The notes beneath the pieces are model-generated. The model ran no database searches, was not told the origin of the DNA, and saw only the letters and a list, made by a program, of their open reading frames with translations. The position numbers were made by a program, and so were the translations under genes. From the NCBI GenBank assembly GCA_017991675.1, contig JAGOQB010000002.1, forward strand, positions 310,001-374,000: DNA of 64,000 nt. Reading direction: 5' to 3'. The stretch comes from Phenylobacterium sp. (GTDB taxonomy: Bacteria; Pseudomonadota; Alphaproteobacteria; Caulobacterales; Caulobacteraceae). Below are positions 1 through 64,000 of this stretch, one piece after another; the first letter of the stretch is position 1; every line of letters starts with the position of its first letter.

Positions 1-1091
1 GCGACGCCCACGCGTACCTGCGGCTGATCCAGTCGCCGGACGACGACCTGGCCTTCGAGCGGATCGTCAACGTGCCCAAGCGCGGCATCGGCGACACCAC
101 GGTCCAGAAGCTGCTGCAGATCGCCCGCGTGAACGGCGTGCCGGTCATGCAGGCTGCGCGCGAGGCGGTGCAGACCGACGAGCTGGCGGCGCGCACGCGC
201 ACGGCGCTGTCGAATTTCCTGCGCGACCTCGACCGCTGGCGCGGCCAGGCCCAGGCCATCCACCATTCACGCCTGACCGAGCAGGTGTTGGAGGAGAGCG
301 GCTATACCGACGCCCTGCGCCTGGACAAGACGCCGACCGCCCAGACCCGGCTGGAGAACCTGAAGGAACTCGTCCAGTCGATGCAGGCCTTCGACACGCT
401 CGAAAGCTATCTGGAGCACGTGTCGCTGGTGATGGACATGGACCGCGGCCCGCAGGCCGACGCCGTCCAGATCATGACCCTGCACTCGGCCAAGGGCCTG
501 GAATTCCCGCTGGTCTTCCTGCCGGGCTGGGAGGAAGGGGTGTTCCCCTCCCAGCGCAGCATGGACGAGAAGGGCGAGAAGGGCCTCGAGGAGGAGCGCC
601 GCCTGGCCTATGTCGGCATCACCCGGGCCCGCGAGGAGGCGCGGATCTCCTTTGTCGCCAACCGCCAGGTCTACGGCCGCTGGACCAGCCAGCTGCCCAG
701 CCGCTTCGTCGACGAGCTGCCGCTGGAGAACGTCGAGGCCAGCTCCGAGACCGGCTACTACGGCGGCGGGCCGGGCATGCAGCAGCAGCACGGCAGCCGC
801 TGGGACGCGAGCCCGACCTTCGGCGCCGGCTATTCCAGCCCCGGCTGGAAGCGCGCCCAGGAACGGAGCTTCCAAGGCAGCCATCCCGGCCGCGGCGCGG
901 TGATCGAGGGCGAAGGGCGGCTGGTGGTCTCGGAATCCTCGGCCGCCAGCGACTTCAAGCGCGGCCAGCGGGTGTTCCACCAGAAGTTCGGCTACGGGCA
1001 GGTAAAGTCCGTCGACGGCAACAAGCTGACGGTCGCCTTCGACAAGGCCGGCGACAAGAAGGTCATCGACAGCTTCGTCGAAAAGGCCTGA
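1..1091 (+). CDS. uvrD: UvrD/PcrA-type superfamily 1 DNA helicase, C-terminal part (5' end outside window)
   Basis: This is the C-terminal part of an ATP-dependent 3'-5' DNA helicase for repair and replication restart. The reading frame is already open at base 3, so the start lies upstream of the window. Helicase motif V (LHSAKGLEF, near 482-508) and motif VI (EEERRLAYVGITRA, near 590-632) are intact. A low-complexity Gly/Gln/Ser linker follows, then a C-terminal Tudor-like module typical of UvrD/PcrA (RGQRVFHQKFGYGQV, near 960-1004). The choice between UvrD and PcrA cannot be made from this fragment. There is no sign of disruption in the visible part. Confidence 0.93.
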   Translation, partial: DAHAYLRLIQSPDDDLAFERIVNVPKRGIGDTTVQKLLQIARVNGVPVMQAAREAVQTDELAARTRTALSNFLRDLDRWRGQAQAIHHSRLTEQVLEESGYTDALRLDKTPTAQTRLENLKELVQSMQAFDTLESYLEHVSLVMDMDRGPQADAVQIMTLHSAKGLEFPLVFLPGWEEGVFPSQRSMDEKGEKGLEEERRLAYVGITRAREEARISFVANRQVYGRWTSQLPSRFVDELPLENVEASSETGYYGGGPGMQQQHGSRWDASPTFGAGYSSPGWKRAQERSFQGSHPGRGAVIEGEGRLVVSESSAASDFKRGQRVFHQKFGYGQVKSVDGNKLTVAFDKAGDKKVIDSFVEKA

Positions 1092-1163
1092 GGGCGCGGG
1101 CGGCCTTGCCGCCGCCCCTGCCCTGCTTCAGGTTGTTCCCGACAACGTCAGGGAGCGAAGACC

Positions 1164-2069
1164 ATGCCGACGATCACCGCCAACGGGATTGCCCTCTATT
1201 ACGAGGACCATGGTCCGGCCGACGGCGACGTCATCCTGCTGATCATGGGCCTGGGCGCGCAGATGACCCGCTGGCCGCTCGGCTTCATCGAACTGCTGAC
1301 CGCGAACGGCCATCGGGTCGTCGCCTATGACAACCGCGACTGCGGCCTGTCGCACAGGTTCGACGACCTCGGCCCGGCCGACATGCCGGGGCTCTACGCC
1401 TCGCTGATGAAGGGCGAGAAGCCCAACGCGCCCTACCTGGTGTCGGACATGGCCGCCGACGCGGTCGGCCTGCTGGACGCCCTGGGGATCCAGCGCGCGC
1501 ACGTGGTCGGCGCTTCGATGGGCGGAATGATCGCCCAGATGGTCGCCGCCGAGCATCCGGAACGGGTGCTGACCCTGACCTCGATCATGTCGACGACCGG
1601 CAACCCGGCCGTGCCGCCGGCCACGGCCGAGGCGTCCAAGCGCCTGACCGGCGTGGTGCCAGATCCCAAGGCCGATCTCGACGTCTTCCTCGATTACGGC
1701 ATGGCCGGCGCCAAGGTGATCGGCAGCCCCGCCTATCCGGTCGCCGACGTCGAACAACGCGCCCAACTGCTGGCCGACTATCAGCGCGCCTACTATCCGG
1801 TCGGCGTCTCGCGCCAGATGGCCGCCATCGTCGCCAGCGGCGACCGGCGCAAGGCGCTGGCGACCATCACCGCTCCGACCGTGGTGATCCACGGCGCCGA
1901 CGATCCGCTGGTGCAGGTGCAGGGCGGCGAGGACACCGCCGCGACCATTCCGGGGGCCGAACTGCACATCATCCCCGGCATGGGCCACAACCTGCCCCGG
2001 GGACTTTGGAAGTCGGTCGCCGATCTGATCGAACGGGCGACCCGGAAGGCCGGCGTCGGAGCCGCCTAG
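1164..2069 (+). CDS. alpha/beta-fold hydrolase
   Basis: This is a 301-residue cytoplasmic alpha/beta hydrolase of the epoxide hydrolase/esterase/peroxidase superfamily. The nucleophile elbow GASMGG puts the catalytic Ser at 118. The acid is Asp246 or Asp247 (HGADDPL) and the His is 275 (GMGHN). An oxyanion-hole region precedes them near residue 29 (MGLGAQM). There is no signal peptide. The ATG at 1164 follows a GGGAG ribosome site. The substrate cannot be assigned from sequence. The stop codon overlaps the stop of the convergent gene at 2066, so no terminator fits between them. Confidence 0.88.
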   Translation: MPTITANGIALYYEDHGPADGDVILLIMGLGAQMTRWPLGFIELLTANGHRVVAYDNRDCGLSHRFDDLGPADMPGLYASLMKGEKPNAPYLVSDMAADAVGLLDALGIQRAHVVGASMGGMIAQMVAAEHPERVLTLTSIMSTTGNPAVPPATAEASKRLTGVVPDPKADLDVFLDYGMAGAKVIGSPAYPVADVEQRAQLLADYQRAYYPVGVSRQMAAIVASGDRRKALATITAPTVVIHGADDPLVQVQGGEDTAATIPGAELHIIPGMGHNLPRGLWKSVADLIERATRKAGVGAA

Positions 2070-2464
2070 CTCCGCGCACGGGCCTTCAGCAGCTTCGCCG
2101 ACAGCACGCCCAGGCCGGCCACGACCGCGATCGCCCCGCCGACGATCGCGGCGATGCCGGCCGTCTGGCGCACATGCGCCTGGGTCGAGGCGTTCTCGGC
2201 CGCGGCCTTCAGCGCCGGCGGCTGGACCTCGTGGGCGACGGCGCGCTTGAGCGAGACCATGCCCTCGCCTACCGCCGAGACGCGCCAGCCGTGGTCGAGC
2301 CAGGCCTTCTGGTGCGGCTTGTCGGTTCCGATCCACCAGGCCGGCTGCTTGGCCGCCTTCGGCAGGGAGGCGCCCAGCACCATCTCGACCTCGGCGAAAC
2401 TCGCGCGCCAGTCGTCCTCGGCGCGTTGGGCGAGAAAGTCCGAGAGGGGGCTGTACTTGCTCAT
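2066..2464 (-). CDS. DUF7662-like domain protein with C-terminal membrane helix
   Basis: This is a 132-residue protein. Residues 1-62 have a compact conserved-looking block (KYSPLSDFL, then PAWWIGTDKPHQKAWLDHGW), which I recall as the DUF7662 type found in standalone bacterial proteins. A linker follows, then one strongly hydrophobic helix at about 103-125, so the protein is probably a tail-anchored membrane protein. The ATG at 2464 gives MSKYSPL and is preferred over the much longer upstream reading frame, which runs antisense through prmA. The function is unknown. It is convergent with the hydrolase, whose stop codon it shares. Confidence 0.75.
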   Translation of the reverse strand: MSKYSPLSDFLAQRAEDDWRASFAEVEMVLGASLPKAAKQPAWWIGTDKPHQKAWLDHGWRVSAVGEGMVSLKRAVAHEVQPPALKAAAENASTQAHVRQTAGIAAIVGGAIAVVAGLGVLSAKLLKARARS

Positions 2465-2572
2465 GGGCGAAAACCTCGTCACTGGATGCGACATGATGGC
2501 ACGGCCGGGCGCGGAACTGAAACCCGCCCATGCCCCCTCGCCTTTCGCGCGCCCAGCCTCTAAACGGCGCGC

Positions 2573-3439
2573 ATGAGCCAAGACGCCGTTCAGATCATCT
2601 CCCGCGGTCCCCGCGCCGTGGCCGAAGCCGCCGCCGAAGCGATCGACGCCAATCCGCTGCTGGAAGGGGCGACCTATTCGATCCTGGAAGAGGACGAAGA
2701 CCGCAACGTCTGGCGGATCGACGCCTTCCCGACCACGACCGAAGAAGCCGACGGCCTGGTCGCCGCCCTGGCCGAATTCCCCGACATGAAGACGGTGGTC
2801 GAGAAGCTGGCCGACGCCGACTGGCTGGCCATGGCGCTGTCGGGCCTGCCGCCGGTGCGCGCGGGCCGGTTCTTCGTGTTCGGCGCCCATGACAAGGGCC
2901 GCGCCCCGACCAACGCCGTGAACCTGCGCATCGAAGCCGGCGCGGCCTTCGGCACGGGTCACCACGGCACCACCGTCGGCTGTCTGATCGCCTACAACGA
3001 CCTGATCAAGTCGCGCCGCTTCGACAAGGTGCTGGACGTCGGCGCCGGCACCGGCGTGCTGGCCATCGCCGCGGCCCTGACCGGTAGCAAGCTCGCGGTC
3101 GGCACCGACATCGACGGGCCGTCGGTGCGGATCTCCAACGAGAACGCCAAGCTTAACAAGTCGACCGCCCGCTTCGTCCACGCCTCGGGCCTCGGCCACC
3201 AGCTGGTGGCCAAGGCGGCGCCCTACGACCTGGTGTTCGCCAACATCCTGGCCCCGCCGCTGGTGGCCCTGTCGCAGGACATCAAGACAGCGCTGAAGCC
3301 GGGCGGCTTTGCGATCCTCTCGGGCCTGCTGCGCACCCAGGAACGCCGGGTGCTGGCGGCCTACCTGTCCAAGGGCTTCCGCCTGCACCGGCGCATCCAC
3401 CGCGACGCCTGGGCGACGCTGGTCCTGCGCCGGGCCTGA
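2573..3439 (+). CDS. prmA: ribosomal protein L11 methyltransferase PrmA
   Basis: This enzyme uses S-adenosylmethionine to trimethylate amino groups of ribosomal protein L11. At 288 residues it has the normal length. The substrate-binding N-terminal domain covers about residues 1-115. The class I methyltransferase domain shows the family motif GTGHHGTT (127-134), the SAM-binding motif [15 protein letters not shown] (153-167) and NILAPPL (224-230), all diagnostic of PrmA. It starts 108 nt upstream of and divergent from the DUF7662-like gene. The upstream ribosome site is weak, but the N-terminus aligns well with what I expect for alphaproteobacterial PrmA. Confidence 0.94.
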
Positions 3440-3447
3440 CGGCAAGG

Positions 3448-4008
3448 CTAGCCGGCTCGCGCGCGCCATTCCGACGCCAGCACGGCGTAGAGATAGGTGT
3501 CGCGCCAGCCGCCGTCGCGTGACGGCTGGTTCTGAAGGATCGTCCCCTCGCGGCGCATGCCGAGCTTTTCCATGATGGCGTAGGAGCCGGCGTTGCGGGT
3601 GTCGCAGGTCGCCCACAGGCGGTGCACGCCGAGCGCCTCGAACGCGTGCGCGGCCAAGGCGTGCGCGGCTTCGTAACCATAGCCCCGCCGCCACCAAGGG
3701 CTGCCGAAGCTGTAGCCGATATCGGCGTTGTGGTGCGGCCAGAGCCCCAGCCGGATCGAGCCGATCACCGTTCCGCTGCCCAGGTGCTGCACCGCCAGGC
3801 CGATGTGGGTTCGCGGGCTCGCCTGCGCGCGATCGATCTCCTCGCCCAGGAAGACCCCGGTCTGCTCCAGCGTGTTGGGGCCCCAGTCCATGTAGCGGAC
3901 GGTCGCGTCGTCGCAGGCATAGGCATGGACGTCGTCGAGATCGTCCGGGGCGAATTCGCGCAGCAGCAGGCGTTCGGTGCGGAGGCTGTAGGGGGGCGTC
4001 GGATCCAT
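3448..4008 (-). CDS. GNAT family N-acetyltransferase (RimJ/RimL type)
   Basis: This is a 186-residue GCN5-related acetyltransferase of the RimJ/RimL-like group, which moves an acetyl group from acetyl-CoA to a protein N-terminus or small amine. It opens with the typical LRTERLLLREF strand and ends with the family block RLWATCDTRNAGSYAIMEKLGM followed by RREG, where the Asn and the LGM turn are the usual C-terminal GNAT features. It is convergent with prmA with only 8 nt between the stops. The substrate is unknown; cytoplasmic. Confidence 0.88.
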   Translation of the reverse strand: MDPTPPYSLRTERLLLREFAPDDLDDVHAYACDDATVRYMDWGPNTLEQTGVFLGEEIDRAQASPRTHIGLAVQHLGSGTVIGSIRLGLWPHHNADIGYSFGSPWWRRGYGYEAAHALAAHAFEALGVHRLWATCDTRNAGSYAIMEKLGMRREGTILQNQPSRDGGWRDTYLYAVLASEWRARAG

Positions 4009-4211
4009 GAGACGTTCCTTTCGAGGGTGAGACCGCTCGGCAGGAGATCGCTTGCATCGCCATCGACCCCGGCCGTCTGCGGCGGGGTCGGCGTTCGTTC
4101 GCTGGGTGGTCTAGCCCACGCGAAGACGCACGGCCCCGAAGGGACCGTTCGAATTCGAGAGGGCGCAGGCGCGATGCATAGCAGCGTTATGCGCCACGCC
4201 CGGCGCCGCGT

Positions 4212-4556
4212 CTAGATTGCGGATTGGGCGGAAAGCTCGGCGCGCCAGTGGCGTTCACGTTCCTTCAGCCAGGTGTCGCGGCCGATCGGGCCGAGTTCCT
4301 CGTCCTGCAACTGTTCGAGGATGACGAACTCGAACCCAGCCTCGCCGCCGGCGGCGTTGTAGGCGCCCTGCATGGCCTTGTTGCGATGGCTGCCCAGGCG
4401 CAGCGAGAACAGCGAGGAGTTGCGCTGGCCGTCCAGATTGCGCGAGGCGCCGACGAAGGTCTCCCCCGTCGACAGGCTGCGCAGCGCGAAGATCCCCACC
4501 GGGACCTTGCGTTCCTTGTACTGGCGTACGGCGTCGCGGCGGCTGGTCTTGTCCAT
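4212..4556 (-). CDS. GIY-YIG nuclease family protein
   Basis: This 114-residue protein has a GIY-YIG-like fold. A variant signature GIF...FVG (VGIFALRSLSTGETFVGAS) is followed by a basic helix (FSLRLGSHRNKAM) and a late Glu (FVILEQL) that would be the metal ligand. Standalone proteins like this are common in Caulobacterales and have no known substrate. The ATG at 4556 is preferred; an in-frame TTG at 4592 would add 12 residues. The 203-nt gap to the GNAT start holds only short GC-rich dyads with no gene. Confidence 0.75.
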   Translation of the reverse strand: MDKTSRRDAVRQYKERKVPVGIFALRSLSTGETFVGASRNLDGQRNSSLFSLRLGSHRNKAMQGAYNAAGGEAGFEFVILEQLQDEELGPIGRDTWLKERERHWRAELSAQSAI

Positions 4557-4667
4557 ACCGACCCAATGGCCCGACCAAGCGGCTTGAGTCAATTATATCC
4601 GGGTAAATTATTTGAGCCGCCGTCGGCGACCGACTCCCCTTAGGCGTCAGAGCCAAGGAGGCCGGAC

Positions 4668-5837
4668 ATGCAGGCGCCAACCATCACTCCCCGCCGCGCG
4701 GTCTGGACCTTGGGCGTGACGCAGCTGATCGGCTATGGCTGCACCAGCTATCTGCCCGCCACCCTGGCCAAGGCCCAAGCGAGCTCGCTGGGCGTCTCCA
4801 CGGCCTTCGTGTTCGGCGCCTATTCCGGCGGCCTGCTGATCTCGGCGCTGCTCGGGCCGGCGGCCGGGCGGGCGGTGGATCGCCATGGCGCGCGCCGGCC
4901 ATTGGCCCTGGGCAGTCTGGTGTTGACGCTGGCCCTCATCGGCATGGCGGCGGCGCAGGACGGCGTTCAGCTGGCGCTGGCCTGGCTGGTGCTCGGCGCG
5001 GGGATGGCGCTGGCCCTCTACGACATCGCTTTCGCAGGCCTGGTCGGCTGGTTCGGTCAGGACGCCCGGCGTTCGATTACCGGCGTGACGCTGATCGCCG
5101 GCTTCGCCAGCACCATCGCCTGGCCGCTGTCGGCCTGGATGGAGGGCGCCTACGGCTGGCGCGCCACCGCCCTGTTCTGGGCGGCGACCAACCTGCTGAT
5201 CGCCCTGCCCCTGCACTGGACCCTGCCGCGCCCGACGCAACCGGCGAGCGCCGCCCATGCCGCTCCGGACGACGTGGACACGCCTGAGCCTGGGGCCGCG
5301 CTGAAGATGGCGCTGCTGGCCACGGCGCTGGCGGTGATGGCGGGGGTCGGCTCGGTGATGGCCGCGCACCTGCCGCCCCTGCTGATCGGACTGGGGGCGA
5401 GCGCCACGGCCGCCATCGCCGCCGGGATGCTGGTCGGCCCGGCCCAGGTGGCGGCCCGGCTGGGCGAGTTCTTCCTGGTCCGCCGCATCCACCCGCTGGT
5501 CTCGGCCCGGGTCGCCGTGTCGATGTTCCCGGCCGGAGCGGCGCTGCTGCTGGTGCTGGGACCGCTGGCCGCTGCGCCGTTCGCGGCCCTCTACGGCGCG
5601 GGCAACGGCCTCTTCACGATCGTACGCGGCACGCTGCCGCTCGTGCTGTTCGGCAGCCGCAACTATGGACGCCGGCTGGGAATGCTCAGCGTGCCCTCGC
5701 GGCTGATCGGAGCGGTCGCGCCGCTGCTGTTCGCCCTCGGGATGGAACGCTCTGCGCAGATGTCGCTGTGGGTGCTGATCATCGCCTGCCTGGGTGCGCT
5801 CGGCTGTCTCTTCGCCCTGCGCAAACCCGCCGCCTAG
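4668..5837 (+). CDS. MFS transporter
   Basis: This is a 389-residue major facilitator protein with about 12 hydrophobic segments and a loop motif GPAAGRAVDRHGARRP between helices 2 and 3 that matches the MFS A-motif. The central cytoplasmic loop is Pro/Ala/Asp-rich (about residues 190-212). It probably exports or imports a small solute in exchange with protons; the substrate is unknown. The start is clear: AAGGAGG sits 7 nt upstream of the ATG. It starts 111 nt from and divergent to the GIY-YIG gene across a locally AT-rich stretch (4590-4620) that likely carries both promoters. Confidence 0.87.
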   Translation: MQAPTITPRRAVWTLGVTQLIGYGCTSYLPATLAKAQASSLGVSTAFVFGAYSGGLLISALLGPAAGRAVDRHGARRPLALGSLVLTLALIGMAAAQDGVQLALAWLVLGAGMALALYDIAFAGLVGWFGQDARRSITGVTLIAGFASTIAWPLSAWMEGAYGWRATALFWAATNLLIALPLHWTLPRPTQPASAAHAAPDDVDTPEPGAALKMALLATALAVMAGVGSVMAAHLPPLLIGLGASATAAIAAGMLVGPAQVAARLGEFFLVRRIHPLVSARVAVSMFPAGAALLLVLGPLAAAPFAALYGAGNGLFTIVRGTLPLVLFGSRNYGRRLGMLSVPSRLIGAVAPLLFALGMERSAQMSLWVLIIACLGALGCLFALRKPAA

Positions 5838-5874
5838 GGTGGCGCAGGGGCTGCCGCGGGACTAAGTTCGCGCC

Positions 5875-7692
5875 ATGCGTCAGACCTTTGATGAAACCAC
5901 CGATCCGTCCTTCGGCCCGAAGCACGTCCCCCTGATCCGCGCGGCGATGAAGGCGCAAGGCTTGGACGGTTTCCTGGTGCCCCACGAGGACGAACACCAG
6001 AACGAATATCTGCCCGAGGCCAACGACCGGCTGGGCTGGGCGACCGGCTTCACCGGCTCGGCCGGCGCCGCAGTGATCCTCGCCGACAAGGCCGCGATCT
6101 TCGTCGACGGCCGCTACACCCTGCAGGTCCGCGACCAGGTGGACGCCGCGACCTTCGAGATTCGTGATCTCGTCGAGGGCGGCGTGCCGGCCTATCTGGA
6201 GACCGCCGCCGCCAAGGGCCAGCTGATCGGCTACGATCCGCGGCTGCACTCGCCGGACGCTTTGGAGCGCCTGAAGGCCGCCGCCGCCAAGGCCGGCGCG
6301 GCGCTTAAACCCGTCGCCGCCAATCCGCTGGACGAGGCCTGGGGCGCCGCGCGCCCGGCCCAGCCGACCGCGCCGGTCGTCCCCCATGCGCTGGAATATG
6401 CGGGCGAAGAGTCTTCGGCCAAGCGGGGCCGCATCGGCCAGCTCCTGGCCGGCAAGAACGCCGACGCCACGGTGCTGACCGCGCCCTCGTCCATCGCTTG
6501 GCTGTTCAATGTCCGCGGCGGCGACGTCATCCGCTCGCCCCTGCCTCTCGGCCAGGCGATCCTGAACCAGGACGGCACGGCGCGGCTGTTCCTCGATCCG
6601 GTCAAGGTCTCGCCGGAGCTGCGGGCCTGGCTGGGCAACGAGGTGCGGCTGGAGACGCCCGACGACCTGCCTGCAGCCCTCGGCGAACTCAAGGGCAAGC
6701 GCGTGCTGGTCGACCCGGGCCAATCGTCGGCCTGGTACTTCGACACCCTGGCCCAGGCCGGCGCCGAGGTCGTGCGCGGTGAAGACCCCTGCGCCCTGCC
6801 GCGGGCCTGCAAGAACCCGGTCGAGATCGCCGGCACGCGCGAGGCCCACGCCCGCGACGGCGTCGCGGTGACCCGCTTCCTGCACTGGGTCGCCACCGAG
6901 GGGCAGAGCCGCATGATCGACGAGGTCGAGGTGGTCACCCGGCTGGAAGGCTTCCGCCAGGACACCGGCGCGCTGAAGGACCTGTCGTTCGACACCATCG
7001 CCGGGGCGGCTTCGAACGGCGCCATCGTCCACTATCGGCCGACCACGCGGCTCAACAAGCAGGCCCAGCAGGGCTCGCTGCTGCTGGTCGACAGCGGCGC
7101 GCAGTATCTCGACGGCACCACCGACATCACCCGCACGGTCGCGATCGGCGAGCCCAGCCAGGAAATGCGCGAACGCTTCACCCTGGTGCTGAAGGGCCAC
7201 CTGGCGCTGGCGGCGATCCGCTTCCCGGCCGGCACCACCGGCTCGGCCCTGGACGCCCTGGCCCGTGCGCCGCTGTGGAACGTCGGCCTCGACTACGACC
7301 ACGGCACCGGCCACGGCGTCGGCTCGTACCTCGGCGTGCACGAGGGCCCGCAGCGGATCTCCAAGCTGCCCAACTTCGTGGCCCTGCGGCCCGGCATGAT
7401 CCTGTCGAACGAGCCCGGCTACTACAAGGAAGGCGCCTACGGCATCCGGATCGAGAACCTGCAGTTCGTCACCGAGCCGTCGGCCATTCCCGGCGCCGAG
7501 CGCGAGATGCTGGGCTTCGAGACCTTGACCCTGGCGCCGATGGACCGCCGGCTGATCGTCGTCGAGCTGCTCTCGCCCCAGGAGCGCGCCCAGATGGACG
7601 CCTATCACGCCCGGGTGCTGGAGGTGGTCGGCCCGCGGGTCGAGCAGCCCGAGGTCCGCGCCTGGCTCGAGGCGGCCTGCGCGCCGCTATAA
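5875..7692 (+). CDS. Xaa-Pro aminopeptidase, M24B family (three-domain type)
   Basis: This cytoplasmic metallopeptidase removes an N-terminal residue that precedes proline. At 605 residues it has the long, eukaryote-like three-domain form: two creatinase-type N-terminal domains and a C-terminal pita-bread domain from about residue 310. Metal ligands are visible as the two Asp in LVDSGAQYLDGTTDITR, the His in GTGHGVGSYLGVHEG, the Glu in NEPGYY and the Glu in MLGFETLTL. It lies 37 nt after the MFS gene on the same strand, so the two may be cotranscribed. A compound palindromic repeat begins 11 nt past its stop. Confidence 0.93.
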   Translation: MRQTFDETTDPSFGPKHVPLIRAAMKAQGLDGFLVPHEDEHQNEYLPEANDRLGWATGFTGSAGAAVILADKAAIFVDGRYTLQVRDQVDAATFEIRDLVEGGVPAYLETAAAKGQLIGYDPRLHSPDALERLKAAAAKAGAALKPVAANPLDEAWGAARPAQPTAPVVPHALEYAGEESSAKRGRIGQLLAGKNADATVLTAPSSIAWLFNVRGGDVIRSPLPLGQAILNQDGTARLFLDPVKVSPELRAWLGNEVRLETPDDLPAALGELKGKRVLVDPGQSSAWYFDTLAQAGAEVVRGEDPCALPRACKNPVEIAGTREAHARDGVAVTRFLHWVATEGQSRMIDEVEVVTRLEGFRQDTGALKDLSFDTIAGAASNGAIVHYRPTTRLNKQAQQGSLLLVDSGAQYLDGTTDITRTVAIGEPSQEMRERFTLVLKGHLALAAIRFPAGTTGSALDALARAPLWNVGLDYDHGTGHGVGSYLGVHEGPQRISKLPNFVALRPGMILSNEPGYYKEGAYGIRIENLQFVTEPSAIPGAEREMLGFETLTLAPMDRRLIVVELLSPQERAQMDAYHARVLEVVGPRVEQPEVRAWLEAACAPL

Positions 7693-7702
7693 CGTTTTCA
7701 AT

Positions 7703-7818
7703 TCCTCCCCTCCTGGGGGAGGTGGATCGATGCGCAGCATCGAGACGGAGGGGGACTGCTGACTCAAGCAAGCCCCCTCAGTCAGCCATTCGGCTGACAG
7801 CTCCCCCAGCGGGGGAGC
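7703..7818. repeat. compound palindromic intergenic repeat, copy 1
   Basis: This 116-nt element is built of nested hairpins: CTCCCCTCCTGGGGGAG at the left, CGATGCGCAGCATCG, GTCAGCCATTCGGCTGAC and GCTCCCCCAGCGGGGGAGC at the right. The left module (TTCCTCCCC, GGGGGAGGTGGATCG, GAGACGGAGGGGG) and the right module (CCCCCTC, then GACAGCTCCCCCAGCGGGG) recur at 10,654-10,776 with a different centre. It is probably a REP-type extragenic palindrome and may stop transcripts of the flanking convergent genes. Confidence 0.8.
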
Positions 7819-7827
7819 ATCGAGGAC

Positions 7828-8238
7828 CTATTCACCCGCCATCTTCAGGATCGTCGCCCACTCGGCGTCGCTGACCGGCGAGACCGACAGCCGCCCCTGG
7901 CGCAGCATGGCCATCTCCGACAGCGCCGGATTGGCCTTCATGTCCGCCAGGGTGACGGACGTCTTCAGCTTGCGCACGGGGGTCAGTTCGACGGCGACGA
8001 ACTTGCCGGTCGGATCGCTGGCGTCGGGAAACGCCTCCTTGGCGACCTGGGCGATCGCCACGACGTCCTTGCCCGCCTGGGAGTGGTAGAAGAACACCTG
8101 GTCGCCGACCTTCATCGACTTCAGGTGCGAGGCGGCGGCGAAGTTGCGCACCCCGTCCCAGGTCGTGCGCCCGTCGCGCTCGAGGTCGGCGTAGGAATAG
8201 GTGTCCGGTTCGGACTTCACGAGCCAGTGCGACGCCAC
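7828..8238 (-). CDS. EVE domain-containing protein
   Basis: This 136-residue protein is a single EVE (PUA-like) domain of the YTH/thymocyte-protein-1 type, which binds modified bases in DNA or RNA. It starts with the diagnostic HWLVKSEPDTYSYADLERDG and has the WDGVRNFAA and VGDQVFFYHS blocks. The start is a GTG with an excellent AAGGAGG site 6 nt upstream, followed by ASHWLVK. EVE proteins occur near restriction and antiphage genes, but no such genes are nearby here, so a housekeeping role is more likely. Confidence 0.9.
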   Translation of the reverse strand: MASHWLVKSEPDTYSYADLERDGRTTWDGVRNFAAASHLKSMKVGDQVFFYHSQAGKDVVAIAQVAKEAFPDASDPTGKFVAVELTPVRKLKTSVTLADMKANPALSEMAMLRQGRLSVSPVSDAEWATILKMAGE

Positions 8239-8305
8239 GGCGATCCTCCTTGTGCCTTACCCAAGGTTGGGGACTGGGCGTCCCCGCGGCAAGTCCGGCC
8301 GACGC

Positions 8306-10648
<2,343 letters not shown>

Positions 10649-10653
10649 CTAGT

Positions 10654-10776
10654 TCCTCCCCCTCTGGGGGAGGTGGATCGCCGTAGGCGAGACGGAGGGG
10701 GCCTACTCTCAGGGCCGCTTGAGCCCAAGTCCCCCTCGGCCGGCCATACGGCCGACAGCTCCCCCAGCGGGGGAGC
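10654..10776. repeat. compound palindromic intergenic repeat, copy 2
   Basis: This 123-nt element lies between recN and ligA. It has the same left module (TTCCTCCCC, GGGGGAGGTGGATCG, GAGACGGAGGGGG) and right module (CCCCCTC, a GGC/GCC arm pair, then GACAGCTCCCCCAGCGGGG) as the element at 7,703-7,818, in the same orientation. The centre differs. The conserved ends and variable middle point to a dispersed repeat family. Confidence 0.8.
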
Positions 10777-10789
10777 GACAGAGCCAGCG

Positions 10790-12487
10790 CTACGCATCCA
10801 TCAGGGCCCTGGCCGCGGCGCGGGCGGCGTCGGTGATCTGGGCGCCGGCCAGCATGCGGGCGATCTCCTCCTCGCGGTCGGCGAGGGACAGGGTCTCGAC
10901 GGCGGTGCGGATGCGATCGGCGTCGCCGCTCTTGGAAATGCGCCAGTGGGCGTCGCCGCGCGCGGCCACCTGCGGGCTGTGAGTCACCACCAGCACCTGC
11001 GCATCGGCGGCCAGCCGCCGCAGCCGCAGGCCGACGGCGTCGGCCACCGCCCCGCCGACGCCCTGGTCGACCTCGTCGAAGATCATCAGCGGCTGGGGCC
11101 CCTCAGCCCGACCGGCCAGCGAAGCCTTCAGCGCCAGAGCGAAGCGCGCCAGCTCGCCGCCGGAGGCGATGGCGCCAAGGTCGCCGAACGGCGCCCCCGG
11201 ATTGGTCGCGACCTCGAAGGCCACGCGGTCGAGCCCGCCCGGCCCGGCCCGATCCTCGCCCAGCGGCTCGACCGCGACGCGGAAGCGGGCCTTGTCCAGC
11301 TTCAGCGGGCCGAGCTCGCCCATCACCGCCACGGCCAGCCGCTCGCCCGCCCCGCGGCGCGCCTCGCTCAACTTGCCGGCCTCGGCCAGATAGGCGGCGC
11401 GGGCCGCGGTCACCGCCGCCTCGGCGGCCTTCAGGTCGTCCTCGGACGACTCCATGGCCTGCAGCCGCTCGGCGAAGCGCACGCGCAGCAGCGGCAGCTC
11501 CTCGACGCTGACCTGCAGCTTGCGGGCCATGCCGCGCAGCTCGAACAGCCTCTCCTCGGTCTTTTCCAGCTGGTCGGGACGGAAGTCGAAGGCGTCGGCC
11601 GCCGCGTCCACCGCCGCCTCGGCTTCCTGGGCTTCGCTGAACACGCGGTCGATGACGATGCTGGCGGCGGTCAGCCGGGCGACGGCGGCCGAATCTTCGG
11701 CCGCGCCGGCGGCGATCGCCCGGGTGCGTGCGTGCTCGATCGCACGGACGGCCTGGGCCAGCCGCGGGCCGAGCCCTTCGAAGGCCGCGCGCGCCTCGGT
11801 GATGTCGCTGAGCGCCTTCTCGGACGCCCCGAGGATCGCCCGTTCCTCGGCGAGCGCCGGCTCCTCGCCCTCGCGCGGGTCCAGCCGGTCCAGTTCGGCC
11901 AGGCGCAGGGTCAGTTCCTCGGATTCCTCGGCTGAGCGGGCGACGATCGCACGCAGCTCCTCGGCGCGGCCGCGCGCGCTGCGCCAGTCCGACCAGGCCC
12001 GGGCGACGCCGGCGCCGAGCGCGCCCAGCGATCCATAGGCGTCCAGCAGGGGCCGATGCTTGCGCGCGTCGAGCAGGCCGACGGTCTCGTGCTGGCCGTG
12101 CACCTCCAGCAGGATCTCGCCCAGTTCGCGCAGCACCGTGGCGCTGGTCGCCTGGTCGTTGACGAAGGCGCGGCTGCGGCCGTCGGCGCTGAGCGTCCGG
12201 CGCAGCACCAGGTCCTCGCTGCGATCGTAGGAGATGCCCTTGTCTTCCAGCACGTCCCAGACCGAGTGGTCGGGCGCCGGCGCGAACACCGCCGACACCG
12301 CCGCCTGGGCCGCGCCCTGGCGCACCAGCCCGGCGTCGGCGCGCGCGCCGACGGCCAGGCCCAGGCTGTCGAGGATGATCGACTTGCCCGCCCCTGTCTC
12401 ACCAGTCAGCGCCGTCAGCCCCGGGCCGATGGACAGGTCCAGGGCCTCGATGAGCACGACGTCGCGGATCCAAAGTCCGATCAGCAT
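10790..12487 (-). CDS. recN: DNA repair protein RecN
   Basis: RecN is an SMC-like ATPase that acts early at double-strand breaks and holds broken ends. At 565 residues it shows Walker A GETGAGKS (29-36), a central coiled-coil region rich in Glu, Arg and Ala (about 155-360), and near the C-terminus an ABC signature region (ASGGELARFALALK) followed by Walker B (LMIFDEVDQGVGG). An SOS box GTTC-N7-GTTC lies 45 nt upstream of the start (12,532-12,546), so LexA control is likely. It follows bamD by 58 nt. Confidence 0.97.
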   Translation of the reverse strand: MLIGLWIRDVVLIEALDLSIGPGLTALTGETGAGKSIILDSLGLAVGARADAGLVRQGAAQAAVSAVFAPAPDHSVWDVLEDKGISYDRSEDLVLRRTLSADGRSRAFVNDQATSATVLRELGEILLEVHGQHETVGLLDARKHRPLLDAYGSLGALGAGVARAWSDWRSARGRAEELRAIVARSAEESEELTLRLAELDRLDPREGEEPALAEERAILGASEKALSDITEARAAFEGLGPRLAQAVRAIEHARTRAIAAGAAEDSAAVARLTAASIVIDRVFSEAQEAEAAVDAAADAFDFRPDQLEKTEERLFELRGMARKLQVSVEELPLLRVRFAERLQAMESSEDDLKAAEAAVTAARAAYLAEAGKLSEARRGAGERLAVAVMGELGPLKLDKARFRVAVEPLGEDRAGPGGLDRVAFEVATNPGAPFGDLGAIASGGELARFALALKASLAGRAEGPQPLMIFDEVDQGVGGAVADAVGLRLRRLAADAQVLVVTHSPQVAARGDAHWRISKSGDADRIRTAVETLSLADREEEIARMLAGAQITDAARAAARALMDA

Positions 12488-12531
12488 GGCCGCAAGATCG
12501 CTCGGAATCAGCCGGTTCGGAAGACGCTTAA

Positions 12532-12546
12532 GTTCGCTTTAGGTTC
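12532..12546. promoter_or_regulatory. SOS (LexA) box of recN
   Basis: The 15-nt sequence GTTCGCTTTAGGTTC is an exact match to the alphaproteobacterial LexA site GTTC-N7-GTTC. It spans the region between the recN start and the bamD stop and touches the first base of the bamD stop codon. RecN is a classic SOS gene, which supports the call. LexA binding itself is inferred. Confidence 0.75.
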
Positions 12547-13571
12547 TAATTTTCGCCGCCCAGGCCCGGGATGCGCGAGAGCAGCCCCCGGCGCTTTGCG
12601 GGTTCCGCCGGCGCGGTCGCCTCGTTGGCCGCGGTCGGCGGGGTTTCCAGGGCCGGCGACGGCTCGGCGGCCGGAACCTCCGCGGGCACGGCGTCGGCGG
12701 CCGGCGGCTTGATGGTCGCGTCCTTGTCCTTCACGAACGGCAGGCGCGAGACCAGGCTCGGCTTCTTCGACTGCGACGGCTCGACCGCCGGGCGCAGGCC
12801 CCTGTCGGTCAGCAGCTTGTAGGCGTCGCGGTACCAGACGTCGCCCGGATAGTTGTAGCCGAGCACCGCGCCGTTGCGCTTGGCTTCCTCGGCCAGGCCC
12901 AGGGTCAGATAGGCTTCGACAAGGCGATAGAGCGCCTCCGGCGTGTGGCTGGTGGTCTGGTAGCGCTCGATGACCGTCTTGAAACGGCCGATCGCCGCCA
13001 GGGTGTCGCCCTGACGCAGGTACCAGCGGCCGATGGTCATTTCCTTGCCGGCCAACTGGTCGTTGACCATGTCGATCTTCAAACGCGCGTCGGCCGCGTA
13101 TTCCGTGCGCGGGTAGCGCTGGACCACCTCGCTCAGATTAGCCAGCGCCTGGCCGGTGGCGGCCTGGTCGCGGCCCACGTCGACGATCTGCTCGAAATAG
13201 CAGATGGCCTTCAGATAGTGCGCATAGGCGGCGGCCGGGTTGCCCGGATAGAGCGAGATGAAGCGGTCGGCGTCGCCGATCGCCTCAGCATAGTCGTTGC
13301 CCTGATAGTGGGCGTAGGCGGTCATCAGGATCGCGCGGCGCGACCACTCCGAATAGGGGTGCTGACGCTCGACTTCGCCGAAGTACTGAACGGCCTGATT
13401 CCACAGGCCGCGGTCCAGCCGGTCCGCGCCGGTGGCGTAGAGCAGCTCCACAGGCCGCTCTTCATAGGCCAGCCGAGGCTTCTCCTTCTTGCCCGCGCAA
13501 GAGGCCAGGGCGAGAGCGGCGCAGCCGACGATAAGAGCCGTGCGAGTCCGGGAATTGCGAAGCAAGGACAC
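12546..13571 (-). CDS. bamD: outer membrane assembly lipoprotein BamD
   Basis: BamD is the essential lipoprotein of the BAM complex that inserts beta-barrel proteins into the outer membrane. The chosen GTG at 13,571 has GAGG 5 nt upstream and gives 341 residues beginning with a lipoprotein signal (a hydrophobic stretch ending LALASC, lipidated Cys near residue 25). TPR-like repeats follow (LYATGADRLDRGLWNQAVQYF, cut here, then HPYSEWSRRAILMTAYAHY). The C-terminus adds about 90 Pro/Ala-rich residues beyond the usual E. coli length. A second in-frame GTG is at 13,577. Confidence 0.93.
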   Translation of the reverse strand: MSLLRNSRTRTALIVGCAALALASCAGKKEKPRLAYEERPVELLYATGADRLDRGLWNQAVQYFGEVERQHPYSEWSRRAILMTAYAHYQGNDYAEAIGDADRFISLYPGNPAAAYAHYLKAICYFEQIVDVGRDQAATGQALANLSEVVQRYPRTEYAADARLKIDMVNDQLAGKEMTIGRWYLRQGDTLAAIGRFKTVIERYQTTSHTPEALYRLVEAYLTLGLAEEAKRNGAVLGYNYPGDVWYRDAYKLLTDRGLRPAVEPSQSKKPSLVSRLPFVKDKDATIKPPAADAVPAEVPAAEPSPALETPPTAANEATAPAEPAKRRGLLSRIPGLGGEN

Positions 13572-13693
13572 CTTCACCTCAAAAGGATCGACGCGCGCCC
13601 CCGCGCCGCGAGTCCCCGCTTCTACAGCATGGAATGCAGGGCGCAAATGCGGCGGAGCGCAATGACACCGCTAAGCCATCTCCGCCCCCTCGA

Positions 13694-14065
13694 TCAGGTC
13701 CAAATCCATCCCAAAAGGAAGGGCGTCAAAGAGACGGCAAGGACTGAAAGCAGAAGCCACGCTCCCCATAGGGCGGCGGTGGTCGTTGCGCTCAATTGAA
13801 CTGGAAGCACGCTTCTCGCGCCCCAGATCACCGCCACATCGACGAGTAGGACAGCAAAGAAAGTCAGGGCGGCAGGAACTTGGAGCGCTGCCAGTGGGTA
13901 GATCATGGAATGGGGAAAACCCATACCGCCCCAATCAACGACCTCGTGAAGCCGCCGTGCGAGGCCGCTAGGCTCGCCCAAGTCCCAACTCCATAACTGC
14001 CTCTGCAATGCGACGAAGCTAGCAGCGAGCGGGGTCAAAACCAGCGCACGTGGAAGGCGCATCAT
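13694..14065 (-). CDS. unrecognised small membrane protein, second gene of SOS-box operon
   Basis: This is a 123-residue protein that I do not recognise. It has a short hydrophobic N-terminus (about 6-20), a long hydrophobic stretch at about 57-86 and another at about 95-119, so two or three membrane helices are likely. Charged residues cluster at 22-45. Its ATG-ATG start lies one base after the stop of the upstream gene (14,067), so translation is probably coupled. Base use is less GC-rich at third positions than in bamD and lpxC on either side, which hints at transfer. If the SOS box upstream of the operon works, this protein would be made after DNA damage. Confidence 0.6.
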   Translation of the reverse strand: MMRLPRALVLTPLAASFVALQRQLWSWDLGEPSGLARRLHEVVDWGGMGFPHSMIYPLAALQVPAALTFFAVLLVDVAVIWGARSVLPVQLSATTTAALWGAWLLLSVLAVSLTPFLLGWIWT

Positions 14066-14066
14066 G

Positions 14067-14474
14067 TCACTTGACGATTATCTGGCCGTTTTTCTGGGCT
14101 CTCTCGTATTCGGTTCGAGCCAGCCGCCCGAGATCGTCCTCGCCCGACAATCCCATCAGCCGATCGATCCGCGCCTTCTGGGCGGGCGTTAGATAGACCG
14201 GCGCCCCCGCCCGAATGCCCTGAAGAACTTCGAGGTCCTTCATTTCGGCCTCGTTCAGCGCCCGCTCCTGGATGGTGAGAAGCTCCCTATCGGTGAAACT
14301 CGGGCCGACGATAGTCCGAACCGTGTTGCGCAAGTTTGGCTCGATCTCGGGATGCAACTGCATAGCGCGTCGCGCCATCCATCCCGCGCCCCCTACGGTC
14401 TCAAATGCATCGTCGGGCGGCCCCGCCGCGTTCGATTGGGGCGTCGTCTCAAAGGCAAGTCGACCGTAGCTCAT
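14067..14474 (-). CDS. unrecognised soluble protein, first gene of SOS-box operon
   Basis: This is a 135-residue protein with no domain I can name, no signal peptide and no membrane segment. The C-terminal half is helix-prone and charged (TDRELLTIQERALNEAEMKD, then LTPAQKARIDRLMG); the N-terminal 35 residues look disordered. The ATG at 14,474 has GAGGA 5 nt upstream. An exact SOS box (GTTC-N7-GTTC on the minus strand) lies at 14,489-14,503, and a 7-bp stem would pair with the ribosome site. The gene is inserted between lpxC and bamD and is followed after one base by a membrane protein gene. Function unknown. Confidence 0.65.
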   Translation of the reverse strand: MSYGRLAFETTPQSNAAGPPDDAFETVGGAGWMARRAMQLHPEIEPNLRNTVRTIVGPSFTDRELLTIQERALNEAEMKDLEVLQGIRAGAPVYLTPAQKARIDRLMGLSGEDDLGRLARTEYERAQKNGQIIVK

Positions 14475-14479
14475 GCATT

Positions 14480-14503
14480 CCTCGTTCGGAACAAACGAGG
14501 AAC
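14480..14503 (-). promoter_or_regulatory. SOS (LexA) box and ribosome-site hairpin of the 14,474 operon
   Basis: Read on the minus strand, 14,489-14,503 is GTTCCTCGTTTGTTC, an exact GTTC-N7-GTTC LexA site ending 15 nt before the start codon. The overlapping dyad CCTCGTT-N7-AACGAGG (14,480-14,500) would form a 7-bp RNA stem whose 3' arm holds the GAGG ribosome site. The first is a DNA site, the second an RNA fold; both are predictions from sequence. Confidence 0.65.
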
Positions 14504-14552
14504 AATGATCTCACAACGCTTCCGGTTCGCAAGCGAAAGTTGCGAAAGTCGC

Positions 14553-15491
14553 TCAGACCGCCTGGGCCAGTTCCGGCGCCAGGGTGCGGTAGCGCCATGA
14601 TTGCGGCGCGGCGAGCAGCGCGCGGACCAGCTGATTGTTCAGGCTATGACCGGCCAGCACGCCCTCGAAACGGCCGAGGATCGGCGCGCCCAGCACATAG
14701 AGGTCGCCGATGGCGTCCAGCGCCTTGTGGCGCACGAACTCGTCCGGACGGCGCAGGCCTTCGGGATTGAGGATGCGGTCGCCCTCGATGACCACGGCGT
14801 TCTCCATCGAGCCGCCGCGGGCCAGGCCGATCGAGCGCAGATACTCGACCTCGTGCAGGAAGCCGAAGGTGCGGCAGTCGGCCAGCTCATCGCGGAACGC
14901 CTGCTCGTCCATGACCAGGTCGACGGCCTGACGGCCGATGGCGGCGGACGGGAAACGGATCTCGAAGGCGACCTCGAAATGGTCCGACGGGGTCAGGCTG
15001 GCGCGCTTGTCGCCATCGACGAACTCGATCGGCTCGAGAATTTCGATGTAGGCGCGCAGCGCGTCCTGCGGACGGCGGCCGGCGCGGTCGAGGATCTGCA
15101 CGAACGGCAGCGACGAGCCGTCCATGATCGGCATTTCCGGGCCGTCGAGTTCGACCACCGCGTTGTCGACGCCCAGCATGACCAGGGCCGCCATCAGGTG
15201 CTCGATGGTCGACACCGACACGCCGGCGGCGTTCTCGATCACGGTGCCCAGCTGGGTCTTGGTCACCGCCTCGCCGGTGGCCGGGACGCGGTTGTCACGG
15301 TCGGTGACGTCGGTGCGGACGAAGACGACGCCCGAATTGGTCGGCGCGGGACGAACGGCGACACGCGTATAGGCGCCGGTGTGGACGCCGACGCCGGCGA
15401 AGATCGCCGGACCCTGGAGGGTGTGCTGAAACTCTTGTGCGCGCAAAGCTCGCCGCCTTCCTCGTTCGGGCACGCGGCCAGATGGCCGCAT
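14553..15491 (-). CDS. lpxC: UDP-3-O-acyl-N-acetylglucosamine deacetylase LpxC
   Basis: LpxC is the zinc deacetylase that commits UDP-GlcNAc to lipid A synthesis. Zinc ligands are visible as His98 (STIEHLMAAL), His255 and Asp259 (RHKALDAIGDL), and His282 (AGHSLNNQ) is the general acid. FGFLHEVEYLRS lies in the substrate-binding half. The length is 312 residues with the ATG at 15,491. The first 20 residues are Arg-rich and unlike the family, which usually starts close to QHTLQGP, so a downstream non-ATG start is possible. It is downstream of ftsZ, as in Caulobacter. Confidence 0.95.
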   Translation of the reverse strand: MRPSGRVPERGRRRALRAQEFQHTLQGPAIFAGVGVHTGAYTRVAVRPAPTNSGVVFVRTDVTDRDNRVPATGEAVTKTQLGTVIENAAGVSVSTIEHLMAALVMLGVDNAVVELDGPEMPIMDGSSLPFVQILDRAGRRPQDALRAYIEILEPIEFVDGDKRASLTPSDHFEVAFEIRFPSAAIGRQAVDLVMDEQAFRDELADCRTFGFLHEVEYLRSIGLARGGSMENAVVIEGDRILNPEGLRRPDEFVRHKALDAIGDLYVLGAPILGRFEGVLAGHSLNNQLVRALLAAPQSWRYRTLAPELAQAV

Positions 15492-15694
15492 AACGCCCCA
15501 ACTGTCAGGTAAGGGCTATGCCGCGCCGCAGCAAAACACTTCCTGTTTCGCAATGTTTCGATTTGGGACGGTTAGGAAAGCCTTAGGATTCAAGGCGCAA
15601 GCCGCCCTTCCCGATGTCTCTGCGCGGCTTCGTTGACAGCCGATTTGGAGGGCCGCTACCCTCTTTGCAAGACGTCGGCGAGTGATGGAGGCCC

Positions 15695-15754
15695 ATGATG
15701 ACCCATTCCAGCGCACATCCATCGCTCGTGACGCACCTCTGGGGCCATCGCTAG
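15695..15754 (+). CDS. possible 19-residue leader peptide upstream of GNAT gene
   Basis: A strong GGAGG site (15,687-15,691) precedes tandem ATG codons at 15,695 and 15,698 that open a 19-codon frame (MMTHSSAHPSLVTHLWGHR, stop TAG at 15,752). The frame ends 62 nt before the ATG chosen for the GNAT gene. This is the best ribosome site in the region yet it does not serve the long frame. It could be a leader peptide or chance. It is rich in His, Ser and Thr. Confidence 0.3.
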   Translation: MMTHSSAHPSLVTHLWGHR

Positions 15755-15816
15755 CCGCCGTCACGCTTCCGGCCGAGACGGCCATCCGGGCGCAAGCGCC
15801 CTGTGACGAGACCAAT

Positions 15817-16557
15817 ATGTCCGACCTTCAACCCGCCGCGCCGCAGCGTGCGGATATGCCTGCGCCTGCCGCCAGGCGCCTCCTCGAACTCGAAGCCGAG
15901 ACCCGCTTCACCCTCAAAGACGGCCGCATCGCCAGCGAGGCGCCGCCCGACAATGCGCCCGGCCCGCTGCTGTACGTCGCCGGCGGCCGCGTCTGGGGCG
16001 ACGAGAGCATCACACCCCAGATCCTCGACGAACTGAGCCGGCTGGCGCGCGACGAAACGCCCGGGGGCCTGGACCGCTGCCTGACGCTGCTCCCCAAATC
16101 TGGGGCGGCTTCCGGCGGCCTCAGCTATCTTCTGCCGCATGGGACGCAGGCGCTGGGAGCCGCCCGGACGATCGCCTCCGGGTCCGCTGAAGCGGAGAAC
16201 CTCGAGGCCCGCTTCGATCGCGAGGGCATGCCGAGAGACCTGCTGGACCTGAACTTCCGGCAGGTCGCCGACCTTTGGCCGCCCTATTGCCTGGTGGTCG
16301 AGGACGGACGTGTCGCAGCCCTGGCCTTCACCGCCCGACGGGGCCCACGCGGCGCCGAGCTCGGCCTCGTCACCCTGCCCGGCTTCCGCGGCCGCGGCCT
16401 CGCCGGGCAGGCCGTCGCCGGCTGGAGCGTCCTGTCCGAGCTGCGCGATCTGACGCTGTTCTACAGCACCGCGACGACGAACCTCGCCTCGCAGCGTGTC
16501 GCCGCCAAGCTCGGCCTGCCCTTCATCGGCTCGACCTGGGAAGTCGCGAGGGCCTGA
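15817..16557 (+). CDS. GNAT family N-acetyltransferase with unrecognised N-terminal region
   Basis: This is a 246-residue protein with ATG at 15,817 (MSDLQPAA); the same frame is open back to a GTG at 15,682. The C-terminal half is GNAT-like: CLVVEDGRVAALAF forms the central strands, LGLVTLPGFRGRGLAGQA is the acetyl-CoA-binding motif A, and NLASQRVAAKLGLPFIG is the terminal helix and turn. The first 110 residues are not recognised. It is the only plus-strand gene between lpxC and ftsZ and ends at a hairpin shared with ftsZ. The substrate is unknown. Confidence 0.72.
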   Translation: MSDLQPAAPQRADMPAPAARRLLELEAETRFTLKDGRIASEAPPDNAPGPLLYVAGGRVWGDESITPQILDELSRLARDETPGGLDRCLTLLPKSGAASGGLSYLLPHGTQALGAARTIASGSAEAENLEARFDREGMPRDLLDLNFRQVADLWPPYCLVVEDGRVAALAFTARRGPRGAELGLVTLPGFRGRGLAGQAVAGWSVLSELRDLTLFYSTATTNLASQRVAAKLGLPFIGSTWEVARA

Positions 16558-16563
16558 AACGAA

Positions 16564-16591
16564 AAACGGCCGGGCGAGCGCCCGGCCGTTT
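16564..16591. terminator. bidirectional intrinsic terminator between GNAT gene and ftsZ
   Basis: A perfect 13-bp stem (AAACGGCCGGGCG with CGCCCGGCCGTTT) closes a 2-nt loop. On the minus strand, downstream of ftsZ, the stem ends in TTTTT, so termination is strongest for ftsZ. On the plus strand only three T follow. Confidence 0.9.
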
Positions 16592-16610
16592 CATCGATCT
16601 GGTGGACCGC

Positions 16611-18224
16611 CTAGTTGGCCAGGCGGCGCAGGAACGACGGGATTTCCAGGTCTTCCTGGTTGTCGAACTGCGCTTCCTGGGCCGGCTGTTCGGCCGGCAG
16701 CGCGCCGCCGCGGCTCACCGGCGCCTGCTGGCGCGTCGGCTGCGGGGCCGGCTGCTCGTAGCGGGGGCGGCTGCCGAACAGGCTGAGGAAACCGCCGCGT
16801 TGCGGGCGACGCTCCTCGTAGGCCGGTTCCGTGAACAGCGGCTCCTCCTCGAATTCCTCGACCGCCGGATCGACGATCTTGGTCATCGGGCGCGTGATCT
16901 GCGGCTCGGGCGCGGCGGCGACCACCGGAGCCGGCGCGGGCGCCGGAACCGGGGCGCTGTAGAGGTCGCCCTGCTCTTCTTCGAACACCGCCTTGACCGG
17001 CTCCGGCGCCGGGATCGGCGCGGGCGCGGGCGCCGCAGCGGCGACCGGCGTCATGGTCGGGGCCGGCGGCACATAGGCGGCCGGTTCCGGATAGCGCGGC
17101 GCCGGACGGTCGGCGAAGCTCGGCGGAGCCGGGCGTTCATAGGTAGGGGTCGCGCGCATCACCGGCTCGGTCACCGGGGCCGGACGCACGGTCTCGGCCC
17201 GCAGCGGCGGCGCGGTCAGCGGCTTGCGCTCCACCTTCGGCTCGATGGCCGCCATCGAGGCGCCGTCCATGCCGGTGGCGACCACCGAGACGCGGATCAT
17301 GCCCTCCAGGGTCGGATCGAAGGCCGCCCCGAAGATGATGTTGGCTTCGGCGTCGACCTGCTCGGAGATGGCGTTGGCCGCCTCGTCGACTTCCAGCAGG
17401 GTCATGTCCAGGCCGCCGGTCACATTGACCAGCACCGCCTTGGCGCCCTTCAGCGAGACTTCGTCGAGCAGCGGGTTGGCGATGGCGTTCTGGGCGGCCA
17501 TCAGGGCGCGGTCTTCGCCGCTCGCCTCGCCGGTGCCCATCATCGCCTTGCCCATTTCGGTCATGACCGTGCGGACGTCGGCGAAATCGAGGTTGATCAG
17601 GCCCGGCAGCACCATCAGGTCGGTGATCGAGCGGACGCCCGAGTGCAGGACCTGGTCGGCCATGCCGAAGGCTTCGGCGAAGGTGGTGCGCTCGTTGGCG
17701 ACCCGGAACAGGTTCTGGTTCGGGATGACGATCAGGGTGTCGACATAGCGCTGCAGCTCGCCGATGCCGGCGTCGGCCAGGCGCATGCGGTGGCGGCCTT
17801 CGAAGTGGAAGGGCTTGGTCACCACGCCGACGGTCAGGATGCCGCGCTCACGGGCGCACTTGGCGATGATCGGGGCCGCGCCGGTGCCGGTGCCGCCGCC
17901 CATGCCGGCGGTGATGAAGATCATGTGGGCGCCGTCGAGGTGCTCGCCGATCTCCGGGATCGATTCTTCGGCGGCGCTCATCCCGACTTCCGGGTGCGCC
18001 CCGGCGCCAAGGCCCTGGGTGACCTGCACGCCGAGCTGGATGCGGCGGTCGGTCTTGGCGAAGGCCAGCTGCTGCGCATCGGTGTTGGCGACGACGAACT
18101 CGACGCCCTCGAGATGGGCTTCGATCATGTTGTTGACCGCGTTGCCCCCAGCGCCCCCGACGCCGAACACAACGATCCGCGGCTTCAGTTCGGTCGCGCG
18201 CGGCGCGGAAAGTGCGATAGCCAT
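16611..18224 (-). CDS. ftsZ: cell division protein FtsZ
   Basis: FtsZ is the tubulin-like GTPase that forms the division ring. The GTP-binding signature [12 protein letters not shown] is at 107-118 and the T7 loop is in the central GTPase domain, which ends near residue 318. A long Pro/Ala/Glu-rich linker (about 320-520) follows, longer than in most bacteria and typical of Caulobacterales. The conserved C-terminal peptide [11 protein letters not shown] binds FtsA and other partners. At 537 residues it is slightly longer than I recall for Caulobacter crescentus (508). The 328-nt upstream gap has CtrA and CcrM sites, so it is probably transcribed separately from ftsA. Confidence 0.98.
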
Positions 18225-18552
18225 TGGGACCCTGTGTCCTCCGTACCGTGGTCAAGGGAACTGAAGGCGACCCGCCCGCCCGGTTCCCGCGACGGCTGGC
18301 GTTAAGGAAGCGCCCACCATCGTTAATTGGCGGTTAACTGCATAAGGCGAGTCGGAGGCGCGTGAAGGCGCATCCACAACAAAATTTCTTGCTGCGTAAG
18401 GCTTGAGCGTTAACCACGCCTCGACCCGTCGTTCAGCTGCCGGCGTTTATCGAACGCCGTGCGCTAAACCATTCTACAAACTCAGCTTTGCAGCCTGAGC
18501 GAGCATGCCTGCAGCACGATTCAGCTTCATGGCGAAGCTTGAATCGATCCGC
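18225..18552 (-). promoter_or_regulatory. ftsZ upstream region with CtrA and CcrM sites
   Basis: This 328-nt region carries no gene. At 18,323-18,338 it has a full CtrA site TTAA-TTGGCGG-TTAAC, and at 18,410-18,416 a half site TTAACCA. GANTC methylation sites for CcrM are at 18,349-18,353, 18,518-18,522 and 18,541-18,545. In Caulobacter crescentus ftsZ is repressed by CtrA and depends on CcrM methylation with GcrA, so the same cell-cycle control is a reasonable inference. The exact -35 and -10 were not identified. Confidence 0.7.
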
Positions 18553-19908
18553 CTAGAGATTTTCCCGCAACCAGGCGGCGGCCTTGGCCACCGGATTGGC
18601 GCGCGGATCAAGCGGTTCGCGGCGCAGCTTGGCGCTGGCCAGGGTCTTGGACGAGACCGCCTCGCGCGGGCCGAAGGCGGCGCGCTGCAACACCCCGGCG
18701 GCGGCGCAGAACGCCGGCCCGGAGGCGGCGTCGGCCAGGTGCGGCACCCGGCGCGGGCGGCCCAGGCGCACCGGGCGATCGAACACCCGCACGGCGACTT
18801 CGCGCACGCCGGCCAGCTGGCTGGCGCCGCCGGTCAGCACCAGGCCGGCCCCGGCCTCGACCGGAGCGCCCGAGGCCTTCAGGCGGTCGCGGAGCAGTTC
18901 GAGGGTCTCTTCCACCCGCGGGGCGATGATGCCCTTGAGCAGCGATCGCGGCGCGATGACCGGACCGGCGCCCGGATCGTCGCCGCGCGGCGGCGCTTCG
19001 ATCATCTCGCGGTCCTCGTTGGCCGAGGCGATCGCCGAGCCGTGCAGGGTCTTGATGCGCTCGGCCCCGGCGACCGAGGTCGACAGGCCGCGGGCGATGT
19101 CGGCGGTGACGTGGCTGCCGCCGACCGGCAGGGTTTCGACGTGAATCAGGCTGCCGCCGGAGAACACCGCGGCCGAGGTCGAGCCCCCGCCCATGTCGAT
19201 GCACACCGCGCCGAGGTCCATCTCGTCCTCTTCCAGGGCGGCGAGCGCCGAGGCGAACGGCGCGGCGACGACGCCTTCGAACTGCAGGTGGGCGCGCTCC
19301 ACGCAGGCGCCGAGGGTCTGGTAGACGGCCTCGCTGACGGTGACGACCAGCAGCTCGACGCCCAGCGAGCGGCCGAACATGGCGCGCGGGTCGCGGATGG
19401 CCGCCTGGCCGTCGACGCTCCAAGCGACCGGCAGGATGTGGGCCGCGCGGCGGCCCGGAATCTTGATCTGGCCCAGGGCCTGCTGGATGGCGCGGACAAG
19501 GTCGCCGTCCGAGATCGGGCGGGCGCCCAGCGAGACGCGGCCGGCGATGCGATGGCTGGCCAGCTGGCCGCCGGCGGTGGCGACGGTGACGCCCTGGACC
19601 TGCACGCCCGCGACATTTTCGGCTCGCTCGACCGCCTGGGCGATCGCGTCGGAGGCCTCGTCGAGATTGATGATCGCGCCGCCGCGCACGCCGCGCGACT
19701 GCACATAGCCGACGCCCGCGGCCGTCAGGGTGCGGTCGCCGCGACGCACGCCGTCCGGCTTCATGATGAAGCAGGTGACCTTGGACGCGCCAAGATCCAC
19801 GGCCGCCACCACTGGCTGGCGGCTGAGCGCGGCCTTCAGGCCCTCGCGGCTTTCCTTGCGTTCCTCAACCCGGGTCGACAAGTCCGTACGTCCTTCCTTC
19901 AGTCTCAC
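18553..19908 (-). CDS. ftsA: cell division protein FtsA
   Basis: FtsA is the actin-like ATPase that tethers FtsZ to the inner membrane. At 451 residues it has the phosphate 1 region VAAVDLGASKVTCFI (near 34-48), the phosphate 2 region AVCIDMGGGSTSAAVF, and the adenosine motif LTGGASQLAGV. The C-terminus ends in an amphipathic helix (KAAAWLRENL) that fits membrane binding. The N-terminal 30 residues are charged (RVEERKESREG). The start overlaps the ftsQ stop by 4 nt, so it is coupled to ftsQ. Confidence 0.97.
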   Translation of the reverse strand: MRLKEGRTDLSTRVEERKESREGLKAALSRQPVVAAVDLGASKVTCFIMKPDGVRRGDRTLTAAGVGYVQSRGVRGGAIINLDEASDAIAQAVERAENVAGVQVQGVTVATAGGQLASHRIAGRVSLGARPISDGDLVRAIQQALGQIKIPGRRAAHILPVAWSVDGQAAIRDPRAMFGRSLGVELLVVTVSEAVYQTLGACVERAHLQFEGVVAAPFASALAALEEDEMDLGAVCIDMGGGSTSAAVFSGGSLIHVETLPVGGSHVTADIARGLSTSVAGAERIKTLHGSAIASANEDREMIEAPPRGDDPGAGPVIAPRSLLKGIIAPRVEETLELLRDRLKASGAPVEAGAGLVLTGGASQLAGVREVAVRVFDRPVRLGRPRRVPHLADAASGPAFCAAAGVLQRAAFGPREAVSSKTLASAKLRREPLDPRANPVAKAAAWLRENL

Positions 19909-20819
19909 GCGCCGTTGGCGACCAGTTGGCCCGGCAGCACGCCGTCGCGCGGGCGCACGGCCACCACGGTCGGATCGCGCAGGTCGATCCGCTCGAAGCC
20001 CAGTTCCAGAATGCGCGAACGCTGATCGAGCTGTTCGAGCTGGATCAGGGCCGCGCCCTCGTCGACCGCCGGCAATTGCACCAGCGAGCCGTCTTTCATT
20101 CTCAAGTCCCAGCGGCGGCCGTCGACGCGCACCAGCGCCTCGGTCCGCTCGGCCAGGCGCGGCCGCGCCGCGACTTCCGGCAGAATCGCCGCGGCCGCCT
20201 CGTTGGCGCCGACGCCGACGATCAGCGGCAGGGTCGCAAAGCGGCCGGGATCGGCCTCGGGAATCACCCGGCCGGTCTCGTCGATGACGTGGCTGCGCCC
20301 GCCGTTCTGCCAGACCGCCATCTGGCGGCGCTCGACCACGGCCAGGACCAGGGTGTCGGGCAGCAGGCGCACGACGCGCGCTTCCTTGACCCAGCCCACC
20401 GCTTCGACCCGCTGGCGGATCGCCTCGAGATCCATGCCGACGACCGGCTCGTCCTGGTAGACGGCGGCCGCGCGCAGGATGTCGGCGGTCGCCATTTCGG
20501 ACGCGCCCTCGACGTGGATCGCCTTCAGCTTGAAGCCAAGGCCGGCGAACTGGCCGCCGATCGCCGAGCCCATCGAGGCGCCCAGCTTCTCGCCGCGATG
20601 ACCGGTCGTCATGGTCACGGTCAGCGCGATCGTCACCACCCCGGCGGCCGCGATCAGCGCATGCCAGGGCGAGAGCCCGACGCCGCGGGCGGCGCCCAGC
20701 TTGCCGGGCGCGTACGCCGCCCCCGGCTTTCTGGCGCGGGGGGCGGTCTTGGTGCTTGCGGGCGCTTTAGCCCGGGGCTTCGCTTCAGCTCGCGACTCCC
20801 CCCGCATGGCCGCGGGCAT
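19905..20819 (-). CDS. ftsQ: cell division protein FtsQ
   Basis: FtsQ is a bitopic inner membrane protein that recruits the FtsBL complex. It has a basic Ala/Lys/Pro-rich cytoplasmic tail, one membrane helix (about 52-72, [18 protein letters not shown]) and a periplasmic POTRA domain starting at [12 protein letters not shown]. The ATG at 20,819 was chosen because GGAGG sits 6 nt upstream; an ATG at 20,825 abuts that site and is less likely. The start lies inside the end of ddl by 35 nt, so translation is likely coupled. Length 304 residues. Confidence 0.94.
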
Positions 20820-21732
20820 ACGCATCCTCCGTGATCCAAAGCACTAGACGGTCGAAATCCACCCCCTTGTGAGCCGCCTGCTCGGGCGCGAGCGAGGTCG
20901 GCGTCATGCCGGGCTGGGTGTTGACCTCCAGAAGGACCAGAATGTCGTTAATGTCGTCATAACGAAGATCGGACCGGGTAACCCCCCGGCAACCAAGCGC
21001 GGCATGCGCCAGCTCTGACAATTCCAACGCCTTTTCAAAGGCATGCTTCGGAATATCGGCCGGAACGACGTGCACGGAACCGCCTTCCGCGTACTTTGCT
21101 TCGTAATCGTAAAATTCGGTCTGCGGGATGATGTCGGTAACGCTCAACGCCTTGCCGTCCATGACCGCCACCGCCAGTTCCCGGCCGCGGATATAGGGTT
21201 CGATCATCACCTCCTCGCCGAAGGTCCATTGCGGCGAGACCAGCTCCTGCGGCGGGCGATTCGCGCCCTCGCGGACGATGAACACGCCCACCGAAGATCC
21301 CTCGGCGTTCGGCTTGATCACATAGGGCGGCGCCATCACGTGATCGGCCGCGGCGACATGTCGGTTGAACAGCCCGCCCCCCGGCACCGCGACCCCGGCC
21401 GCGGCCATCACCGCCTTGGCCTTGGCCTTGTCCATCGCCAGGGCCGAGGCCAGCACGCCTGAATGGGTGTAGGGGACCTTCAGGGTCTCCAGGATCCCCT
21501 GGACGCAGCCGTCCTCCCCCCACTCCCCGTGCAGGGCGTTGAAGACGACGTCCGGCTTCAGGGTGGTCAGCACCTGCGCCAGGTCGCGGCCGGCGTCGAC
21601 ATAGGTGACCTTGGCGCCCAGGCGTTCGAGCGCGGCGCCGCACTCCCTGCCCGACGACAGGCTCACCTCGCGTTCGGAAGAAAGACCGCCCAGCAGCAGG
21701 GCGACATGGTGTCCGGAAAGGGGAAGGCTCAC
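20785..21732 (-). CDS. ddl: D-alanine--D-alanine ligase
   Basis: This ATP-grasp enzyme makes D-Ala-D-Ala for the peptidoglycan stem. At 315 residues it shows the N-terminal [20 protein letters not shown] block, the ATP-grasp core with [15 protein letters not shown], and the metal and substrate site [20 protein letters not shown]. It starts at a GTG that overlaps the stop of the upstream M28 peptidase (GTGA), and its end overlaps ftsQ, so the three genes form one operon. Confidence 0.96.
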
Positions 21733-23105
21733 TGGCTCACGCTCGCAGTCTTGCGGAAGTCGATATCGCTATCCGCCACGGTGTAGACGAAGGCGGCCCA
21801 GACGGCCACGTTCTGGGCGAGTTCGCGGGGGTCGACCTTGTCCAGGGTGTCGTCCGCCGAATGGTGCAGGTCGAAGTAGCGGGCGGCGTCCTGCTGCAGT
21901 TCCACGACCGGCGCCCCGAGGCGCTTCAGTCCCGCCACGTCGGCGCCGCCGTCGCGGGCCGGGTCGCGTGAAATGATCACCCGAAGGGGGTTCACCACCG
22001 CGGCGAAGGCCTTCATGGCCGGGTGTTCGAGGCTGCCCGCCGGCAGCTTGGCGTTGAAGATCTCGCCCGCGCCCAGGTCGCTCTCGCCTGCAACGATCAT
22101 GTTGGGGACCTCGGCCTTGTTGGCCTCGGCATAGGCGGCTCCTGAACCGCCCTGCTCCTCGGCGCCCCACATCACCACGCGCACCGTGCGGCGCGGGCGC
22201 TGCGGCAGGTCGGCGATCAGCTTGGCCGCCGCCGTGGTGATCCCGATGCCCGCTGCGTCGTCGACCGCCCCGGTGCCGGCGTCCCAGGAATCCAGGTGGC
22301 CGCCGATGACGATGACCTCCTCCGGCTTCTCCCGGCCGCGGATCTCGCCGACCACGTTGTAGGCGGGGGCCTTGGCGCGATAGGTCGAGGCCATGGCCAG
22401 CTTGATCCGCACCGGCTTGCCGCGGGCGACCATGCGCTCCAGCAGCTCAGCGTCGGGCGGCGACAGCGCCGCCATCGGAATTCCCGAGATCGCCGCGCCG
22501 CCGCCGTGCGGCAACCGGCTGTCGTCGGTGGAGATCGAGCGCACCAGATAGGCCACAGCCCCGCGCTTGGCCGCCTCGACGCCGCCCGAGCGGGCGCGCA
22601 CCGCGCCGGCATAGCCACGGATGTCCTGCGTGCGGCGCATCGGTTCGGTGACCACCGCGATCTTGCCCTTCAGCGCGCCAGGCGGCTGGGCCAGCATTTC
22701 GTCATAGCTGCGGAACAGCGCGATCTCGGCCTCCAGCCCCCCGGGCGGCGTGGCCGCCGAACGGCCGAGACCCAGGATCTGCAGCTTCTGAGGGAACGGC
22801 GCGACCACCTCGGCGGCCTCCGCGCCGCGCAGCCAGGACTCGGTCTCGAAGGTTTCGACGTGGACGTTCTCGAACCCCAGCGCCTTCAGCTTGGCCACAC
22901 CCCAGTCCCGGGCCCGATCCATGGCCGGCGAGCCCTGCGGGCGGGCGCCGACCTCGGTAGTCAGCGACTCCGTCACGTTCCAGGCGGTGCTGTCGGTCAG
23001 GGCCTTGTCGCGAAGCGCAACGGCGGTGAGGGCGAGATCGGCGGCATGGACCGCGTTGGTGGAGACCAAGGTGGCGGCGACGGCCGCGAGCAAAGCAATG
23101 CGCAT
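21729..23105 (-). CDS. exported M28 family zinc metallopeptidase
   Basis: This is a 458-residue secreted or periplasmic metallo-aminopeptidase. The ATG at 23,105 gives a signal peptide ([21 protein letters not shown]). A PA-type insert lies before the catalytic domain. Metal ligands appear as His-Leu-Asp in [19 protein letters not shown], the Glu-Glu pair in [11 protein letters not shown], an Asp in GESDLGAG and the His in DLHHSADD. It is the first gene of an operon with ddl, ftsQ and ftsA, an unusual place for a peptidase. Its natural substrate is unknown; a role in peptide recycling at the wall is only a guess. Confidence 0.9.
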
Positions 23106-23425
23106 TCGCGGCGGGTGCCTTTCGTCGGGAAGCCTGTCAAGGCGCCCCTCCCCCATGGTCTTACCGGACGCAGGCCTTCCGACCGATCCCCTCACGCGGC
23201 GGTTGATCAAACTCAACCACGGATCGCGTTAACTATTCTCACAAGTGAATCGCCTGACGAATACTTTGGCTTTGCAGAATTTCGTCGGCTGGAACGGTCA
23301 AGCTAATACTGGGGTGAATCCCCGACAATCTCTATTCCCGCTTGTAAATGCGACGTAACGCCGCTACCTGTTAACCAAGGTCGTCGGGTTCGGCGTGACC
23401 AGCTCGGGTCATTGAGAGGTTCCAG
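23106..23425. promoter_or_regulatory. divergent control region between M28-ddl-ftsQ-ftsA operon and PEP-CTERM gene
   Basis: This 320-nt region has no gene. It has GANTC sites at 23,247-23,251 and 23,316-23,320, and a CtrA half site TTAACCA at 23,371-23,377. The local drop in GC between about 23,220 and 23,400 marks it as the promoter region for both directions. Because a plus-strand gene separates this operon from murB, the division genes ftsQ and ftsA need a promoter here. Confidence 0.5.
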
Positions 23426-24115
23426 ATGAAGGCGCGCTCCATGGGGGTCGCCGCCACAGCGATCCTATCGCTTGGCGCGGCCGTCGCTCCCGCTGTCGCG
23501 GCTACGATTCTGTTCACCGAATTAGCCAACGTCTGGTCCGATCCGACCGCCGCAGACGCTGTCAGTCTGGATGGCGCGGAGCAGGTGCACGCGCCTTGGA
23601 ACTCGGCGGGGCCCGCGGGCGGTTCCACCGCGCTGGCCGACGCCGTACAGCCGCTCGGCAGCGCGCCCCTCGGCCATCACGCCCCCGCGATCAGCGTCGG
23701 ATCGATCACGCATGTCGCGGCGACGGAGGTCGTCGGCGGCGTCGATGTGCGGAACTTCGCCTACGGAGTCGGCCAGAAATCGGCTGGCTGCGATGAGCAG
23801 CGCGACGCCAGCGCGCCCAGCGACTGCGAGGCCCCGGGCGAGCCGTTGAAGTCGGCTGAGTTGGTGAAGATCGACGGCAAGTACTACGCCCTCGATATTT
23901 CCGGCCTCGTCCACAACGGCAACCCGGTCGAGGAATTCTGGACCCGCGAACAGGACGACGGCTCGGCCGAGCTGCGCGCGCAGCTGCGCCTGGTCTCCGC
24001 CGCGGTGCCGGAGCCGGCCAACTGGGCGATGATGATTGTCGGTTTCGGCATCGCCGGGGCCGCCGTGCGGGCCGGCCGCCGCCGCAACATCCTGGCCACC
24101 GTCCCCACGACCTAG
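23426..24115 (+). CDS. PEPxxWA-CTERM sorting domain protein, possibly THxN family
   Basis: This 229-residue exported protein has a signal peptide (MKARSMGVAATAILSLGAAV, cut here, ending PAVA) and a C-terminal sorting signal: VPEPANWAMMIVGFG, a hydrophobic helix, then a basic cluster (AGRRRN). Such signals are cleaved by an exosortase and mark surface or extracellular proteins. The body has an early VWSDPTAAD and a later SITHVAATEV that loosely fit the THxN PEP-CTERM family. It sits on the opposite strand inside the dcw cluster. Its function is unknown, and no exosortase gene is in the window. Confidence 0.75.
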   Translation: MKARSMGVAATAILSLGAAVAPAVAATILFTELANVWSDPTAADAVSLDGAEQVHAPWNSAGPAGGSTALADAVQPLGSAPLGHHAPAISVGSITHVAATEVVGGVDVRNFAYGVGQKSAGCDEQRDASAPSDCEAPGEPLKSAELVKIDGKYYALDISGLVHNGNPVEEFWTREQDDGSAELRAQLRLVSAAVPEPANWAMMIVGFGIAGAAVRAGRRRNILATVPTT

Positions 24116-24227
24116 GGTTCGATCACCCGCCAGGCGGCTTCCAGCCCCGCGGCTAGCGTCCATTGCGAGGGCGGCGTCCGGGGCTCCGGGCGCGGCGCGC
24201 AGCGTTCGACCAGGATCAGCAAGCGGC

Positions 24228-25136
24228 TCAGGCCGTCCGGCCGATCCGCTTGATCTCCCAGTCCAGCTCGATGCCGGTCTTGGCCTTGACGTCGGCGCGC
24301 ACAGCCTCCCCCAGGCCCTCGAGGTCGGCCGCGGTGGCTTCGCCGGTATTGATCATGAAGTTGGCGTGCAGCGGCGAGAACATCGCCCCGCCGAACGGCT
24401 TGCCGCGCCAGCCGGCGTCGTCGACCAGCTTCCAGGACGAATGGCCCTGCGGGTTCTTGAAGGTCGAGCCGCCGGTCTTCTCGCGGATCGGCTGAGTGGT
24501 CTCGCGGCGCGCGGTGATCTCGGCCATCCGCGCCTCGACGGCGGCCGGCTCGTCGGGACGCCCCTGGAACACCGCCTGCATCCAGATCACGTCGCCCGGC
24601 GGCACGGTGCTGTGGCGATAGGTGTAGCCGAAGTCCTCAAGCGAATAGCTGACGATCTCGCCGCTGCGATCGAAGCCCCAGGCCGAAACCAGCACGTCCT
24701 TGGTCTCGCTGCCGTAGCAGCCGGCGTTCATGGTCAGGGCGCCGCCGATGGTGCCGGGAATGCCGGCGTAGAACTCCAGCCCCGCCAGGCCGGCCTTGGC
24801 CGCCGCCTTGGCGACCATGGCGTCCAGCGCCCCTGCGTCGGCGATGACCCAGCCCTCTTCCTCGTCGACCGAGATCTCGGCGAAGGCCTTGCCGGCCAGG
24901 CGGATCACGACGCCTTCGACGCCGCCGTCGCGGACGATGACGTTGGAGCCGACGCCCAGCACCGTGACCGGCACCTCGGCCGGCAGGGCCGCCAGGAAGT
25001 CGCTCAGGTCGGACTCGTCGGCCGGCAGGAACAGCACTTCGGCCGCGCCGCCGACGCGAAACCAAGTGAACGGACCCAGCGGTTCGTCGCGCAGCAGCCG
25101 GCCGCGCACCTCCGGCAGGTTGTCTCGCCAGCTCAT
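24228..25136 (-). CDS. murB: UDP-N-acetylenolpyruvoylglucosamine reductase MurB
   Basis: MurB is the FAD enzyme that reduces UDP-GlcNAc-enolpyruvate to UDP-MurNAc. At 302 residues it shows [17 protein letters not shown] for FAD binding, [18 protein letters not shown], and the late SAFKNP-like block seen here as [11 protein letters not shown], with the catalytic Ser in place. It is the last gene of the ftsW-murG-murC-murB block and overlaps murC by 4 nt. A 112-nt gap to the convergent PEP-CTERM gene has no clear terminator. Confidence 0.96.
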
Positions 25137-26545
25137 CGGTTCAACGCCTCAAGCTGCCCGGGTAGCGCGTGCGCCCAGACCGTAATGTCGCCAGCGCCCA
25201 GACAGACCACCAGGTCGCCGGCCTTGGCCTCCTCATGCACGATCCGCGCAAGGTCGGCCGGGCTTTCCAGCGCCAGCGCCCGGCGATGGCCGAAGCGGCG
25301 CAGCCCCTCGACCAGGCCGTCGCGATCGGCTCCCGCAATCGGGCTCTCGCCGGCGGTATAGACGTCGGCCACGATCACCGTGTCGGCGTCGTTGAAGCAG
25401 CCGCAGAACTCGTCGAACAGGTCGTGCAGGCGCGTGTAACGGTGCGGCTGGACCACGGCGACGACACGCCCCTCGGTCACCGCCCGCGCGGCCTTCAGCA
25501 CCGAGGCGATCTCGACCGGGTGGTGGCCATAGTCGTCGATGATGCGCACGCCGTTCGCCACGCCGGTGGTGGTGAAGCGCCGCTTCACGCCGCCGAACCC
25601 GGCCAGGCCCTTTCGGATGTCGTCGTCCGACACGCCCAGTTCCCGCGCCACGGCGATCGCGCCGGTGGCGTTCAGCACGTTGTGCTGGCCGGCCATCGGC
25701 AGGTGCAGGCTTTCCAGCCGCACGACCGGGCCGTCCTGCGGGGCGAACACCGCGTCGAACCGCGAGCCGTCCGGCCCCATGCTGATCTTCTCGGCGCGGA
25801 CCTCGGCCTGCGGGTTGGTTCCATACGCGATGACTCGGCGGTTCTGCACCCTCGCGGCCATGGCTTGGACTTCCGGATGGTCGGTGCAGACGGCCGCAAA
25901 ACCGTAGAACGGCACGTTCTCCACGAAGTCCTGGAAGGCCTTCTTCACGGCTTCGAAGTCGCCGTAGTGGTCCAGGTGCTCCGGGTCGATGTTGGTGACA
26001 ATGGCGCAGGTCGACTTGAGCTTCAGGAAGGTGCCGTCGCTCTCGTCGGCTTCGACCACCATCCAGTCGCCCTCGCCCACCTTGGCGTTGGTCCCATAGG
26101 CGTTGATGATGCCGCCGTTGATCACGGTCGGGTCCAGCCCGCCGGCGTCCAGCAGGGCGGCGACCATCGAGGTGGTGGTGGTCTTGCCGTGGGTGCCCCC
26201 GACCGAGACCGAGTACTGCAGCCGGGTCAGCTCGGCCAGCATCTCGCCGCGGTGGACCAGCGGCAGGCGCTTCTCGCGGGCGGCGACCATCTCCGGATTG
26301 TCGGCCTTGATCGCGGTCGAATAGACGATCGCCGACGCGCCTTCGACATTGGCCGCGCCCTGGCCGATGAACACCTTGGCGCCCAGCTTCTCCAGCCGTT
26401 CGGTGTTGGCGCTGGCCTTGGCGTCGGAGCCCTGCACCGTGTAGCCGATGCGCAGCATGATCTCGGCGATGCCGCTCATGCCGATGCCGCCGATGCCGAT
26501 GAAATGCACGGGGCCGAGGGCGAAGGGGACGGGACGCTTGTTCAT
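25133..26545 (-). CDS. murC: UDP-N-acetylmuramate--L-alanine ligase MurC
   Basis: MurC adds the first amino acid, L-Ala, to UDP-MurNAc using ATP. At 470 residues it has the N-terminal Rossmann motif [15 protein letters not shown] (14-28), the ATP loop [10 protein letters not shown] (116-125), and the Mur ligase central and C-terminal domains ([10 protein letters not shown] is the typical MurC block). Its start overlaps the murG stop by 4 nt and its stop overlaps the murB start, which shows tight coupling within the operon. Confidence 0.97.
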
Positions 26546-27642
26546 TTTTGGACGGCGGTTCTCTCGACCAGGTCGGCCAGGCGTTCGGCCGCGTCGGGCT
26601 TGGCGATGGAACGGGCGCCGGCGGCCATGCGCGCCAGGCGGTCGGGGTTGGTCAGCAGCTTCTGCAGGGCGCTCGCCATCGTATCGACGGTCAGCTGGCT
26701 CTCGCGCGCCACTTCCGCGCCGCCCGCTTCGGCCATGACGCGGGCGTTCTGGCCCTGGTCGTCGTCCAGCGCGATGGCCAGCGGCACCAGGATCGCCGGC
26801 TTGCCGGCCACCGCGAACTCGCAGACCGAGCCGGCGCCCGAACGTCCGATCACCAGGTGGGCGTCACGCAGGCGGCTCGCCATGTCGCGGAAGAACGGGG
26901 CGATCTCGGCCCGGACCATGGCGTCGGCGTAGATCCGGCGGGCGTTGTCCATCGACTCCTTGCGGGTCTGCTGCTGGACGTCGAGACGCTGGCGCAGATC
27001 CTCGGGCAGCTTCTTGATCGCCTCGGGCATCAGCTCCGAGAGCAGCCGCGCGCCTTGGCTGCCGCCAGTGATGAGCAGGCGGATCGGGCCGTCGGCGGTC
27101 GGCGGCGTATAGGGGTGGTCGGCCAGGGCGCGGATGTCGGGCCGGATCGGATTGCCGACGACGACGGCGTTCTCGGCCACCCGGCCCGGCGCCTTTTGCA
27201 GCACCGGGAACGCGCAGGCGACCGCGCGCACATGCCCGGCCAGACGGCGGTTGGCGCGGCCCATCACCGCGTTCTGTTCATGCAGCAGGGTCGGCCGGCC
27301 CTGGGTGATGCCGGCCAGCAGCCCAGGGACAGACGGATAACCGCCGAAGCCGACGACCACGGCCGGGTCGATGCGGGTGAACGCCTCCCGCGCCTGCATC
27401 ACGCCGCGCACGATCGCCAGGCCCGCCTGGGCCATGCCGACCACGTCGCCGCGCTGGAAGGTGCGGGCCGAAAGTCCGATGCGCTCCTCGGCCGGGAAGC
27501 TCTCGGCGAACGCGGCGGCGCGCTCGTCGGAGGCCAGCACGATGCGCCATCCACGGGCGATCAGCGCCTCGGCCAGGGCCTGTGCGGGAAACAGATGCCC
27601 GCCGGTTCCCCCGGCGGCGACGACAGCGATCTTACGCATCAC
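26542..27642 (-). CDS. murG: UDP-GlcNAc:lipid I N-acetylglucosaminyltransferase MurG
   Basis: MurG is the GT28 enzyme that turns lipid I into lipid II on the cytoplasmic face of the inner membrane. At 366 residues it has the glycine-rich loop [19 protein letters not shown] near the N-terminus, [12 protein letters not shown], and the donor-site motifs [20 protein letters not shown] and [14 protein letters not shown]. It lies 6 nt after ftsW on the same strand and overlaps murC. Confidence 0.96.
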
Positions 27643-27648
27643 GAGCCT

Positions 27649-28833
27649 TTAGGCGAACGCGCCGGCCTTGGCGAGGCCCTCGCCTTGGGAATAGGCGCCC
27701 GGTCGACGGCGGGTCAGCGCAAGCGCCATGCCGAAAGTCAGGCAGATCGCCCACATCGACGAGCCGCCGTACGAAATAAACGGAAGAGTCATGCCCTTGG
27801 TCGGGATCATGTTCAGGTTCACCGCCACATTGATGAAGGCCTGCTGCCCGACCAGGACGAACAGCCCCGCCGCAGCGACCTGCTCGAAGGGATCGGTCAG
27901 CTTCATGGCGCGATAGAGGCCGCGGGTGACGATGAAGCCCAAAAGAATGATCAGCAGCAGCGAGAAGATCAGCCCGTACTCCTCGGCGCCGACCGAGTAG
28001 ATGAAGTCGGTGTGCAGGTCGGGCACGTGGCGCTTCATGACGCCCTCGCCCGGACCACGGCCGAAGAAGCCGCCGGCGGCGATGGCCTCGGCGGCGCGGT
28101 CCACCTGGTGGGTGTCGGCGCGGTCGGGACTGAGGAAGCGGTCCACGCGGCTGGCCACGTGCGGGAACAGGAAGTAGGTCGAGCTGAGGCCCGTCACCGC
28201 CACCCCGCCCAGCAGCATCACCCAGGACAGCGGCACCCCGGCCATCCAGAACGCTGCGCCGAACGCGATGGTGATCAGCACCGTCTGACCGACGTCAGGC
28301 TGGATCAGCAGCAGGCCGACCGACAGGAAATAAAGCCCGAAGGCGATCGAGACGCCCGGCACCCCCTGCCCCTTCTGGCCCTCCGAGAACATCCACGACA
28401 CCAGCACGATCAACGCCGGCTTCATGAACTCCGACGGCTGCAGGGTGAAGCCGCCCAGCTGCACCCAGCGGGTCGCGCCCTTGGCCGTATGCCCCAGGAA
28501 CGGGAGGATGAGCATGATCGCGATGGCGACCAGATAGATGAAGAACGCCGCGCGACGGATACCTTTCGCATCCAGCATCGAGACCCCGATCAGGATCGCC
28601 GCGCCGGTCACCGCGAACACGCACTGGCGCACCGCGAAGTGGAAGGGATCGCCGACGTTCATCCGCGCCGCCGCCGCCGGGCTGGCGGCGAAGGACATCA
28701 TCACTCCGATGGCGATGAGGGCGGCCACCGCCCCCAACATCCAGCGGTCCGTCGTCCACCACCAGATCCCGACCGACGAGCGGTCGCTCCGCGCAAAGGC
28801 GTGGGCCTGCTGGGGGCGATGGATGTGACTCAT
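27649..28833 (-). CDS. ftsW: peptidoglycan glycosyltransferase FtsW
   Basis: FtsW is the SEDS family lipid II polymerase of the divisome, partner of FtsI. At 394 residues it has about 10 membrane helices, the central loop QLGGFTLQPSEFMKPALI with conserved Pro-Ser-Glu, and the C-terminal GMTLPFISYGGSSM, where the SYGG block is a SEDS hallmark. The ATG at 28,833 is chosen because GGAG lies 7 nt upstream and the N-terminus then begins MSHIHRPQ; a longer frame exists but runs into the divergent gene. It starts a transcription block separated from murD by a plus-strand gene. Confidence 0.95.
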   Translation of the reverse strand: MSHIHRPQQAHAFARSDRSSVGIWWWTTDRWMLGAVAALIAIGVMMSFAASPAAAARMNVGDPFHFAVRQCVFAVTGAAILIGVSMLDAKGIRRAAFFIYLVAIAIMLILPFLGHTAKGATRWVQLGGFTLQPSEFMKPALIVLVSWMFSEGQKGQGVPGVSIAFGLYFLSVGLLLIQPDVGQTVLITIAFGAAFWMAGVPLSWVMLLGGVAVTGLSSTYFLFPHVASRVDRFLSPDRADTHQVDRAAEAIAAGGFFGRGPGEGVMKRHVPDLHTDFIYSVGAEEYGLIFSLLLIILLGFIVTRGLYRAMKLTDPFEQVAAAGLFVLVGQQAFINVAVNLNMIPTKGMTLPFISYGGSSMWAICLTFGMALALTRRRPGAYSQGEGLAKAGAFA

Positions 28834-28984
28834 GGGCGTCTCCGCGGGCGCGGCGGCCCGTATCTTCCAGATGCCCGCGGCATGCTTAAGATACCTTAAC
28901 CAAGCCCGGCCTTGGGCGCCCTGCGACTTGAAATCTTTCGCCGGGCGGGGCGACATCGCCCTCCAGCCGATGAAGGACGCCCCG

Positions 28985-29818
28985 ATGACCGATGTCCCCT
29001 CCGCCCCGACCGATCAGGCCGCCTACTGGAACAAGACCGGCGGCCAGGCCTGGGTCGACCTGCAGGACATGATGGACGCGCTCAACCGCCCGATCGAGGA
29101 GGCCCTGGTCGACCGCGCCTTTCCCGGCGTCGGCAAGCAGGTTCTCGACATCGGTTGCGGCGCCGGCGCGACCACCCTGGCCATGGCCCGCCGGCTGGGC
29201 GCCGAGGGCCTGAGCCTCGGCGTCGACATCTCCGCGCCGCTAATCGAGATCGCCTCCGGCCAGGCCGCGCCCGGCGCCCGTTTCGTCCAGGCCGACGTCC
29301 AGACCTATGATTTCGGCGCCGCCCGCTTCGACGCGGCCATGTCGCGGTTCGGGGTCATGTTCTTCAGCGACTTCGACGCCGCCTTCGCCAACATCCGCAG
29401 CGGCCTGAAACCGGGCGCCGAGCTGGTGTTCGCCTGCTGGCGCAGTCCGGCCGACAACCCGATGGCGGTCATCCCCGCCAGGGCGGCCGCCCCGTTCCTG
29501 CCGCCCTCGCCGCCGGCCGATCCGCTCGCGCCCGGGCGCTTCGCCTTCGCCGATGCCGAGCGCGTGCGCGGCGTCCTGAGCCGCAGCGGCTGGAGCGACA
29601 TCGACATCACCCGGCTCGACGCCCCGACCCCGATCGCCCTGGACGACCTGGTCACGCTCAGCCTGCGGATGGGCCCCGTCGCCACAGCCCTGCGGGAAGC
29701 GGACGAGACGACGCGCGGCAAGGTGCGTGACGCGGTGACGACGGCGCTGGAGGCCGAGGCGGTCGACGGCGTGGTGCCGATGGTCGCCGGCTGCTGGCTG
29801 GTGACGGCGAGAGCCTAG
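28985..29818 (+). CDS. class I SAM-dependent methyltransferase
   Basis: This is a 277-residue methyltransferase of the UbiE/COQ5-like type. The SAM motif is VLDIGCGAGATTLAMARRLG, followed by an acidic LGVDIS loop and a motif like FDAAMSRFGVMFFSD. The ATG at 28,985 has AAGGA 8 nt upstream. It lies between ftsW and murD on the opposite strand and interrupts the dcw order. The substrate is unknown. Tandem hairpins follow directly after its stop. Confidence 0.86.
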   Translation: MTDVPSAPTDQAAYWNKTGGQAWVDLQDMMDALNRPIEEALVDRAFPGVGKQVLDIGCGAGATTLAMARRLGAEGLSLGVDISAPLIEIASGQAAPGARFVQADVQTYDFGAARFDAAMSRFGVMFFSDFDAAFANIRSGLKPGAELVFACWRSPADNPMAVIPARAAAPFLPPSPPADPLAPGRFAFADAERVRGVLSRSGWSDIDITRLDAPTPIALDDLVTLSLRMGPVATALREADETTRGKVRDAVTTALEAEAVDGVVPMVAGCWLVTARA

Positions 29819-29866
29819 AGCCCTTCCCACTCACGATGGATCATCGTGAGTGGATAAGAAGGGCTC
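29818..29866. terminator. long hairpin after the methyltransferase gene
   Basis: GAGCCCTTC pairs with GAAGGGCTC, and inside it CCACTCACGATG pairs with CATCGTGAGTGG around a 3-nt loop. The hairpin begins at the methyltransferase stop codon. No long T tract follows, so it may be a REP-type stem or a transcript end rather than a classic terminator. Confidence 0.65.
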
Positions 29867-29881
29867 CAAAATCAAAGAATC

Positions 29882-29923
29882 GACCCTGTTTATCCCGGTT
29901 GGCTTGCCAACCGGGACAGGGTC
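29882..29923. terminator. hairpin at the murD stop codon
   Basis: GACCCTG pairs with CAGGGTC, with an inner stem TCCCGGTTGG/CCAACCGGGA around a 4-nt loop. It begins at the murD stop codon on the minus strand. Together with the hairpin at 29,818-29,866 it insulates murD from the opposing methyltransferase gene. A run of T is lacking. Confidence 0.6.
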
Positions 29924-31338
29924 TAGGCGCGAGCGCCCTTCGCGGCGGGGCGGCTCAGCCCCTGCACCGCCGCACGGAACGCCTCGCCGCGCTCCTCGAA
30001 ATCGGCGAACTGATCGAACGAGGCGCAGGCCGGCGACAGCAGCACGACCGCGTCCTGGCCGGACGCCGAGGCGTCCGCATAGGCCGCCGCCACCGCCGCC
30101 GACAGCGTCCCGCACTTGGCGAACTTGGCCTTGCCCTCGAGCGTCGCAGCGAAGTCGTCCTGCGCTTCGCCGATCAGATAGGCGTTTTCGATACGTGGGA
30201 AGAGGTCGCCCAGGCTGTCGATGCCGCCCGCCTTCGGCACGCCGCCGGCGATCCAGTAGAACTTCGGATAGCTCGACATCGCCTGGCGCGCGGCGTCGGC
30301 GTTGGTCGCCTTGCTGTCGTTGACGAAGCGGACCTTGCCGACCGCGCCCACCGTCTCCATCCGGTGCGCCAGTCCCGGGAAGCTCATCAGGCCGTCGGCC
30401 GCCTCCTGCGAGGTCAGGCCCAGGCCGCGCACCGCGGCGTAGGCGGCCGCGGCGTTCTGCCAGTTGTGGCGGCCCGGCAGCGAGCGCGCCCGCAGCAGGT
30501 CGGCGACCTCCACCGCCCGCTCGCCGGTCGCATCGTAGAGCAGGCCCTGCAGGGCGTAGACTCCGCGGCCGATGGCCTTGGAGGCCGAGATCGGGACGAT
30601 GGTCCGGCGATTGGCGGCGGTGATTTCGGTACAGATCCGCTGGCCCCAGGGATCGTCGACGCCGATCACCGCGGTGTCGCCCTTGCCCTGGTTCAGCAGG
30701 ATACGGCGCTTGGCCGCCACATACCCTTCCATTCCGCCGTGGCGGTCCAGGTGGTCGGGCGAGACGTTGAGCAGCAGCGCCACGTCGGGCTTCAGGCTCG
30801 AGGTCAGGTCCAGCTGGTAGGAGCTCAGCTCCAGCACGTAGACCGCCCCGCCGTGCATGTCCTCCAGGCCGAGCACGCCCTGGCCGATATTGCCCCCGAC
30901 CCGCACGTCGCGGCCGGCGGAGGCGCAGATGTGGCCGATCAGCGCCGTCGTCGTCGACTTGCCGTTGGTGCCGGTGATCGCGACGATCTTCGGACGCCTG
31001 TGCTCGGGCGCGGCGTTCACGGTGCGGGCGAACAGCTCGATGTCGCCGAGGATCTCGACGCCGGCCGCCTTGGCCTTCTCGACCGTCCAATGCGGTTTGG
31101 GATGGGTCAGCGGCACGCCCGGCGACAGCATCAGAGCGGCGAACTGCGACCAGTCGGCGGTCGAGAGGTCCAGCAGCTCCAGCCCCTCGGCCTCCGCCGC
31201 GGCGCGGCTCTCAGGCTTCTCGTCCCAGACCACGACTTTGGCGCCGCCAAGCACGAGGGCGCGCGCGGCCGTCAGCCCTGTGCGGGCCAGGCCGAACACG
31301 GCGACCGTCCTGCCTTCGAAGCCGCGGACCGGGATCAT
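29923..31338 (-). CDS. murD: UDP-N-acetylmuramoyl-L-alanine--D-glutamate ligase MurD
   Basis: MurD adds D-Glu to UDP-MurNAc-L-Ala using ATP. At 471 residues it shows the N-terminal VAVFGLARTGLTAARAL nucleotide-sugar domain, the ATP loop AITGTNGKSTTTALIGH, and the central NVSPDHLDRHGGMEGYVAAK block with the ligase His and carbamoylated Lys region. It ends the mraZ-to-murD block; a 19-nt gap separates it from mraY. Its stop codon is the base of a hairpin. Confidence 0.97.
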   Translation of the reverse strand: MIPVRGFEGRTVAVFGLARTGLTAARALVLGGAKVVVWDEKPESRAAAEAEGLELLDLSTADWSQFAALMLSPGVPLTHPKPHWTVEKAKAAGVEILGDIELFARTVNAAPEHRRPKIVAITGTNGKSTTTALIGHICASAGRDVRVGGNIGQGVLGLEDMHGGAVYVLELSSYQLDLTSSLKPDVALLLNVSPDHLDRHGGMEGYVAAKRRILLNQGKGDTAVIGVDDPWGQRICTEITAANRRTIVPISASKAIGRGVYALQGLLYDATGERAVEVADLLRARSLPGRHNWQNAAAAYAAVRGLGLTSQEAADGLMSFPGLAHRMETVGAVGKVRFVNDSKATNADAARQAMSSYPKFYWIAGGVPKAGGIDSLGDLFPRIENAYLIGEAQDDFAATLEGKAKFAKCGTLSAAVAAAYADASASGQDAVVLLSPACASFDQFADFEERGEAFRAAVQGLSRPAAKGARA

Positions 31339-31357
31339 GAGACTACCAGCCCTCCCC

Positions 31358-32467
31358 TTACCGCAGCTTCAGGGTGGCAAGGCCCAGCAGGGCGAGCATC
31401 ACGGCGATGATCCAGAAGCGGATGACGACGGTGCTTTCGGACCAGCCGAGCTTTTCGAAGTGGTGGTGGATCGGGGCCATGCGGAACACCCGCTTGCCGG
31501 TCAGCTTGAACGAGGCGACCTGGATCATCACCGACAGGGTCTCCATCACGAAGAGACCGCCGATGATGCCGAGCACGATCTCGTGCTTGGTGGCCACGGC
31601 CACGGCGCCGATGCCGCCGCCCAGCGCCAGCGAGCCGGTGTCGCCCATGAAAATCTTGGCCGGCGGGGCGTTGTACCAGAGGAAGCCGAGGCCGGCGCCG
31701 ATCATCGCCCCGCAATAGATCGCGATCTCGCCCACGCCCGGGACGAAGTGCAGCTTCAGGTACTGGGCGAAGACGTAGTTGCCGACGAGGTAGGCGATGA
31801 AGCCGAAGGCGGCCGCGGCGATCATCACGGGCACGGTCGCCAGGCCGTCCAGGCCGTCGGTGAAGTTCACGGCGTTGGCCGCGCCGACGATGATGAAGGC
31901 CCCGAACGCCAAGTAGAACCAGCCGAGCGGCATCAGCAGCTGCTTGAAGACGGGAAACGCCACCGAGGTGGCCAGTTCCGGCGTCTCCGGCGGACTGGTG
32001 CCGAAGACCACCATCAGCGCCACGGCGGCGACCGCGATCGCGGCCTCCATGATCAGGCGGATCTTGCCCGACACGCCCGCCGTCGATTGCTTGGTGACCT
32101 TGGCGTAATCGTCGGTGAAGCCGAGCACGCCATAGCCGGCGGTGACCAGGATCACCGCCCAGACGTAAACATTGGTCAGATCCGACCACAGCAGCGTGCC
32201 GACCAGCAGGCCGGCCAGGATCATCACCCCGCCCATGGTCGGCGTACCGGCCTTCTCGACCACGTGACGCTCGATGCCGTCGGCGCGGATCGGCTGGCCC
32301 TTGCCCTGCTTGGCCTGCATCCAGCGGATGAAGCGCGAGCCCATGGCGACCACCACCAGCTGCGCCGTGAACAGCGCCATACCCGTGCGGAAGGTCTGGT
32401 ATTTCAATAGGTTGAAGAACGGCACATAGCCGTCCGCGGCGAGCTGTTGATACAGCCAGTAAAGCAT
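31358..32467 (-). CDS. mraY: phospho-N-acetylmuramoyl-pentapeptide-transferase MraY
   Basis: MraY transfers phospho-MurNAc-pentapeptide to undecaprenyl phosphate to make lipid I. At 369 residues it has ten membrane helices and the family blocks [18 protein letters not shown] (the aspartate pair), [13 protein letters not shown] and [12 protein letters not shown] with the three His. The ATG at 32,467 shares one base with the murF stop (TGATG), which supports this start over the longer antisense-derived frame. Confidence 0.97.
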
Positions 32468-33864
32468 CAGGCCGTCTCCCCCGAACGCACGTCGAGCGCG
32501 CTCAGCGCAGCTGCGACCGCGCCGGCCCTCGAGCCGTTGGACCCCTTCACCATCACCAGATCGCCCGGCCCCACGGCCGCGCTGATCAGCGGCGCCAGCT
32601 CCGCCGCACTTTCGGCGTAACCGCCGCGACGAGTCGGCGGAAGGGCGTCCCACAGGGATTTCATCAACGGCCCGGCCGCGAACACCAGGTCCACGCCCGC
32701 CGCTTCGAGCGGCCCGGCCAGGCCGGCATGGAAGGCGGGAGCCTCGGCTCCGAGCTCCAGCATGTCGGTCAGGGCGACGATACGCCGCCCCCCGGTCTTG
32801 CGCGCGCCCAGGCTGGCGAACGCCGCGCCCATCGAGATCGGGTTGGCGTTGTAGCTTTCGTCGATCAGCGTGAAGAGACCGCCGGCCAGCTTCACCAGCT
32901 TTTCCGCGCCGCGGCCGGCCAGCGGCTCGAACGCGCCCAGCGCCGCAAGGCTGTCGTCCAGGCCGACGGCCAGGGCCTCCAGCATCAGCAGCACGGCCAT
33001 GCTGTTGGGGCCCCAATGGAAGCCGGTCTGCAGGATCGGAAAGTCCAGCGCCTTGCCATGCAGCCGCGCCTTGATCACCGCGCGGCCGGGCTCGGGCGCG
33101 AAGTCGACCAGTTGGGCGTCGCAGTCCTTGCCGGTCCCGAAGCTGCGCACCGTGGCCCCGGCCTTATGAGCCTCCTCGGCCAGCAGCTCGAACCACTTGT
33201 TGTCGGCGTTCAGCACCGCCACGCCGCCCGGCTCGATGCCCGCGAAGATCTCGGCCTTGGCGCGCGCCACGCCGACCTCGCCGTCCGGGAAGTTCTCGAC
33301 GTGCACCGGGCCGACCGTCGTGATCGCCACCGCATGCGGCCGCACGAACCGCGACAGGGGCGTGATCTCGTCGGCGTGGTTCATGCCGATCTCGAAGACC
33401 GCCCGCTCGGTGTCCCGCGGCATGCGGGCCAGGGTCAGCGGCACGCCGATGTGGTTGTTGTAGCTCTTGACCGACGAATGGGCGCGGCCGGCCCGTTCGA
33501 GGCCCGCCCGGATCGCCTGGGTGACGCTGGTCTTGCCGACCGAACCGGTGACCGCGCCGCGACGAACCTGGGGCGCACGCTCGCGCGCGGCTTCTCCCAG
33601 CCTTTCCAAGGCCTTCAGCGTGTCGTCTACGACGACGCTGGAACCTGTAACGCTCTTGGAAGCCAGGCTGGCGGCGGCGCCGGCCGCCAGGGCCTGCGGC
33701 ACGAACTCATGCCCGTCGCGGGCCCCGGCCAGGGCGACGAACAGGTCGCCGGTCTCGATGCTCCGCGTGTCGATCGACACCCCGCCAACCGCAAAGGCCG
33801 GGCCGGAGAGCGCCCCGCCGGTCGCCGCGGCGATCTCGTCGGACGTCCAGAGCGGCTTAGACAT
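32467..33864 (-). CDS. murF: UDP-N-acetylmuramoyl-tripeptide--D-alanyl-D-alanine ligase MurF
   Basis: MurF adds D-Ala-D-Ala to the UDP-MurNAc tripeptide. At 465 residues it has the MurF N-terminal domain ([19 protein letters not shown]), the ATP loop [12 protein letters not shown] (a Ser-Val variant of the usual GSxGKT), [10 protein letters not shown] and [11 protein letters not shown]. It overlaps the murE stop by 8 nt and mraY by one base, so expression is coupled. Confidence 0.96.
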
Positions 33865-35311
33865 GCGCAGCCTCCAGCGCCGCGGCCACTTCGGCCACGT
33901 CGTCGAAGAAGTGAACGGTCGAACCGACGATTTGGTACTGCTCGTGGCCCTTGCCGGCCACGACCAGCACGTCTCCTGGGCCCATCAGCGACACGCCGGC
34001 GCGGATCGCCTCGCGGCGGTCGCCGACCTCACGCGAGCCCGGCGCCCCGGCCAGGATCTCGGCGCGGATGTCGGCAGGGACTTCCGTGCGCGGATTGTCG
34101 TCGGTGACGATGGCGATGTCGGCATGCCGGGCGGCGGCCAGGCCCATCAGCGGGCGCTTGGCGCGATCGCGGTCGCCGCCGGCCCCGAACACCACGATCA
34201 GCTTGCCCTCGACGTGCGGGCGCAGCGACTTCAGCACCGTCTCCAGGCCGTCGGGCGTGTGCGCGTAGTCGACATAGGCCTCGCCGCCCTTGGCGCTGGT
34301 CCCTACCCGTTGCAGGCGGCCAGGCGCGCCCTCCAGGCTCTCCAGCGCGGCCAGGACGTCCCCGACCGCTTCGCCGGCGGCGATACACAGGCCGGCGGCC
34401 ACCAGGGCGTTCGACGCCTGGAACGCGCCGGCCAACGGCAGGCGGACCTCATAGGTCTTGCCCTTGGCCTCGATCTTCAGCGTCTGGCCGTCCGGCGTCG
34501 CCGCATGGCCGACCAGTTTCAGCCCCTGCCCCGCCTCGCCGACCGACAGCACCGACTGGCCCGATCCGATGGCCGCCGCGGCGAACGCGCCATAGGCGTC
34601 GGAGTCGGCGTTCAGCACCGCCACGCCGCCCCGCGGCAGCAGGGCCTCGAACAGGCGCAGCTTGGCGTCGCGATAGGCCTCCATGGTGTGGTGATAGTCG
34701 AGGTGGTCCTGGGTCAGGTTCAGGAAACCGGCCGCAGTCAGCTCCGCCCCGTCCAGCCGCCGCTGGTCGATCCCGTGCGACGAGGCCTCCATGGCCAGGT
34801 GGGTCACGCCCTTGGCGACCATCACCGACATCAGCTCGGCGACGTCGGCGGCGTCCGGCGTGGTCAGGCCCGGCGGGGTGATCTGCTCGTCCAGGCCAGG
34901 GCCCGTCGCGCGCACGCCCAGGGTGCCCATGCTGGCGGCCCGATGGCCCAGGCGGTTGAAGATCTGCCGGCAGAAGGCGGCGACCGAGGTCTTGCCGTTG
35001 GTGCCGGTGACGGCGACCACCACCGGCGGCTGCGCGCCCCAGAAGGCCCGCGCGGCCAGGGCGTAGACTCGGCGCGGATCAGGCGTGACGATCACCGGAA
35101 CGCCCAGGTCCGGCATGTCCTCAGCGGCGATGACCGCCACGGCGCCCGCCTCGACCGCCTTGGCGGCGAACGCCTTGCCGTCGACCTTGGAACCCGGCAG
35201 GGCCGCAAACAGGAACCCCGGCTTCACCTTGCGGCTGTCGGCGGTCACGCCGGCGATCGCCGGATCGCCGGCAAAGGTCTGCTGGACCAGCTGGGAAAGC
35301 GTCTTGACCAT
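33857..35311 (-). CDS. murE: UDP-MurNAc-L-Ala-D-Glu:meso-DAP ligase MurE
   Basis: MurE adds meso-diaminopimelate to the wall precursor. At 484 residues it has TADSRKVKPGFLFAAL, the ATP loop VTGTNGKTSVAAFC and LTQDHLDYHHTMEAY. The DNPR block (TDDNPRTEVP) is the signature of DAP-specific rather than Lys-specific enzymes, which predicts a DAP-type wall. The ATG at 35,311 shares one base with the ftsI stop. It sits between ftsI and murF in the usual order. Confidence 0.97.
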   Translation of the reverse strand: MVKTLSQLVQQTFAGDPAIAGVTADSRKVKPGFLFAALPGSKVDGKAFAAKAVEAGAVAVIAAEDMPDLGVPVIVTPDPRRVYALAARAFWGAQPPVVVAVTGTNGKTSVAAFCRQIFNRLGHRAASMGTLGVRATGPGLDEQITPPGLTTPDAADVAELMSVMVAKGVTHLAMEASSHGIDQRRLDGAELTAAGFLNLTQDHLDYHHTMEAYRDAKLRLFEALLPRGGVAVLNADSDAYGAFAAAAIGSGQSVLSVGEAGQGLKLVGHAATPDGQTLKIEAKGKTYEVRLPLAGAFQASNALVAAGLCIAAGEAVGDVLAALESLEGAPGRLQRVGTSAKGGEAYVDYAHTPDGLETVLKSLRPHVEGKLIVVFGAGGDRDRAKRPLMGLAAARHADIAIVTDDNPRTEVPADIRAEILAGAPGSREVGDRREAIRAGVSLMGPGDVLVVAGKGHEQYQIVGSTVHFFDDVAEVAAALEAAHV

Positions 35312-37059
35312 CAGTGCCCGTCCGAAATCGGCTGGGCGGCGCCGTCGCCGACGACCTTGATGAGTTCCGGTTGACGCTGCACGCCCAGGAACGGCGCGAT
35401 GCGGTCGATGACGCGGCCGGCGGCCGGCGCGGCGACCCAGCCGCCGGTGGAGTAGCCGTAGGTCTTGGCCGTGCCGTGCGGCTCGTCCATCAGGATCAGC
35501 ACGAAGTAACGGTCTTGCTGCACCGTGCCTGAGGTCGGGAACACCGCGGCGAACGACGACACCTGGCGTTGGGTCGAGTAGGCGCGGATCGCCGGATCGT
35601 ACTTCTCGCCGGTGCCGGTCTTGCCGCCGACGCTCAGGCCCGGGGCGTCGGCCGACTTGCCGCTGCCGCCGATGACGTTGGCGCGCATGATCTGCAGCAT
35701 CTGCAGCGAGGTCTGCTCGGAGAGCACCCGCTGGCCCTGCGGCCGCTGGCCCGGCTCCAGCTTCTTGATGGTCAGCGGCACCATGTAGCCGCCGTTCAGC
35801 AGCGCGCCCATTGCGCTGGACAGCGCAACCGGGCTGACGTTCATGCCGTGACCGAACGAGGTCGACGCCACCGTGTCGATGTCCCACTTGCGCGGGGTCA
35901 GCGGGCGGGCCGACTCCATCAGCTCGACCTGCGCGGGCTTGGTCAGGCCCAGGGCGGTGAAATACTTGCTGAGCCGCTCGGCCCCGACGCTTTCGGCCAG
36001 CTTGGCGGTGCCGATGTTCGAGGAGCGCTGGAACACCTCGACCAGGGTCAGGATCTTCCGGGTGGCGTGGTAGTCCTTGATGGTCCGATAGCCGAGTTGG
36101 TACGGCACGCGCGCGTCGAAGGTCGACGACGGCGTCGCCACGCCGGTGTCCAGGCCGATGGCGACGGTGAACGCCTTGAAGGTCGAGCCCATTTCGTAGA
36201 TCGACGCGGCCGCACGGTTCAGCTTGGCGTTGTCGTCGGCCTTGGCGACCTGGTTCGGGTCGAAGGTCGGATAGCTGGCCATCCCGAGGATTTCGCCGGT
36301 GTGGACATTGGTCACGATGCCCACGGCGCCGCGCGGCTGGAACTCGGCCGCGGCCTTGTAGAGCTCGTCCTCCAGCGCAGCCTGGACGCGCAGGTCGATC
36401 GACAGCGCGACCGCCGTCTTCGAGGCCGCGTTGCCGCGGATGGTGTCGTTCAGCGCCCGCTCGGCGCCGGCCAGCCCCACGCCGCCAGTGTCGGCGAACC
36501 CGACCAGATGGGCGGCCGTCGTCCCCAGCGGATAGACCCGGCGCTCCTCCGGCTCGAAGGTCACGCCCGGCAGCCCCAGGGCGTGGATGCGGGCGCGCAC
36601 TTCGGGCGTCAGGCCGGCGGCCACGAAGCCGCGGCGCTCGCCGCTCAGCACCTTCTCCAGGCGCTGGCGGTTCAGGTTCGGCAGGGCCGAGCGCAGGGCC
36701 CGGCGGGTCTCGTCGCCATCCCAGATCTCGCGCGGGTCGACATAGAGACCATAGTGCAGCAGGTCGGCGGCCAGCATGGCGCCGTTGCGGTCGACCAGAT
36801 CGGCGCGCGAGGCCCCCACCGGCGGGGCGTAGCCGCCGCTGCGGCCGGCGTCCGAGAACAGCGCCGCCCGCGTCGCGCCGATCGCCAGCAGCAGAAAGGC
36901 GGTGGCGAACAGCGCCAGCACGAAGAAGATGCGGATGCGCGTATCGTCTTCGGCCTTGCCGGCCGCCTTGGCCCGCTCGAAGGCGTGCTCCAGCCCCCAG
37001 ACCTTGGCCTTGAGCCAGCGCCAGCCCGGCGCTTCGAACGATGGATGAGCAAGGCTCAC
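35311..37059 (-). CDS. ftsI: penicillin-binding protein 3 / FtsI, division transpeptidase
   Basis: FtsI crosslinks septal peptidoglycan with FtsW. At 582 residues it has a cytoplasmic N-terminus, one membrane helix (about 43-62), a pedestal domain and a transpeptidase domain with the active-site STFK (Ser292), SSN (346-348) and KTGT (480-483). All catalytic motifs are intact. Its start overlaps the ftsL stop by 4 nt. There is no C-terminal PASTA domain, as expected for a Gram-negative. Confidence 0.97.
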   Translation of the reverse strand: MSLAHPSFEAPGWRWLKAKVWGLEHAFERAKAAGKAEDDTRIRIFFVLALFATAFLLLAIGATRAALFSDAGRSGGYAPPVGASRADLVDRNGAMLAADLLHYGLYVDPREIWDGDETRRALRSALPNLNRQRLEKVLSGERRGFVAAGLTPEVRARIHALGLPGVTFEPEERRVYPLGTTAAHLVGFADTGGVGLAGAERALNDTIRGNAASKTAVALSIDLRVQAALEDELYKAAAEFQPRGAVGIVTNVHTGEILGMASYPTFDPNQVAKADDNAKLNRAAASIYEMGSTFKAFTVAIGLDTGVATPSSTFDARVPYQLGYRTIKDYHATRKILTLVEVFQRSSNIGTAKLAESVGAERLSKYFTALGLTKPAQVELMESARPLTPRKWDIDTVASTSFGHGMNVSPVALSSAMGALLNGGYMVPLTIKKLEPGQRPQGQRVLSEQTSLQMLQIMRANVIGGSGKSADAPGLSVGGKTGTGEKYDPAIRAYSTQRQVSSFAAVFPTSGTVQQDRYFVLILMDEPHGTAKTYGYSTGGWVAAPAAGRVIDRIAPFLGVQRQPELIKVVGDGAAQPISDGH

Positions 37060-37379
37060 GGCTTTGGCTTCCCAAGGGCGACTTCGCCCAGTTTGTCGAT
37101 GGTGGTCTCGTGCTTGGCCCCGACCGGCCCCATGCCCAGATGGGCGCTCGACAGCGCCTCGATCCGCGCGGGCTGCTCCAGGTGGGCGACCTCGGCCTGC
37201 AGGAGGCGGATGCGGGCCTTCTCGGCGTCGATCTGCTTTTCGACCGAGGCGATCTCCGCGCGCTCGCGCCCGGCCATGGTCTTGGCCAGGTAGACCGACA
37301 GGATCACGGCGATCAGAACCCCCAGCGCGACCACGTCGACCAGCCGGAAGCCCCGAATCTTGCGGGTCAGGAGACTCAT
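37056..37379 (-). CDS. ftsL: cell division protein FtsL
   Basis: FtsL is a small bitopic protein that pairs with FtsB and activates FtsWI. At 107 residues it has a short cytoplasmic tail, one membrane helix (about 14-34, [18 protein letters not shown]), and a coiled coil (REREAEIAS-like region through [15 protein letters not shown]). The ATG at 37,379 has AAGGAGG 5 nt upstream and overlaps the rsmH stop (ATGA), which settles the start. Identity rests on size, topology and position rather than on motifs. Confidence 0.9.
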
Positions 37380-38305
37380 GCCGCCTCCTTCCATACCGGA
37401 GCGGAGGTGCGAACCCCCACGCGCAACTTGGCCGATCTCGCGCGCGGATTGGTCGCGGTCTCGGCCTCGCTGGGCGCGCGGGCGCCGTTGAACAGCAGCT
37501 GGAAGCTCGGCGGCGCGCCGGCCTCGACCGGCGGCGCGTGGCGCGAACCGCCCGGGGTCTTGCCCGCGCGCTCGGTGAAGAAGGCCTTGGCGATCCGGTC
37601 TTCCAGCGAGTGGAACGTCACCACCGCCAGGCGGCCGCCCGGCTTCAGGACCCGCTCGGCGGCGACCAGCCCGGCCTCGAGCTCCGACAGCTCCTCATTG
37701 ACCGCGATGCGCAGCCCCTGGAACGAACGGGTGGCCGGATGCACCTTGGCCCCGCGCCGCCCGCCCAGGGCGCGCTCGATGACTTCGGCCAGGTCCAGGG
37801 TGCGGGTGAAGGCCTGCTCGGCCCGGCGGCGGGCGATGAACGAAGCCACGCGGCGCGACTGCCGCTCCTCGCCGTAGACGTAGAAGATCCGCGCCAGTTC
37901 GGCCGGCTCGGCGGTGTTGACGATGTCGGCGGCGGTGGGGCCGTCGGCGCCCATGCGCATGTCCAGCGGCCCGTCGCGCATGAACGAGAAGCCCCGCTCG
38001 GCCTGGTCGAGCTGCATCGAGGAGACGCCGAGGTCCAGCGCCACGCCGTCGGCGACGCCCTCGCCCAACTCGTCGGCCATCTGCGAGAAGCGCCCGTCGA
38101 CCAGGCGGAAACGCTCGCCCAGCCCCTCGGCGAACTTGCGCGCGCTCGGGTCGCGGTCGAAGGCGACGACGTCGGCGCCGGTCGCCAGGAAGGCGCGGCT
38201 GTAGCCGCCGGCCCCAAAGGTGCCGTCGATGATCAGCTTGCCGCTCGCCGGCTCCAGCGCGGCGATCACTTCATCCAGCAGGACCGAGGTGTGGGGCGCG
38301 CTCAT
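37376..38305 (-). CDS. rsmH: 16S rRNA (cytosine(1402)-N4)-methyltransferase RsmH
   Basis: RsmH (MraW) methylates N4 of C1402 in 16S rRNA. At 309 residues it has [13 protein letters not shown] at the start, the SAM motif [35 protein letters not shown] and the C-terminal [15 protein letters not shown] block, all diagnostic. It overlaps mraZ and ftsL by 4 nt on each side. Confidence 0.97.
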
Positions 38306-38769
38306 TGGGCGGCCCCCAGCTTCGCCGCGCGCTGCTGGGCGCGCAGTTCGGCCAGACCCGCGCGAGCCAGCTCGCGCTGAGCGGCGCGATGGGCCTGGAA
38401 CGCCTCGCGCTCCCAGATCTGGAACCGGTCGCCCAGGCCGACCAGCACGACCCAGTCGGTCAGGCCGAACTGGTCGCAGAGCTGCTCAGGCAGGGTGATG
38501 CGGCCGGCGGTGTCGAAGCTCATCTTCGCCTGCCCGCCCAGCACCGACAGCTCGATCGCCGAGCGCACCGGGTCGCCGAACGGCATCTCGTCCATCAGCG
38601 CGATGTAGCGGTCGAACAGCGCCCGGCCGCCGCCCTCGATGCAGTCGGCCTCGATCGAGGGAAAGCAGACGATGCCGTCGAAGGGGCCGGAGACAAGCGC
38701 GCGGAATTCCTGCGGCACGACGATGCGCCGCTTGGCGTCCACCTGTTTCTCGAAGGTCGAGAGAAACAT
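38302..38769 (-). CDS. mraZ: transcriptional regulator MraZ
   Basis: MraZ is a DNA-binding regulator of its own dcw operon. At 155 residues it has the duplicated SpoVT/AbrB-type fold: the first half starts [21 protein letters not shown] and the second has [19 protein letters not shown]. It heads the dcw operon. Three TGGGN repeats with 5-nt spacers at 38,879-38,903, which match the known MraZ operator of Escherichia coli, lie 110 nt upstream, so autoregulation is likely. Confidence 0.96.
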
Positions 38770-38878
38770 CTCGCCGCGCCCCAGATCGCGGCTCCGAGCG
38801 AGCCGCCAACTTCACCCCGTTTTCGGACCCGCAGAGCCTCCAGCTCCGACGCGCCGCCGATCCTTAACGGATGCTGAT

Positions 38879-38903
38879 TGGGTTAACATGGGATCAATTG
38901 GGA
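38879..38903 (+). promoter_or_regulatory. MraZ operator (three TGGGN repeats)
   Basis: The sequence is TGGGT-TAACA-TGGGA-TCAAT-TGGGA: three TGGGN repeats with exact 5-nt spacers. This is the arrangement described for the MraZ binding site at the mra promoter. The repeats read on the strand opposite to mraZ transcription. MraZ binding is inferred. Confidence 0.7.
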
Positions 38904-38976
38904 GACAATGACTCCAGACAGCAATTTCTGGGGAATCTCAAAGACGTTACGGCCACGCCGCAGTCATCCACAGTCA

Positions 38977-38985
38977 TTATTCACA
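38977..38985 (+). promoter_or_regulatory. DnaA box upstream of mraZ
   Basis: TTATTCACA matches the DnaA consensus TTATNCACA at all defined positions. One-mismatch relatives are TCATCCACA at 38,964-38,972 and, inverted, TTATCCACC at 39,034-39,042. The cluster suggests DnaA control of the dcw operon. Confidence 0.5.
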
Positions 38986-39054
38986 GAACATACAATGAAC
39001 AATTTAAGTATAGCCGCCGCGTCTGTGGACGGCGGTGGATAAGCGGGACGGAAG

Positions 39055-39443
39055 TACGGACCAGACGGCCTATAAGCCGGGTTCTGTGCCGCCCGCGAAC
39101 GGGCGCGACGATCATTCCTCTGGACCGCCCATTGCTGGACGGTTCTCGCGACCTACCCGGACGCCTCAGGCCTATGACGGCCCTACCCCTTGCGGGGCGC
39201 GGAATCCCTATTCGGTCTTGCTCCTGGCGGGGCTTGCCATGCCGTCCCTGTCACCAGGTCCGCGGTGGGCTCTTACCCCACCCTTTCACCCTTACCCCGG
39301 TCGAAACCGGGGCGGTCTGCTCTCTGTGGCGCTATCCCTGGGGTCGCCCCCGGCGGGCGTTACCCGCCGCCATGTCATAGTGGAGCCCGGACTTTCCTCG
39401 ACTGCCTAAGCAGCCGCGATCGCCCGGCCGTCTGGTCCGCGCG
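39055..39443 (-). ncRNA. rnpB: RNase P RNA (class A)
   Basis: This is the catalytic RNA that trims tRNA 5' ends. Read on the minus strand, it starts near CGCGGACCAGACGGCC, which pairs with GGCCGTCTGGTCC at the 3' end to form stem P1. The universal block GAGGAAAGTCCGGGCTCC lies near the 5' end, and the 3' half has ACAGAACCCGGCTTATAG, the conserved P4 partner and end. The length of about 385 nt is normal for alphaproteobacteria. The ends are set by the P1 stem and are uncertain by a few bases. The reading frames drawn across this stretch are not genes. Confidence 0.96.
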
Positions 39444-39444
39444 C

Positions 39445-39473
39445 TAAGTGGGCCGCCCCGCGCCGCCGGTCAA
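39445..39473 (-). promoter_or_regulatory. candidate rnpB promoter overlapping the P450 stop codon
   Basis: On the minus strand a -35 TTGACC (39,468-39,473) is followed after 17 nt by CACTTA (39,445-39,450) as a weak -10. The predicted start falls near 39,438, at the base of RNase P stem P1. The TGA of TTGACC is the stop codon of the upstream P450 gene. Confidence 0.5.
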
Positions 39474-40792
39474 GGCGCCCGCGCGACCAACTCCATCCCA
39501 ATTCGTCCCATCGGGCGCAGCGTCATGCGGGGTTTCATGCCCACCTCGCCCGGATCGACCAGCTTCAGGCGGTAGCGGCGGGCGATATCGCACATCACCT
39601 CGACCGCCTCGGCCATGGCCAGCGAGGCGCCGATGCACACCCGCGGCCCCGCGCCGAACGGCAGATAGGCGTAGCGCCCCGGCCGCTCGCCCGCAAAGCG
39701 GTCCGGGTCGAAGCGCTCCGGATCGTCCCAGTGGTCGTGATGACGATGCACGACCCAGGGCGCGACACAGACCAGCGCCCCCTTGGGGATGCGCACGCCG
39801 CAGATCTCATCCTCCGCCCTCGCCTGGCGCAGCGGGATGCGCGGCACGGGCGGGAACAGGCGCATCGCCTCCTCGATCACCTGCCGCGCATAGGCCGGCG
39901 GCGCCTCGGGCGAGGCGTCGAGCGCCGCATGCAGCCGCGCCTCGACCTGCGGATGAACCGCCAGCAGGTACCAGGTCCAGGTCAGGGCCACGGCGGTGGT
40001 CTCGTGCCCGGCGATGAAGATGGTCACGAACTGGTCGCGCACCTCGCGGTCGCTGAGGCCCTGCCCGGTCTGCGGGTCGCGCGCGGCGATCAGCCGGTCG
40101 AGCAGATCGCCGCCGCCGGGCGCGGCGCGGCGCTCGGCGATCAGCCGCGCGATCCAGGCGTCGAACACTGCGAACAGCGCCGAGATCCGGCTCTCGCGCT
40201 GGCGGGCCCGCCACGTCCTCAGGCCCGGCGTGAAGTCGGCCAACCCGAACCGCTCCAGCACCGCCTCGGCCGACCGCAGGGTGCGCTCCATCACCGGCCC
40301 CAGGTCGTCGCCGGCCGCCGAGAACATCACTCGCGAAATGATCTTCAGGGTCAGGTCGCCCATCGCCGCGGAGACGTCGATCACCTGCCCCGGCCTCCAG
40401 GCCCCGATCACCTCGCGGGCGGCGGCGGTGATGGTCGGAATCGCCGCCAAGGCGCTGTGCGGATCGAAGGCCGGCGCCATCAGCCGGCGATGCCGCCGCC
40501 AGGCCTCGCCCTCGCTGGTCAGGACGCCTTCACCGAGAAAGGCCTCGAACAGCCGGCTCTGAATGGCCGCCTTCGGATAGTTGTCGGCCGCGTCGAGCAG
40601 CACGTGCTTGACGCCCTCCGGCGCGCTGACCAGGAAGCTCGGCCCCAGCGGGCTGCGCTGGGCGAACACCGGCTCGACGAAGGCGCCCTGCGGGATCACC
40701 GCCAGCGTGTTGCCGCGCGCGACGCGCAGCGCCCGCCACAGGGGCAGCGGCCGCGGCGGCGGAACCGGGACGGGCGGAAGCGGGGCCTGCAT
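39470..40792 (-). CDS. cytochrome P450
   Basis: This is a 440-residue soluble bacterial P450 monooxygenase. It has the I-helix oxygen motif AGHETT (261-266), the ExxR pair Glu308/Arg311 (EEAMRLFPP), the PERFDPDRF meander and the heme loop FGAGPRVCIG with the thiolate Cys386. There is no membrane anchor; the N-terminus is Pro-rich. The substrate is unknown and no ferredoxin or reductase gene is adjacent. It is divergent from a TetR gene across a 71-nt gap with a 17-nt palindrome, so it is probably induced by a ligand of that regulator. Confidence 0.92.
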   Translation of the reverse strand: MQAPLPPVPVPPPRPLPLWRALRVARGNTLAVIPQGAFVEPVFAQRSPLGPSFLVSAPEGVKHVLLDAADNYPKAAIQSRLFEAFLGEGVLTSEGEAWRRHRRLMAPAFDPHSALAAIPTITAAAREVIGAWRPGQVIDVSAAMGDLTLKIISRVMFSAAGDDLGPVMERTLRSAEAVLERFGLADFTPGLRTWRARQRESRISALFAVFDAWIARLIAERRAAPGGGDLLDRLIAARDPQTGQGLSDREVRDQFVTIFIAGHETTAVALTWTWYLLAVHPQVEARLHAALDASPEAPPAYARQVIEEAMRLFPPVPRIPLRQARAEDEICGVRIPKGALVCVAPWVVHRHHDHWDDPERFDPDRFAGERPGRYAYLPFGAGPRVCIGASLAMAEAVEVMCDIARRYRLKLVDPGEVGMKPRMTLRPMGRIGMELVARAP

Positions 40793-40803
40793 GGGACACC
40801 TTT

Positions 40804-40820
40804 ATTTAACGCCGTTAAAT
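40804..40820. promoter_or_regulatory. palindromic operator between P450 and TetR genes
   Basis: ATTTAAC-GCC-GTTAAAT is a perfect 7-3-7 dyad located 12 nt upstream of the P450 start codon and 43 nt upstream of the tetR start. This placement is typical of a TetR operator that represses both divergent genes. Confidence 0.7.
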
Positions 40821-40863
40821 ACGAAGCTAGCGCCGACGTCCCGCTTACGTCAATAAGGTCGCC

Positions 40864-41514
40864 ATGCCCCGCAAGCCCGGTCCGCAGCTATCGCGTGAAG
40901 ACGTCGTCCAGGCCGCCGCGCGCCTGCTCGAGCGCGAGGGGTACGATCGGCTGACCATGCGCGGCGTCGCCGCCGAACTCGGCGTCCAGGCTCCCGCGCT
41001 CTATTGGCACGTCAAGAGCAAGGAGGGCCTCTCCCTGCTGCTGTTCGATCACCTGATTTCCGACCTCGACTATGGCGCGCCGACCGGCGACTGGCGCGTC
41101 GACCTGAAGCGGATGGCCGGAGTCCTGCGCCGCCGGCTGGTCGAGACGCGCGACATCACCCGCCTGTTCCCCGACGACTACAGCTCCGGCCCGCGCGCCG
41201 CGCGGCCGCTGGAACTGTCATTGGGGATCATGCGCGCCGCCGGCATGGCGCCAACCGACGCCATCGCCGCCTACGGGACGGCGTTGTCCTATGTGGTCGG
41301 GTGGTCGCGGTTCGAAGTCACCCGCCGCGCCAACGAGGCGCAGGGCGCCCGCCCGGCCGCGCCCTCCCCCGACTTGCAGCCGAACCTGGTCTGGGCGCTG
41401 CAAGAGGGGCCGCCGGGCATCGACGCCGGGTTCGAGTTCGGCCTCGACCTGCTGATCGCAGGGCTGGAGCAGCGTCTCCAGCGCAGTCTTGCGGAACCCG
41501 CCCCCCGCGCCTAG
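40864..41514 (+). CDS. TetR family transcriptional regulator (P450-linked)
   Basis: This is a 216-residue repressor. The N-terminal helix-turn-helix is clear: REDVVQAAARLLEREGYDRL, then TMRGVAAELGVQAPALYWHV and the KSKEGL turn. ALYWHV is the wording of the tetracycline-repressor subgroup, and the C-terminal ligand domain fits TetR_C. It is divergent from the P450 gene with a perfect palindrome between them, so it likely controls both. The ligand is unknown. Confidence 0.9.
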   Translation: MPRKPGPQLSREDVVQAAARLLEREGYDRLTMRGVAAELGVQAPALYWHVKSKEGLSLLLFDHLISDLDYGAPTGDWRVDLKRMAGVLRRRLVETRDITRLFPDDYSSGPRAARPLELSLGIMRAAGMAPTDAIAAYGTALSYVVGWSRFEVTRRANEAQGARPAAPSPDLQPNLVWALQEGPPGIDAGFEFGLDLLIAGLEQRLQRSLAEPAPRA

Positions 41515-41634
41515 CTTCTATCGAGTTGTCCGGCAGAGGATGTTCACGTGTGTGCTGTGATCGATTGAGGCCCTGAGGAACCCCAGGCTGACGCCTGTTC
41601 CCTGACCCGCCGCGCCGATGCGCGCGGGCGCTTC

Positions 41635-41883
41635 ATGTCGACTGGACACAACATGCCGAAATTCCAAGAACCGCGCACGCCTGTGCGCCACCCCGAAACC
41701 GACGCTGCGCCGTTGACCCCGGCCGAACGGGCCCGCGCGATCATCGAGCGTCAGCTGGCCAGCAAGCAGCACGGCGGACCGCCGGACCTCAACGCCGGCA
41801 AAGCCGGCGGCGTCCACAAGCCCGGCAAGGGCGGCTGGTCGCCCGCCCCGATCCGCCCCGGCGGACGTGGGCGAAGGGGGTAG
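41635..41883 (+). CDS. small hypothetical protein
   Basis: This is an 82-residue frame; a second ATG at 41,653 would give 76 residues. It has a helix (LTPAERARAIIERQLASKQ) and a Gly/Pro/Lys-rich tail (GGVHKPGKGGWSPAPIRP) that suggests a basic disordered end. I do not recognise a family. There is no strong ribosome site. A competing minus-strand frame (41,518-41,886) has a less protein-like composition. It is followed 10 nt later by a MITE-like repeat. Confidence 0.4.
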   Translation: MSTGHNMPKFQEPRTPVRHPETDAAPLTPAERARAIIERQLASKQHGGPPDLNAGKAGGVHKPGKGGWSPAPIRPGGRGRRG

Positions 41884-41893
41884 CACTAGTAGC

Positions 41894-42024
41894 TGTCATC
41901 CCGGTTTGCGCAGCAAGACCGGGACCCACCAGATGGAACAGGACGTGGCTCGACCACGCCCCATTCTCATCGACAAGCGACAATGGGTCCCGGTCTTCGG
42001 CCTACGGCCGAAACCGGGATGACA
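41894..42024. repeat. 131-bp palindromic MITE-like element
   Basis: The element has perfect 14-bp inverted ends, TGTCATCCCGGTTT and AAACCGGGATGACA, and inner arms GACCGGGACCCA and TGGGTCCCGGTC. There is no coding capacity. Direct target repeats are not visible. The TGTCATCCCGG end is of a kind often dispersed in alphaproteobacterial genomes. Confidence 0.75.
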
Positions 42025-42060
42025 CGGGCGAGTCACGCCCGCGCCCCTCGCCTGGACGCT

Positions 42061-42828
42061 CTAGAACTCGGCCGAACCGCCGTCGCACGGCACGACAGCG
42101 CCCGTCGTGTAGGCGCTGGCGCGGCTGGCCAGGAAGATCGCCACCCCGGCGATGTCCTCGGGCGTGCCGATGCGGCCGCGCGGGTTGGCCTGGGCGATGG
42201 CGTCGCCGGCCCGGGCCAGGGTCGCGGCCATCATGTGGCTCTGGAAGGGGCCGGGGGCGATGGCGTTGACCAGGATGTGCTCGGGCGCCAGCCGCTTGGC
42301 CAGGTGGCGGGTCAGCATGATGCAGCCGGCCTTCGAGGTCGAATACGCGTAGGTCTCCAGGGCCGGCGGCTCGATGCCGTTGACCGAGGCGATGTTGATG
42401 ACCCGCGACGGGTTCTCGTGCGTCGCCGCGGCCCGCAGCTGCGGCAGCAGCTTCTGGGTCAGGAAGAAGATCGACTTCACGTTGAGGTCGACGGTCTTGT
42501 CCCAGCCGTCCTCGGGATACTCGTCGATCGGCGCGCCCCAGGTCGCGCCGGCGTTGTTGACCAGGATGTCGAGCTTGTCCTCGCGCTCGGCCAGGGCCGC
42601 GGCCAGGCCGGTGATGCCCTCCATGTTCGACAGGTCGAAGGGCAGCGAGATGCAGGTCCCGTACTTCGACAGCTCTTCGGCCAGGCCGTCGCAGACATTG
42701 GCCTTGCGCGAGGAGATGTAGACCTTGGCGCCGTTCTCGACATAGCCGCGGGCGATCATCTCGCCGATGCCGCGGCTGCCGCCGGTGACCAGGGCGACCT
42801 TGCCCTCAACGCTGAACAGGTTGCGCAT
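42061..42828 (-). CDS. SDR family oxidoreductase
   Basis: This is a 255-residue classical short-chain dehydrogenase/reductase. The cofactor motif is TGGSRGIG, with an Arg after the second strand (SSRKAN) that favours NADPH. NNAG is present, and the catalytic Ser is in INIASVNG with YxxxK as YAYSTSKAG. The C-terminus has the usual GGSAEF tail. It resembles RhlG-like 3-oxoacyl-ACP reductases. The substrate is not known. It is not clearly in an operon. Confidence 0.9.
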   Translation of the reverse strand: MRNLFSVEGKVALVTGGSRGIGEMIARGYVENGAKVYISSRKANVCDGLAEELSKYGTCISLPFDLSNMEGITGLAAALAEREDKLDILVNNAGATWGAPIDEYPEDGWDKTVDLNVKSIFFLTQKLLPQLRAAATHENPSRVINIASVNGIEPPALETYAYSTSKAGCIMLTRHLAKRLAPEHILVNAIAPGPFQSHMMAATLARAGDAIAQANPRGRIGTPEDIAGVAIFLASRASAYTTGAVVPCDGGSAEF

Positions 42829-42915
42829 CGAATACGTCCCTCAAATTCGAAATAAAGGTATGCCGGAAGGCGGAAATCTCGTGGCCCGAACTGCTGACGC
42901 CGCTCGCCCCCGCCG

Positions 42916-43431
42916 TCAAGCCGGCGTCAGCAGCAGTCCCATGGCGATGTCGTCTTCGAGCCGCCCGTCGGGCATGCGCACGCGCTGGACGAAGCGCCCC
43001 TCGATCACGAAACCGAGCCGCTCATAGAGGCGGATGGCGTCGATATTGCCTTCGCGGGCCATCAGCTCGATGCGGGTGACCTGGGGCGACAGGGCGCGCG
43101 CGGCCTCGAACAGCGCCGCAAACAGAGCCCGCCCCACGCCCTGCCCCTGCCAGGCCGGGTCGACCGCGACGGTCAGGTCCGACAGCACATGGGCGAACTG
43201 CTCCGGACCGATGCGCGAGGCATGGATCTCCCCCGCCAATCGCCCGTCGATCCAGGCCCCCAGGGTTACGCCGCCGGCCCGCGCCTTGGCCAGGAAGCCC
43301 TCGACATAGGCCAGGTCCATCTCGTCCGGACGCCGCGCCAGCCCGCCCGAGCCGCCGGCCGCGGCGCGATAGAGCGCCAGCACCTGCGCGGCGTCCTGCG
43401 CCGTCGTCGCCCGGATGAGCGGCGCGCTCAC
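42916..43431 (-). CDS. GNAT family N-acetyltransferase
   Basis: This is a 171-residue acetyltransferase. Motif A is DLTVAVDPAWQGQGVGRALF, with the acetyl-CoA loop QGQGVG, and the C-terminal block IDAIRLYERLGFVIEGR is typical. The start is a GTG that overlaps the stop of the upstream ampD-like gene (GTGA), which fixes it as the last gene of an EamA-AmpD-GNAT operon. The substrate is unknown; amino-sugar or peptide acetylation would fit the neighbour but is a guess. Confidence 0.88.
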   Translation of the reverse strand: MSAPLIRATTAQDAAQVLALYRAAAGGSGGLARRPDEMDLAYVEGFLAKARAGGVTLGAWIDGRLAGEIHASRIGPEQFAHVLSDLTVAVDPAWQGQGVGRALFAALFEAARALSPQVTRIELMAREGNIDAIRLYERLGFVIEGRFVQRVRMPDGRLEDDIAMGLLLTPA

Positions 43432-44153
43432 GCGCCGGCCGCCGCCCGCAGCAGGCCGATAAGCCGCGCGCGGGTCATGCCGTCGGCGACGCCGTCGACC
43501 TTCTCCGGCCGCCAGTGGCGCTGGAAGGCGCGCACGATGGTCGTGGTGTCGGGGTCGTACTTGCCGGACGGCGCGCAGTCGTAGCCGAGCCGCGTCAGCC
43601 CGGCCTGCAGCGCGAACACCCCGGCGCTCTCCTCGCCCTCGGCCAGGCTCGCGCCCGGGGCGGCGTTCGGCTCCGCCCACAGGCCATGCCCGGCCTGCGC
43701 CAAGGTCTTCCAGGGGAACAGCTCGCCCGGATCGTCCTTGCGGGCCGGGGCTACGTCTGAATGGCCGACGATCCGGCCGTCCTCGACTTGCCAGCGGCTG
43801 CGGATGTCGCCCAGCAGTTCGATCACTGCGTCGATCTGAGGCTTCGGGAACGGGCGATAGCCCCACTCATGGCCGGGATTGACGATTTCAATGCCGATCG
43901 AGCGGCCGTTGATGTCTGTCTCGCCCTTCCACGACGACACGCCCGCGTGCCAGGCGCGGCGCTCCTCGGGCACCAGGCGGAACACGCGCCCGTCCTCCTC
44001 GACCAGATAGTGCGACGAGACCTTGGACTCCTCGTTGCACAGCCAGGCCAGCGCCTCCTCGCCGGTTTGCATGCCGGTATAGTGCAGGACGATGATGTCC
44101 GGCGGGACCTTGCGCTCGTTGAAATTCGGCGAGACGGCTTCGATGAAGTTCAT
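43428..44153 (-). CDS. N-acetylmuramoyl-L-alanine amidase, AmpD/AmiD type, with peptidoglycan-binding domain
   Basis: This 241-residue zinc amidase cleaves the muramyl-L-alanine bond. The Amidase_2 domain has zinc ligands in IVLHYTGMQ and VGHSDVAPARKDDPG, with WHAGVSSWKG between. A PG_binding_1 domain occupies about 170-240 (LQAGLTRLGYDC). No signal peptide is seen, so it probably acts in the cytoplasm on recycled anhydro-muropeptides, though the binding domain is more typical of AmiD. It overlaps the EamA gene and the GNAT gene by 4 nt. Confidence 0.9.
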   Translation of the reverse strand: MNFIEAVSPNFNERKVPPDIIVLHYTGMQTGEEALAWLCNEESKVSSHYLVEEDGRVFRLVPEERRAWHAGVSSWKGETDINGRSIGIEIVNPGHEWGYRPFPKPQIDAVIELLGDIRSRWQVEDGRIVGHSDVAPARKDDPGELFPWKTLAQAGHGLWAEPNAAPGASLAEGEESAGVFALQAGLTRLGYDCAPSGKYDPDTTTIVRAFQRHWRPEKVDGVADGMTRARLIGLLRAAAGA

Positions 44154-45043
44154 CGGGCGCGCCCCCGAAGATTGAGCAGCAGCAGCATGATCTGATTGGG
44201 CCTCATGGCGATGATCAGCACGCCCGCCAGCGCCACCGCGGCGCCGAAGGCCATGCGGGCGTCGAACGGGTCGTGGGTGATGACGACTCCGAGGCCGATG
44301 GTGGCCAGCGGGGTCATCAGGGTCAACGGCGAGATCAGGTTCGCCTCATAGCGCTGGATCAGCCAGTAGTAGGCGGTGTGGCCGAACACCGAGACCACCA
44401 GGGCCGAGAAGATCACCGCCGCCCAGAACCGCCAGCCGATCGACAGCCCGATTTCGATCCCGCCGGGCTCGAAGATCAGCGACATCGGGATCAGCACCGC
44501 GGCCGAGGCCAGTCCGACCCAGGCCTGGAACTGCAACGGCTTGACCCCTTCCATCTGCTTCATCAGCACCGAGCCGAGCGAGCCCAGCACCACCGAGACC
44601 AGCACGAAGGCCAGGCCGCCGGTCAGGGTGAAGCCGTGCGGGTCCCACATCACCGCCAGCGCGCCGATCAGGGTCAGGCTGATGCCCAGCATGCGGCGGC
44701 GGTTCAACCGCTCGCCCAGCAGCATGAAAGAGAGGAAGGTGGTGGTCGGCACCATCAGCTGGCTCACGATCGCCGCCGACGAGGGGCTGGCGGTCTTCAG
44801 CGCGATGAACATGAACGCGAACGAGCCGGCCCCCATGCATACGGCGATCAGCAGCAGGCGCCACAGGGGCCGCGGCGGATTGCGCAGCCAGGGAAAGACC
44901 GCCGCCGCGACAAGGATGAACCGGACGGCCGCATAGAACAGCGGCGGCGCGTGCAGGTAGGCCACGACGTACTTCGAGACGATGTTGTTGGTCGCCCACA
45001 GCAGACAGACGAAAACCAGGAGGGCGAAGTCGCGAAGGGCCAT
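44150..45043 (-). CDS. DMT superfamily transporter (EamA)
   Basis: This is a 297-residue inner membrane protein with ten hydrophobic helices arranged as two EamA repeats. The family wording is visible in LLWATNNIVSKYVVAYL and the second repeat GSVLMKQMEGVKPLQFQAWVG, cut here, and in VFGHTAYYWLIQRY. It is the first gene of the EamA-AmpD-GNAT operon and is divergent from the gamma-carbonic anhydrase gene. The substrate is unknown; many relatives export amino acids or metabolites. Confidence 0.88.
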   Translation of the reverse strand: MALRDFALLVFVCLLWATNNIVSKYVVAYLHAPPLFYAAVRFILVAAAVFPWLRNPPRPLWRLLLIAVCMGAGSFAFMFIALKTASPSSAAIVSQLMVPTTTFLSFMLLGERLNRRRMLGISLTLIGALAVMWDPHGFTLTGGLAFVLVSVVLGSLGSVLMKQMEGVKPLQFQAWVGLASAAVLIPMSLIFEPGGIEIGLSIGWRFWAAVIFSALVVSVFGHTAYYWLIQRYEANLISPLTLMTPLATIGLGVVITHDPFDARMAFGAAVALAGVLIIAMRPNQIMLLLLNLRGRAR

Positions 45044-45150
45044 GACCCTGCGGTTAGGCGCGGTTGGCCCGCGTTTGGCAAGGCCGCGGCTTGTCTGACG
45101 CTTGGGAAATCTCCGATTGTGGCGCCCAGTTCCCTATCGGAGTTCCAGAC

Positions 45151-45732
45151 ATGACCGCCGCGCCCTTCCTCGGCCCCGACGTCCAAGACCAGGGCTGCGC
45201 CTGGATCGACCCATCGGCGCGGATCTTCGGCGCGGTCGAGATCGCGCCCGAGGCCTCGATCTGGTGCAACGTCGTGGTGCGCGCCGAGAGCCAGAAGGTG
45301 GTGATCGGGCGGCGGACCAACATCCAGGACTTCGTGATGATCCATGTCGGCTCGGGCACGCCGACCATCGTGGGCGAGAACTGCTCGATCACCCACCACG
45401 TCACGCTGCATGGCTGTGATATCGGCGATAACTGCCTGATCGGCATTGGCGCGACGATCATGGACGGCTGCGTGATCGGCGCCGGCTCGATCGTCGCGGG
45501 CGGCAGCTTCCTGAAGGAAGGCACCGTGATACCTGCCAATTCCATCGTCATGGGCTCGCCCGGCGTGGCGACCAAAACCCGCGACAACAGCCGCGCCAAC
45601 GCGCTGAACGCCTTCCTCTACTGGCGCAACGCCCAGGCCTACGCCCAGGGCGACTACCGCCTGTGGTCAAAGGACAGCTTCCGCGCCGAAATGGCCGCCG
45701 AGCACGCGCGGCTGGCGGCCGTCTTCGGCTGA
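45151..45732 (+). CDS. gamma carbonic anhydrase family protein
   Basis: This is a 193-residue left-handed beta-helix protein of the gamma-carbonic anhydrase/PaaY/YrdA family, with hexapeptide repeats (for example IGDNCLIGIGATIMDGCVIG). The metal-ligand His residues appear in VMIHVGSG and ITHHVTLHG, so the site seems intact. Not all family members have carbonic anhydrase activity. The ATG at 45,151 gives MTAAPFLG; longer frames exist upstream. Cytoplasmic. Confidence 0.9.
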   Translation: MTAAPFLGPDVQDQGCAWIDPSARIFGAVEIAPEASIWCNVVVRAESQKVVIGRRTNIQDFVMIHVGSGTPTIVGENCSITHHVTLHGCDIGDNCLIGIGATIMDGCVIGAGSIVAGGSFLKEGTVIPANSIVMGSPGVATKTRDNSRANALNAFLYWRNAQAYAQGDYRLWSKDSFRAEMAAEHARLAAVFG

Positions 45733-45736
45733 CGTC

Positions 45737-46165
45737 TTAAGCGTTCGCCGCCTCCGGCGTCGCGCCTTCGGCCATCGCCGCCTGGTCCATGTACATCAGC
45801 TCCCAGACGTGGCCGTCCAGGTCCTGGAAGCTGCAGCCGTACATCGGTCCCATGTCGATATTCGGCTTCCAGGGCTTGGCGCCGGCGGCCAGCGCCTTGC
45901 CCAGCAGCCCGTCGACCTCGGCGCGGCTGCTCGCCGACAGGCAGGTCAGGACTTCCGTCGTCTTGTGCGCGTCGGCGATCTCGCCGGTCACGAAGTCCTT
46001 GAACCGGTCATGCTCCAGCAGCATGGCGAAGATGTTCTCTTCGATGACCATGCACGCGGTGTCGGCGCTGCAGAACTGCTCGTTGAACGTGAAGCCGAGC
46101 GCGCCGAAGAAATCGCGCGACGCCGTCACGCTCTTCACGGGCAGGTTCACAAAGATCATACGCAT
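45737..46165 (-). CDS. VOC family (glyoxalase-like) protein
   Basis: This is a 142-residue member of the vicinal oxygen chelate superfamily: FVNLPVKSVTASRDFFGALG at the start and a C-terminal FQDLDGHVWELMYMD with the metal Glu. It belongs to the lactoylglutathione-lyase-like group whose function is mostly unknown. The ATG at 46,165 has AGGAG 7 nt upstream. It is convergent with the gamma-carbonic anhydrase gene (4-nt gap). Confidence 0.88.
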   Translation of the reverse strand: MRMIFVNLPVKSVTASRDFFGALGFTFNEQFCSADTACMVIEENIFAMLLEHDRFKDFVTGEIADAHKTTEVLTCLSASSRAEVDGLLGKALAAGAKPWKPNIDMGPMYGCSFQDLDGHVWELMYMDQAAMAEGATPEAANA

Positions 46166-46231
46166 GGGGGGCTCCTCCGGGTTTACGCACCCTAGGACGA
46201 AGCTGGCCGGGCCGTCCCGACATTCACGACA

Positions 46232-46265
46232 CAAAAAAAGCGCGCCCGGCGAACCGGACGCGCTT
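46232..46265 (-). terminator. intrinsic terminator of the acyl-CoA dehydrogenase pair
   Basis: On the minus strand AAGCGCG-T-CCGG, loop TTCG, CCGG-G-CGCGCTT is followed by a run of T (complement of 46,233-46,239). The stem has one mismatch. It lies 24 nt past the stop of the 46,289 gene. Confidence 0.88.
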
Positions 46266-46288
46266 CGATGTCGCTTGGCGTCGGCGGC

Positions 46289-47434
46289 TTAGGCCGCGGC
46301 GCCCAGGCTCAGGTTCTCGTAGCGAGCCAGGTGATGATCGGTCGAGCCGAAGGCGCTCTCGATCATGGTGGCGCGCTTGAAGTAGTGGCCGATGGCCATT
46401 TCGTCGGTCATGCCCATGCCGCCGTGCAGCTGGATGGCGTTCTGGCCGATGAACTTGGCCGCCTTGCCGATCTGCACCTTGGCCGCCGCAGCGCCCTTGG
46501 CCCGCTCGACGTCCTCGTCGCCCAGCTTGATGTTGGCCATGTAGGTCATCGAGATCGACTGCTCGAGGTTGATGAACATGTCGACCATGCGGTGCTGCAG
46601 GACCTGGAACTGGCTGATCGGCTGGCCGAACTGCTTGCGCTGCTTGGTGTATTCCAGGGTGCCTTCGTGCAGCTTGCGGAACACGCCGCAGGCTTCGGCG
46701 CAGGTGGCGACGACGGCTTCGTCGATCACCTTCTGAACCAGCGGCAGGCCCGCGCCCTCGGCGCCGATCAGCGCGTCGGCGCCGACCGAGACGTTCTCGA
46801 AGGTCACTTCCGAAGCGCGGAAGCCGTCGACCGTCGGGTAGTCGCGGGTGGTCACGCCCTTGGCGTTCTTCGGCACGATGAACACCGAGACGCCCTGGGC
46901 GTCACGCTGGCCGCCGCCGGTGCGGGCGGTGACGATCAGGTGCGTGGCGTAGGGCGCGCCGATGACCACGGCCTTCTGGCCGTTGATCACGTAGCCGGCG
47001 CCGTCCTTCTTGGCGGTGGTCTTCAGGTCCTGCCAGGTGTAGCGCGCCTGCGGTTCGGCATAGGCGAAGGCGATGATCGTCTCGCCGCCGATGATGCCGC
47101 CGATCAGGTCGGCCGCGCCGGCGTAGCCCGAGTGCTTCAGGAAGCCGCCGCCGATCACCACGGTGCCGAGATAGGGCTCGACGACGAGCGCCTTCCCGAG
47201 CTCTTCCATGATGACCATGTTCTCGGTCGAGCCGCCGCCCAGACCGCCCAGGTCTTCGGCGAACGGCGCGCCCAGGATGCCGAGTTCCTCGGCGAAAGCC
47301 TTCCACACGTTCGGACGCCAGCCCGGCTCGGCCTTCAGCGCGTCACGGCGCTGCTCGAAGCTGTAGTGGTCGGCCAGATAGCTCGCGACGGTGTCGCGCA
47401 GCATCGACTGTTCTTCGGTGAAGCTGAAATCCAT
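46289..47434 (-). CDS. acyl-CoA dehydrogenase, PimD-like small subunit
   Basis: This is a 381-residue FAD flavoprotein of the acyl-CoA dehydrogenase family. It has the N-terminal helical domain (MDFSFTEEQSMLRDTVASYL), a middle beta domain with GYVINGQKAVVIGAPYA, and a C-terminal helical domain with QLHGGMGMTDEMAIGHYFKR. It follows another acyl-CoA dehydrogenase by 85 nt on the same strand. The pair resembles the large and small subunits described as pimeloyl-CoA dehydrogenase (PimC/PimD). The substrate may be a dicarboxylic, branched or steroid-type acyl-CoA; this is not settled by sequence. Confidence 0.9.
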   Translation of the reverse strand: MDFSFTEEQSMLRDTVASYLADHYSFEQRRDALKAEPGWRPNVWKAFAEELGILGAPFAEDLGGLGGGSTENMVIMEELGKALVVEPYLGTVVIGGGFLKHSGYAGAADLIGGIIGGETIIAFAYAEPQARYTWQDLKTTAKKDGAGYVINGQKAVVIGAPYATHLIVTARTGGGQRDAQGVSVFIVPKNAKGVTTRDYPTVDGFRASEVTFENVSVGADALIGAEGAGLPLVQKVIDEAVVATCAEACGVFRKLHEGTLEYTKQRKQFGQPISQFQVLQHRMVDMFINLEQSISMTYMANIKLGDEDVERAKGAAAAKVQIGKAAKFIGQNAIQLHGGMGMTDEMAIGHYFKRATMIESAFGSTDHHLARYENLSLGAAA

Positions 47435-47519
47435 CTGGTTTCCCCGTGCATCACCCCGCCCGGGCGCTCCGGCCCAGGCGGGAAATAAGTGTTGTTATGT
47501 GACTTAAGACGATCGGCGC

Positions 47520-48722
47520 TTAGAGGCCCAGCACCATCTTGGCGATGATGTTGCGCTGGATCTCGTTCGACCCGCCGTAGATGGAGGTCTTGCGCATATT
47601 GAAGTAGCTGCCGGCCACGCCGTCGGCGTAGTCGGGGCCGATGTTGGTGTTGTGGCCGAGGTCGCGCAGGTACGGCGCGCCGTAGTGGCCGACCGCTTCC
47701 AGCACCAGCTCGGTCAGGCGCTGCTGGATCTCAGTGCCCTTGATCTTGAGGATCGAGCTTTCCGGACCCGGGCCCTTGCCGCTGCTTTCGCCGGCCAGGG
47801 TGCGCAGTTCGGTGAACTCCAGCGCCGTCAGGTCGATCTCCAGCTCGGCGACCTTGCGCTTGAAGAACGGGTCGGCCAGCAGCTTGCCGCCGGCGTCCGA
47901 CAGTTCGGTCGAGGCGATCTCGCGGACCTTCTCCAGGCCGCGCTTCGAGCGGGCGACGCCGGCGATGCCGGTGCGCTCGTGGGCGAGCAGCGCCTTGGCG
48001 CAGGTCCAGCCCTGGTTCTCGTGGAAGACGCGGTTCTCGACCGGCACCTTCACGTTGTCGAGGAAGACGTCGTTGACCTCATGGCCGCCTTCCAGGGTCG
48101 TGATGCGGCGCACCTCGATGCCCGGGGTCTTCATGTCGATCAGCAGGAACGAGATGCCCGACTGCGGCTTGGCGTCCGGGTCGGTGCGGACCAGGAAGAA
48201 GCCCCAGTCGGCGTGCTGGCCGAGCGTCGTCCACGTCTTTTGGCCGTTGACGATGTAGTATTCCTTGCCGTCGTCGCCGGTGACGCGCTCGGCCTTGGTC
48301 TTCAGCGAAGCCAGGTCCGAACCGGCGCCCGGCTCCGAATAGCCCTGGCACCACCACACCAGGCCGTCGCGGATGCCCGGCAGGAACTTCTCTTTCTGCT
48401 CCTGGGTGCCGAAGGTGTAGATCACCGGGGCCAGCATCGAGACGCCGAACGGCAGGATGCCCTGGGTGTCGGCGCGGGCCTGCTCTTCGGACCAGATGTA
48501 CTTCTGGGTGGGGGTCCAGCCGGTGCCGCCGAACTCAACCGGCCACGACGGCGTCGCCCAGCCCTTCTTGGCCAGGATACGGTGCCAGGAGAGGTAGTCT
48601 TCCTTGGTCAGTTCCTCGCCGCGATCCTGCTTCTCGCGCAGTTCCTTGGGATAATTCTGGGCGATGAAGGTGCGGGCCTCCTCACGGAAGGCGGCGTCTT
48701 CGGGCGAAAAGTCGAGGTTCAT
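47520..48722 (-). CDS. acyl-CoA dehydrogenase, PimC-like large subunit
   Basis: This is a 400-residue acyl-CoA dehydrogenase with WCQGYSEPGAGSDLASLKTK (FAD/substrate site), IVNGQKTWTTLGQHADW and a C-terminal IYGGSNEIQRNIIAKMVLGL end, the classical family terminus. It is the first gene of the pair that ends at the terminator near 46,232. A candidate operator TTACGTCAACGTCA (48,808-48,821) lies 86 nt upstream. Confidence 0.92.
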   Translation of the reverse strand: MNLDFSPEDAAFREEARTFIAQNYPKELREKQDRGEELTKEDYLSWHRILAKKGWATPSWPVEFGGTGWTPTQKYIWSEEQARADTQGILPFGVSMLAPVIYTFGTQEQKEKFLPGIRDGLVWWCQGYSEPGAGSDLASLKTKAERVTGDDGKEYYIVNGQKTWTTLGQHADWGFFLVRTDPDAKPQSGISFLLIDMKTPGIEVRRITTLEGGHEVNDVFLDNVKVPVENRVFHENQGWTCAKALLAHERTGIAGVARSKRGLEKVREIASTELSDAGGKLLADPFFKRKVAELEIDLTALEFTELRTLAGESSGKGPGPESSILKIKGTEIQQRLTELVLEAVGHYGAPYLRDLGHNTNIGPDYADGVAGSYFNMRKTSIYGGSNEIQRNIIAKMVLGL

Positions 48723-48807
48723 AGGCGGCTCCCAGGCGCGAGCATTTACAGCGTATTTCGTTGGGCGCGGAACATACGCGCGTCGCGTGACAATGTGAAG
48801 ATGACCC

Positions 48808-48821
48808 TTACGTCAACGTCA
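48808..48821. promoter_or_regulatory. candidate operator upstream of the acyl-CoA dehydrogenase pair
   Basis: TTACGT-CA-ACGTCA differs at one position from the TTACGT-N2-ACGTAA dyad known for proteobacterial regulators of acyl-CoA degradation such as LiuR. It lies in the 269-nt gap between the dehydrogenase start and the plus-strand gene at 48,992. No other gene is seen in that gap. Confidence 0.35.
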
Positions 48822-48991
48822 CATCAACTTATCGCGGTTCACTTAGGCTCGTTCGAGACGGAAATGCAAACCCGCGCACGGCTCGCGGGTGGCTGCTCGC
48901 GGGACCCGCATCGGGCATCTCGCGAACCTTCGCCTTGCGCCAGCGTTGGAGCCGTTGCGTCCCGCGTCCGCGACGTGCATCCCTGAGCCCC

Positions 48992-49723
48992 ATGCCGCGC
49001 ATCCTCACCTACAATGTCCACCGCTGCGTCGGCACGGACCGGCGCCTGGACGTCGGCCGCGTGGCCGAGGTGATCGCCCGGCTCGAACCGGACATCGTCG
49101 CCCTGCAGGAGCTGGACGTCGGCCGCGCCCGCACCGGCGGCGTCGATCAGGCCCACCAGATCGCCCGGCGGCTGAAGATGGCCTTCCACTTCCACCCGGC
49201 CCTGCGCGTCGAGGAGGAGCTCTACGGCGACGCCATCCTCACCGTCTATCCGGAGCGGATGATCCAGACCGGTCCCCTGCCCGGCTACGCCCCCATTCCG
49301 CGGCTGGAGCCGCGCGGCGCGGTGTGGATCTCGACCGAGGTCGACGGCCGCCCCGTGCAGGTGATCAACACCCACCTGGGCCTCGTCCCCCGCGAGCAGC
49401 AGATCCAGGCCGCCTGGCTGGCCGGCCCGGCCTGGCTGGGACACCCGATGCGGCAGGGGCCGACGATCCTGCTCGGCGACTTCAACGCCACCGGCTCGTC
49501 GGTGGTCTATCGCACCCTGGCGGCCAAGCTGGCTGCAGCGCGTCGGCTCTCGCCGCAACGCTCGCCGACCTCAACCTTTCCGTCGGCCCTGCCGGTGCTG
49601 CGCATCGACCACATCTTCGTCAGCCCCGAGATCAAGGTCGAGAACGTGTTCGTTCCCTTCGATCCCCTGACTCGCGTCGCCTCCGACCACCTGCCGCTGG
49701 TGATGGACTTCAGCGTGGCATGA
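48992..49723 (+). CDS. endonuclease/exonuclease/phosphatase (EEP) family protein
   Basis: This is a 243-residue metal-dependent hydrolase of the EEP fold. It starts MPRILTYNVHRCVG with the metal Asn, and has IVALQELD with the metal Glu, INTHLGL with His, LLGDFNATGSS with Asp and Asn, and the terminal SDHLPLVMDF with the catalytic Asp-His. The context with a phospholipase D-like gene, convergent with a 14-nt 3' overlap, resembles pairs seen in many proteobacteria. The substrate is unknown. The ATG at 48,992 excludes an Arg-rich upstream extension. Confidence 0.88.
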   Translation: MPRILTYNVHRCVGTDRRLDVGRVAEVIARLEPDIVALQELDVGRARTGGVDQAHQIARRLKMAFHFHPALRVEEELYGDAILTVYPERMIQTGPLPGYAPIPRLEPRGAVWISTEVDGRPVQVINTHLGLVPREQQIQAAWLAGPAWLGHPMRQGPTILLGDFNATGSSVVYRTLAAKLAAARRLSPQRSPTSTFPSALPVLRIDHIFVSPEIKVENVFVPFDPLTRVASDHLPLVMDFSVA

Positions 49724-51167
49724 ACCGGGTGTGCATCAGGTCCTCGGTGTAAAGCAGGTCGCGTCGGCGCGTGGCCCGCCAGGAGTCGGCCACCGAGTAC
49801 GGATCGCCGAGGTGATAGGTGGCGATGATCTCGCCCAGCGGCGTCTGCTTCATCGGCAGGATCGGCGACAGCCGCCCCTGCGCGTTCAGGTGCTCGATCG
49901 CCGCGATCATCCCGCCGCACTCGTCGCGCGCATTGGCCACCGCCTCGCCCGTGCAGCCCAGGAAATGGCCGATCAGCCGGTCGCGCAGAGCGCCGATGGT
50001 GCGCCCCTCGCCGCCGCCGTCCACCTGAACGCCCAGCTCGACCTCGGTGTCGAAGCCGCCCGAGCGGTTGTTGAGGTTGGCCGACCCTACGCGCGCCAGG
50101 CGCTCATCGATGATCGTCACCTTCGAATGCACGATGATCTTCGTCCCGGCCGGCGTCGTTGGATACCAGGCCCGGAACCGCCCGAAGACGTCAGCCGAGC
50201 GCAGCCGCCACAGCATGTTCGACCGCGCCCGATCCATGGTCAGCTGGTCGAACCAGCTCGGGCTCTGGCCGGTCGAGATCAGCACCACCTCCGGTCCGTC
50301 CGGCTCGGCCAGTCGCTTGGCCAGCGCCGCGGCGTAGAGCGGCGAGGCGAAGTACTGGTTCTCCAGATAGATCACCGACTTGGCCGCCAGGATCGATTCG
50401 ATGGTCAGGCGGCGGATCTCCGTCACCTCGGGGCGCTCATCCCAGGCCGGTTCGGTGCGCTGGATCGAGACCTCGACGTCGCTCAGGTGCGCAGGGACGT
50501 AGGCCGGCCAGGGATCCTCCTCCGCCGGCTCAGGCTTGGGCAGCGCCTCGCCCGTGGCGCGGCGCCAGCGTTCGCGCGCCAGGTCGCCCAGGGCCTGCGC
50601 CGCCGCGCCGTCGACCATCATCATCACTTCGTGACGCGGGGCGTGATGGTGCTGGTCGGGCATGATCCGCCGCGGGTCATGCTCCAGGTGGCCGGGCGTA
50701 TCCCAGCGATCGACGCTGATGTCCCCGCCGCCGCAGAACGCCAGGGCGTCGTCGACCACCAGCACCTTCTGGTGGTGGCAGGCGCCGAACGGCACGTGAT
50801 CGTCCAGCCAGAACTTGACGCCCGTGCCGCGGAACCACTTGCGGGCCTTGTGGGGAAAGAACTGCTGGCTGGCCGCGATCGGCAGGGCCGACTTCCAGAT
50901 CAGCACCCGGATGTCGAGATCCGGCCGCGCCTTGGCCAGCGCCACCAGGATGCGGCCCACCTCGTCGGGATCGGAGGGGCCATCGAAGCCGTCAGGAAAC
51001 AGCCGCGCCCGCGGGTCGAACCCCCAGCCCAGCAGCAGCACCGAGCGGCGCGCCTTGCGCAGCGCCTCGAAAACCGCCGTGAAGTAGGCCTCGGTATCGA
51101 CCAGAAAGGCGGCGCGGCCCGCGCGCTCCTTGCGCCAGCACGTCTCGCCGGGCCTCAACAAATCCAT
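49710..51167 (-). CDS. phospholipase D-like protein (cardiolipin synthase-like)
   Basis: This is a 485-residue protein with two HKD motifs: HHQKVLVVDDALAFCGGGD (His132, Lys134) and, near residue 350, HSKVTIIDERLARVGSANLN. Both catalytic sites are complete. There are no N-terminal membrane helices, which separates it from typical ClsA; it is closer to the PLD-like enzymes of alphaproteobacteria. It may hydrolyse or transfer phosphatidyl groups. The ATG at 51,167 (MDLLRPGE) fits the family better than the ATG 39 nt upstream. Confidence 0.9.
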   Translation of the reverse strand: MDLLRPGETCWRKERAGRAAFLVDTEAYFTAVFEALRKARRSVLLLGWGFDPRARLFPDGFDGPSDPDEVGRILVALAKARPDLDIRVLIWKSALPIAASQQFFPHKARKWFRGTGVKFWLDDHVPFGACHHQKVLVVDDALAFCGGGDISVDRWDTPGHLEHDPRRIMPDQHHHAPRHEVMMMVDGAAAQALGDLARERWRRATGEALPKPEPAEEDPWPAYVPAHLSDVEVSIQRTEPAWDERPEVTEIRRLTIESILAAKSVIYLENQYFASPLYAAALAKRLAEPDGPEVVLISTGQSPSWFDQLTMDRARSNMLWRLRSADVFGRFRAWYPTTPAGTKIIVHSKVTIIDERLARVGSANLNNRSGGFDTEVELGVQVDGGGEGRTIGALRDRLIGHFLGCTGEAVANARDECGGMIAAIEHLNAQGRLSPILPMKQTPLGEIIATYHLGDPYSVADSWRATRRRDLLYTEDLMHTRFMPR

Positions 51168-51232
51168 CACCGACCCAATCGCCCAGCCACAGCCTCCACC
51201 CATCAAAGCCTATGGCCAAGCCTGGTTCCGCT

Positions 51233-51273
51233 GCAAAAGAAAAGAGCGCCCGGCCGGGGGGACGCGGGCGCTC
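51233..51273 (-). terminator. intrinsic terminator after the small secreted protein gene
   Basis: On the minus strand GAGCGCCCG pairs with CGGGCGCTC around a 12-nt loop, followed by TTTTCTTTTGC. It lies 46 nt past the stop of the 51,319 gene. Confidence 0.8.
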
Positions 51274-51318
51274 AGTCGGGAAGCGACTGCCGGGTGGGGA
51301 CCGACAGGCGGTCGGGGG

Positions 51319-51636
51319 TTAGCCCTTGTAGGCCTGGCAGGGGCCGTTCAGTTCGGCGACCAGGCGCGCCTTGCGGTCGGTGCTGTCGGTCTTGCCTTCA
51401 CGCTTGGCCTTGTCGAACTCGATCTTGCCGCGATCGGTGACGAAGGCGTTGCGGGTGCGCCCCTCGCTCTTGATGAAGGCGTCCATCGACGTGGTGTCGA
51501 CGCTGGCGATGCCGGAGGCGGCCAGTCCGCGGCAGCGGTTGGCCTTCAGGTAATCCACGTCGCTGACAGCCGCCGAAGCGGAACCGGCCGCAGCCAGCAG
51601 ACCAGCGGACGTCAGGGCGATGGCGAACAGTTTCAT
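51319..51636 (-). CDS. small secreted hypothetical protein
   Basis: This 105-residue protein has a clear signal peptide (MKLFAIALTSAGLLAAAGSA, then SAAV) and a mature part of about 82 residues with two Cys (NRCRG and GPCQAY) that could form one disulfide. The middle is Lys/Asp/Arg-rich. I do not recognise a family. It is probably periplasmic. It has its own terminator, and the AT-rich region upstream (51,700-51,790) likely holds its promoter. Confidence 0.75.
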   Translation of the reverse strand: MKLFAIALTSAGLLAAAGSASAAVSDVDYLKANRCRGLAASGIASVDTTSMDAFIKSEGRTRNAFVTDRGKIEFDKAKREGKTDSTDRKARLVAELNGPCQAYKG

Positions 51637-51761
51637 GGCGTAACTCCCTCGAAATTCGATGAGGGGAAACTGCTCGCGGCGCCGCGAACACTCAAATGAA
51701 TTCCCGGCAATGATTAGTATTCGCAGATTAAATTAAAGTCACAATACGCAATGATTACTAC

Positions 51762-51788
51762 GGAACATAAACACCTTGTAATGTTCCG
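51762..51788. repeat. inverted repeat upstream of thioesterase gene
   Basis: CGGAACAT and ATGTTCCG are perfect 8-nt arms separated by 12 nt (51,761-51,788). It lies 22 nt upstream of the thioesterase start. It could be an operator or an RNA stem in the leader. Confidence 0.4.
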
Positions 51789-51809
51789 CGCACGACGCAA
51801 AGCTATGGC

Positions 51810-52232
51810 ATGACACTTTCGCTCAAGCTTGACGCCGCCCAGGTCAACACCCTGCTTCGGCGCGCTTTTCCCGACGGATCCGACGCCCATTTCCCCCGCG
51901 TGACCGAGGTTGCGCCCGGGCGGGCGGTGCTCGTGCGCGCCTACCATGACAGCATGCTGCGCCCGGGGCGGCTGATCTCCGGCCCGAACCTGATGGCGTT
52001 GGCCGACACCGCGGCCTATGCGCTGATCCTCTCCCACATCGGCGACCAGCTGATGGCGGTGACCAGCGCGCTGGTGATGAACTTCCTGCGCGGCGCCCAG
52101 CCTGGAGACCTCTACGCCGAGGCGCAGATGCTGCGGCTCGGCCGGCGCAACGCGGTGTGCGACGTTCGGCTCTGGACCGAACATCCCGACCGACTGGCGG
52201 CCCAGGCCACCGTCACCTACGCTATCCCCTGA
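51810..52232 (+). CDS. PaaI family thioesterase
   Basis: This is a 140-residue hotdog-fold thioesterase of the PaaI/YdiI type that hydrolyses acyl-CoA. The family block is visible as MLRPGRLISGPNLMALADTA, with the catalytic Asp in the helix, and SALVMNFLRGAQPGDL. It is followed 18 nt later by the DUF1289 gene on the same strand, so the two are likely cotranscribed. Confidence 0.88.
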   Translation: MTLSLKLDAAQVNTLLRRAFPDGSDAHFPRVTEVAPGRAVLVRAYHDSMLRPGRLISGPNLMALADTAAYALILSHIGDQLMAVTSALVMNFLRGAQPGDLYAEAQMLRLGRRNAVCDVRLWTEHPDRLAAQATVTYAIP

Positions 52233-52250
52233 TCAGCCGCACCCGGACCC

Positions 52251-52469
52251 ATGACCGACGCTCCCGCCACCCCGCCCGCCCCCATCAAGACGCCCTGCGT
52301 CAAGGTCTGCGTCGTCGACGGCGAGAGCGGGCTCTGCCTCGGCTGCTATCGCCGCCTCAGCGAGGTCGCCGGCTGGGCCAAGCTGAGCGACGAGGACCGG
52401 ACCCGGATCATGGCCGAACTGCCCTCGCGGCGCAGCCGGATCCGCCCCGAGAAGTTGGGAATGTTTTAA
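52251..52469 (+). CDS. DUF1289 domain-containing protein
   Basis: This 72-residue protein has the DUF1289 pattern: PCVKVCVVDGESGLCLGCYR with four Cys that would bind a metal or cluster, then EVAGWAKLSDEDRTRIMAEL. The role is unknown; some relatives act as Fe-S related small proteins. It is downstream of the thioesterase. Confidence 0.88.
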   Translation: MTDAPATPPAPIKTPCVKVCVVDGESGLCLGCYRRLSEVAGWAKLSDEDRTRIMAELPSRRSRIRPEKLGMF

Positions 52470-52601
52470 CCTTAAACCTTTGCTGTAGTTAGGTTTTCAG
52501 CAACGTCCGATTCACGCCTTGCAAACCTCGCCGCCGTAAGGTCCGCGCCGAACAGGGTCGAAAACGGCCCGCGGTGAAGCCGAAGCGGCAAGGTGTGGGA
52601 T

Positions 52602-53105
52602 ATGCTCAAACTGGCGATGATGGCGCTTCTGGGCGCCGTGTCTGCGGTGGGCGCGGCCGAGGCGTTGAACACCTTCACTGACCCGAAGCCGGAACTGCGC
52701 GCGGCGCTGGCCATCGCGCCGCAGGCCGCGGCCCATGCCCAGCCGGCCTCGATCGCCAAGGGCGGCGACGGCCATTACTGGGCCGAGGCCGACGTCAACG
52801 GCTCGCGGGTGCGCTTCCTGGTCGACACCGGCGCCAGCGCCGTCGCCCTGACCCTGGCCGACGCCCAGCGCCTCGGCATCGCCACTGACAAGCTCGACTA
52901 CAACTACAAGGTCGTCACCGCTTCGGGCGAGACCCGCGCCGCCGCCGTGAAGCTGGGCCGCGTCTCGGTGGCCGGCGCCGCGCTCAACGACGTCGACGCC
53001 ATGGTGATTGAGAGCGGCCTGGAAAGCTCGCTGCTCGGCATGACCTATCTAGGCCGCCTCGCCAGTTTCGAGGCTACGCGCACGGCGCTCATCCTGCGCC
53101 CGTAG
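52602..53105 (+). CDS. TIGR02281-type retropepsin-like aspartic protease, membrane-anchored
   Basis: This 167-residue protein has an N-terminal hydrophobic helix (MLKLAMMALLGAVSAVGAAE) and a clan AA protease domain with FLVDTGASAVALT, the active-site Asp in DTGA, and LLGMTYLGRL near the end. It works as a dimer in the periplasm. The ATG at 52,602 follows AAGG; a GTG at 52,593 is also possible. Its 3' end overlaps dusA by 57 nt. The 132-nt gap before it has no other gene. Confidence 0.88.
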   Translation: MLKLAMMALLGAVSAVGAAEALNTFTDPKPELRAALAIAPQAAAHAQPASIAKGGDGHYWAEADVNGSRVRFLVDTGASAVALTLADAQRLGIATDKLDYNYKVVTASGETRAAAVKLGRVSVAGAALNDVDAMVIESGLESSLLGMTYLGRLASFEATRTALILRP

Positions 53106-54080
53106 GACCTGGGCCAGGGCCGCGTCGATCACCTCGAGGCCGGCGCCCGGCTTCACGCCCTCGACCGTCAGCACTCGGCGCCAGCCGCGCGCGCCCGGCA
53201 GGCCGTGGAACAGCCCCAGCATGTGGCGCGTCATGGCCGCCAGGTGCGTGCCGCGCGCCAGTTCGCGCGCGACATAGGGTCGGTAGAGCTCGACCGCCCG
53301 GAAGGCGTCGACGTCCTCGACGGCCATGCCGAACACCCGGCGGTCGACCTCGCCCAGCAACGCGGGCGTGTGATAGGCCGCGCGTCCCAGCATCACCCCG
53401 TCGACGGCGCACAGATGTTGCTCGGTCTCGTCCAGCGACCCGACGCCGCCGTTGATCACGATGGTCAGGTCGGGCCGCTCGCGCTTCAGGCGATGCACCA
53501 GCGGATAGTCGAGCGGCGGCACGTCGCGGTTTTCCTTGGGCGACAGCCCCTTCAGCCACGCTTTGCGGGCGTGGACGACGAAGCTCGACACCCCGGCCTG
53601 GGCGCACAGGTCGACGAGCCGGAACAGGCTCTGCTCGGGGTCCTGGTCATCGACGCCGATCCGGCACTTCACCGTCACCGGGATCTTCACCGCCGCGCCC
53701 ATGGCCGCCATGCACTGCGCCACCAGCTCGGGCTCGCGCATCAGGCAGGCGCCGAACCGGCCGCTCTGCACCCGGTCGGACGGGCAGCCGACATTGAGGT
53801 TGATCTCGTCATAGCCCTCGGCCTCGCCGATCTTCGCCGCGGCGACCAGATCGGCCGGCTCCGAGCCGCCCAGCTGCAGGGCGACCGGATGCTCGGCCGG
53901 GTCATAGGCCAGCAACCGCTCGCGGTCGCCATGCAGCACCGCCCCGGTGGTCAGCATCTCGGTATAGAGCAGCGCCCGGCTCGACAGGGTGCGATGCAGG
54001 CTCCGGCAATGCCGGTCCGTCCAGTCCATCATGGGCGCAACGGACAGCCTATGCGGTTGAAATTGCTTCGCGTTGTTCAT
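53049..54080 (-). CDS. dusA: tRNA-dihydrouridine(20/20a) synthase DusA
   Basis: DusA is a flavin enzyme that reduces uridine 20 and 20a in the tRNA D-loop. At 343 residues it has the N-terminal LSVAPMMDWTDRHCR (the DusA-specific form), the catalytic Cys99 in NLNVGCPS, VKCRIGVDD, FVVHARKAWLKGLSPKENR and INGGVGS. The C-terminal helical domain carries HMLGLFHGLPGARGWRR. The CDS ends inside the convergent protease gene (57-nt overlap). Confidence 0.96.
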   Translation of the reverse strand: MNNAKQFQPHRLSVAPMMDWTDRHCRSLHRTLSSRALLYTEMLTTGAVLHGDRERLLAYDPAEHPVALQLGGSEPADLVAAAKIGEAEGYDEINLNVGCPSDRVQSGRFGACLMREPELVAQCMAAMGAAVKIPVTVKCRIGVDDQDPEQSLFRLVDLCAQAGVSSFVVHARKAWLKGLSPKENRDVPPLDYPLVHRLKRERPDLTIVINGGVGSLDETEQHLCAVDGVMLGRAAYHTPALLGEVDRRVFGMAVEDVDAFRAVELYRPYVARELARGTHLAAMTRHMLGLFHGLPGARGWRRVLTVEGVKPGAGLEVIDAALAQVLRAQDERRARSLETGEAA

Positions 54081-54161
54081 GGAGCCAAAAGGTTGGGCGG
54101 GCCGTCGGAGGCGCGGTTCTACGCCATTTCACGACGGAGTTCGCCCCCTAACCTGCCGCAC

Positions 54162-54181
54162 CCGTTTCGCACTCGAAACGG
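54162..54181. repeat. hairpin between dusA and the FAD oxidase gene
   Basis: CCGTTTCG and CGAAACGG form a perfect 8-bp stem with loop CACT. It lies in the 154-nt gap downstream of the FAD oxidase gene and upstream of dusA. No T run follows on the minus strand. It may end the oxidase transcript. Confidence 0.4.
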
Positions 54182-54234
54182 CCTCGATCCGAAACCGAAA
54201 ATCCGAGACCCTGATCACCCGCATGCGCCCCCGG

Positions 54235-55353
54235 CTAAGCTGTTCGCGCGAGGAATCGTGCTGGCGACAGTTCGCCTGGATCAAAGCCCTGCCAGTCGCC
54301 GCGCAGCGCCAACGACGCGATCAGCCGTGAAACGGCTGGCGAGGTCTGAATTCCATACCCCCCCTGCCCCGCGAGCCAGAGGAAGGTCTCCGCCTCAGGG
54401 TCGGGCCCCACCACGGGCTTGCGGTCCGGGGCGAAGCTGCGAAGCCCGGCCCAAGAGCGAACGACCCGGTCGATCTGAAGGGTGGTCGCAGTCATGATCC
54501 GATCAAGCGCCACAGCCACGTCGAAGTCGTCAGCCCAGGCGTCGCAGGGAGGCGTCGGCGTTTCGTCGGCGGGGGAAACCAGGAGCAGGCCGGCGTCCGG
54601 CTTGAAGTAGAAGCTCTCGTCTGCAGCGATCACCAGCGGCCAGCCGGAAATGTCCACGTCCTGCGGCGCCTTTACGACGGCTGCGGTCCGTCTCAGCGGC
54701 GCGACGCCGAGGCGCGCCAATCCGGCCATCTCGGCCACGTCGTCCGCCCAGGCGCCGGCCGCGTTGATGATCGCCGCACACTCGAGCACCTCGTCAGACA
54801 GCCTCACCCGCCAAAGATCGCCCCTACGCTCCAACCCCACGACCTCCGCGTCGGTGCGGACCTCTGCTCCGCGCCGGCGCGCGCCGCGCAGCCACCCCTG
54901 ATGGAGAGCATCGACGTCAATGTTCTTCGCCCCTGGCTCAAGGACACCAAGTCGGGCGTGCTCAGGACGCATTGCCGGAACCAGACGCCTGATCGCAGCC
55001 TCATCCATCTCATAGGCCTCGACGCCCAGCCCCCGAGCGTGCGCGACGAGGGCCTCCAACGCCTCCCGATCCGCCTCCGAACCCAGGTGAAGCGACCCGC
55101 TCGGCGAGAGTAGCGGGTACTCGCAAAGGCCGGCTGGCGGCTCCTCCAGGAAGGCTCGGCTCGCGCAGCTCAACGCACAGACGATGGGCGGCCCATAGGT
55201 CTCGCTGAAGAGCGCCGCAGACCGTCCGGTCGAATGGTATCCGGGCCGGCTTTCGCGCTCCAGCAGGATGACGCTGGCTGAGGCGCTCAGCTCGTAGGCG
55301 GCCGAGGCGCCAGCGATTCCCCCGCCGATAATGATGAAGTTCGCCTGGCGCAT
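54235..55353 (-). CDS. FAD-dependent oxidoreductase (DAO family)
   Basis: This is a 372-residue flavoprotein of the D-amino acid oxidase/glycine oxidase group. The dinucleotide motif is FIIIGGGIAGASAAYELS and the FAD-binding C-terminal block is LAGQGGYGIQTSPAVSRLIA. It oxidises an amine or amino acid with oxygen or another acceptor. There is no signal peptide. It is divergent from the M81 gene across a 106-nt AT-rich region. Its codons look less biased to G/C at third positions than those of dusA next door, which may mark the edge of an acquired block. Confidence 0.88.
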   Translation of the reverse strand: MRQANFIIIGGGIAGASAAYELSASASVILLERESRPGYHSTGRSAALFSETYGPPIVCALSCASRAFLEEPPAGLCEYPLLSPSGSLHLGSEADREALEALVAHARGLGVEAYEMDEAAIRRLVPAMRPEHARLGVLEPGAKNIDVDALHQGWLRGARRRGAEVRTDAEVVGLERRGDLWRVRLSDEVLECAAIINAAGAWADDVAEMAGLARLGVAPLRRTAAVVKAPQDVDISGWPLVIAADESFYFKPDAGLLLVSPADETPTPPCDAWADDFDVAVALDRIMTATTLQIDRVVRSWAGLRSFAPDRKPVVGPDPEAETFLWLAGQGGYGIQTSPAVSRLIASLALRGDWQGFDPGELSPARFLARTA

Positions 55354-55459
55354 CAGTTCACCCCCTGTTGTCCGCGCACATTGTATTCGCTACATTTGTG
55401 TATCATAAACAATCCCACCAAGAAAACGCCCACCGTGGGCGTCCGGGAGGAGCAGGCGC

Positions 55460-56887
55460 GTGCGAGTTTTCTACGGCGGGCTTTCAAACGAGACGAACGC
55501 CTTCTCCCCACTCCCATGTGGCGTGGGAGATTTCGCCCCTTTCACCCTGGCGCGGGCCCCGGCGTCGCGAAGCCAGATCTTCGGGGCGCTGCTCAACCGC
55601 GGCGCTGAGCTGATTGAAGGGGTGAACCTCGTCGCCCAACCCGCAGGGCCGATCGCAAGCCTCGCCTACACGGAGCTTCGCGATCGGCTGTTGGGCGAGA
55701 TCGCCCAAAGCGGCCCGCTCGACGCGGTGCTGCTCAATCTCCATGGCGCGATGGCGGCGGAAGACATCGGCGACTGCGAAGGCGATATCCTGCGCCGCGT
55801 GCGCGAGCTCGTCGGGCCGACGGTGTTCATCGGGGCGGTTCTCGACCCACACTGTCACCTCTCGGCGTCCATGCTCAGCCACTCAGATCTGCTGACGATC
55901 TACAAGGAGTACCCGCACACTGACATCGCCGAGGCGACGGCGCAGCTCGTCGAAGTATGCGCCCAGTGGCTCGACGAGCCGTTCACGATCACGCACTCGG
56001 TCTTCGACTGCCAGCAGATCGACATCTACTACACGACCTCCTCGCCCATGCGCGAACAGGTGACTTATCTGCGCCAGCTTGAGAGCACGCCCGGCGTGCT
56101 CGCAGCCTCCATCGCGCACGGCTTTCCCTGGGGCGACGACCCCGAGCTTGGCGCCAGGACGCTGGTCTACACCAGGGCCGATCAGGTCTTGGCCGAAAAC
56201 CTCGCCACCAGCCTCGGAAAACAGGTGATGTCCCTGCGCGGCCTCTGCGGGCCCCGTACGATCGGGCCGGACGATGCGGTTCGCCGCGTTGCGGTTCTCG
56301 AAGGGCTGAGCGTGCTGGCCGACGTGGCCGACAATCCAGGAGGCGGAGCGCCGGGTGATTCCACCTTCCTGATCCACGCCCTGCTTCAACATCCGGGGAT
56401 CCCGAGCGCAGTCGCTGCGCTCTGGGATCCCGAGAACGTGGCCATGGCCCACAAGGCCGGCGTCGGCGCAGTTCTGCAGATGAGCATCGGCGGACGCTTC
56501 GGAGATATCTCCGGACCGCCGGTCGTGGGCGAGGTCGTGGTGACCGGTCTCAAGCGCCGTCACTATGAGCCAGCTCCCGGATATGGCGGGCTGCATGTGG
56601 CTTTCGGCGATCTGGCCGCCGTCGAGATCGGCGATGTGACGATTGTTCTGGCCAGCAGACGCAGCCAGGTTTTTTCGCCCGGCGTCTTCACAGCCGTCGG
56701 CGTCGACCTCGCCGCCACGCGCGCGGTCATCGTCAAGAGCACACAACACTTCCGCGCAGGCTTTGACCCCGTCGCAACGCGCACCTTCTATGTGGACACG
56801 CCCGGCGCCCTGTCGCTGGACTTTGCGCGTATTCCCTATCGCAAAGCGCCTCGCGATCTCTGGCCGCTCAACGGCGCGCGCCGTTGA
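55460..56887 (+). CDS. M81 family metallopeptidase (MlrC-like)
   Basis: This is a 475-residue zinc peptidase homologous to MlrC, which in sphingomonads cleaves linearised microcystin and its tetrapeptide. It opens RVFYGGLSNETNAFSP, and the metal site is LDPHCHLSASM (Asp129, His131, His133) with KEYPHTD. Both M81 domains are present. The GTG start has AGGAG 8 nt upstream. Most M81 proteins are not in microcystin degraders, so the substrate here is unknown. Its stop shares one base with the MFS start. Confidence 0.9.
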   Translation: MRVFYGGLSNETNAFSPLPCGVGDFAPFTLARAPASRSQIFGALLNRGAELIEGVNLVAQPAGPIASLAYTELRDRLLGEIAQSGPLDAVLLNLHGAMAAEDIGDCEGDILRRVRELVGPTVFIGAVLDPHCHLSASMLSHSDLLTIYKEYPHTDIAEATAQLVEVCAQWLDEPFTITHSVFDCQQIDIYYTTSSPMREQVTYLRQLESTPGVLAASIAHGFPWGDDPELGARTLVYTRADQVLAENLATSLGKQVMSLRGLCGPRTIGPDDAVRRVAVLEGLSVLADVADNPGGGAPGDSTFLIHALLQHPGIPSAVAALWDPENVAMAHKAGVGAVLQMSIGGRFGDISGPPVVGEVVVTGLKRRHYEPAPGYGGLHVAFGDLAAVEIGDVTIVLASRRSQVFSPGVFTAVGVDLAATRAVIVKSTQHFRAGFDPVATRTFYVDTPGALSLDFARIPYRKAPRDLWPLNGARR

Positions 56888-58095
56888 TGGGCGAGTTACA
56901 GGGCCGCGCGATCGTGGCGCCCCTCGGGGCGGCGCTCGGGGTCGCGTTCGGCGTCACCGTCGTTTTCATCACGGTGTTCAATTACCTCGTCGGGCCGATG
57001 AGCGCCGATCTGGGACTGAGCGTCGCCGAACTCTCCCTCGGCCTGAGCCTGCACCTGGGGCTGCTGATCCTCTCGCTGCCGATGGCCGGCGCTGTCGCCG
57101 ACCGGCTGGGGCCGCAGAAGACCGCCGCTGGTTCCGCCGTGCTCTACGGGGCGTGCCTCTGGTGGGTCTCGGCGGCCTCCGGGTCGAGGGCGGAACTCTA
57201 TGGCGCCCTCGCGCTCGCCGCGATCCTCGGCGCCGGCGCCTCCCCCATCACCTACGCCAGAGCGTTGGTCGCGCGCTTCGACGCCTCACGCGGCGCTGCG
57301 CTCGGCATCGCGCTGGCCGGGGTCGGCGCCGCAAGCATGATACTCCCGTCGGTTGTACAGGCGATCACCCTTGCGGCCGGCTGGCGCACGGCCCTGGCGG
57401 TGCTGGCCTTGCTGACCGCGCTCGCCGGCACGATCGCAGCTACGGCGATTGGCGATGGCGAGCTCAGGGGCTCGAGCAGCTCCAAAGCGACGTCCGGCGC
57501 GACGTTGACCCAGGCTGCGCACACGACAGCCTTCTGGCAGATCGCCGCAGCGTTCGTCCTCCTCGGCCTCTCCCTTTCGGGCGTGGTGGCCCATCTGAGC
57601 GAGGTCTGGTCGGGACTGGGCGTCACCTCCCTGAGCGTCCCGGGCTTTCAGATGGCGATCGGCGCGGCGACCATCATCGGGCGGCTGGTGGGCGGCATGA
57701 TGATGGACCGCTGGCCCGCGCACGGCGTCGGCGCCCTGTTTGGCCTGTTCGGCGCGGCAGGCCTGGCTCTGCTGATCTACGGGGGCGACAACGTCGCGGT
57801 GCTGCTGCTCGCCGGCGCCGCCCTTGGCCTTTGCCTCGGCGCGGAGAGTGATGTCGCCTCGTATCTCGTCAGCCGCTACTTCGGCCTGGCGAACTTCGCC
57901 CGCATCTACGCCGTTCAGGCCTCGGCCTTCATGGTCGGATTGGCGGCGGGCCCCAGCATCTTCACCCTCGGTCAGGCCCGTACCAGCTACGAACTGCTGC
58001 TCGGTCTCTGCGCAGCAGGCGTCGCCGCCTCGGCCCTCGCGCTTGCGACACTGCGTCCGCCTCCGATGACCCTCGCCACGACCCGGGCGGCATAG
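56887..58095 (+). CDS. MFS transporter in catabolic set
   Basis: This is a 402-residue 12-helix major facilitator protein. The A-motif region is GAVADRLGPQKTA and the C-terminal half has MMMDRWPAHGVG. It resembles the oxalate/formate or monocarboxylate type. The ATG shares one base with the M81 stop, so the two are coupled; it probably imports the substrate or a product handled by the M81 enzyme. The last 109 nt overlap the 3' end of the convergent tetR gene. Confidence 0.88.
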   Translation: MGELQGRAIVAPLGAALGVAFGVTVVFITVFNYLVGPMSADLGLSVAELSLGLSLHLGLLILSLPMAGAVADRLGPQKTAAGSAVLYGACLWWVSAASGSRAELYGALALAAILGAGASPITYARALVARFDASRGAALGIALAGVGAASMILPSVVQAITLAAGWRTALAVLALLTALAGTIAATAIGDGELRGSSSSKATSGATLTQAAHTTAFWQIAAAFVLLGLSLSGVVAHLSEVWSGLGVTSLSVPGFQMAIGAATIIGRLVGGMMMDRWPAHGVGALFGLFGAAGLALLIYGGDNVAVLLLAGAALGLCLGAESDVASYLVSRYFGLANFARIYAVQASAFMVGLAAGPSIFTLGQARTSYELLLGLCAAGVAASALALATLRPPPMTLATTRAA

Positions 58096-58634
58096 TCCGC
58101 GTCGACTTCGCTCTCCCCGAAGAAGTGGTGGAACATCAGCGCGCCGGACACCAGCTCGATCACGAGCTCAACATCGGTGTCCGGCGGAAGCTGGCCGCGC
58201 TCGATCCCCCGGCGAAGAATGGAGCCCGCTGAGCTGCGCCGGCCCCTGACGATCTCCATGGCGGGCTCGCGTAGCGCCGCATCGATGGCCATCTCCGCGA
58301 TCAGGAAACGCAGCACGCGACCGTAGCGCGGGTCACGAACGAGACCACCCATCGCTTTGGCGAGTTGGACGAGGTCTTCAACGACGTCGCCGGTGTCGGG
58401 CTCTGGAGGGTATACCTCGACATAGACCACCTTCAGCGCCGCGATCACCGCCTCCTTGGCCGTGGACCAGCGCCGATAGAAGGCCGTGCGCGGGGCGCCC
58501 GCCCGATCTGCAATCTTCTCGATCGTAAGCCCGCTGAAGCCGCCCTCGATCAGGATATCGATCGCGCTTTCCAGCAAGCGACGCTCGAGCCCTTCGTCCT
58601 TAGGCCGTCCGCGGGGCCTGGGCGGTATCGTCAT
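57987..58634 (-). CDS. TetR/AcrR family transcriptional regulator
   Basis: This is a 215-residue repressor with an N-terminal GRPKDEGLERRLLESAIDIL, then FSGLTIEKIADRAGAPRTAFYRRW helix-turn-helix split over two helices. The C-terminal ligand domain ends near residue 185; the last 36 residues (VASARAEAATPAAQRPSSSS end) are encoded antisense to the MFS gene and look like a read-through tail. It is divergent from the TonB receptor gene, with a 24-bp dyad at 58,692-58,715 between them. Confidence 0.88.
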   Translation of the reverse strand: MTIPPRPRGRPKDEGLERRLLESAIDILIEGGFSGLTIEKIADRAGAPRTAFYRRWSTAKEAVIAALKVVYVEVYPPEPDTGDVVEDLVQLAKAMGGLVRDPRYGRVLRFLIAEMAIDAALREPAMEIVRGRRSSAGSILRRGIERGQLPPDTDVELVIELVSGALMFHHFFGESEVDADYAARVVARVIGGGRSVASARAEAATPAAQRPSSSS

Positions 58635-58691
58635 CGATTTCTCCCGACTGCCGCGCCACGGGCGCCTTCCCTGACGCGGGGGCCAAGCCTA

Positions 58692-58715
58692 GTGGCGCAA
58701 GTTCACTTTCGCCAC
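58692..58715. promoter_or_regulatory. dyad operator between tetR and TonB receptor genes
   Basis: The dyad is GTGGCG-C-AAGT-TC-ACTT-T-CGCCAC; 20 of 24 positions are symmetric. It lies 58 nt upstream of the tetR start and 15 nt before a TTGACA (58,730-58,735) that could be the -35 of the receptor gene. A binding site for the local TetR protein is the simplest reading. Confidence 0.55.
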
Positions 58716-58792
58716 ACCCACGTAGCGATTTGACATTCCGCTCCACAACTGTAGCGTAAAGATAACGAGACAAAAGTGGAGGAGGAACTTAG

Positions 58793-60904
58793 ATGACGAG
58801 CAAGGCATGGCTGGCCTCGTGCGCCGCGGGCGCTCTCAGCATGGCTGCTGGTACGGCGTGGGCTCAGGAGCCCGCCGCACTGGAAGAGGTCGTGGTGACG
58901 GCCCAGAAGCGCACCGAAGACGTGCAGGACGTCCCTGTGTCGGTCCTCGCCTTCGGGGCGGCGGCCCTCGAACGGCTCAACGCCCAGCAACTTGGCGATA
59001 TCGAGCGCGCCGCGCCGAATGTCAGCTTTGGATCGGGCGCGGGCGGATCATTCAACGCGATCGGCGTGCGCGGGGTGATCGATTCATCCCGGAACATCGG
59101 AGTGGACGCGAGGGTCAGCGTCTATGTCGACGGTGTCTATGTCGGCCGCTCGTACGCCACCGACCAGTCGCTGCTGGGCATTGAGCGGGTGGAAGTGCTG
59201 CGCGGGCCTCAGGGAACGCTCTACGGCAAGAACACCGTCGCCGGCGCCCTGAACATCACGACGCAGAAGCCGGGCGACACCCTGGCGGGTCAGGCCGAGG
59301 TCGAACTTGGCTCCTACGACTACCGGCGTCTGGCCGGGCGCTTCAACCTGCCGCTCGGGGACACGGCGGCGCTCTCGGTCAGCGTCGCGCGCGAAACCCG
59401 CGACGGATACATCCGCAACGTCACGCGCAACACCGACCTGAATGGAGTGGATCGCTGGGCCGGCAGGGTCCAGCTACGCCTGCGTCCGACCGACAGGCTG
59501 ACCCTCGACTTCGCCGCGGACGCTCTCGACGAAGGCCAACCGTTCGTACTGTACGAGGGCCTGGGCGGGACGGCGGCGAGGCTGGCGCCGGGTCCCTTTA
59601 CGATCGCGCACGACACAGACGAACGCGACAGCCGCAGCTATGCAGGCCTGTCGGCGAGCGCGGACTACCAGATCACCGACGACCTGACCCTTACCTCGAT
59701 CACCGCGTTCAGAAAATCGCGCTACGACTTCCTCCAGGAGGAGGACTACCTGCCCACCTTCGTCGCGCGTTCGAACTTCAACGAACGCAGCCGGCAGTTC
59801 ACGCAGGAACTGCGTCTGGCGTCATCCGAGACCGAACGTTTTTCGTGGCTGGCCGGCGTCTTCTACATGGACGAGGAACTCGAGACCAATCGGCTGTCCG
59901 AGGGCGGGCCTGCGCTCCGAAACGGTTTCGTCAGGACCCCCGGCTCGATCCAGACCCGCTCGGCCGCAGCCTTCGCCCACGTGAACTACGACATCACTCC
60001 GCAACTGAAGGTCAACGGCGGTCTGCGCCTGACCTACGAGCGCAAGTCGCTCGACTTCAGCATCGTCGACACCATGGGCCTCTTCACCAACTTCGAGAAC
60101 TTCCGGGACAAGCGCGAGGACACCGATCTGTCACCCAAGATCGGCGTCCAGTACTATCCGTCCGAGGAGGTCATGCTCTTCGCCAGCCTCTCGCGGGGCT
60201 TCAAAAGCGGCGGCTGGAACGCCGACACCATCACCACGCTGGAAGGCATCGCCTTCGACCCCGAAGAGGCGACCAGCTTCGAGGCGGGGCTGAAATCCAC
60301 TCTCTTCGAACGCCGCCTCCGCCTGAACCTGACGGGCTTCGTCACCAAGTACGAAGACTATCAGGTCTTCCAGTTCATCACCCTTTCGAACGGCGGGACG
60401 CTGATCACCTTCACCAACGCCGGCGAGGTCACCACCCAGGGCCTGGAGGCGGAAATCGAGGCTGTTCCGGTCAGCGGCCTGACGCTCTCGGCCTCAGGCG
60501 CCTATACCGAGGCCAAGTTCGACAGCTTCGCCGATGGCGGCGGCCTCGGCGTCAACTATGACGGCCATGACCTTCCGTACGCCCCGCGCACCAAGTTCTA
60601 TCTCGGCGCCGACTATCGCCTGCCGGTCGGTCCGGGCGAGGCGAGCTTCCACGTCGACTACAGCTACACCGGCGACCAGTACGTTTCGTCCAGCAACTCG
60701 GCAGCCTCGCGTCTGCCAGGCTACGGCCTCGTGAACGCCCGCGTCAGCTACGCCTTCGACAATGGGTGGGAGATCTCCGCCTTCGGCCAGAACCTCGCCG
60801 ACAAGCGCTATCTGCGCACCCACGACACCAGCTTCCTGGGCTCCGAACGGGGACGATACGGAATGCCGCGCACCTACGGCGTGCGGCTCAAAACCACCTT
60901 CTAG
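58793..60904 (+). CDS. TonB-dependent receptor
   Basis: This is a 703-residue outer membrane receptor. The signal peptide is MTSKAWLASCAAGALSMAAG followed by TAWAQ, the TonB box EEVVVTAQKR lies just after it, then the plug domain (VSVLAFGAAALERL through VEVLRGPQGTLYGKNTVAG) and a beta-barrel ending in a terminal aromatic residue (LKTTF). It is of the short FecA-like class used by Caulobacterales and sphingomonads for carbohydrates, aromatics and other large solutes. The start has GGAGGAGG upstream. It heads a likely operon with the CocE-like hydrolase. Confidence 0.93.
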   Translation: MTSKAWLASCAAGALSMAAGTAWAQEPAALEEVVVTAQKRTEDVQDVPVSVLAFGAAALERLNAQQLGDIERAAPNVSFGSGAGGSFNAIGVRGVIDSSRNIGVDARVSVYVDGVYVGRSYATDQSLLGIERVEVLRGPQGTLYGKNTVAGALNITTQKPGDTLAGQAEVELGSYDYRRLAGRFNLPLGDTAALSVSVARETRDGYIRNVTRNTDLNGVDRWAGRVQLRLRPTDRLTLDFAADALDEGQPFVLYEGLGGTAARLAPGPFTIAHDTDERDSRSYAGLSASADYQITDDLTLTSITAFRKSRYDFLQEEDYLPTFVARSNFNERSRQFTQELRLASSETERFSWLAGVFYMDEELETNRLSEGGPALRNGFVRTPGSIQTRSAAAFAHVNYDITPQLKVNGGLRLTYERKSLDFSIVDTMGLFTNFENFRDKREDTDLSPKIGVQYYPSEEVMLFASLSRGFKSGGWNADTITTLEGIAFDPEEATSFEAGLKSTLFERRLRLNLTGFVTKYEDYQVFQFITLSNGGTLITFTNAGEVTTQGLEAEIEAVPVSGLTLSASGAYTEAKFDSFADGGGLGVNYDGHDLPYAPRTKFYLGADYRLPVGPGEASFHVDYSYTGDQYVSSSNSAASRLPGYGLVNARVSYAFDNGWEISAFGQNLADKRYLRTHDTSFLGSERGRYGMPRTYGVRLKTTF

Positions 60905-60914
60905 GAGCCGTAGG

Positions 60915-62714
60915 ATGATCACTCGACAACGACCGCTGGCGGCCGCCGCAGGAATGTGCGCCGCCATGCTTGGGGCCGTGACGCTTGGCGGGGCCGCACT
61001 TGCCGCCCAGGCCGCGCCCCCTCCCCCGCCAGCCGATGCTTCCTCGCTGCGACACATATTTGGGCTGCGCACAGCGTTGCGCGACGGCGTAGAGCTGTCT
61101 TCCGACGTCTGGCTCCCCAAGAGCCCTGGGCCCCATCCAGTCATCCTCATTCGAACGCCCTACGTGAAGGCCCTGGGGAGTTTCAATGCGGACGCCGCCT
61201 TCTTCGCGCGGCATGGATACGCGGTGGTCGTCCAGGACGTCCGCGGTCGCGGAGACTCAGGTGGCGAGTTCGATTTCTTCTTCCAGGAAGGCAAGGATGG
61301 CTACGACACCGTCGAGGCGATCGCAGGCCAGCCCTGGTCGAATGGGCGCGTCTGCATGCTGGGCGTCTCCTACATGGCGACGGTGCAGTGGCTGGCGGCC
61401 CGCGAGCGGCCCCCGCACCTGACATGCATGGCGTCGGTTTCGCCCGCGGCTCGGTTCATGAACGAAATCCCCGCAGTCGGCGGCGCGTTCGGCGCCCAAT
61501 GGGGGCTGACCTGGCTCAATGCGACGTCCGACCACGGACTTCAGGCCCGCAACACCGCCGACGTCGACTGGGCCCGGGTCCTGTCCCATCGCCCTCTGCG
61601 CACGGCGGACGAGGCTATGGGGCGCAAGATGCGCCTCTATCGGGAGTTTCTCGAGAACGACACGCTCAATGCGTACTGGCAGCGGCTCTATCTTCAGCCT
61701 GGCGACTACGCGCAGATCAAAGTTCCGATCCTGCAGATCACCGGACTGTTCGACGCCGACCAGTCCGGCGCGCTCTTGAACTGGACAAAGGTTGAGGCCA
61801 ACGCTCCGCAACAGGCAGGCGAACGTTTCCTCGTCATCGGCCCCTGGACCCACGACCAGAGTCTTGCCGGCGGCGCCGACCCGGTCGGCGAGCTGACATT
61901 CCCGCAGGACACCGCCAGCGACAACCGCGCGCTGGCCCTGCGGTTCTTTGACCACTACCTCAAACAGGACGGCAAACCCTTCGAGCAGCCGCGCGTTCGG
62001 GTGTTCATGACGGGTGCGAACGAATGGCGCACCTTCGATCGCTACCCGCAGGCGGGGACGAAAGAGGCCAAGCTGTTCCTGGACAGCCGGGGCGCGGCCA
62101 ACACCCTGTCCGGAGACGGCGTACTGACGCGCGCCGCGGCCCGCCGGGCCGGCAAGGATCACTACGTTTTCAACCCCCGCGATCCCATCGTACAGCCGAC
62201 CGGCGCCAGCACCTCCGACATCGGCCAGGGCGCAGACCGACGTGTGATCCAGTCGCGCAAGGACGTCCTGGTCTATACTGGTCCGGTGCTCGACAAGCCG
62301 GTGGACGTGGTCGGCTCGGTGTGGCTGGACCTCTACGCCGCCTCGGACGCCCTCGACACCGACTTTACGGCGAGCCTGACCGACGTCGGGCCCGATGGGC
62401 GCGCAGTCTCGCTGGGGCCGTTGCCGTTCGGCGTCCTGCGGGCGCGGTACCGCAATGGCCTTGAGAGCGCCGAACTGCTGACGCCTGGCAAACCCGAGTT
62501 GTTCAAGATCGAACTCGGCCACGTCGCACACAGGTTCAAGGCCGGCCACCGGATCAGGCTGGAGATATCCAGCAGCGCCTATCCGGTCATCAATCCGAAC
62601 CAGAACACGGGGGCGAAAGTCGCCGACGACACCGAGTGGCGGATCGCAAGACAGACCGTACACCACGGGATCGCTCGCCCCTCGGCGCTGCGCCTCCCGG
62701 TCCTGGCGCCTTAG
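60915..62714 (+). CDS. exported CocE/NonD family (S15-like) hydrolase
   Basis: This 599-residue serine hydrolase has a signal peptide (about 1-33, ending LAAQAA). The alpha/beta-hydrolase part has HPVILIRTPYVK, the DVRGRGDSGGEF turn and the nucleophile motif MLGVSYMATVQW (Ser152). The C-terminal jelly roll is present (GSVWLDLYAASDALDTDFTA). The family includes cocaine esterase, X-Pro dipeptidyl peptidase and glutaryl-7-ACA acylase, so it cuts an ester or amide. The ATG at 60,915 lies 10 nt after the receptor stop, so they form an operon. Confidence 0.92.
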   Translation: MITRQRPLAAAAGMCAAMLGAVTLGGAALAAQAAPPPPPADASSLRHIFGLRTALRDGVELSSDVWLPKSPGPHPVILIRTPYVKALGSFNADAAFFARHGYAVVVQDVRGRGDSGGEFDFFFQEGKDGYDTVEAIAGQPWSNGRVCMLGVSYMATVQWLAARERPPHLTCMASVSPAARFMNEIPAVGGAFGAQWGLTWLNATSDHGLQARNTADVDWARVLSHRPLRTADEAMGRKMRLYREFLENDTLNAYWQRLYLQPGDYAQIKVPILQITGLFDADQSGALLNWTKVEANAPQQAGERFLVIGPWTHDQSLAGGADPVGELTFPQDTASDNRALALRFFDHYLKQDGKPFEQPRVRVFMTGANEWRTFDRYPQAGTKEAKLFLDSRGAANTLSGDGVLTRAAARRAGKDHYVFNPRDPIVQPTGASTSDIGQGADRRVIQSRKDVLVYTGPVLDKPVDVVGSVWLDLYAASDALDTDFTASLTDVGPDGRAVSLGPLPFGVLRARYRNGLESAELLTPGKPELFKIELGHVAHRFKAGHRIRLEISSSAYPVINPNQNTGAKVADDTEWRIARQTVHHGIARPSALRLPVLAP

Positions 62715-62726
62715 TCCCACGGCCAA

Positions 62727-62760
62727 GCAAGTGAAGGCGCAGTCCCGCGCCTTCACTTGC
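62727..62760. terminator. hairpin after the CocE-like gene
   Basis: GCAAGTGAAGGCGC and GCGCCTTCACTTGC form a perfect 14-bp stem with loop AGTCCC, 13 nt past the stop. No T tract follows, so termination may need Rho or the stem may protect the transcript end. Confidence 0.65.
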
Positions 62761-63160
62761 CAAGACCCGAGCGCCGCCGATCGCGGCCTCACCGGGAGGC
62801 CTTGAGCCCCCGCACTCGATGTGGGCCGCCATGCCCCACGTCGACCATGTGTCCGCCGCCCCCGGGGCGCGCCCGACGCAAAAGTTCAACATTCCCCGCT
62901 CAAGGCCCGCCCGGGGTCCTCCGGCCTCGCAGGAGCCCACAGGAGACCGGCTGAAAGGTCGCCTTGGACCGCGCGCCGTCGAAGCGATCAGCAAGCGTAC
63001 CTGGCAAGCGTCGCAATGCCGACGCCCCTTTGGGCGAGCGATCCGCCGACCTCGACCGCTGCCGGTCTCATGGAATTTGACACCTGCGCGAAGTGAATTT
63101 ATATCATGCTATAAATTAGACTATATCGTCATATAAATCGCACCAGAGGGAGATGCGTTC
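62761..63160 (+). promoter_or_regulatory. intergenic region and promoter of the Rieske oxygenase gene
   Basis: About 400 nt hold no convincing gene; GC-rich frames here lack codon bias and ribosome sites. The 3' end (63,070-63,140) is strongly AT-rich. TTGACA at 63,077-63,082 is a perfect -35. A perfect dyad AATTTATA-TCATGC-TATAAATT (63,096-63,117) covers the place of the -10, and a second smaller dyad TATAT-CGTC-ATATA follows at about 63,122-63,135. Confidence 0.5.
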
Positions 63161-64000
63161 GTGCTGCTGAAGGATCACTGGTATGTCGCCTGTCCGTCGT
63201 CACAGCTGTCGGCGACCTCACCCAAAGCCGTTCAGATCGGCGATATCGACCTTGTTCTCTTCCGGGACGCGGCGGGAGCAGCCCACGCTCTGCTGGACCG
63301 ATGCTGCCATCGCGGCGTCAAGCTCTCGCTGGGCCGAATAACTGACGGCAACATCGCCTGCGGGTATCACGGCTGGCAGTACGACGGCTCGGGAGCGCTT
63401 GTTCACGTCCCCTCCTTGATCGCCGGGGAGGAGTTGCCCTCGTGCGCAACACCGGCGTTCCCCATCGCCGAAAAGGACTTCTACATCTGGGTCTGGATCG
63501 CCGGCGAGAGCGAGGCTCCGACCTATCAGCCGGCCCTGGTCGGCATTGATAACCGCTTTTGGATCCAGCAGACCGGGCGCTGGAACGCGAACATCATGGA
63601 CGCCGTCGAAAACCAGCTCGACGTGGCTCACACCCCGTTCTCGCATCCAGGAATCTATCCGGGCCATAAGACGGACGACGGCGTCATGCCGCCGCTTCGC
63701 CAGTTCAGCGTCGAATGCCGCATGGTGGACGGCGGCGTCGAACTGCACCTGCCGCCGGCGCCTGAGGGCGCGGGCATCCGACCCTGGCGGGAAATGGTCT
63801 CCTGGGTCCGATTTGAGCTGCCCTATCGCAACTACGTCTATCTCGTCCGGGAAAAGACGCTCGCCATCTACAATTGGGTTCCCCTCGCCGATGGATCATG
63901 CCGGCTTGAGTTCATGGGCGCGCGATACGACCCGGAGGCGGAGGCGACCCTTACGGCGCCGATCGCGAAGTTCGACGACTCCGAGCTGAAGCTCCTGGCC
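63161..64000 (+). CDS. Rieske 2Fe-2S aromatic ring-hydroxylating oxygenase (3' end outside window)
   Basis: The frame is open from a GTG at 63,161, which has GAGGGAG 8 nt upstream, to the end of the window: 280 codons without a stop. The Rieske cluster ligands are CCHRG (Cys48, His50) and CGYHGWQYDG (Cys67, His70). The mononuclear iron site is DAVENQLDVAHTPFSH (Asn151, Asp154, His157, His162), with the bridging Asp present. It looks like the alpha subunit of a vanillate- or phthalate-type oxygenase that hydroxylates or dealkylates a small ring. No reductase is visible in the window. Confidence 0.9.
   Translation, partial: MLLKDHWYVACPSSQLSATSPKAVQIGDIDLVLFRDAAGAAHALLDRCCHRGVKLSLGRITDGNIACGYHGWQYDGSGALVHVPSLIAGEELPSCATPAFPIAEKDFYIWVWIAGESEAPTYQPALVGIDNRFWIQQTGRWNANIMDAVENQLDVAHTPFSHPGIYPGHKTDDGVMPPLRQFSVECRMVDGGVELHLPPAPEGAGIRPWREMVSWVRFELPYRNYVYLVREKTLAIYNWVPLADGSCRLEFMGARYDPEAEATLTAPIAKFDDSELKLLA

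What the first reader, a model, noticed from the sequence alone, without database searches (positions are those of the whole stretch)
13694..14503. Two-gene operon of unknown function under a predicted SOS box, beside lpxC and bamD
Seen directly: an exact GTTC-N7-GTTC (minus strand, 14,489-14,503) lies 15 nt before the start of a 135-residue soluble protein, and a three-helix-type membrane protein gene starts one base after its stop. Established: this motif is the LexA site of alphaproteobacteria, and Caulobacter makes small SOS-induced division inhibitors (SidA, under LexA). Inference: a soluble plus membrane protein pair induced by DNA damage and located between envelope genes and close to ftsZ could be an undescribed checkpoint or envelope-response module. 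Neither protein matches a family I know.
Basis: partly seen in the sequence, partly recalled or inferred. Interest (0 to 1): 0.75.

Follow-up and report, generated by a model that had tools for sequence, protein, structure and literature searches.

The report
DNA-damage-controlled toxin-immunity gene pair
Two small unknown genes beside lpxC sit under a DNA-damage switch and look like an antibacterial toxin with its protective partner, related to pairs that kindred bacteria carry inside a phage-like element.

Summary
In detail: an exact GTTC-N7-GTTC lies 14 nt before a 135-aa ORF (orfA); a 123-aa membrane-protein ORF (orfB) follows one base after its stop. All 18 distinct orfA-family ORFs in hand have an exact box near the probable start, and 15 of 18 are followed by an ORF with two or more predicted membrane spans. 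Between lpxC and bamD, where the cassette is absent the box is absent too (0 of 25). The box travels with the cassette.

The "checkpoint" reading is not supported. Eight of the 18 lie among head genes of a phage-like element, where other positions carry unrelated toxin-like genes (lysozyme, hydrolase-fold) with small membrane or secreted partners. One N-terminal tag links element-borne orfA homologues with hydrolase-like proteins (E 1.2e-5), a polymorphic-toxin feature that the window orfA itself lacks. The window cassette diverges far more from its orthologue (dS 0.78, 1.11) than its neighbours do (0.13-0.19).

Best explanation: an SOS-derepressed, bacteriocin-like toxin (OrfA) with a membrane immunity protein (OrfB), of no known family. 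Toxicity, immunity, induction and delivery are inferred.

The parts
14489..14503 (-). GTTC-N7-GTTC box (LexA/SOS-type operator) of the cassette
   Evidence: exact match; near the probable start of 18 of 18 orfA-family ORFs; absent from 25 of 25 lpxC-bamD gaps without the cassette
14478..14483 (-). probable ribosome-binding site GAGGAA
   Evidence: sequence read by eye
14477..14503 (-). 12-bp hairpin that contains the box and the ribosome-binding site; not general to the family
   Evidence: fold -16 kcal/mol, z -3.7; of 12 family members folded, only the window and L012 copies form a comparable stem
14067..14474 (-). orfA, 135 aa, predicted toxin; conserved C-terminal part of about 110 aa
   Evidence: ORF; family alignment A3 of 14; no known family; element-borne homologues share an N-terminal tag with hydrolase-like proteins
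13694..14065 (-). orfB, 123 aa, predicted membrane immunity protein
   Evidence: ORF; an ORF with two or more predicted spans follows 15 of 18 orfA ORFs; alignment A4 of 13

Best explanation
orfA-orfB is a mobile, DNA-damage-induced toxin-immunity cassette of bacteriocin type. LexA bound at the GTTC-N7-GTTC box keeps it silent; on DNA damage LexA is cleaved and both genes are transcribed. OrfA is a small soluble antibacterial protein whose conserved C-terminal part (about 110 aa) is toxic. OrfB, a membrane protein, protects the producer, which suggests that OrfA acts at the inner membrane or in the periplasm. The cassette belongs to a repertoire of exchangeable pairs that these bacteria carry inside a boxed phage-like element; some copies, as here, stand alone in the chromosome. 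Release by lysis of damaged cells, perhaps with the phage-like particle, is the likely exit route.

Shown here: box, gene order, co-occurrence, presence and absence at this site, cassette divergence, position of homologues among head genes, shared tag in element copies. Inferred: repression by LexA, toxicity, immunity, target, release and uptake.
For: Box with 18 of 18 orfA-family ORFs; homologues were found by protein sequence or by a coat-protein search, not by the box. An ORF with two or more predicted spans follows 15 of 18 (the script took, among nearby ORFs, the one with most spans). Of the other three, L012/L033 keeps an orfB remnant, L086 shows the start of one in its DNA (by eye), L022/L034 has none. 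Cassette and box come and go together between lpxC and bamD: 3 with both, 25 with neither, of 28. Against the G022 orthologue dS is 0.784 (orfA) and 1.114 (orfB), against 0.125-0.192 for recN, bamD, lpxC and ftsZ; dN/dS 0.18 against 0.03-0.04. Homologues lie among head genes in G010, G115 and viral contigs. Other positions there hold a lysozyme (Pfam 4.4e-11), a hydrolase-fold protein (Thioesterase 3.9e-6, just over its cut-off), and sub-threshold matches to Abhydrolase_1 (0.0012) and DUF6973 (3.2e-4), several followed by small membrane or secreted proteins. Tag MDxDDDxxxLRxxAxDxxADN: query from an orfA homologue finds two hydrolase-like proteins at 1.2e-5 and 3.7e-5 and a third at 0.0023; a second tag links two other clusters (1.1e-6); a third motif crosses clusters only weakly (0.004-0.05). 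Boxes in 43 genome elements run with the operon: 92 against 5, control 5 and 4; in 81 viral loci 69 against 16, control 11 and 13. Caulobacter LexA consensus GTTCN7GTTC, with natural boxes GTTCttgttatGTTC (PMC12700426, passages read).
Against: No member has a recognised toxic domain, and no fold could be predicted. The window orfA lacks the N-terminal tag. Three of nine orfA-positive genus genomes have no coat match (G022, G096, G108), so this particle cannot be the general delivery route. Box control may be shared with or taken by an S24-type repressor, relatives of which occur in all nine orfA-positive genus genomes, though that association is not significant (p 0.20) and box number does not depend on it (17.8 against 20.3 per genome, p 0.30). 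The genome's lexA, uvrA and recN boxes have spacers unlike the cassette boxes. Several copies are truncated or decayed (L012, L019, L022, L089). The 18 ORFs are not all independent (L023 and L024 nearly identical). 'Hydrolase-like' for the tag-sharing proteins rests on a sub-threshold Pfam match of one of them and a GxSxG-type motif seen by eye.
Confidence: 0.6

Rival explanations
1. A DNA-damage checkpoint or envelope-stress module of the host: OrfA-OrfB act in the producing cell to delay division or adjust the envelope, as SidA does in Caulobacter.
For: SOS-type box and a small membrane protein; near ftsZ.
Against: Found in 9 of 101 genus and 10 of 390 family genomes; at least four kinds of location, including phage head genes; more divergent than its neighbours. 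A checkpoint should be conserved.
Confidence: 0.1
2. A lysis pair: OrfB a small holin-like membrane protein and OrfA its partner, releasing particles or bacteriocins after SOS induction.
For: Soluble plus membrane gene, SOS-type box, in phage elements.
Against: Some elements carry separate lysis-like genes: a lysozyme in G010, GH19-like and DUF2514 (spanin-like by eye) genes in G000, both sub-threshold. orfA has no hydrolase signature above chance; the tag is shared with hydrolase-like proteins of another kind.
Confidence: 0.1
3. A prophage-borne defence or exclusion module that kills or arrests cells during phage attack or DNA damage.
For: Small paired genes with patchy distribution, some in prophage-like elements, are typical of defence genes.
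Against: No PADLOC model matches at E up to 0.1 (9 proteins); all 18 family members have the SOS-type box, which is not a usual defence trigger (recalled).
Confidence: 0.12
4. Concerns the switch only, and is compatible with the toxin reading: the box is the operator of the element's S24-peptidase repressor, not of LexA; the cassette belongs to that prophage regulon and is induced by RecA-stimulated cleavage of that repressor.
For: HTH plus Peptidase_S24 repressor beside a box in G000; relatives in 80 of 101 genus genomes and in all 9 with orfA; T-rich spacer of cassette boxes differs from lexA, uvrA and recN boxes.
Against: Genomes without it hold about as many T-rich boxes (17.8 against 20.3, p 0.30); Caulobacter LexA boxes can have the same T-rich spacer (PMC12700426).
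Confidence: 0.15

Closest known systems
MuF polymorphic toxins of temperate phages (Jamet et al. 2017, PMC5576092; passages and Discussion read)
   Same: Toxins encoded beside portal and packaging genes of prophages, variable C-terminal domains, small downstream ORF as candidate immunity gene, proposed loading into the head.
   Different: No MuF domain in the scanned proteins; cassettes at several positions between portal, scaffold, coat and connector genes, many with their own SOS-type box; short N-terminal tags instead of a structural domain; stand-alone chromosomal copies. The words SOS and LexA do not occur in that paper's main text.
Colicin-type SOS-controlled bacteriocins (recalled)
   Same: LexA-type operator directly before a toxin gene with its immunity gene; membrane immunity protein as for pore-forming colicins.
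   Different: 135 aa, no colicin domain found; chromosomal; no known family.
Bxa prophage-encoded polymorphic toxin of Bacteroides (PMC11699363; outline, abstract and opening paragraphs read)
   Same: Prophage toxin with exchangeable toxic parts and dedicated immunity proteins.
   Different: ADP-ribosyltransferase of an unrelated host; no SOS box compared.
SidA, SOS division inhibitor of Caulobacter (recalled; sidA is named in a passage of PMC12700426)
   Same: Small SOS gene of a related bacterium.
   Different: Host checkpoint protein; no toxin-immunity pairing (recalled).

Membership tests
SOS (LexA) regulon member | GTTC-N7-GTTC operator near the start, conserved in homologues | tested here: met
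   18 of 18 orfA-family ORFs
SOS (LexA) regulon member | LexA binding and induction by DNA damage | not testable with these tools
   no expression or binding data for an orthologue
Polymorphic toxin system | one N-terminal region joined to different C-terminal domains | tested here: inconclusive
   met for element-borne orfA homologues and hydrolase-like proteins (E 1.2e-5); not met by the window orfA, which lacks the tag
Polymorphic toxin system | dedicated immunity gene directly downstream | tested here: inconclusive
   membrane-protein ORF after 15 of 18; protective function not testable here
Polymorphic toxin system | toxic activity of the C-terminal domain | not testable with these tools
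   no known domain; needs an expression assay
MuF toxins | MuF domain (PF04233 or PF06152) | tested here: not met
   not among Pfam matches of 14 orfA-family members or of 10 cassette proteins
Colicin-like bacteriocin | receptor-binding, translocation and killing domains | tested here: not met
   no such domain by PDB sequences, NCBIfam or Pfam
Known anti-phage defence systems | match to a PADLOC model | tested here: not met
   no match at E up to 0.1 for 9 proteins including OrfA and OrfB

The most novel reading that the evidence does not exclude
Phenylobacterium-type bacteria keep a widespread, integrase-poor phage-like element as an SOS-triggered weapon: a short-tailed particle whose head genes are interleaved with exchangeable toxin-immunity cassettes, the toxins being loaded through short N-terminal tags and ejected into competitors. 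Stand-alone cassettes such as the window's orfA-orfB are spare or satellite weapons under the same DNA-damage switch.
Probability: 0.2. Interest if true: 0.9.

Novelty: new variant of a known kind. Interest (0 to 1): 0.68.

Why it matters
It gives a defined, testable toxin-immunity candidate of no known family with a built-in induction switch, and points to a reservoir of such pairs: element coat genes occur in 45 genus genomes (of 390 family genomes searched; two of the 45 are weak or partial) and relatives of the element's repressor in 80 of 101 genus genomes. If the toxins are carried by the particle, this would be a protein-delivering podovirus-like machine in environmental alphaproteobacteria and a new place to look for antibacterial enzymes. 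I found no paper describing it among the listings; subscription journals and bioRxiv are not held.

Tried and rejected
Family searches for OrfA gave only chance-level matches: best Pfam 0.015, PHROGs 0.1, NCBIfam 0.072, PDB sequences 0.37. OrfA had no match in plasmid or phage records at E up to 0.01. One of the four loci, L013 (a Hymenobacter MAG), was dropped: the match of 62 residues lies inside a 1195-aa protein of another kind, it did not pass the profile search, and the contig holds no box. The hairpin over box and ribosome-binding site is not put forward as regulation, because of 12 family members folded only L012 besides the window has a comparable stem. Long lpxC-bamD gaps in L245, L247 and L248 are not cassettes (for L245 and L247, where the gene looks like a pyridoxamine-phosphate-oxidase-type protein by eye; in all three no orfA, orfB or box was found). 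I first took the lysozyme plus secreted protein of G010 for a second bacteriocin; as another element has a lysozyme without that partner (L147), it may simply be the endolysin. Its NCBIfam match to a Bartonella gene-transfer-agent endolysin is far under the cut-off (19.7 against 315 bits), and none of the other nine proteins of that call matched a gene-transfer-agent family. 'Late genes directly under a box' holds only for some: 14 of 63 portals, 10 of 31 genome portals at 65% identity or more, have a box within 600 nt upstream. Rows dropped before counts: accessory ORFs shorter than 90 aa, on the minus strand, outside -9.5 to +2.3 kb of the coat gene, or overlapping core genes; 2 of 30 lpxC loci without bamD in view. 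Only the best 30 of 94 lpxC loci and the best 30 of 37 mraZ loci were inspected.

Full report
What is there. The minus strand reads lpxC, a 15-nt GTTC-N7-GTTC box, orfA (135 aa), orfB (123 aa), bamD and recN (lpxC named by eye). The box is 14 nt from the orfA ATG. recN has its own box at 12532-12546. In the window alone the motif is not striking (4 matches, 1.44 expected).

Relatives. A protein search found orfA homologues in 4 of 60 close genomes, with a second copy in the window's own genome 22 kb away. A profile search found 9 of 101 genus genomes and 10 of 390 family genomes in 2 of 22 genera. A scan of genome contigs gave 4 loci, of which record titles name Phenylobacterium for two and one (L013) proved a chance match; a scan of viral contigs gave 3. 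With loci brought in by a coat-protein search, 18 distinct orfA-family ORFs were in hand. They are not all independent, and several are truncated. Eight lie in the phage-like element or its viral contigs (G010, G115, L023, L024, L076, L086, L089, L093); the other ten are elsewhere in chromosomes or on a contig without head genes in view. All 18 have an exact box near the likely start, 17 co-directional and one (L185, another genus) reversed. An ORF with two or more predicted spans follows 15 of 18.

Box and cassette travel together. Of 30 lpxC loci, 28 have bamD in view: 3 carry cassette and box, 25 carry neither, including a genome whose LpxC is 97% identical. Against its G022 orthologue the window's recN, bamD, lpxC and ftsZ are 98.6-99.1% identical (dS 0.125-0.192, dN/dS 0.03-0.04), while orfA is 80% (dS 0.784) and orfB 68% (dS 1.114), with dN/dS 0.18 for both. 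The cassette is constrained but exchanged or fast-evolving, as toxin-immunity loci often are (established knowledge).

The wider system. In the element, orfA-orfB lies among terminase, portal, scaffold, coat and connector genes, after the coat gene in most and between scaffold and coat in G010. PHROGs calls the G010 proteins portal (3.7e-148), major head protein (2.3e-80) and virion structural proteins, and an L024 protein scaffold (6.6e-33); 'P22-type' is my label. The coat gene is found in 50 of 390 family genomes, 45 of them in the genus. A HTH plus Peptidase_S24 repressor stands at the edge of the G000 element. Relatives occur in 80 of 101 genus genomes; comparing the lists, in 22 genomes it is on the same contig as the coat gene, about 6-26 kb away, in others (G115, G034, G068 among them) on a different contig. 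Integrase genes are found in all five genomes checked, but none on the coat contig in four of them; in G010 one lies about 12 kb from the coat gene. Other positions between head genes carry accessory ORFs: 378 in 218 clusters after filtering, not all real genes. They include a hydrolase-fold protein, a lysozyme and sub-threshold Abhydrolase_1 and DUF6973 matches, and, by eye only, glycine-zipper proteins, a protein ending in a GRHRPW-type motif in the window's own genome (L154), and tandem arrays of CxxxCDD membrane-anchored proteins that could be immunity genes. Hydrolase-like genes sit between portal and scaffold; a DUF6973-like gene of L156 and a tag-bearing gene of L149 sit after the coat gene, as orfA does. 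Among 382 N-terminal 90-aa stretches, one tag links orfA homologues with hydrolase-like proteins (E 1.2e-5, 3.7e-5), a second links two other clusters (1.1e-6), and a third is weak (0.004-0.05). The tag is not in the window orfA.

Regulation. In 43 genome elements the box occurs 92 times along the operon and 5 times against it; the backwards motif gives 5 and 4. In 81 viral loci it is 69 and 16 against 11 and 13. Genus-wide, GTTCNNNNTWTGTTC occurs 2000 times against 50 control matches; genomes with and without the repressor relative do not differ (20.3 and 17.8, p 0.30). This favours LexA over the element's repressor, and a Caulobacter study gives GTTCN7GTTC as the LexA consensus (PMC12700426, passages). 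The different spacers of the genome's lexA, uvrA and recN boxes keep the alternative open.

Function. No library or PDB sequence search recognised OrfA, and Pfam and PADLOC did not recognise OrfB. Toxicity and immunity are inferred from architecture and company. The membrane partner suggests an inner-membrane or periplasmic target. Delivery is unknown: 3 of 9 orfA-positive genus genomes lack a coat match.

Known and new. The kind, prophage-linked polymorphic toxin with immunity partner, is known (MuF toxins, PMC5576092; Bxa, PMC11699363), and SOS control of bacteriocins is established (recalled). New here, as far as the searches went, are the protein family, the box-bearing cassettes between head genes, the short tags and the stand-alone copies.

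Noticed in passing
window 38986-39000 (-): A GTTC-N7-GTTC box between the RNase P RNA gene (39057-39435 -) and mraZ (named by eye), the start of the division and cell-wall cluster, has a counterpart in 26 of 30 genus loci at -195 to -232, with consensus GTTCNNTGTATGTTC in most (13 of them aligned). It suggests damage control of that cluster or a distinct regulator.
   Followed up: partly
L150 and other element loci (cluster 0): Tandem arrays of small membrane-anchored proteins with a CxxxCDD-type motif; the cluster has 27 members, 16 with a box upstream; possible immunity-gene arrays.
   Followed up: partly
G000:C11 about 192-220 kb (L249, L154, L250): The window's own genome carries a phage-like element with six co-directional boxes and one opposed, an S24-type repressor, GH19-like and DUF2514-like (sub-threshold) lysis genes and, by eye, two further toxin-immunity-like pairs.
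   Followed up: yes
G000:C6:301726-302202 (L006, L021, L212): Second orfA-orfB cassette with its own box beside an aminotransferase-like gene; the same site holds a cassette in G026, and G022 has a truncated copy beside the same acetyltransferase-like gene.
   Followed up: yes
window 14477-14503 (-): The box and the ribosome-binding site of orfA lie in a 12-bp hairpin that is not general to the family.
   Followed up: yes
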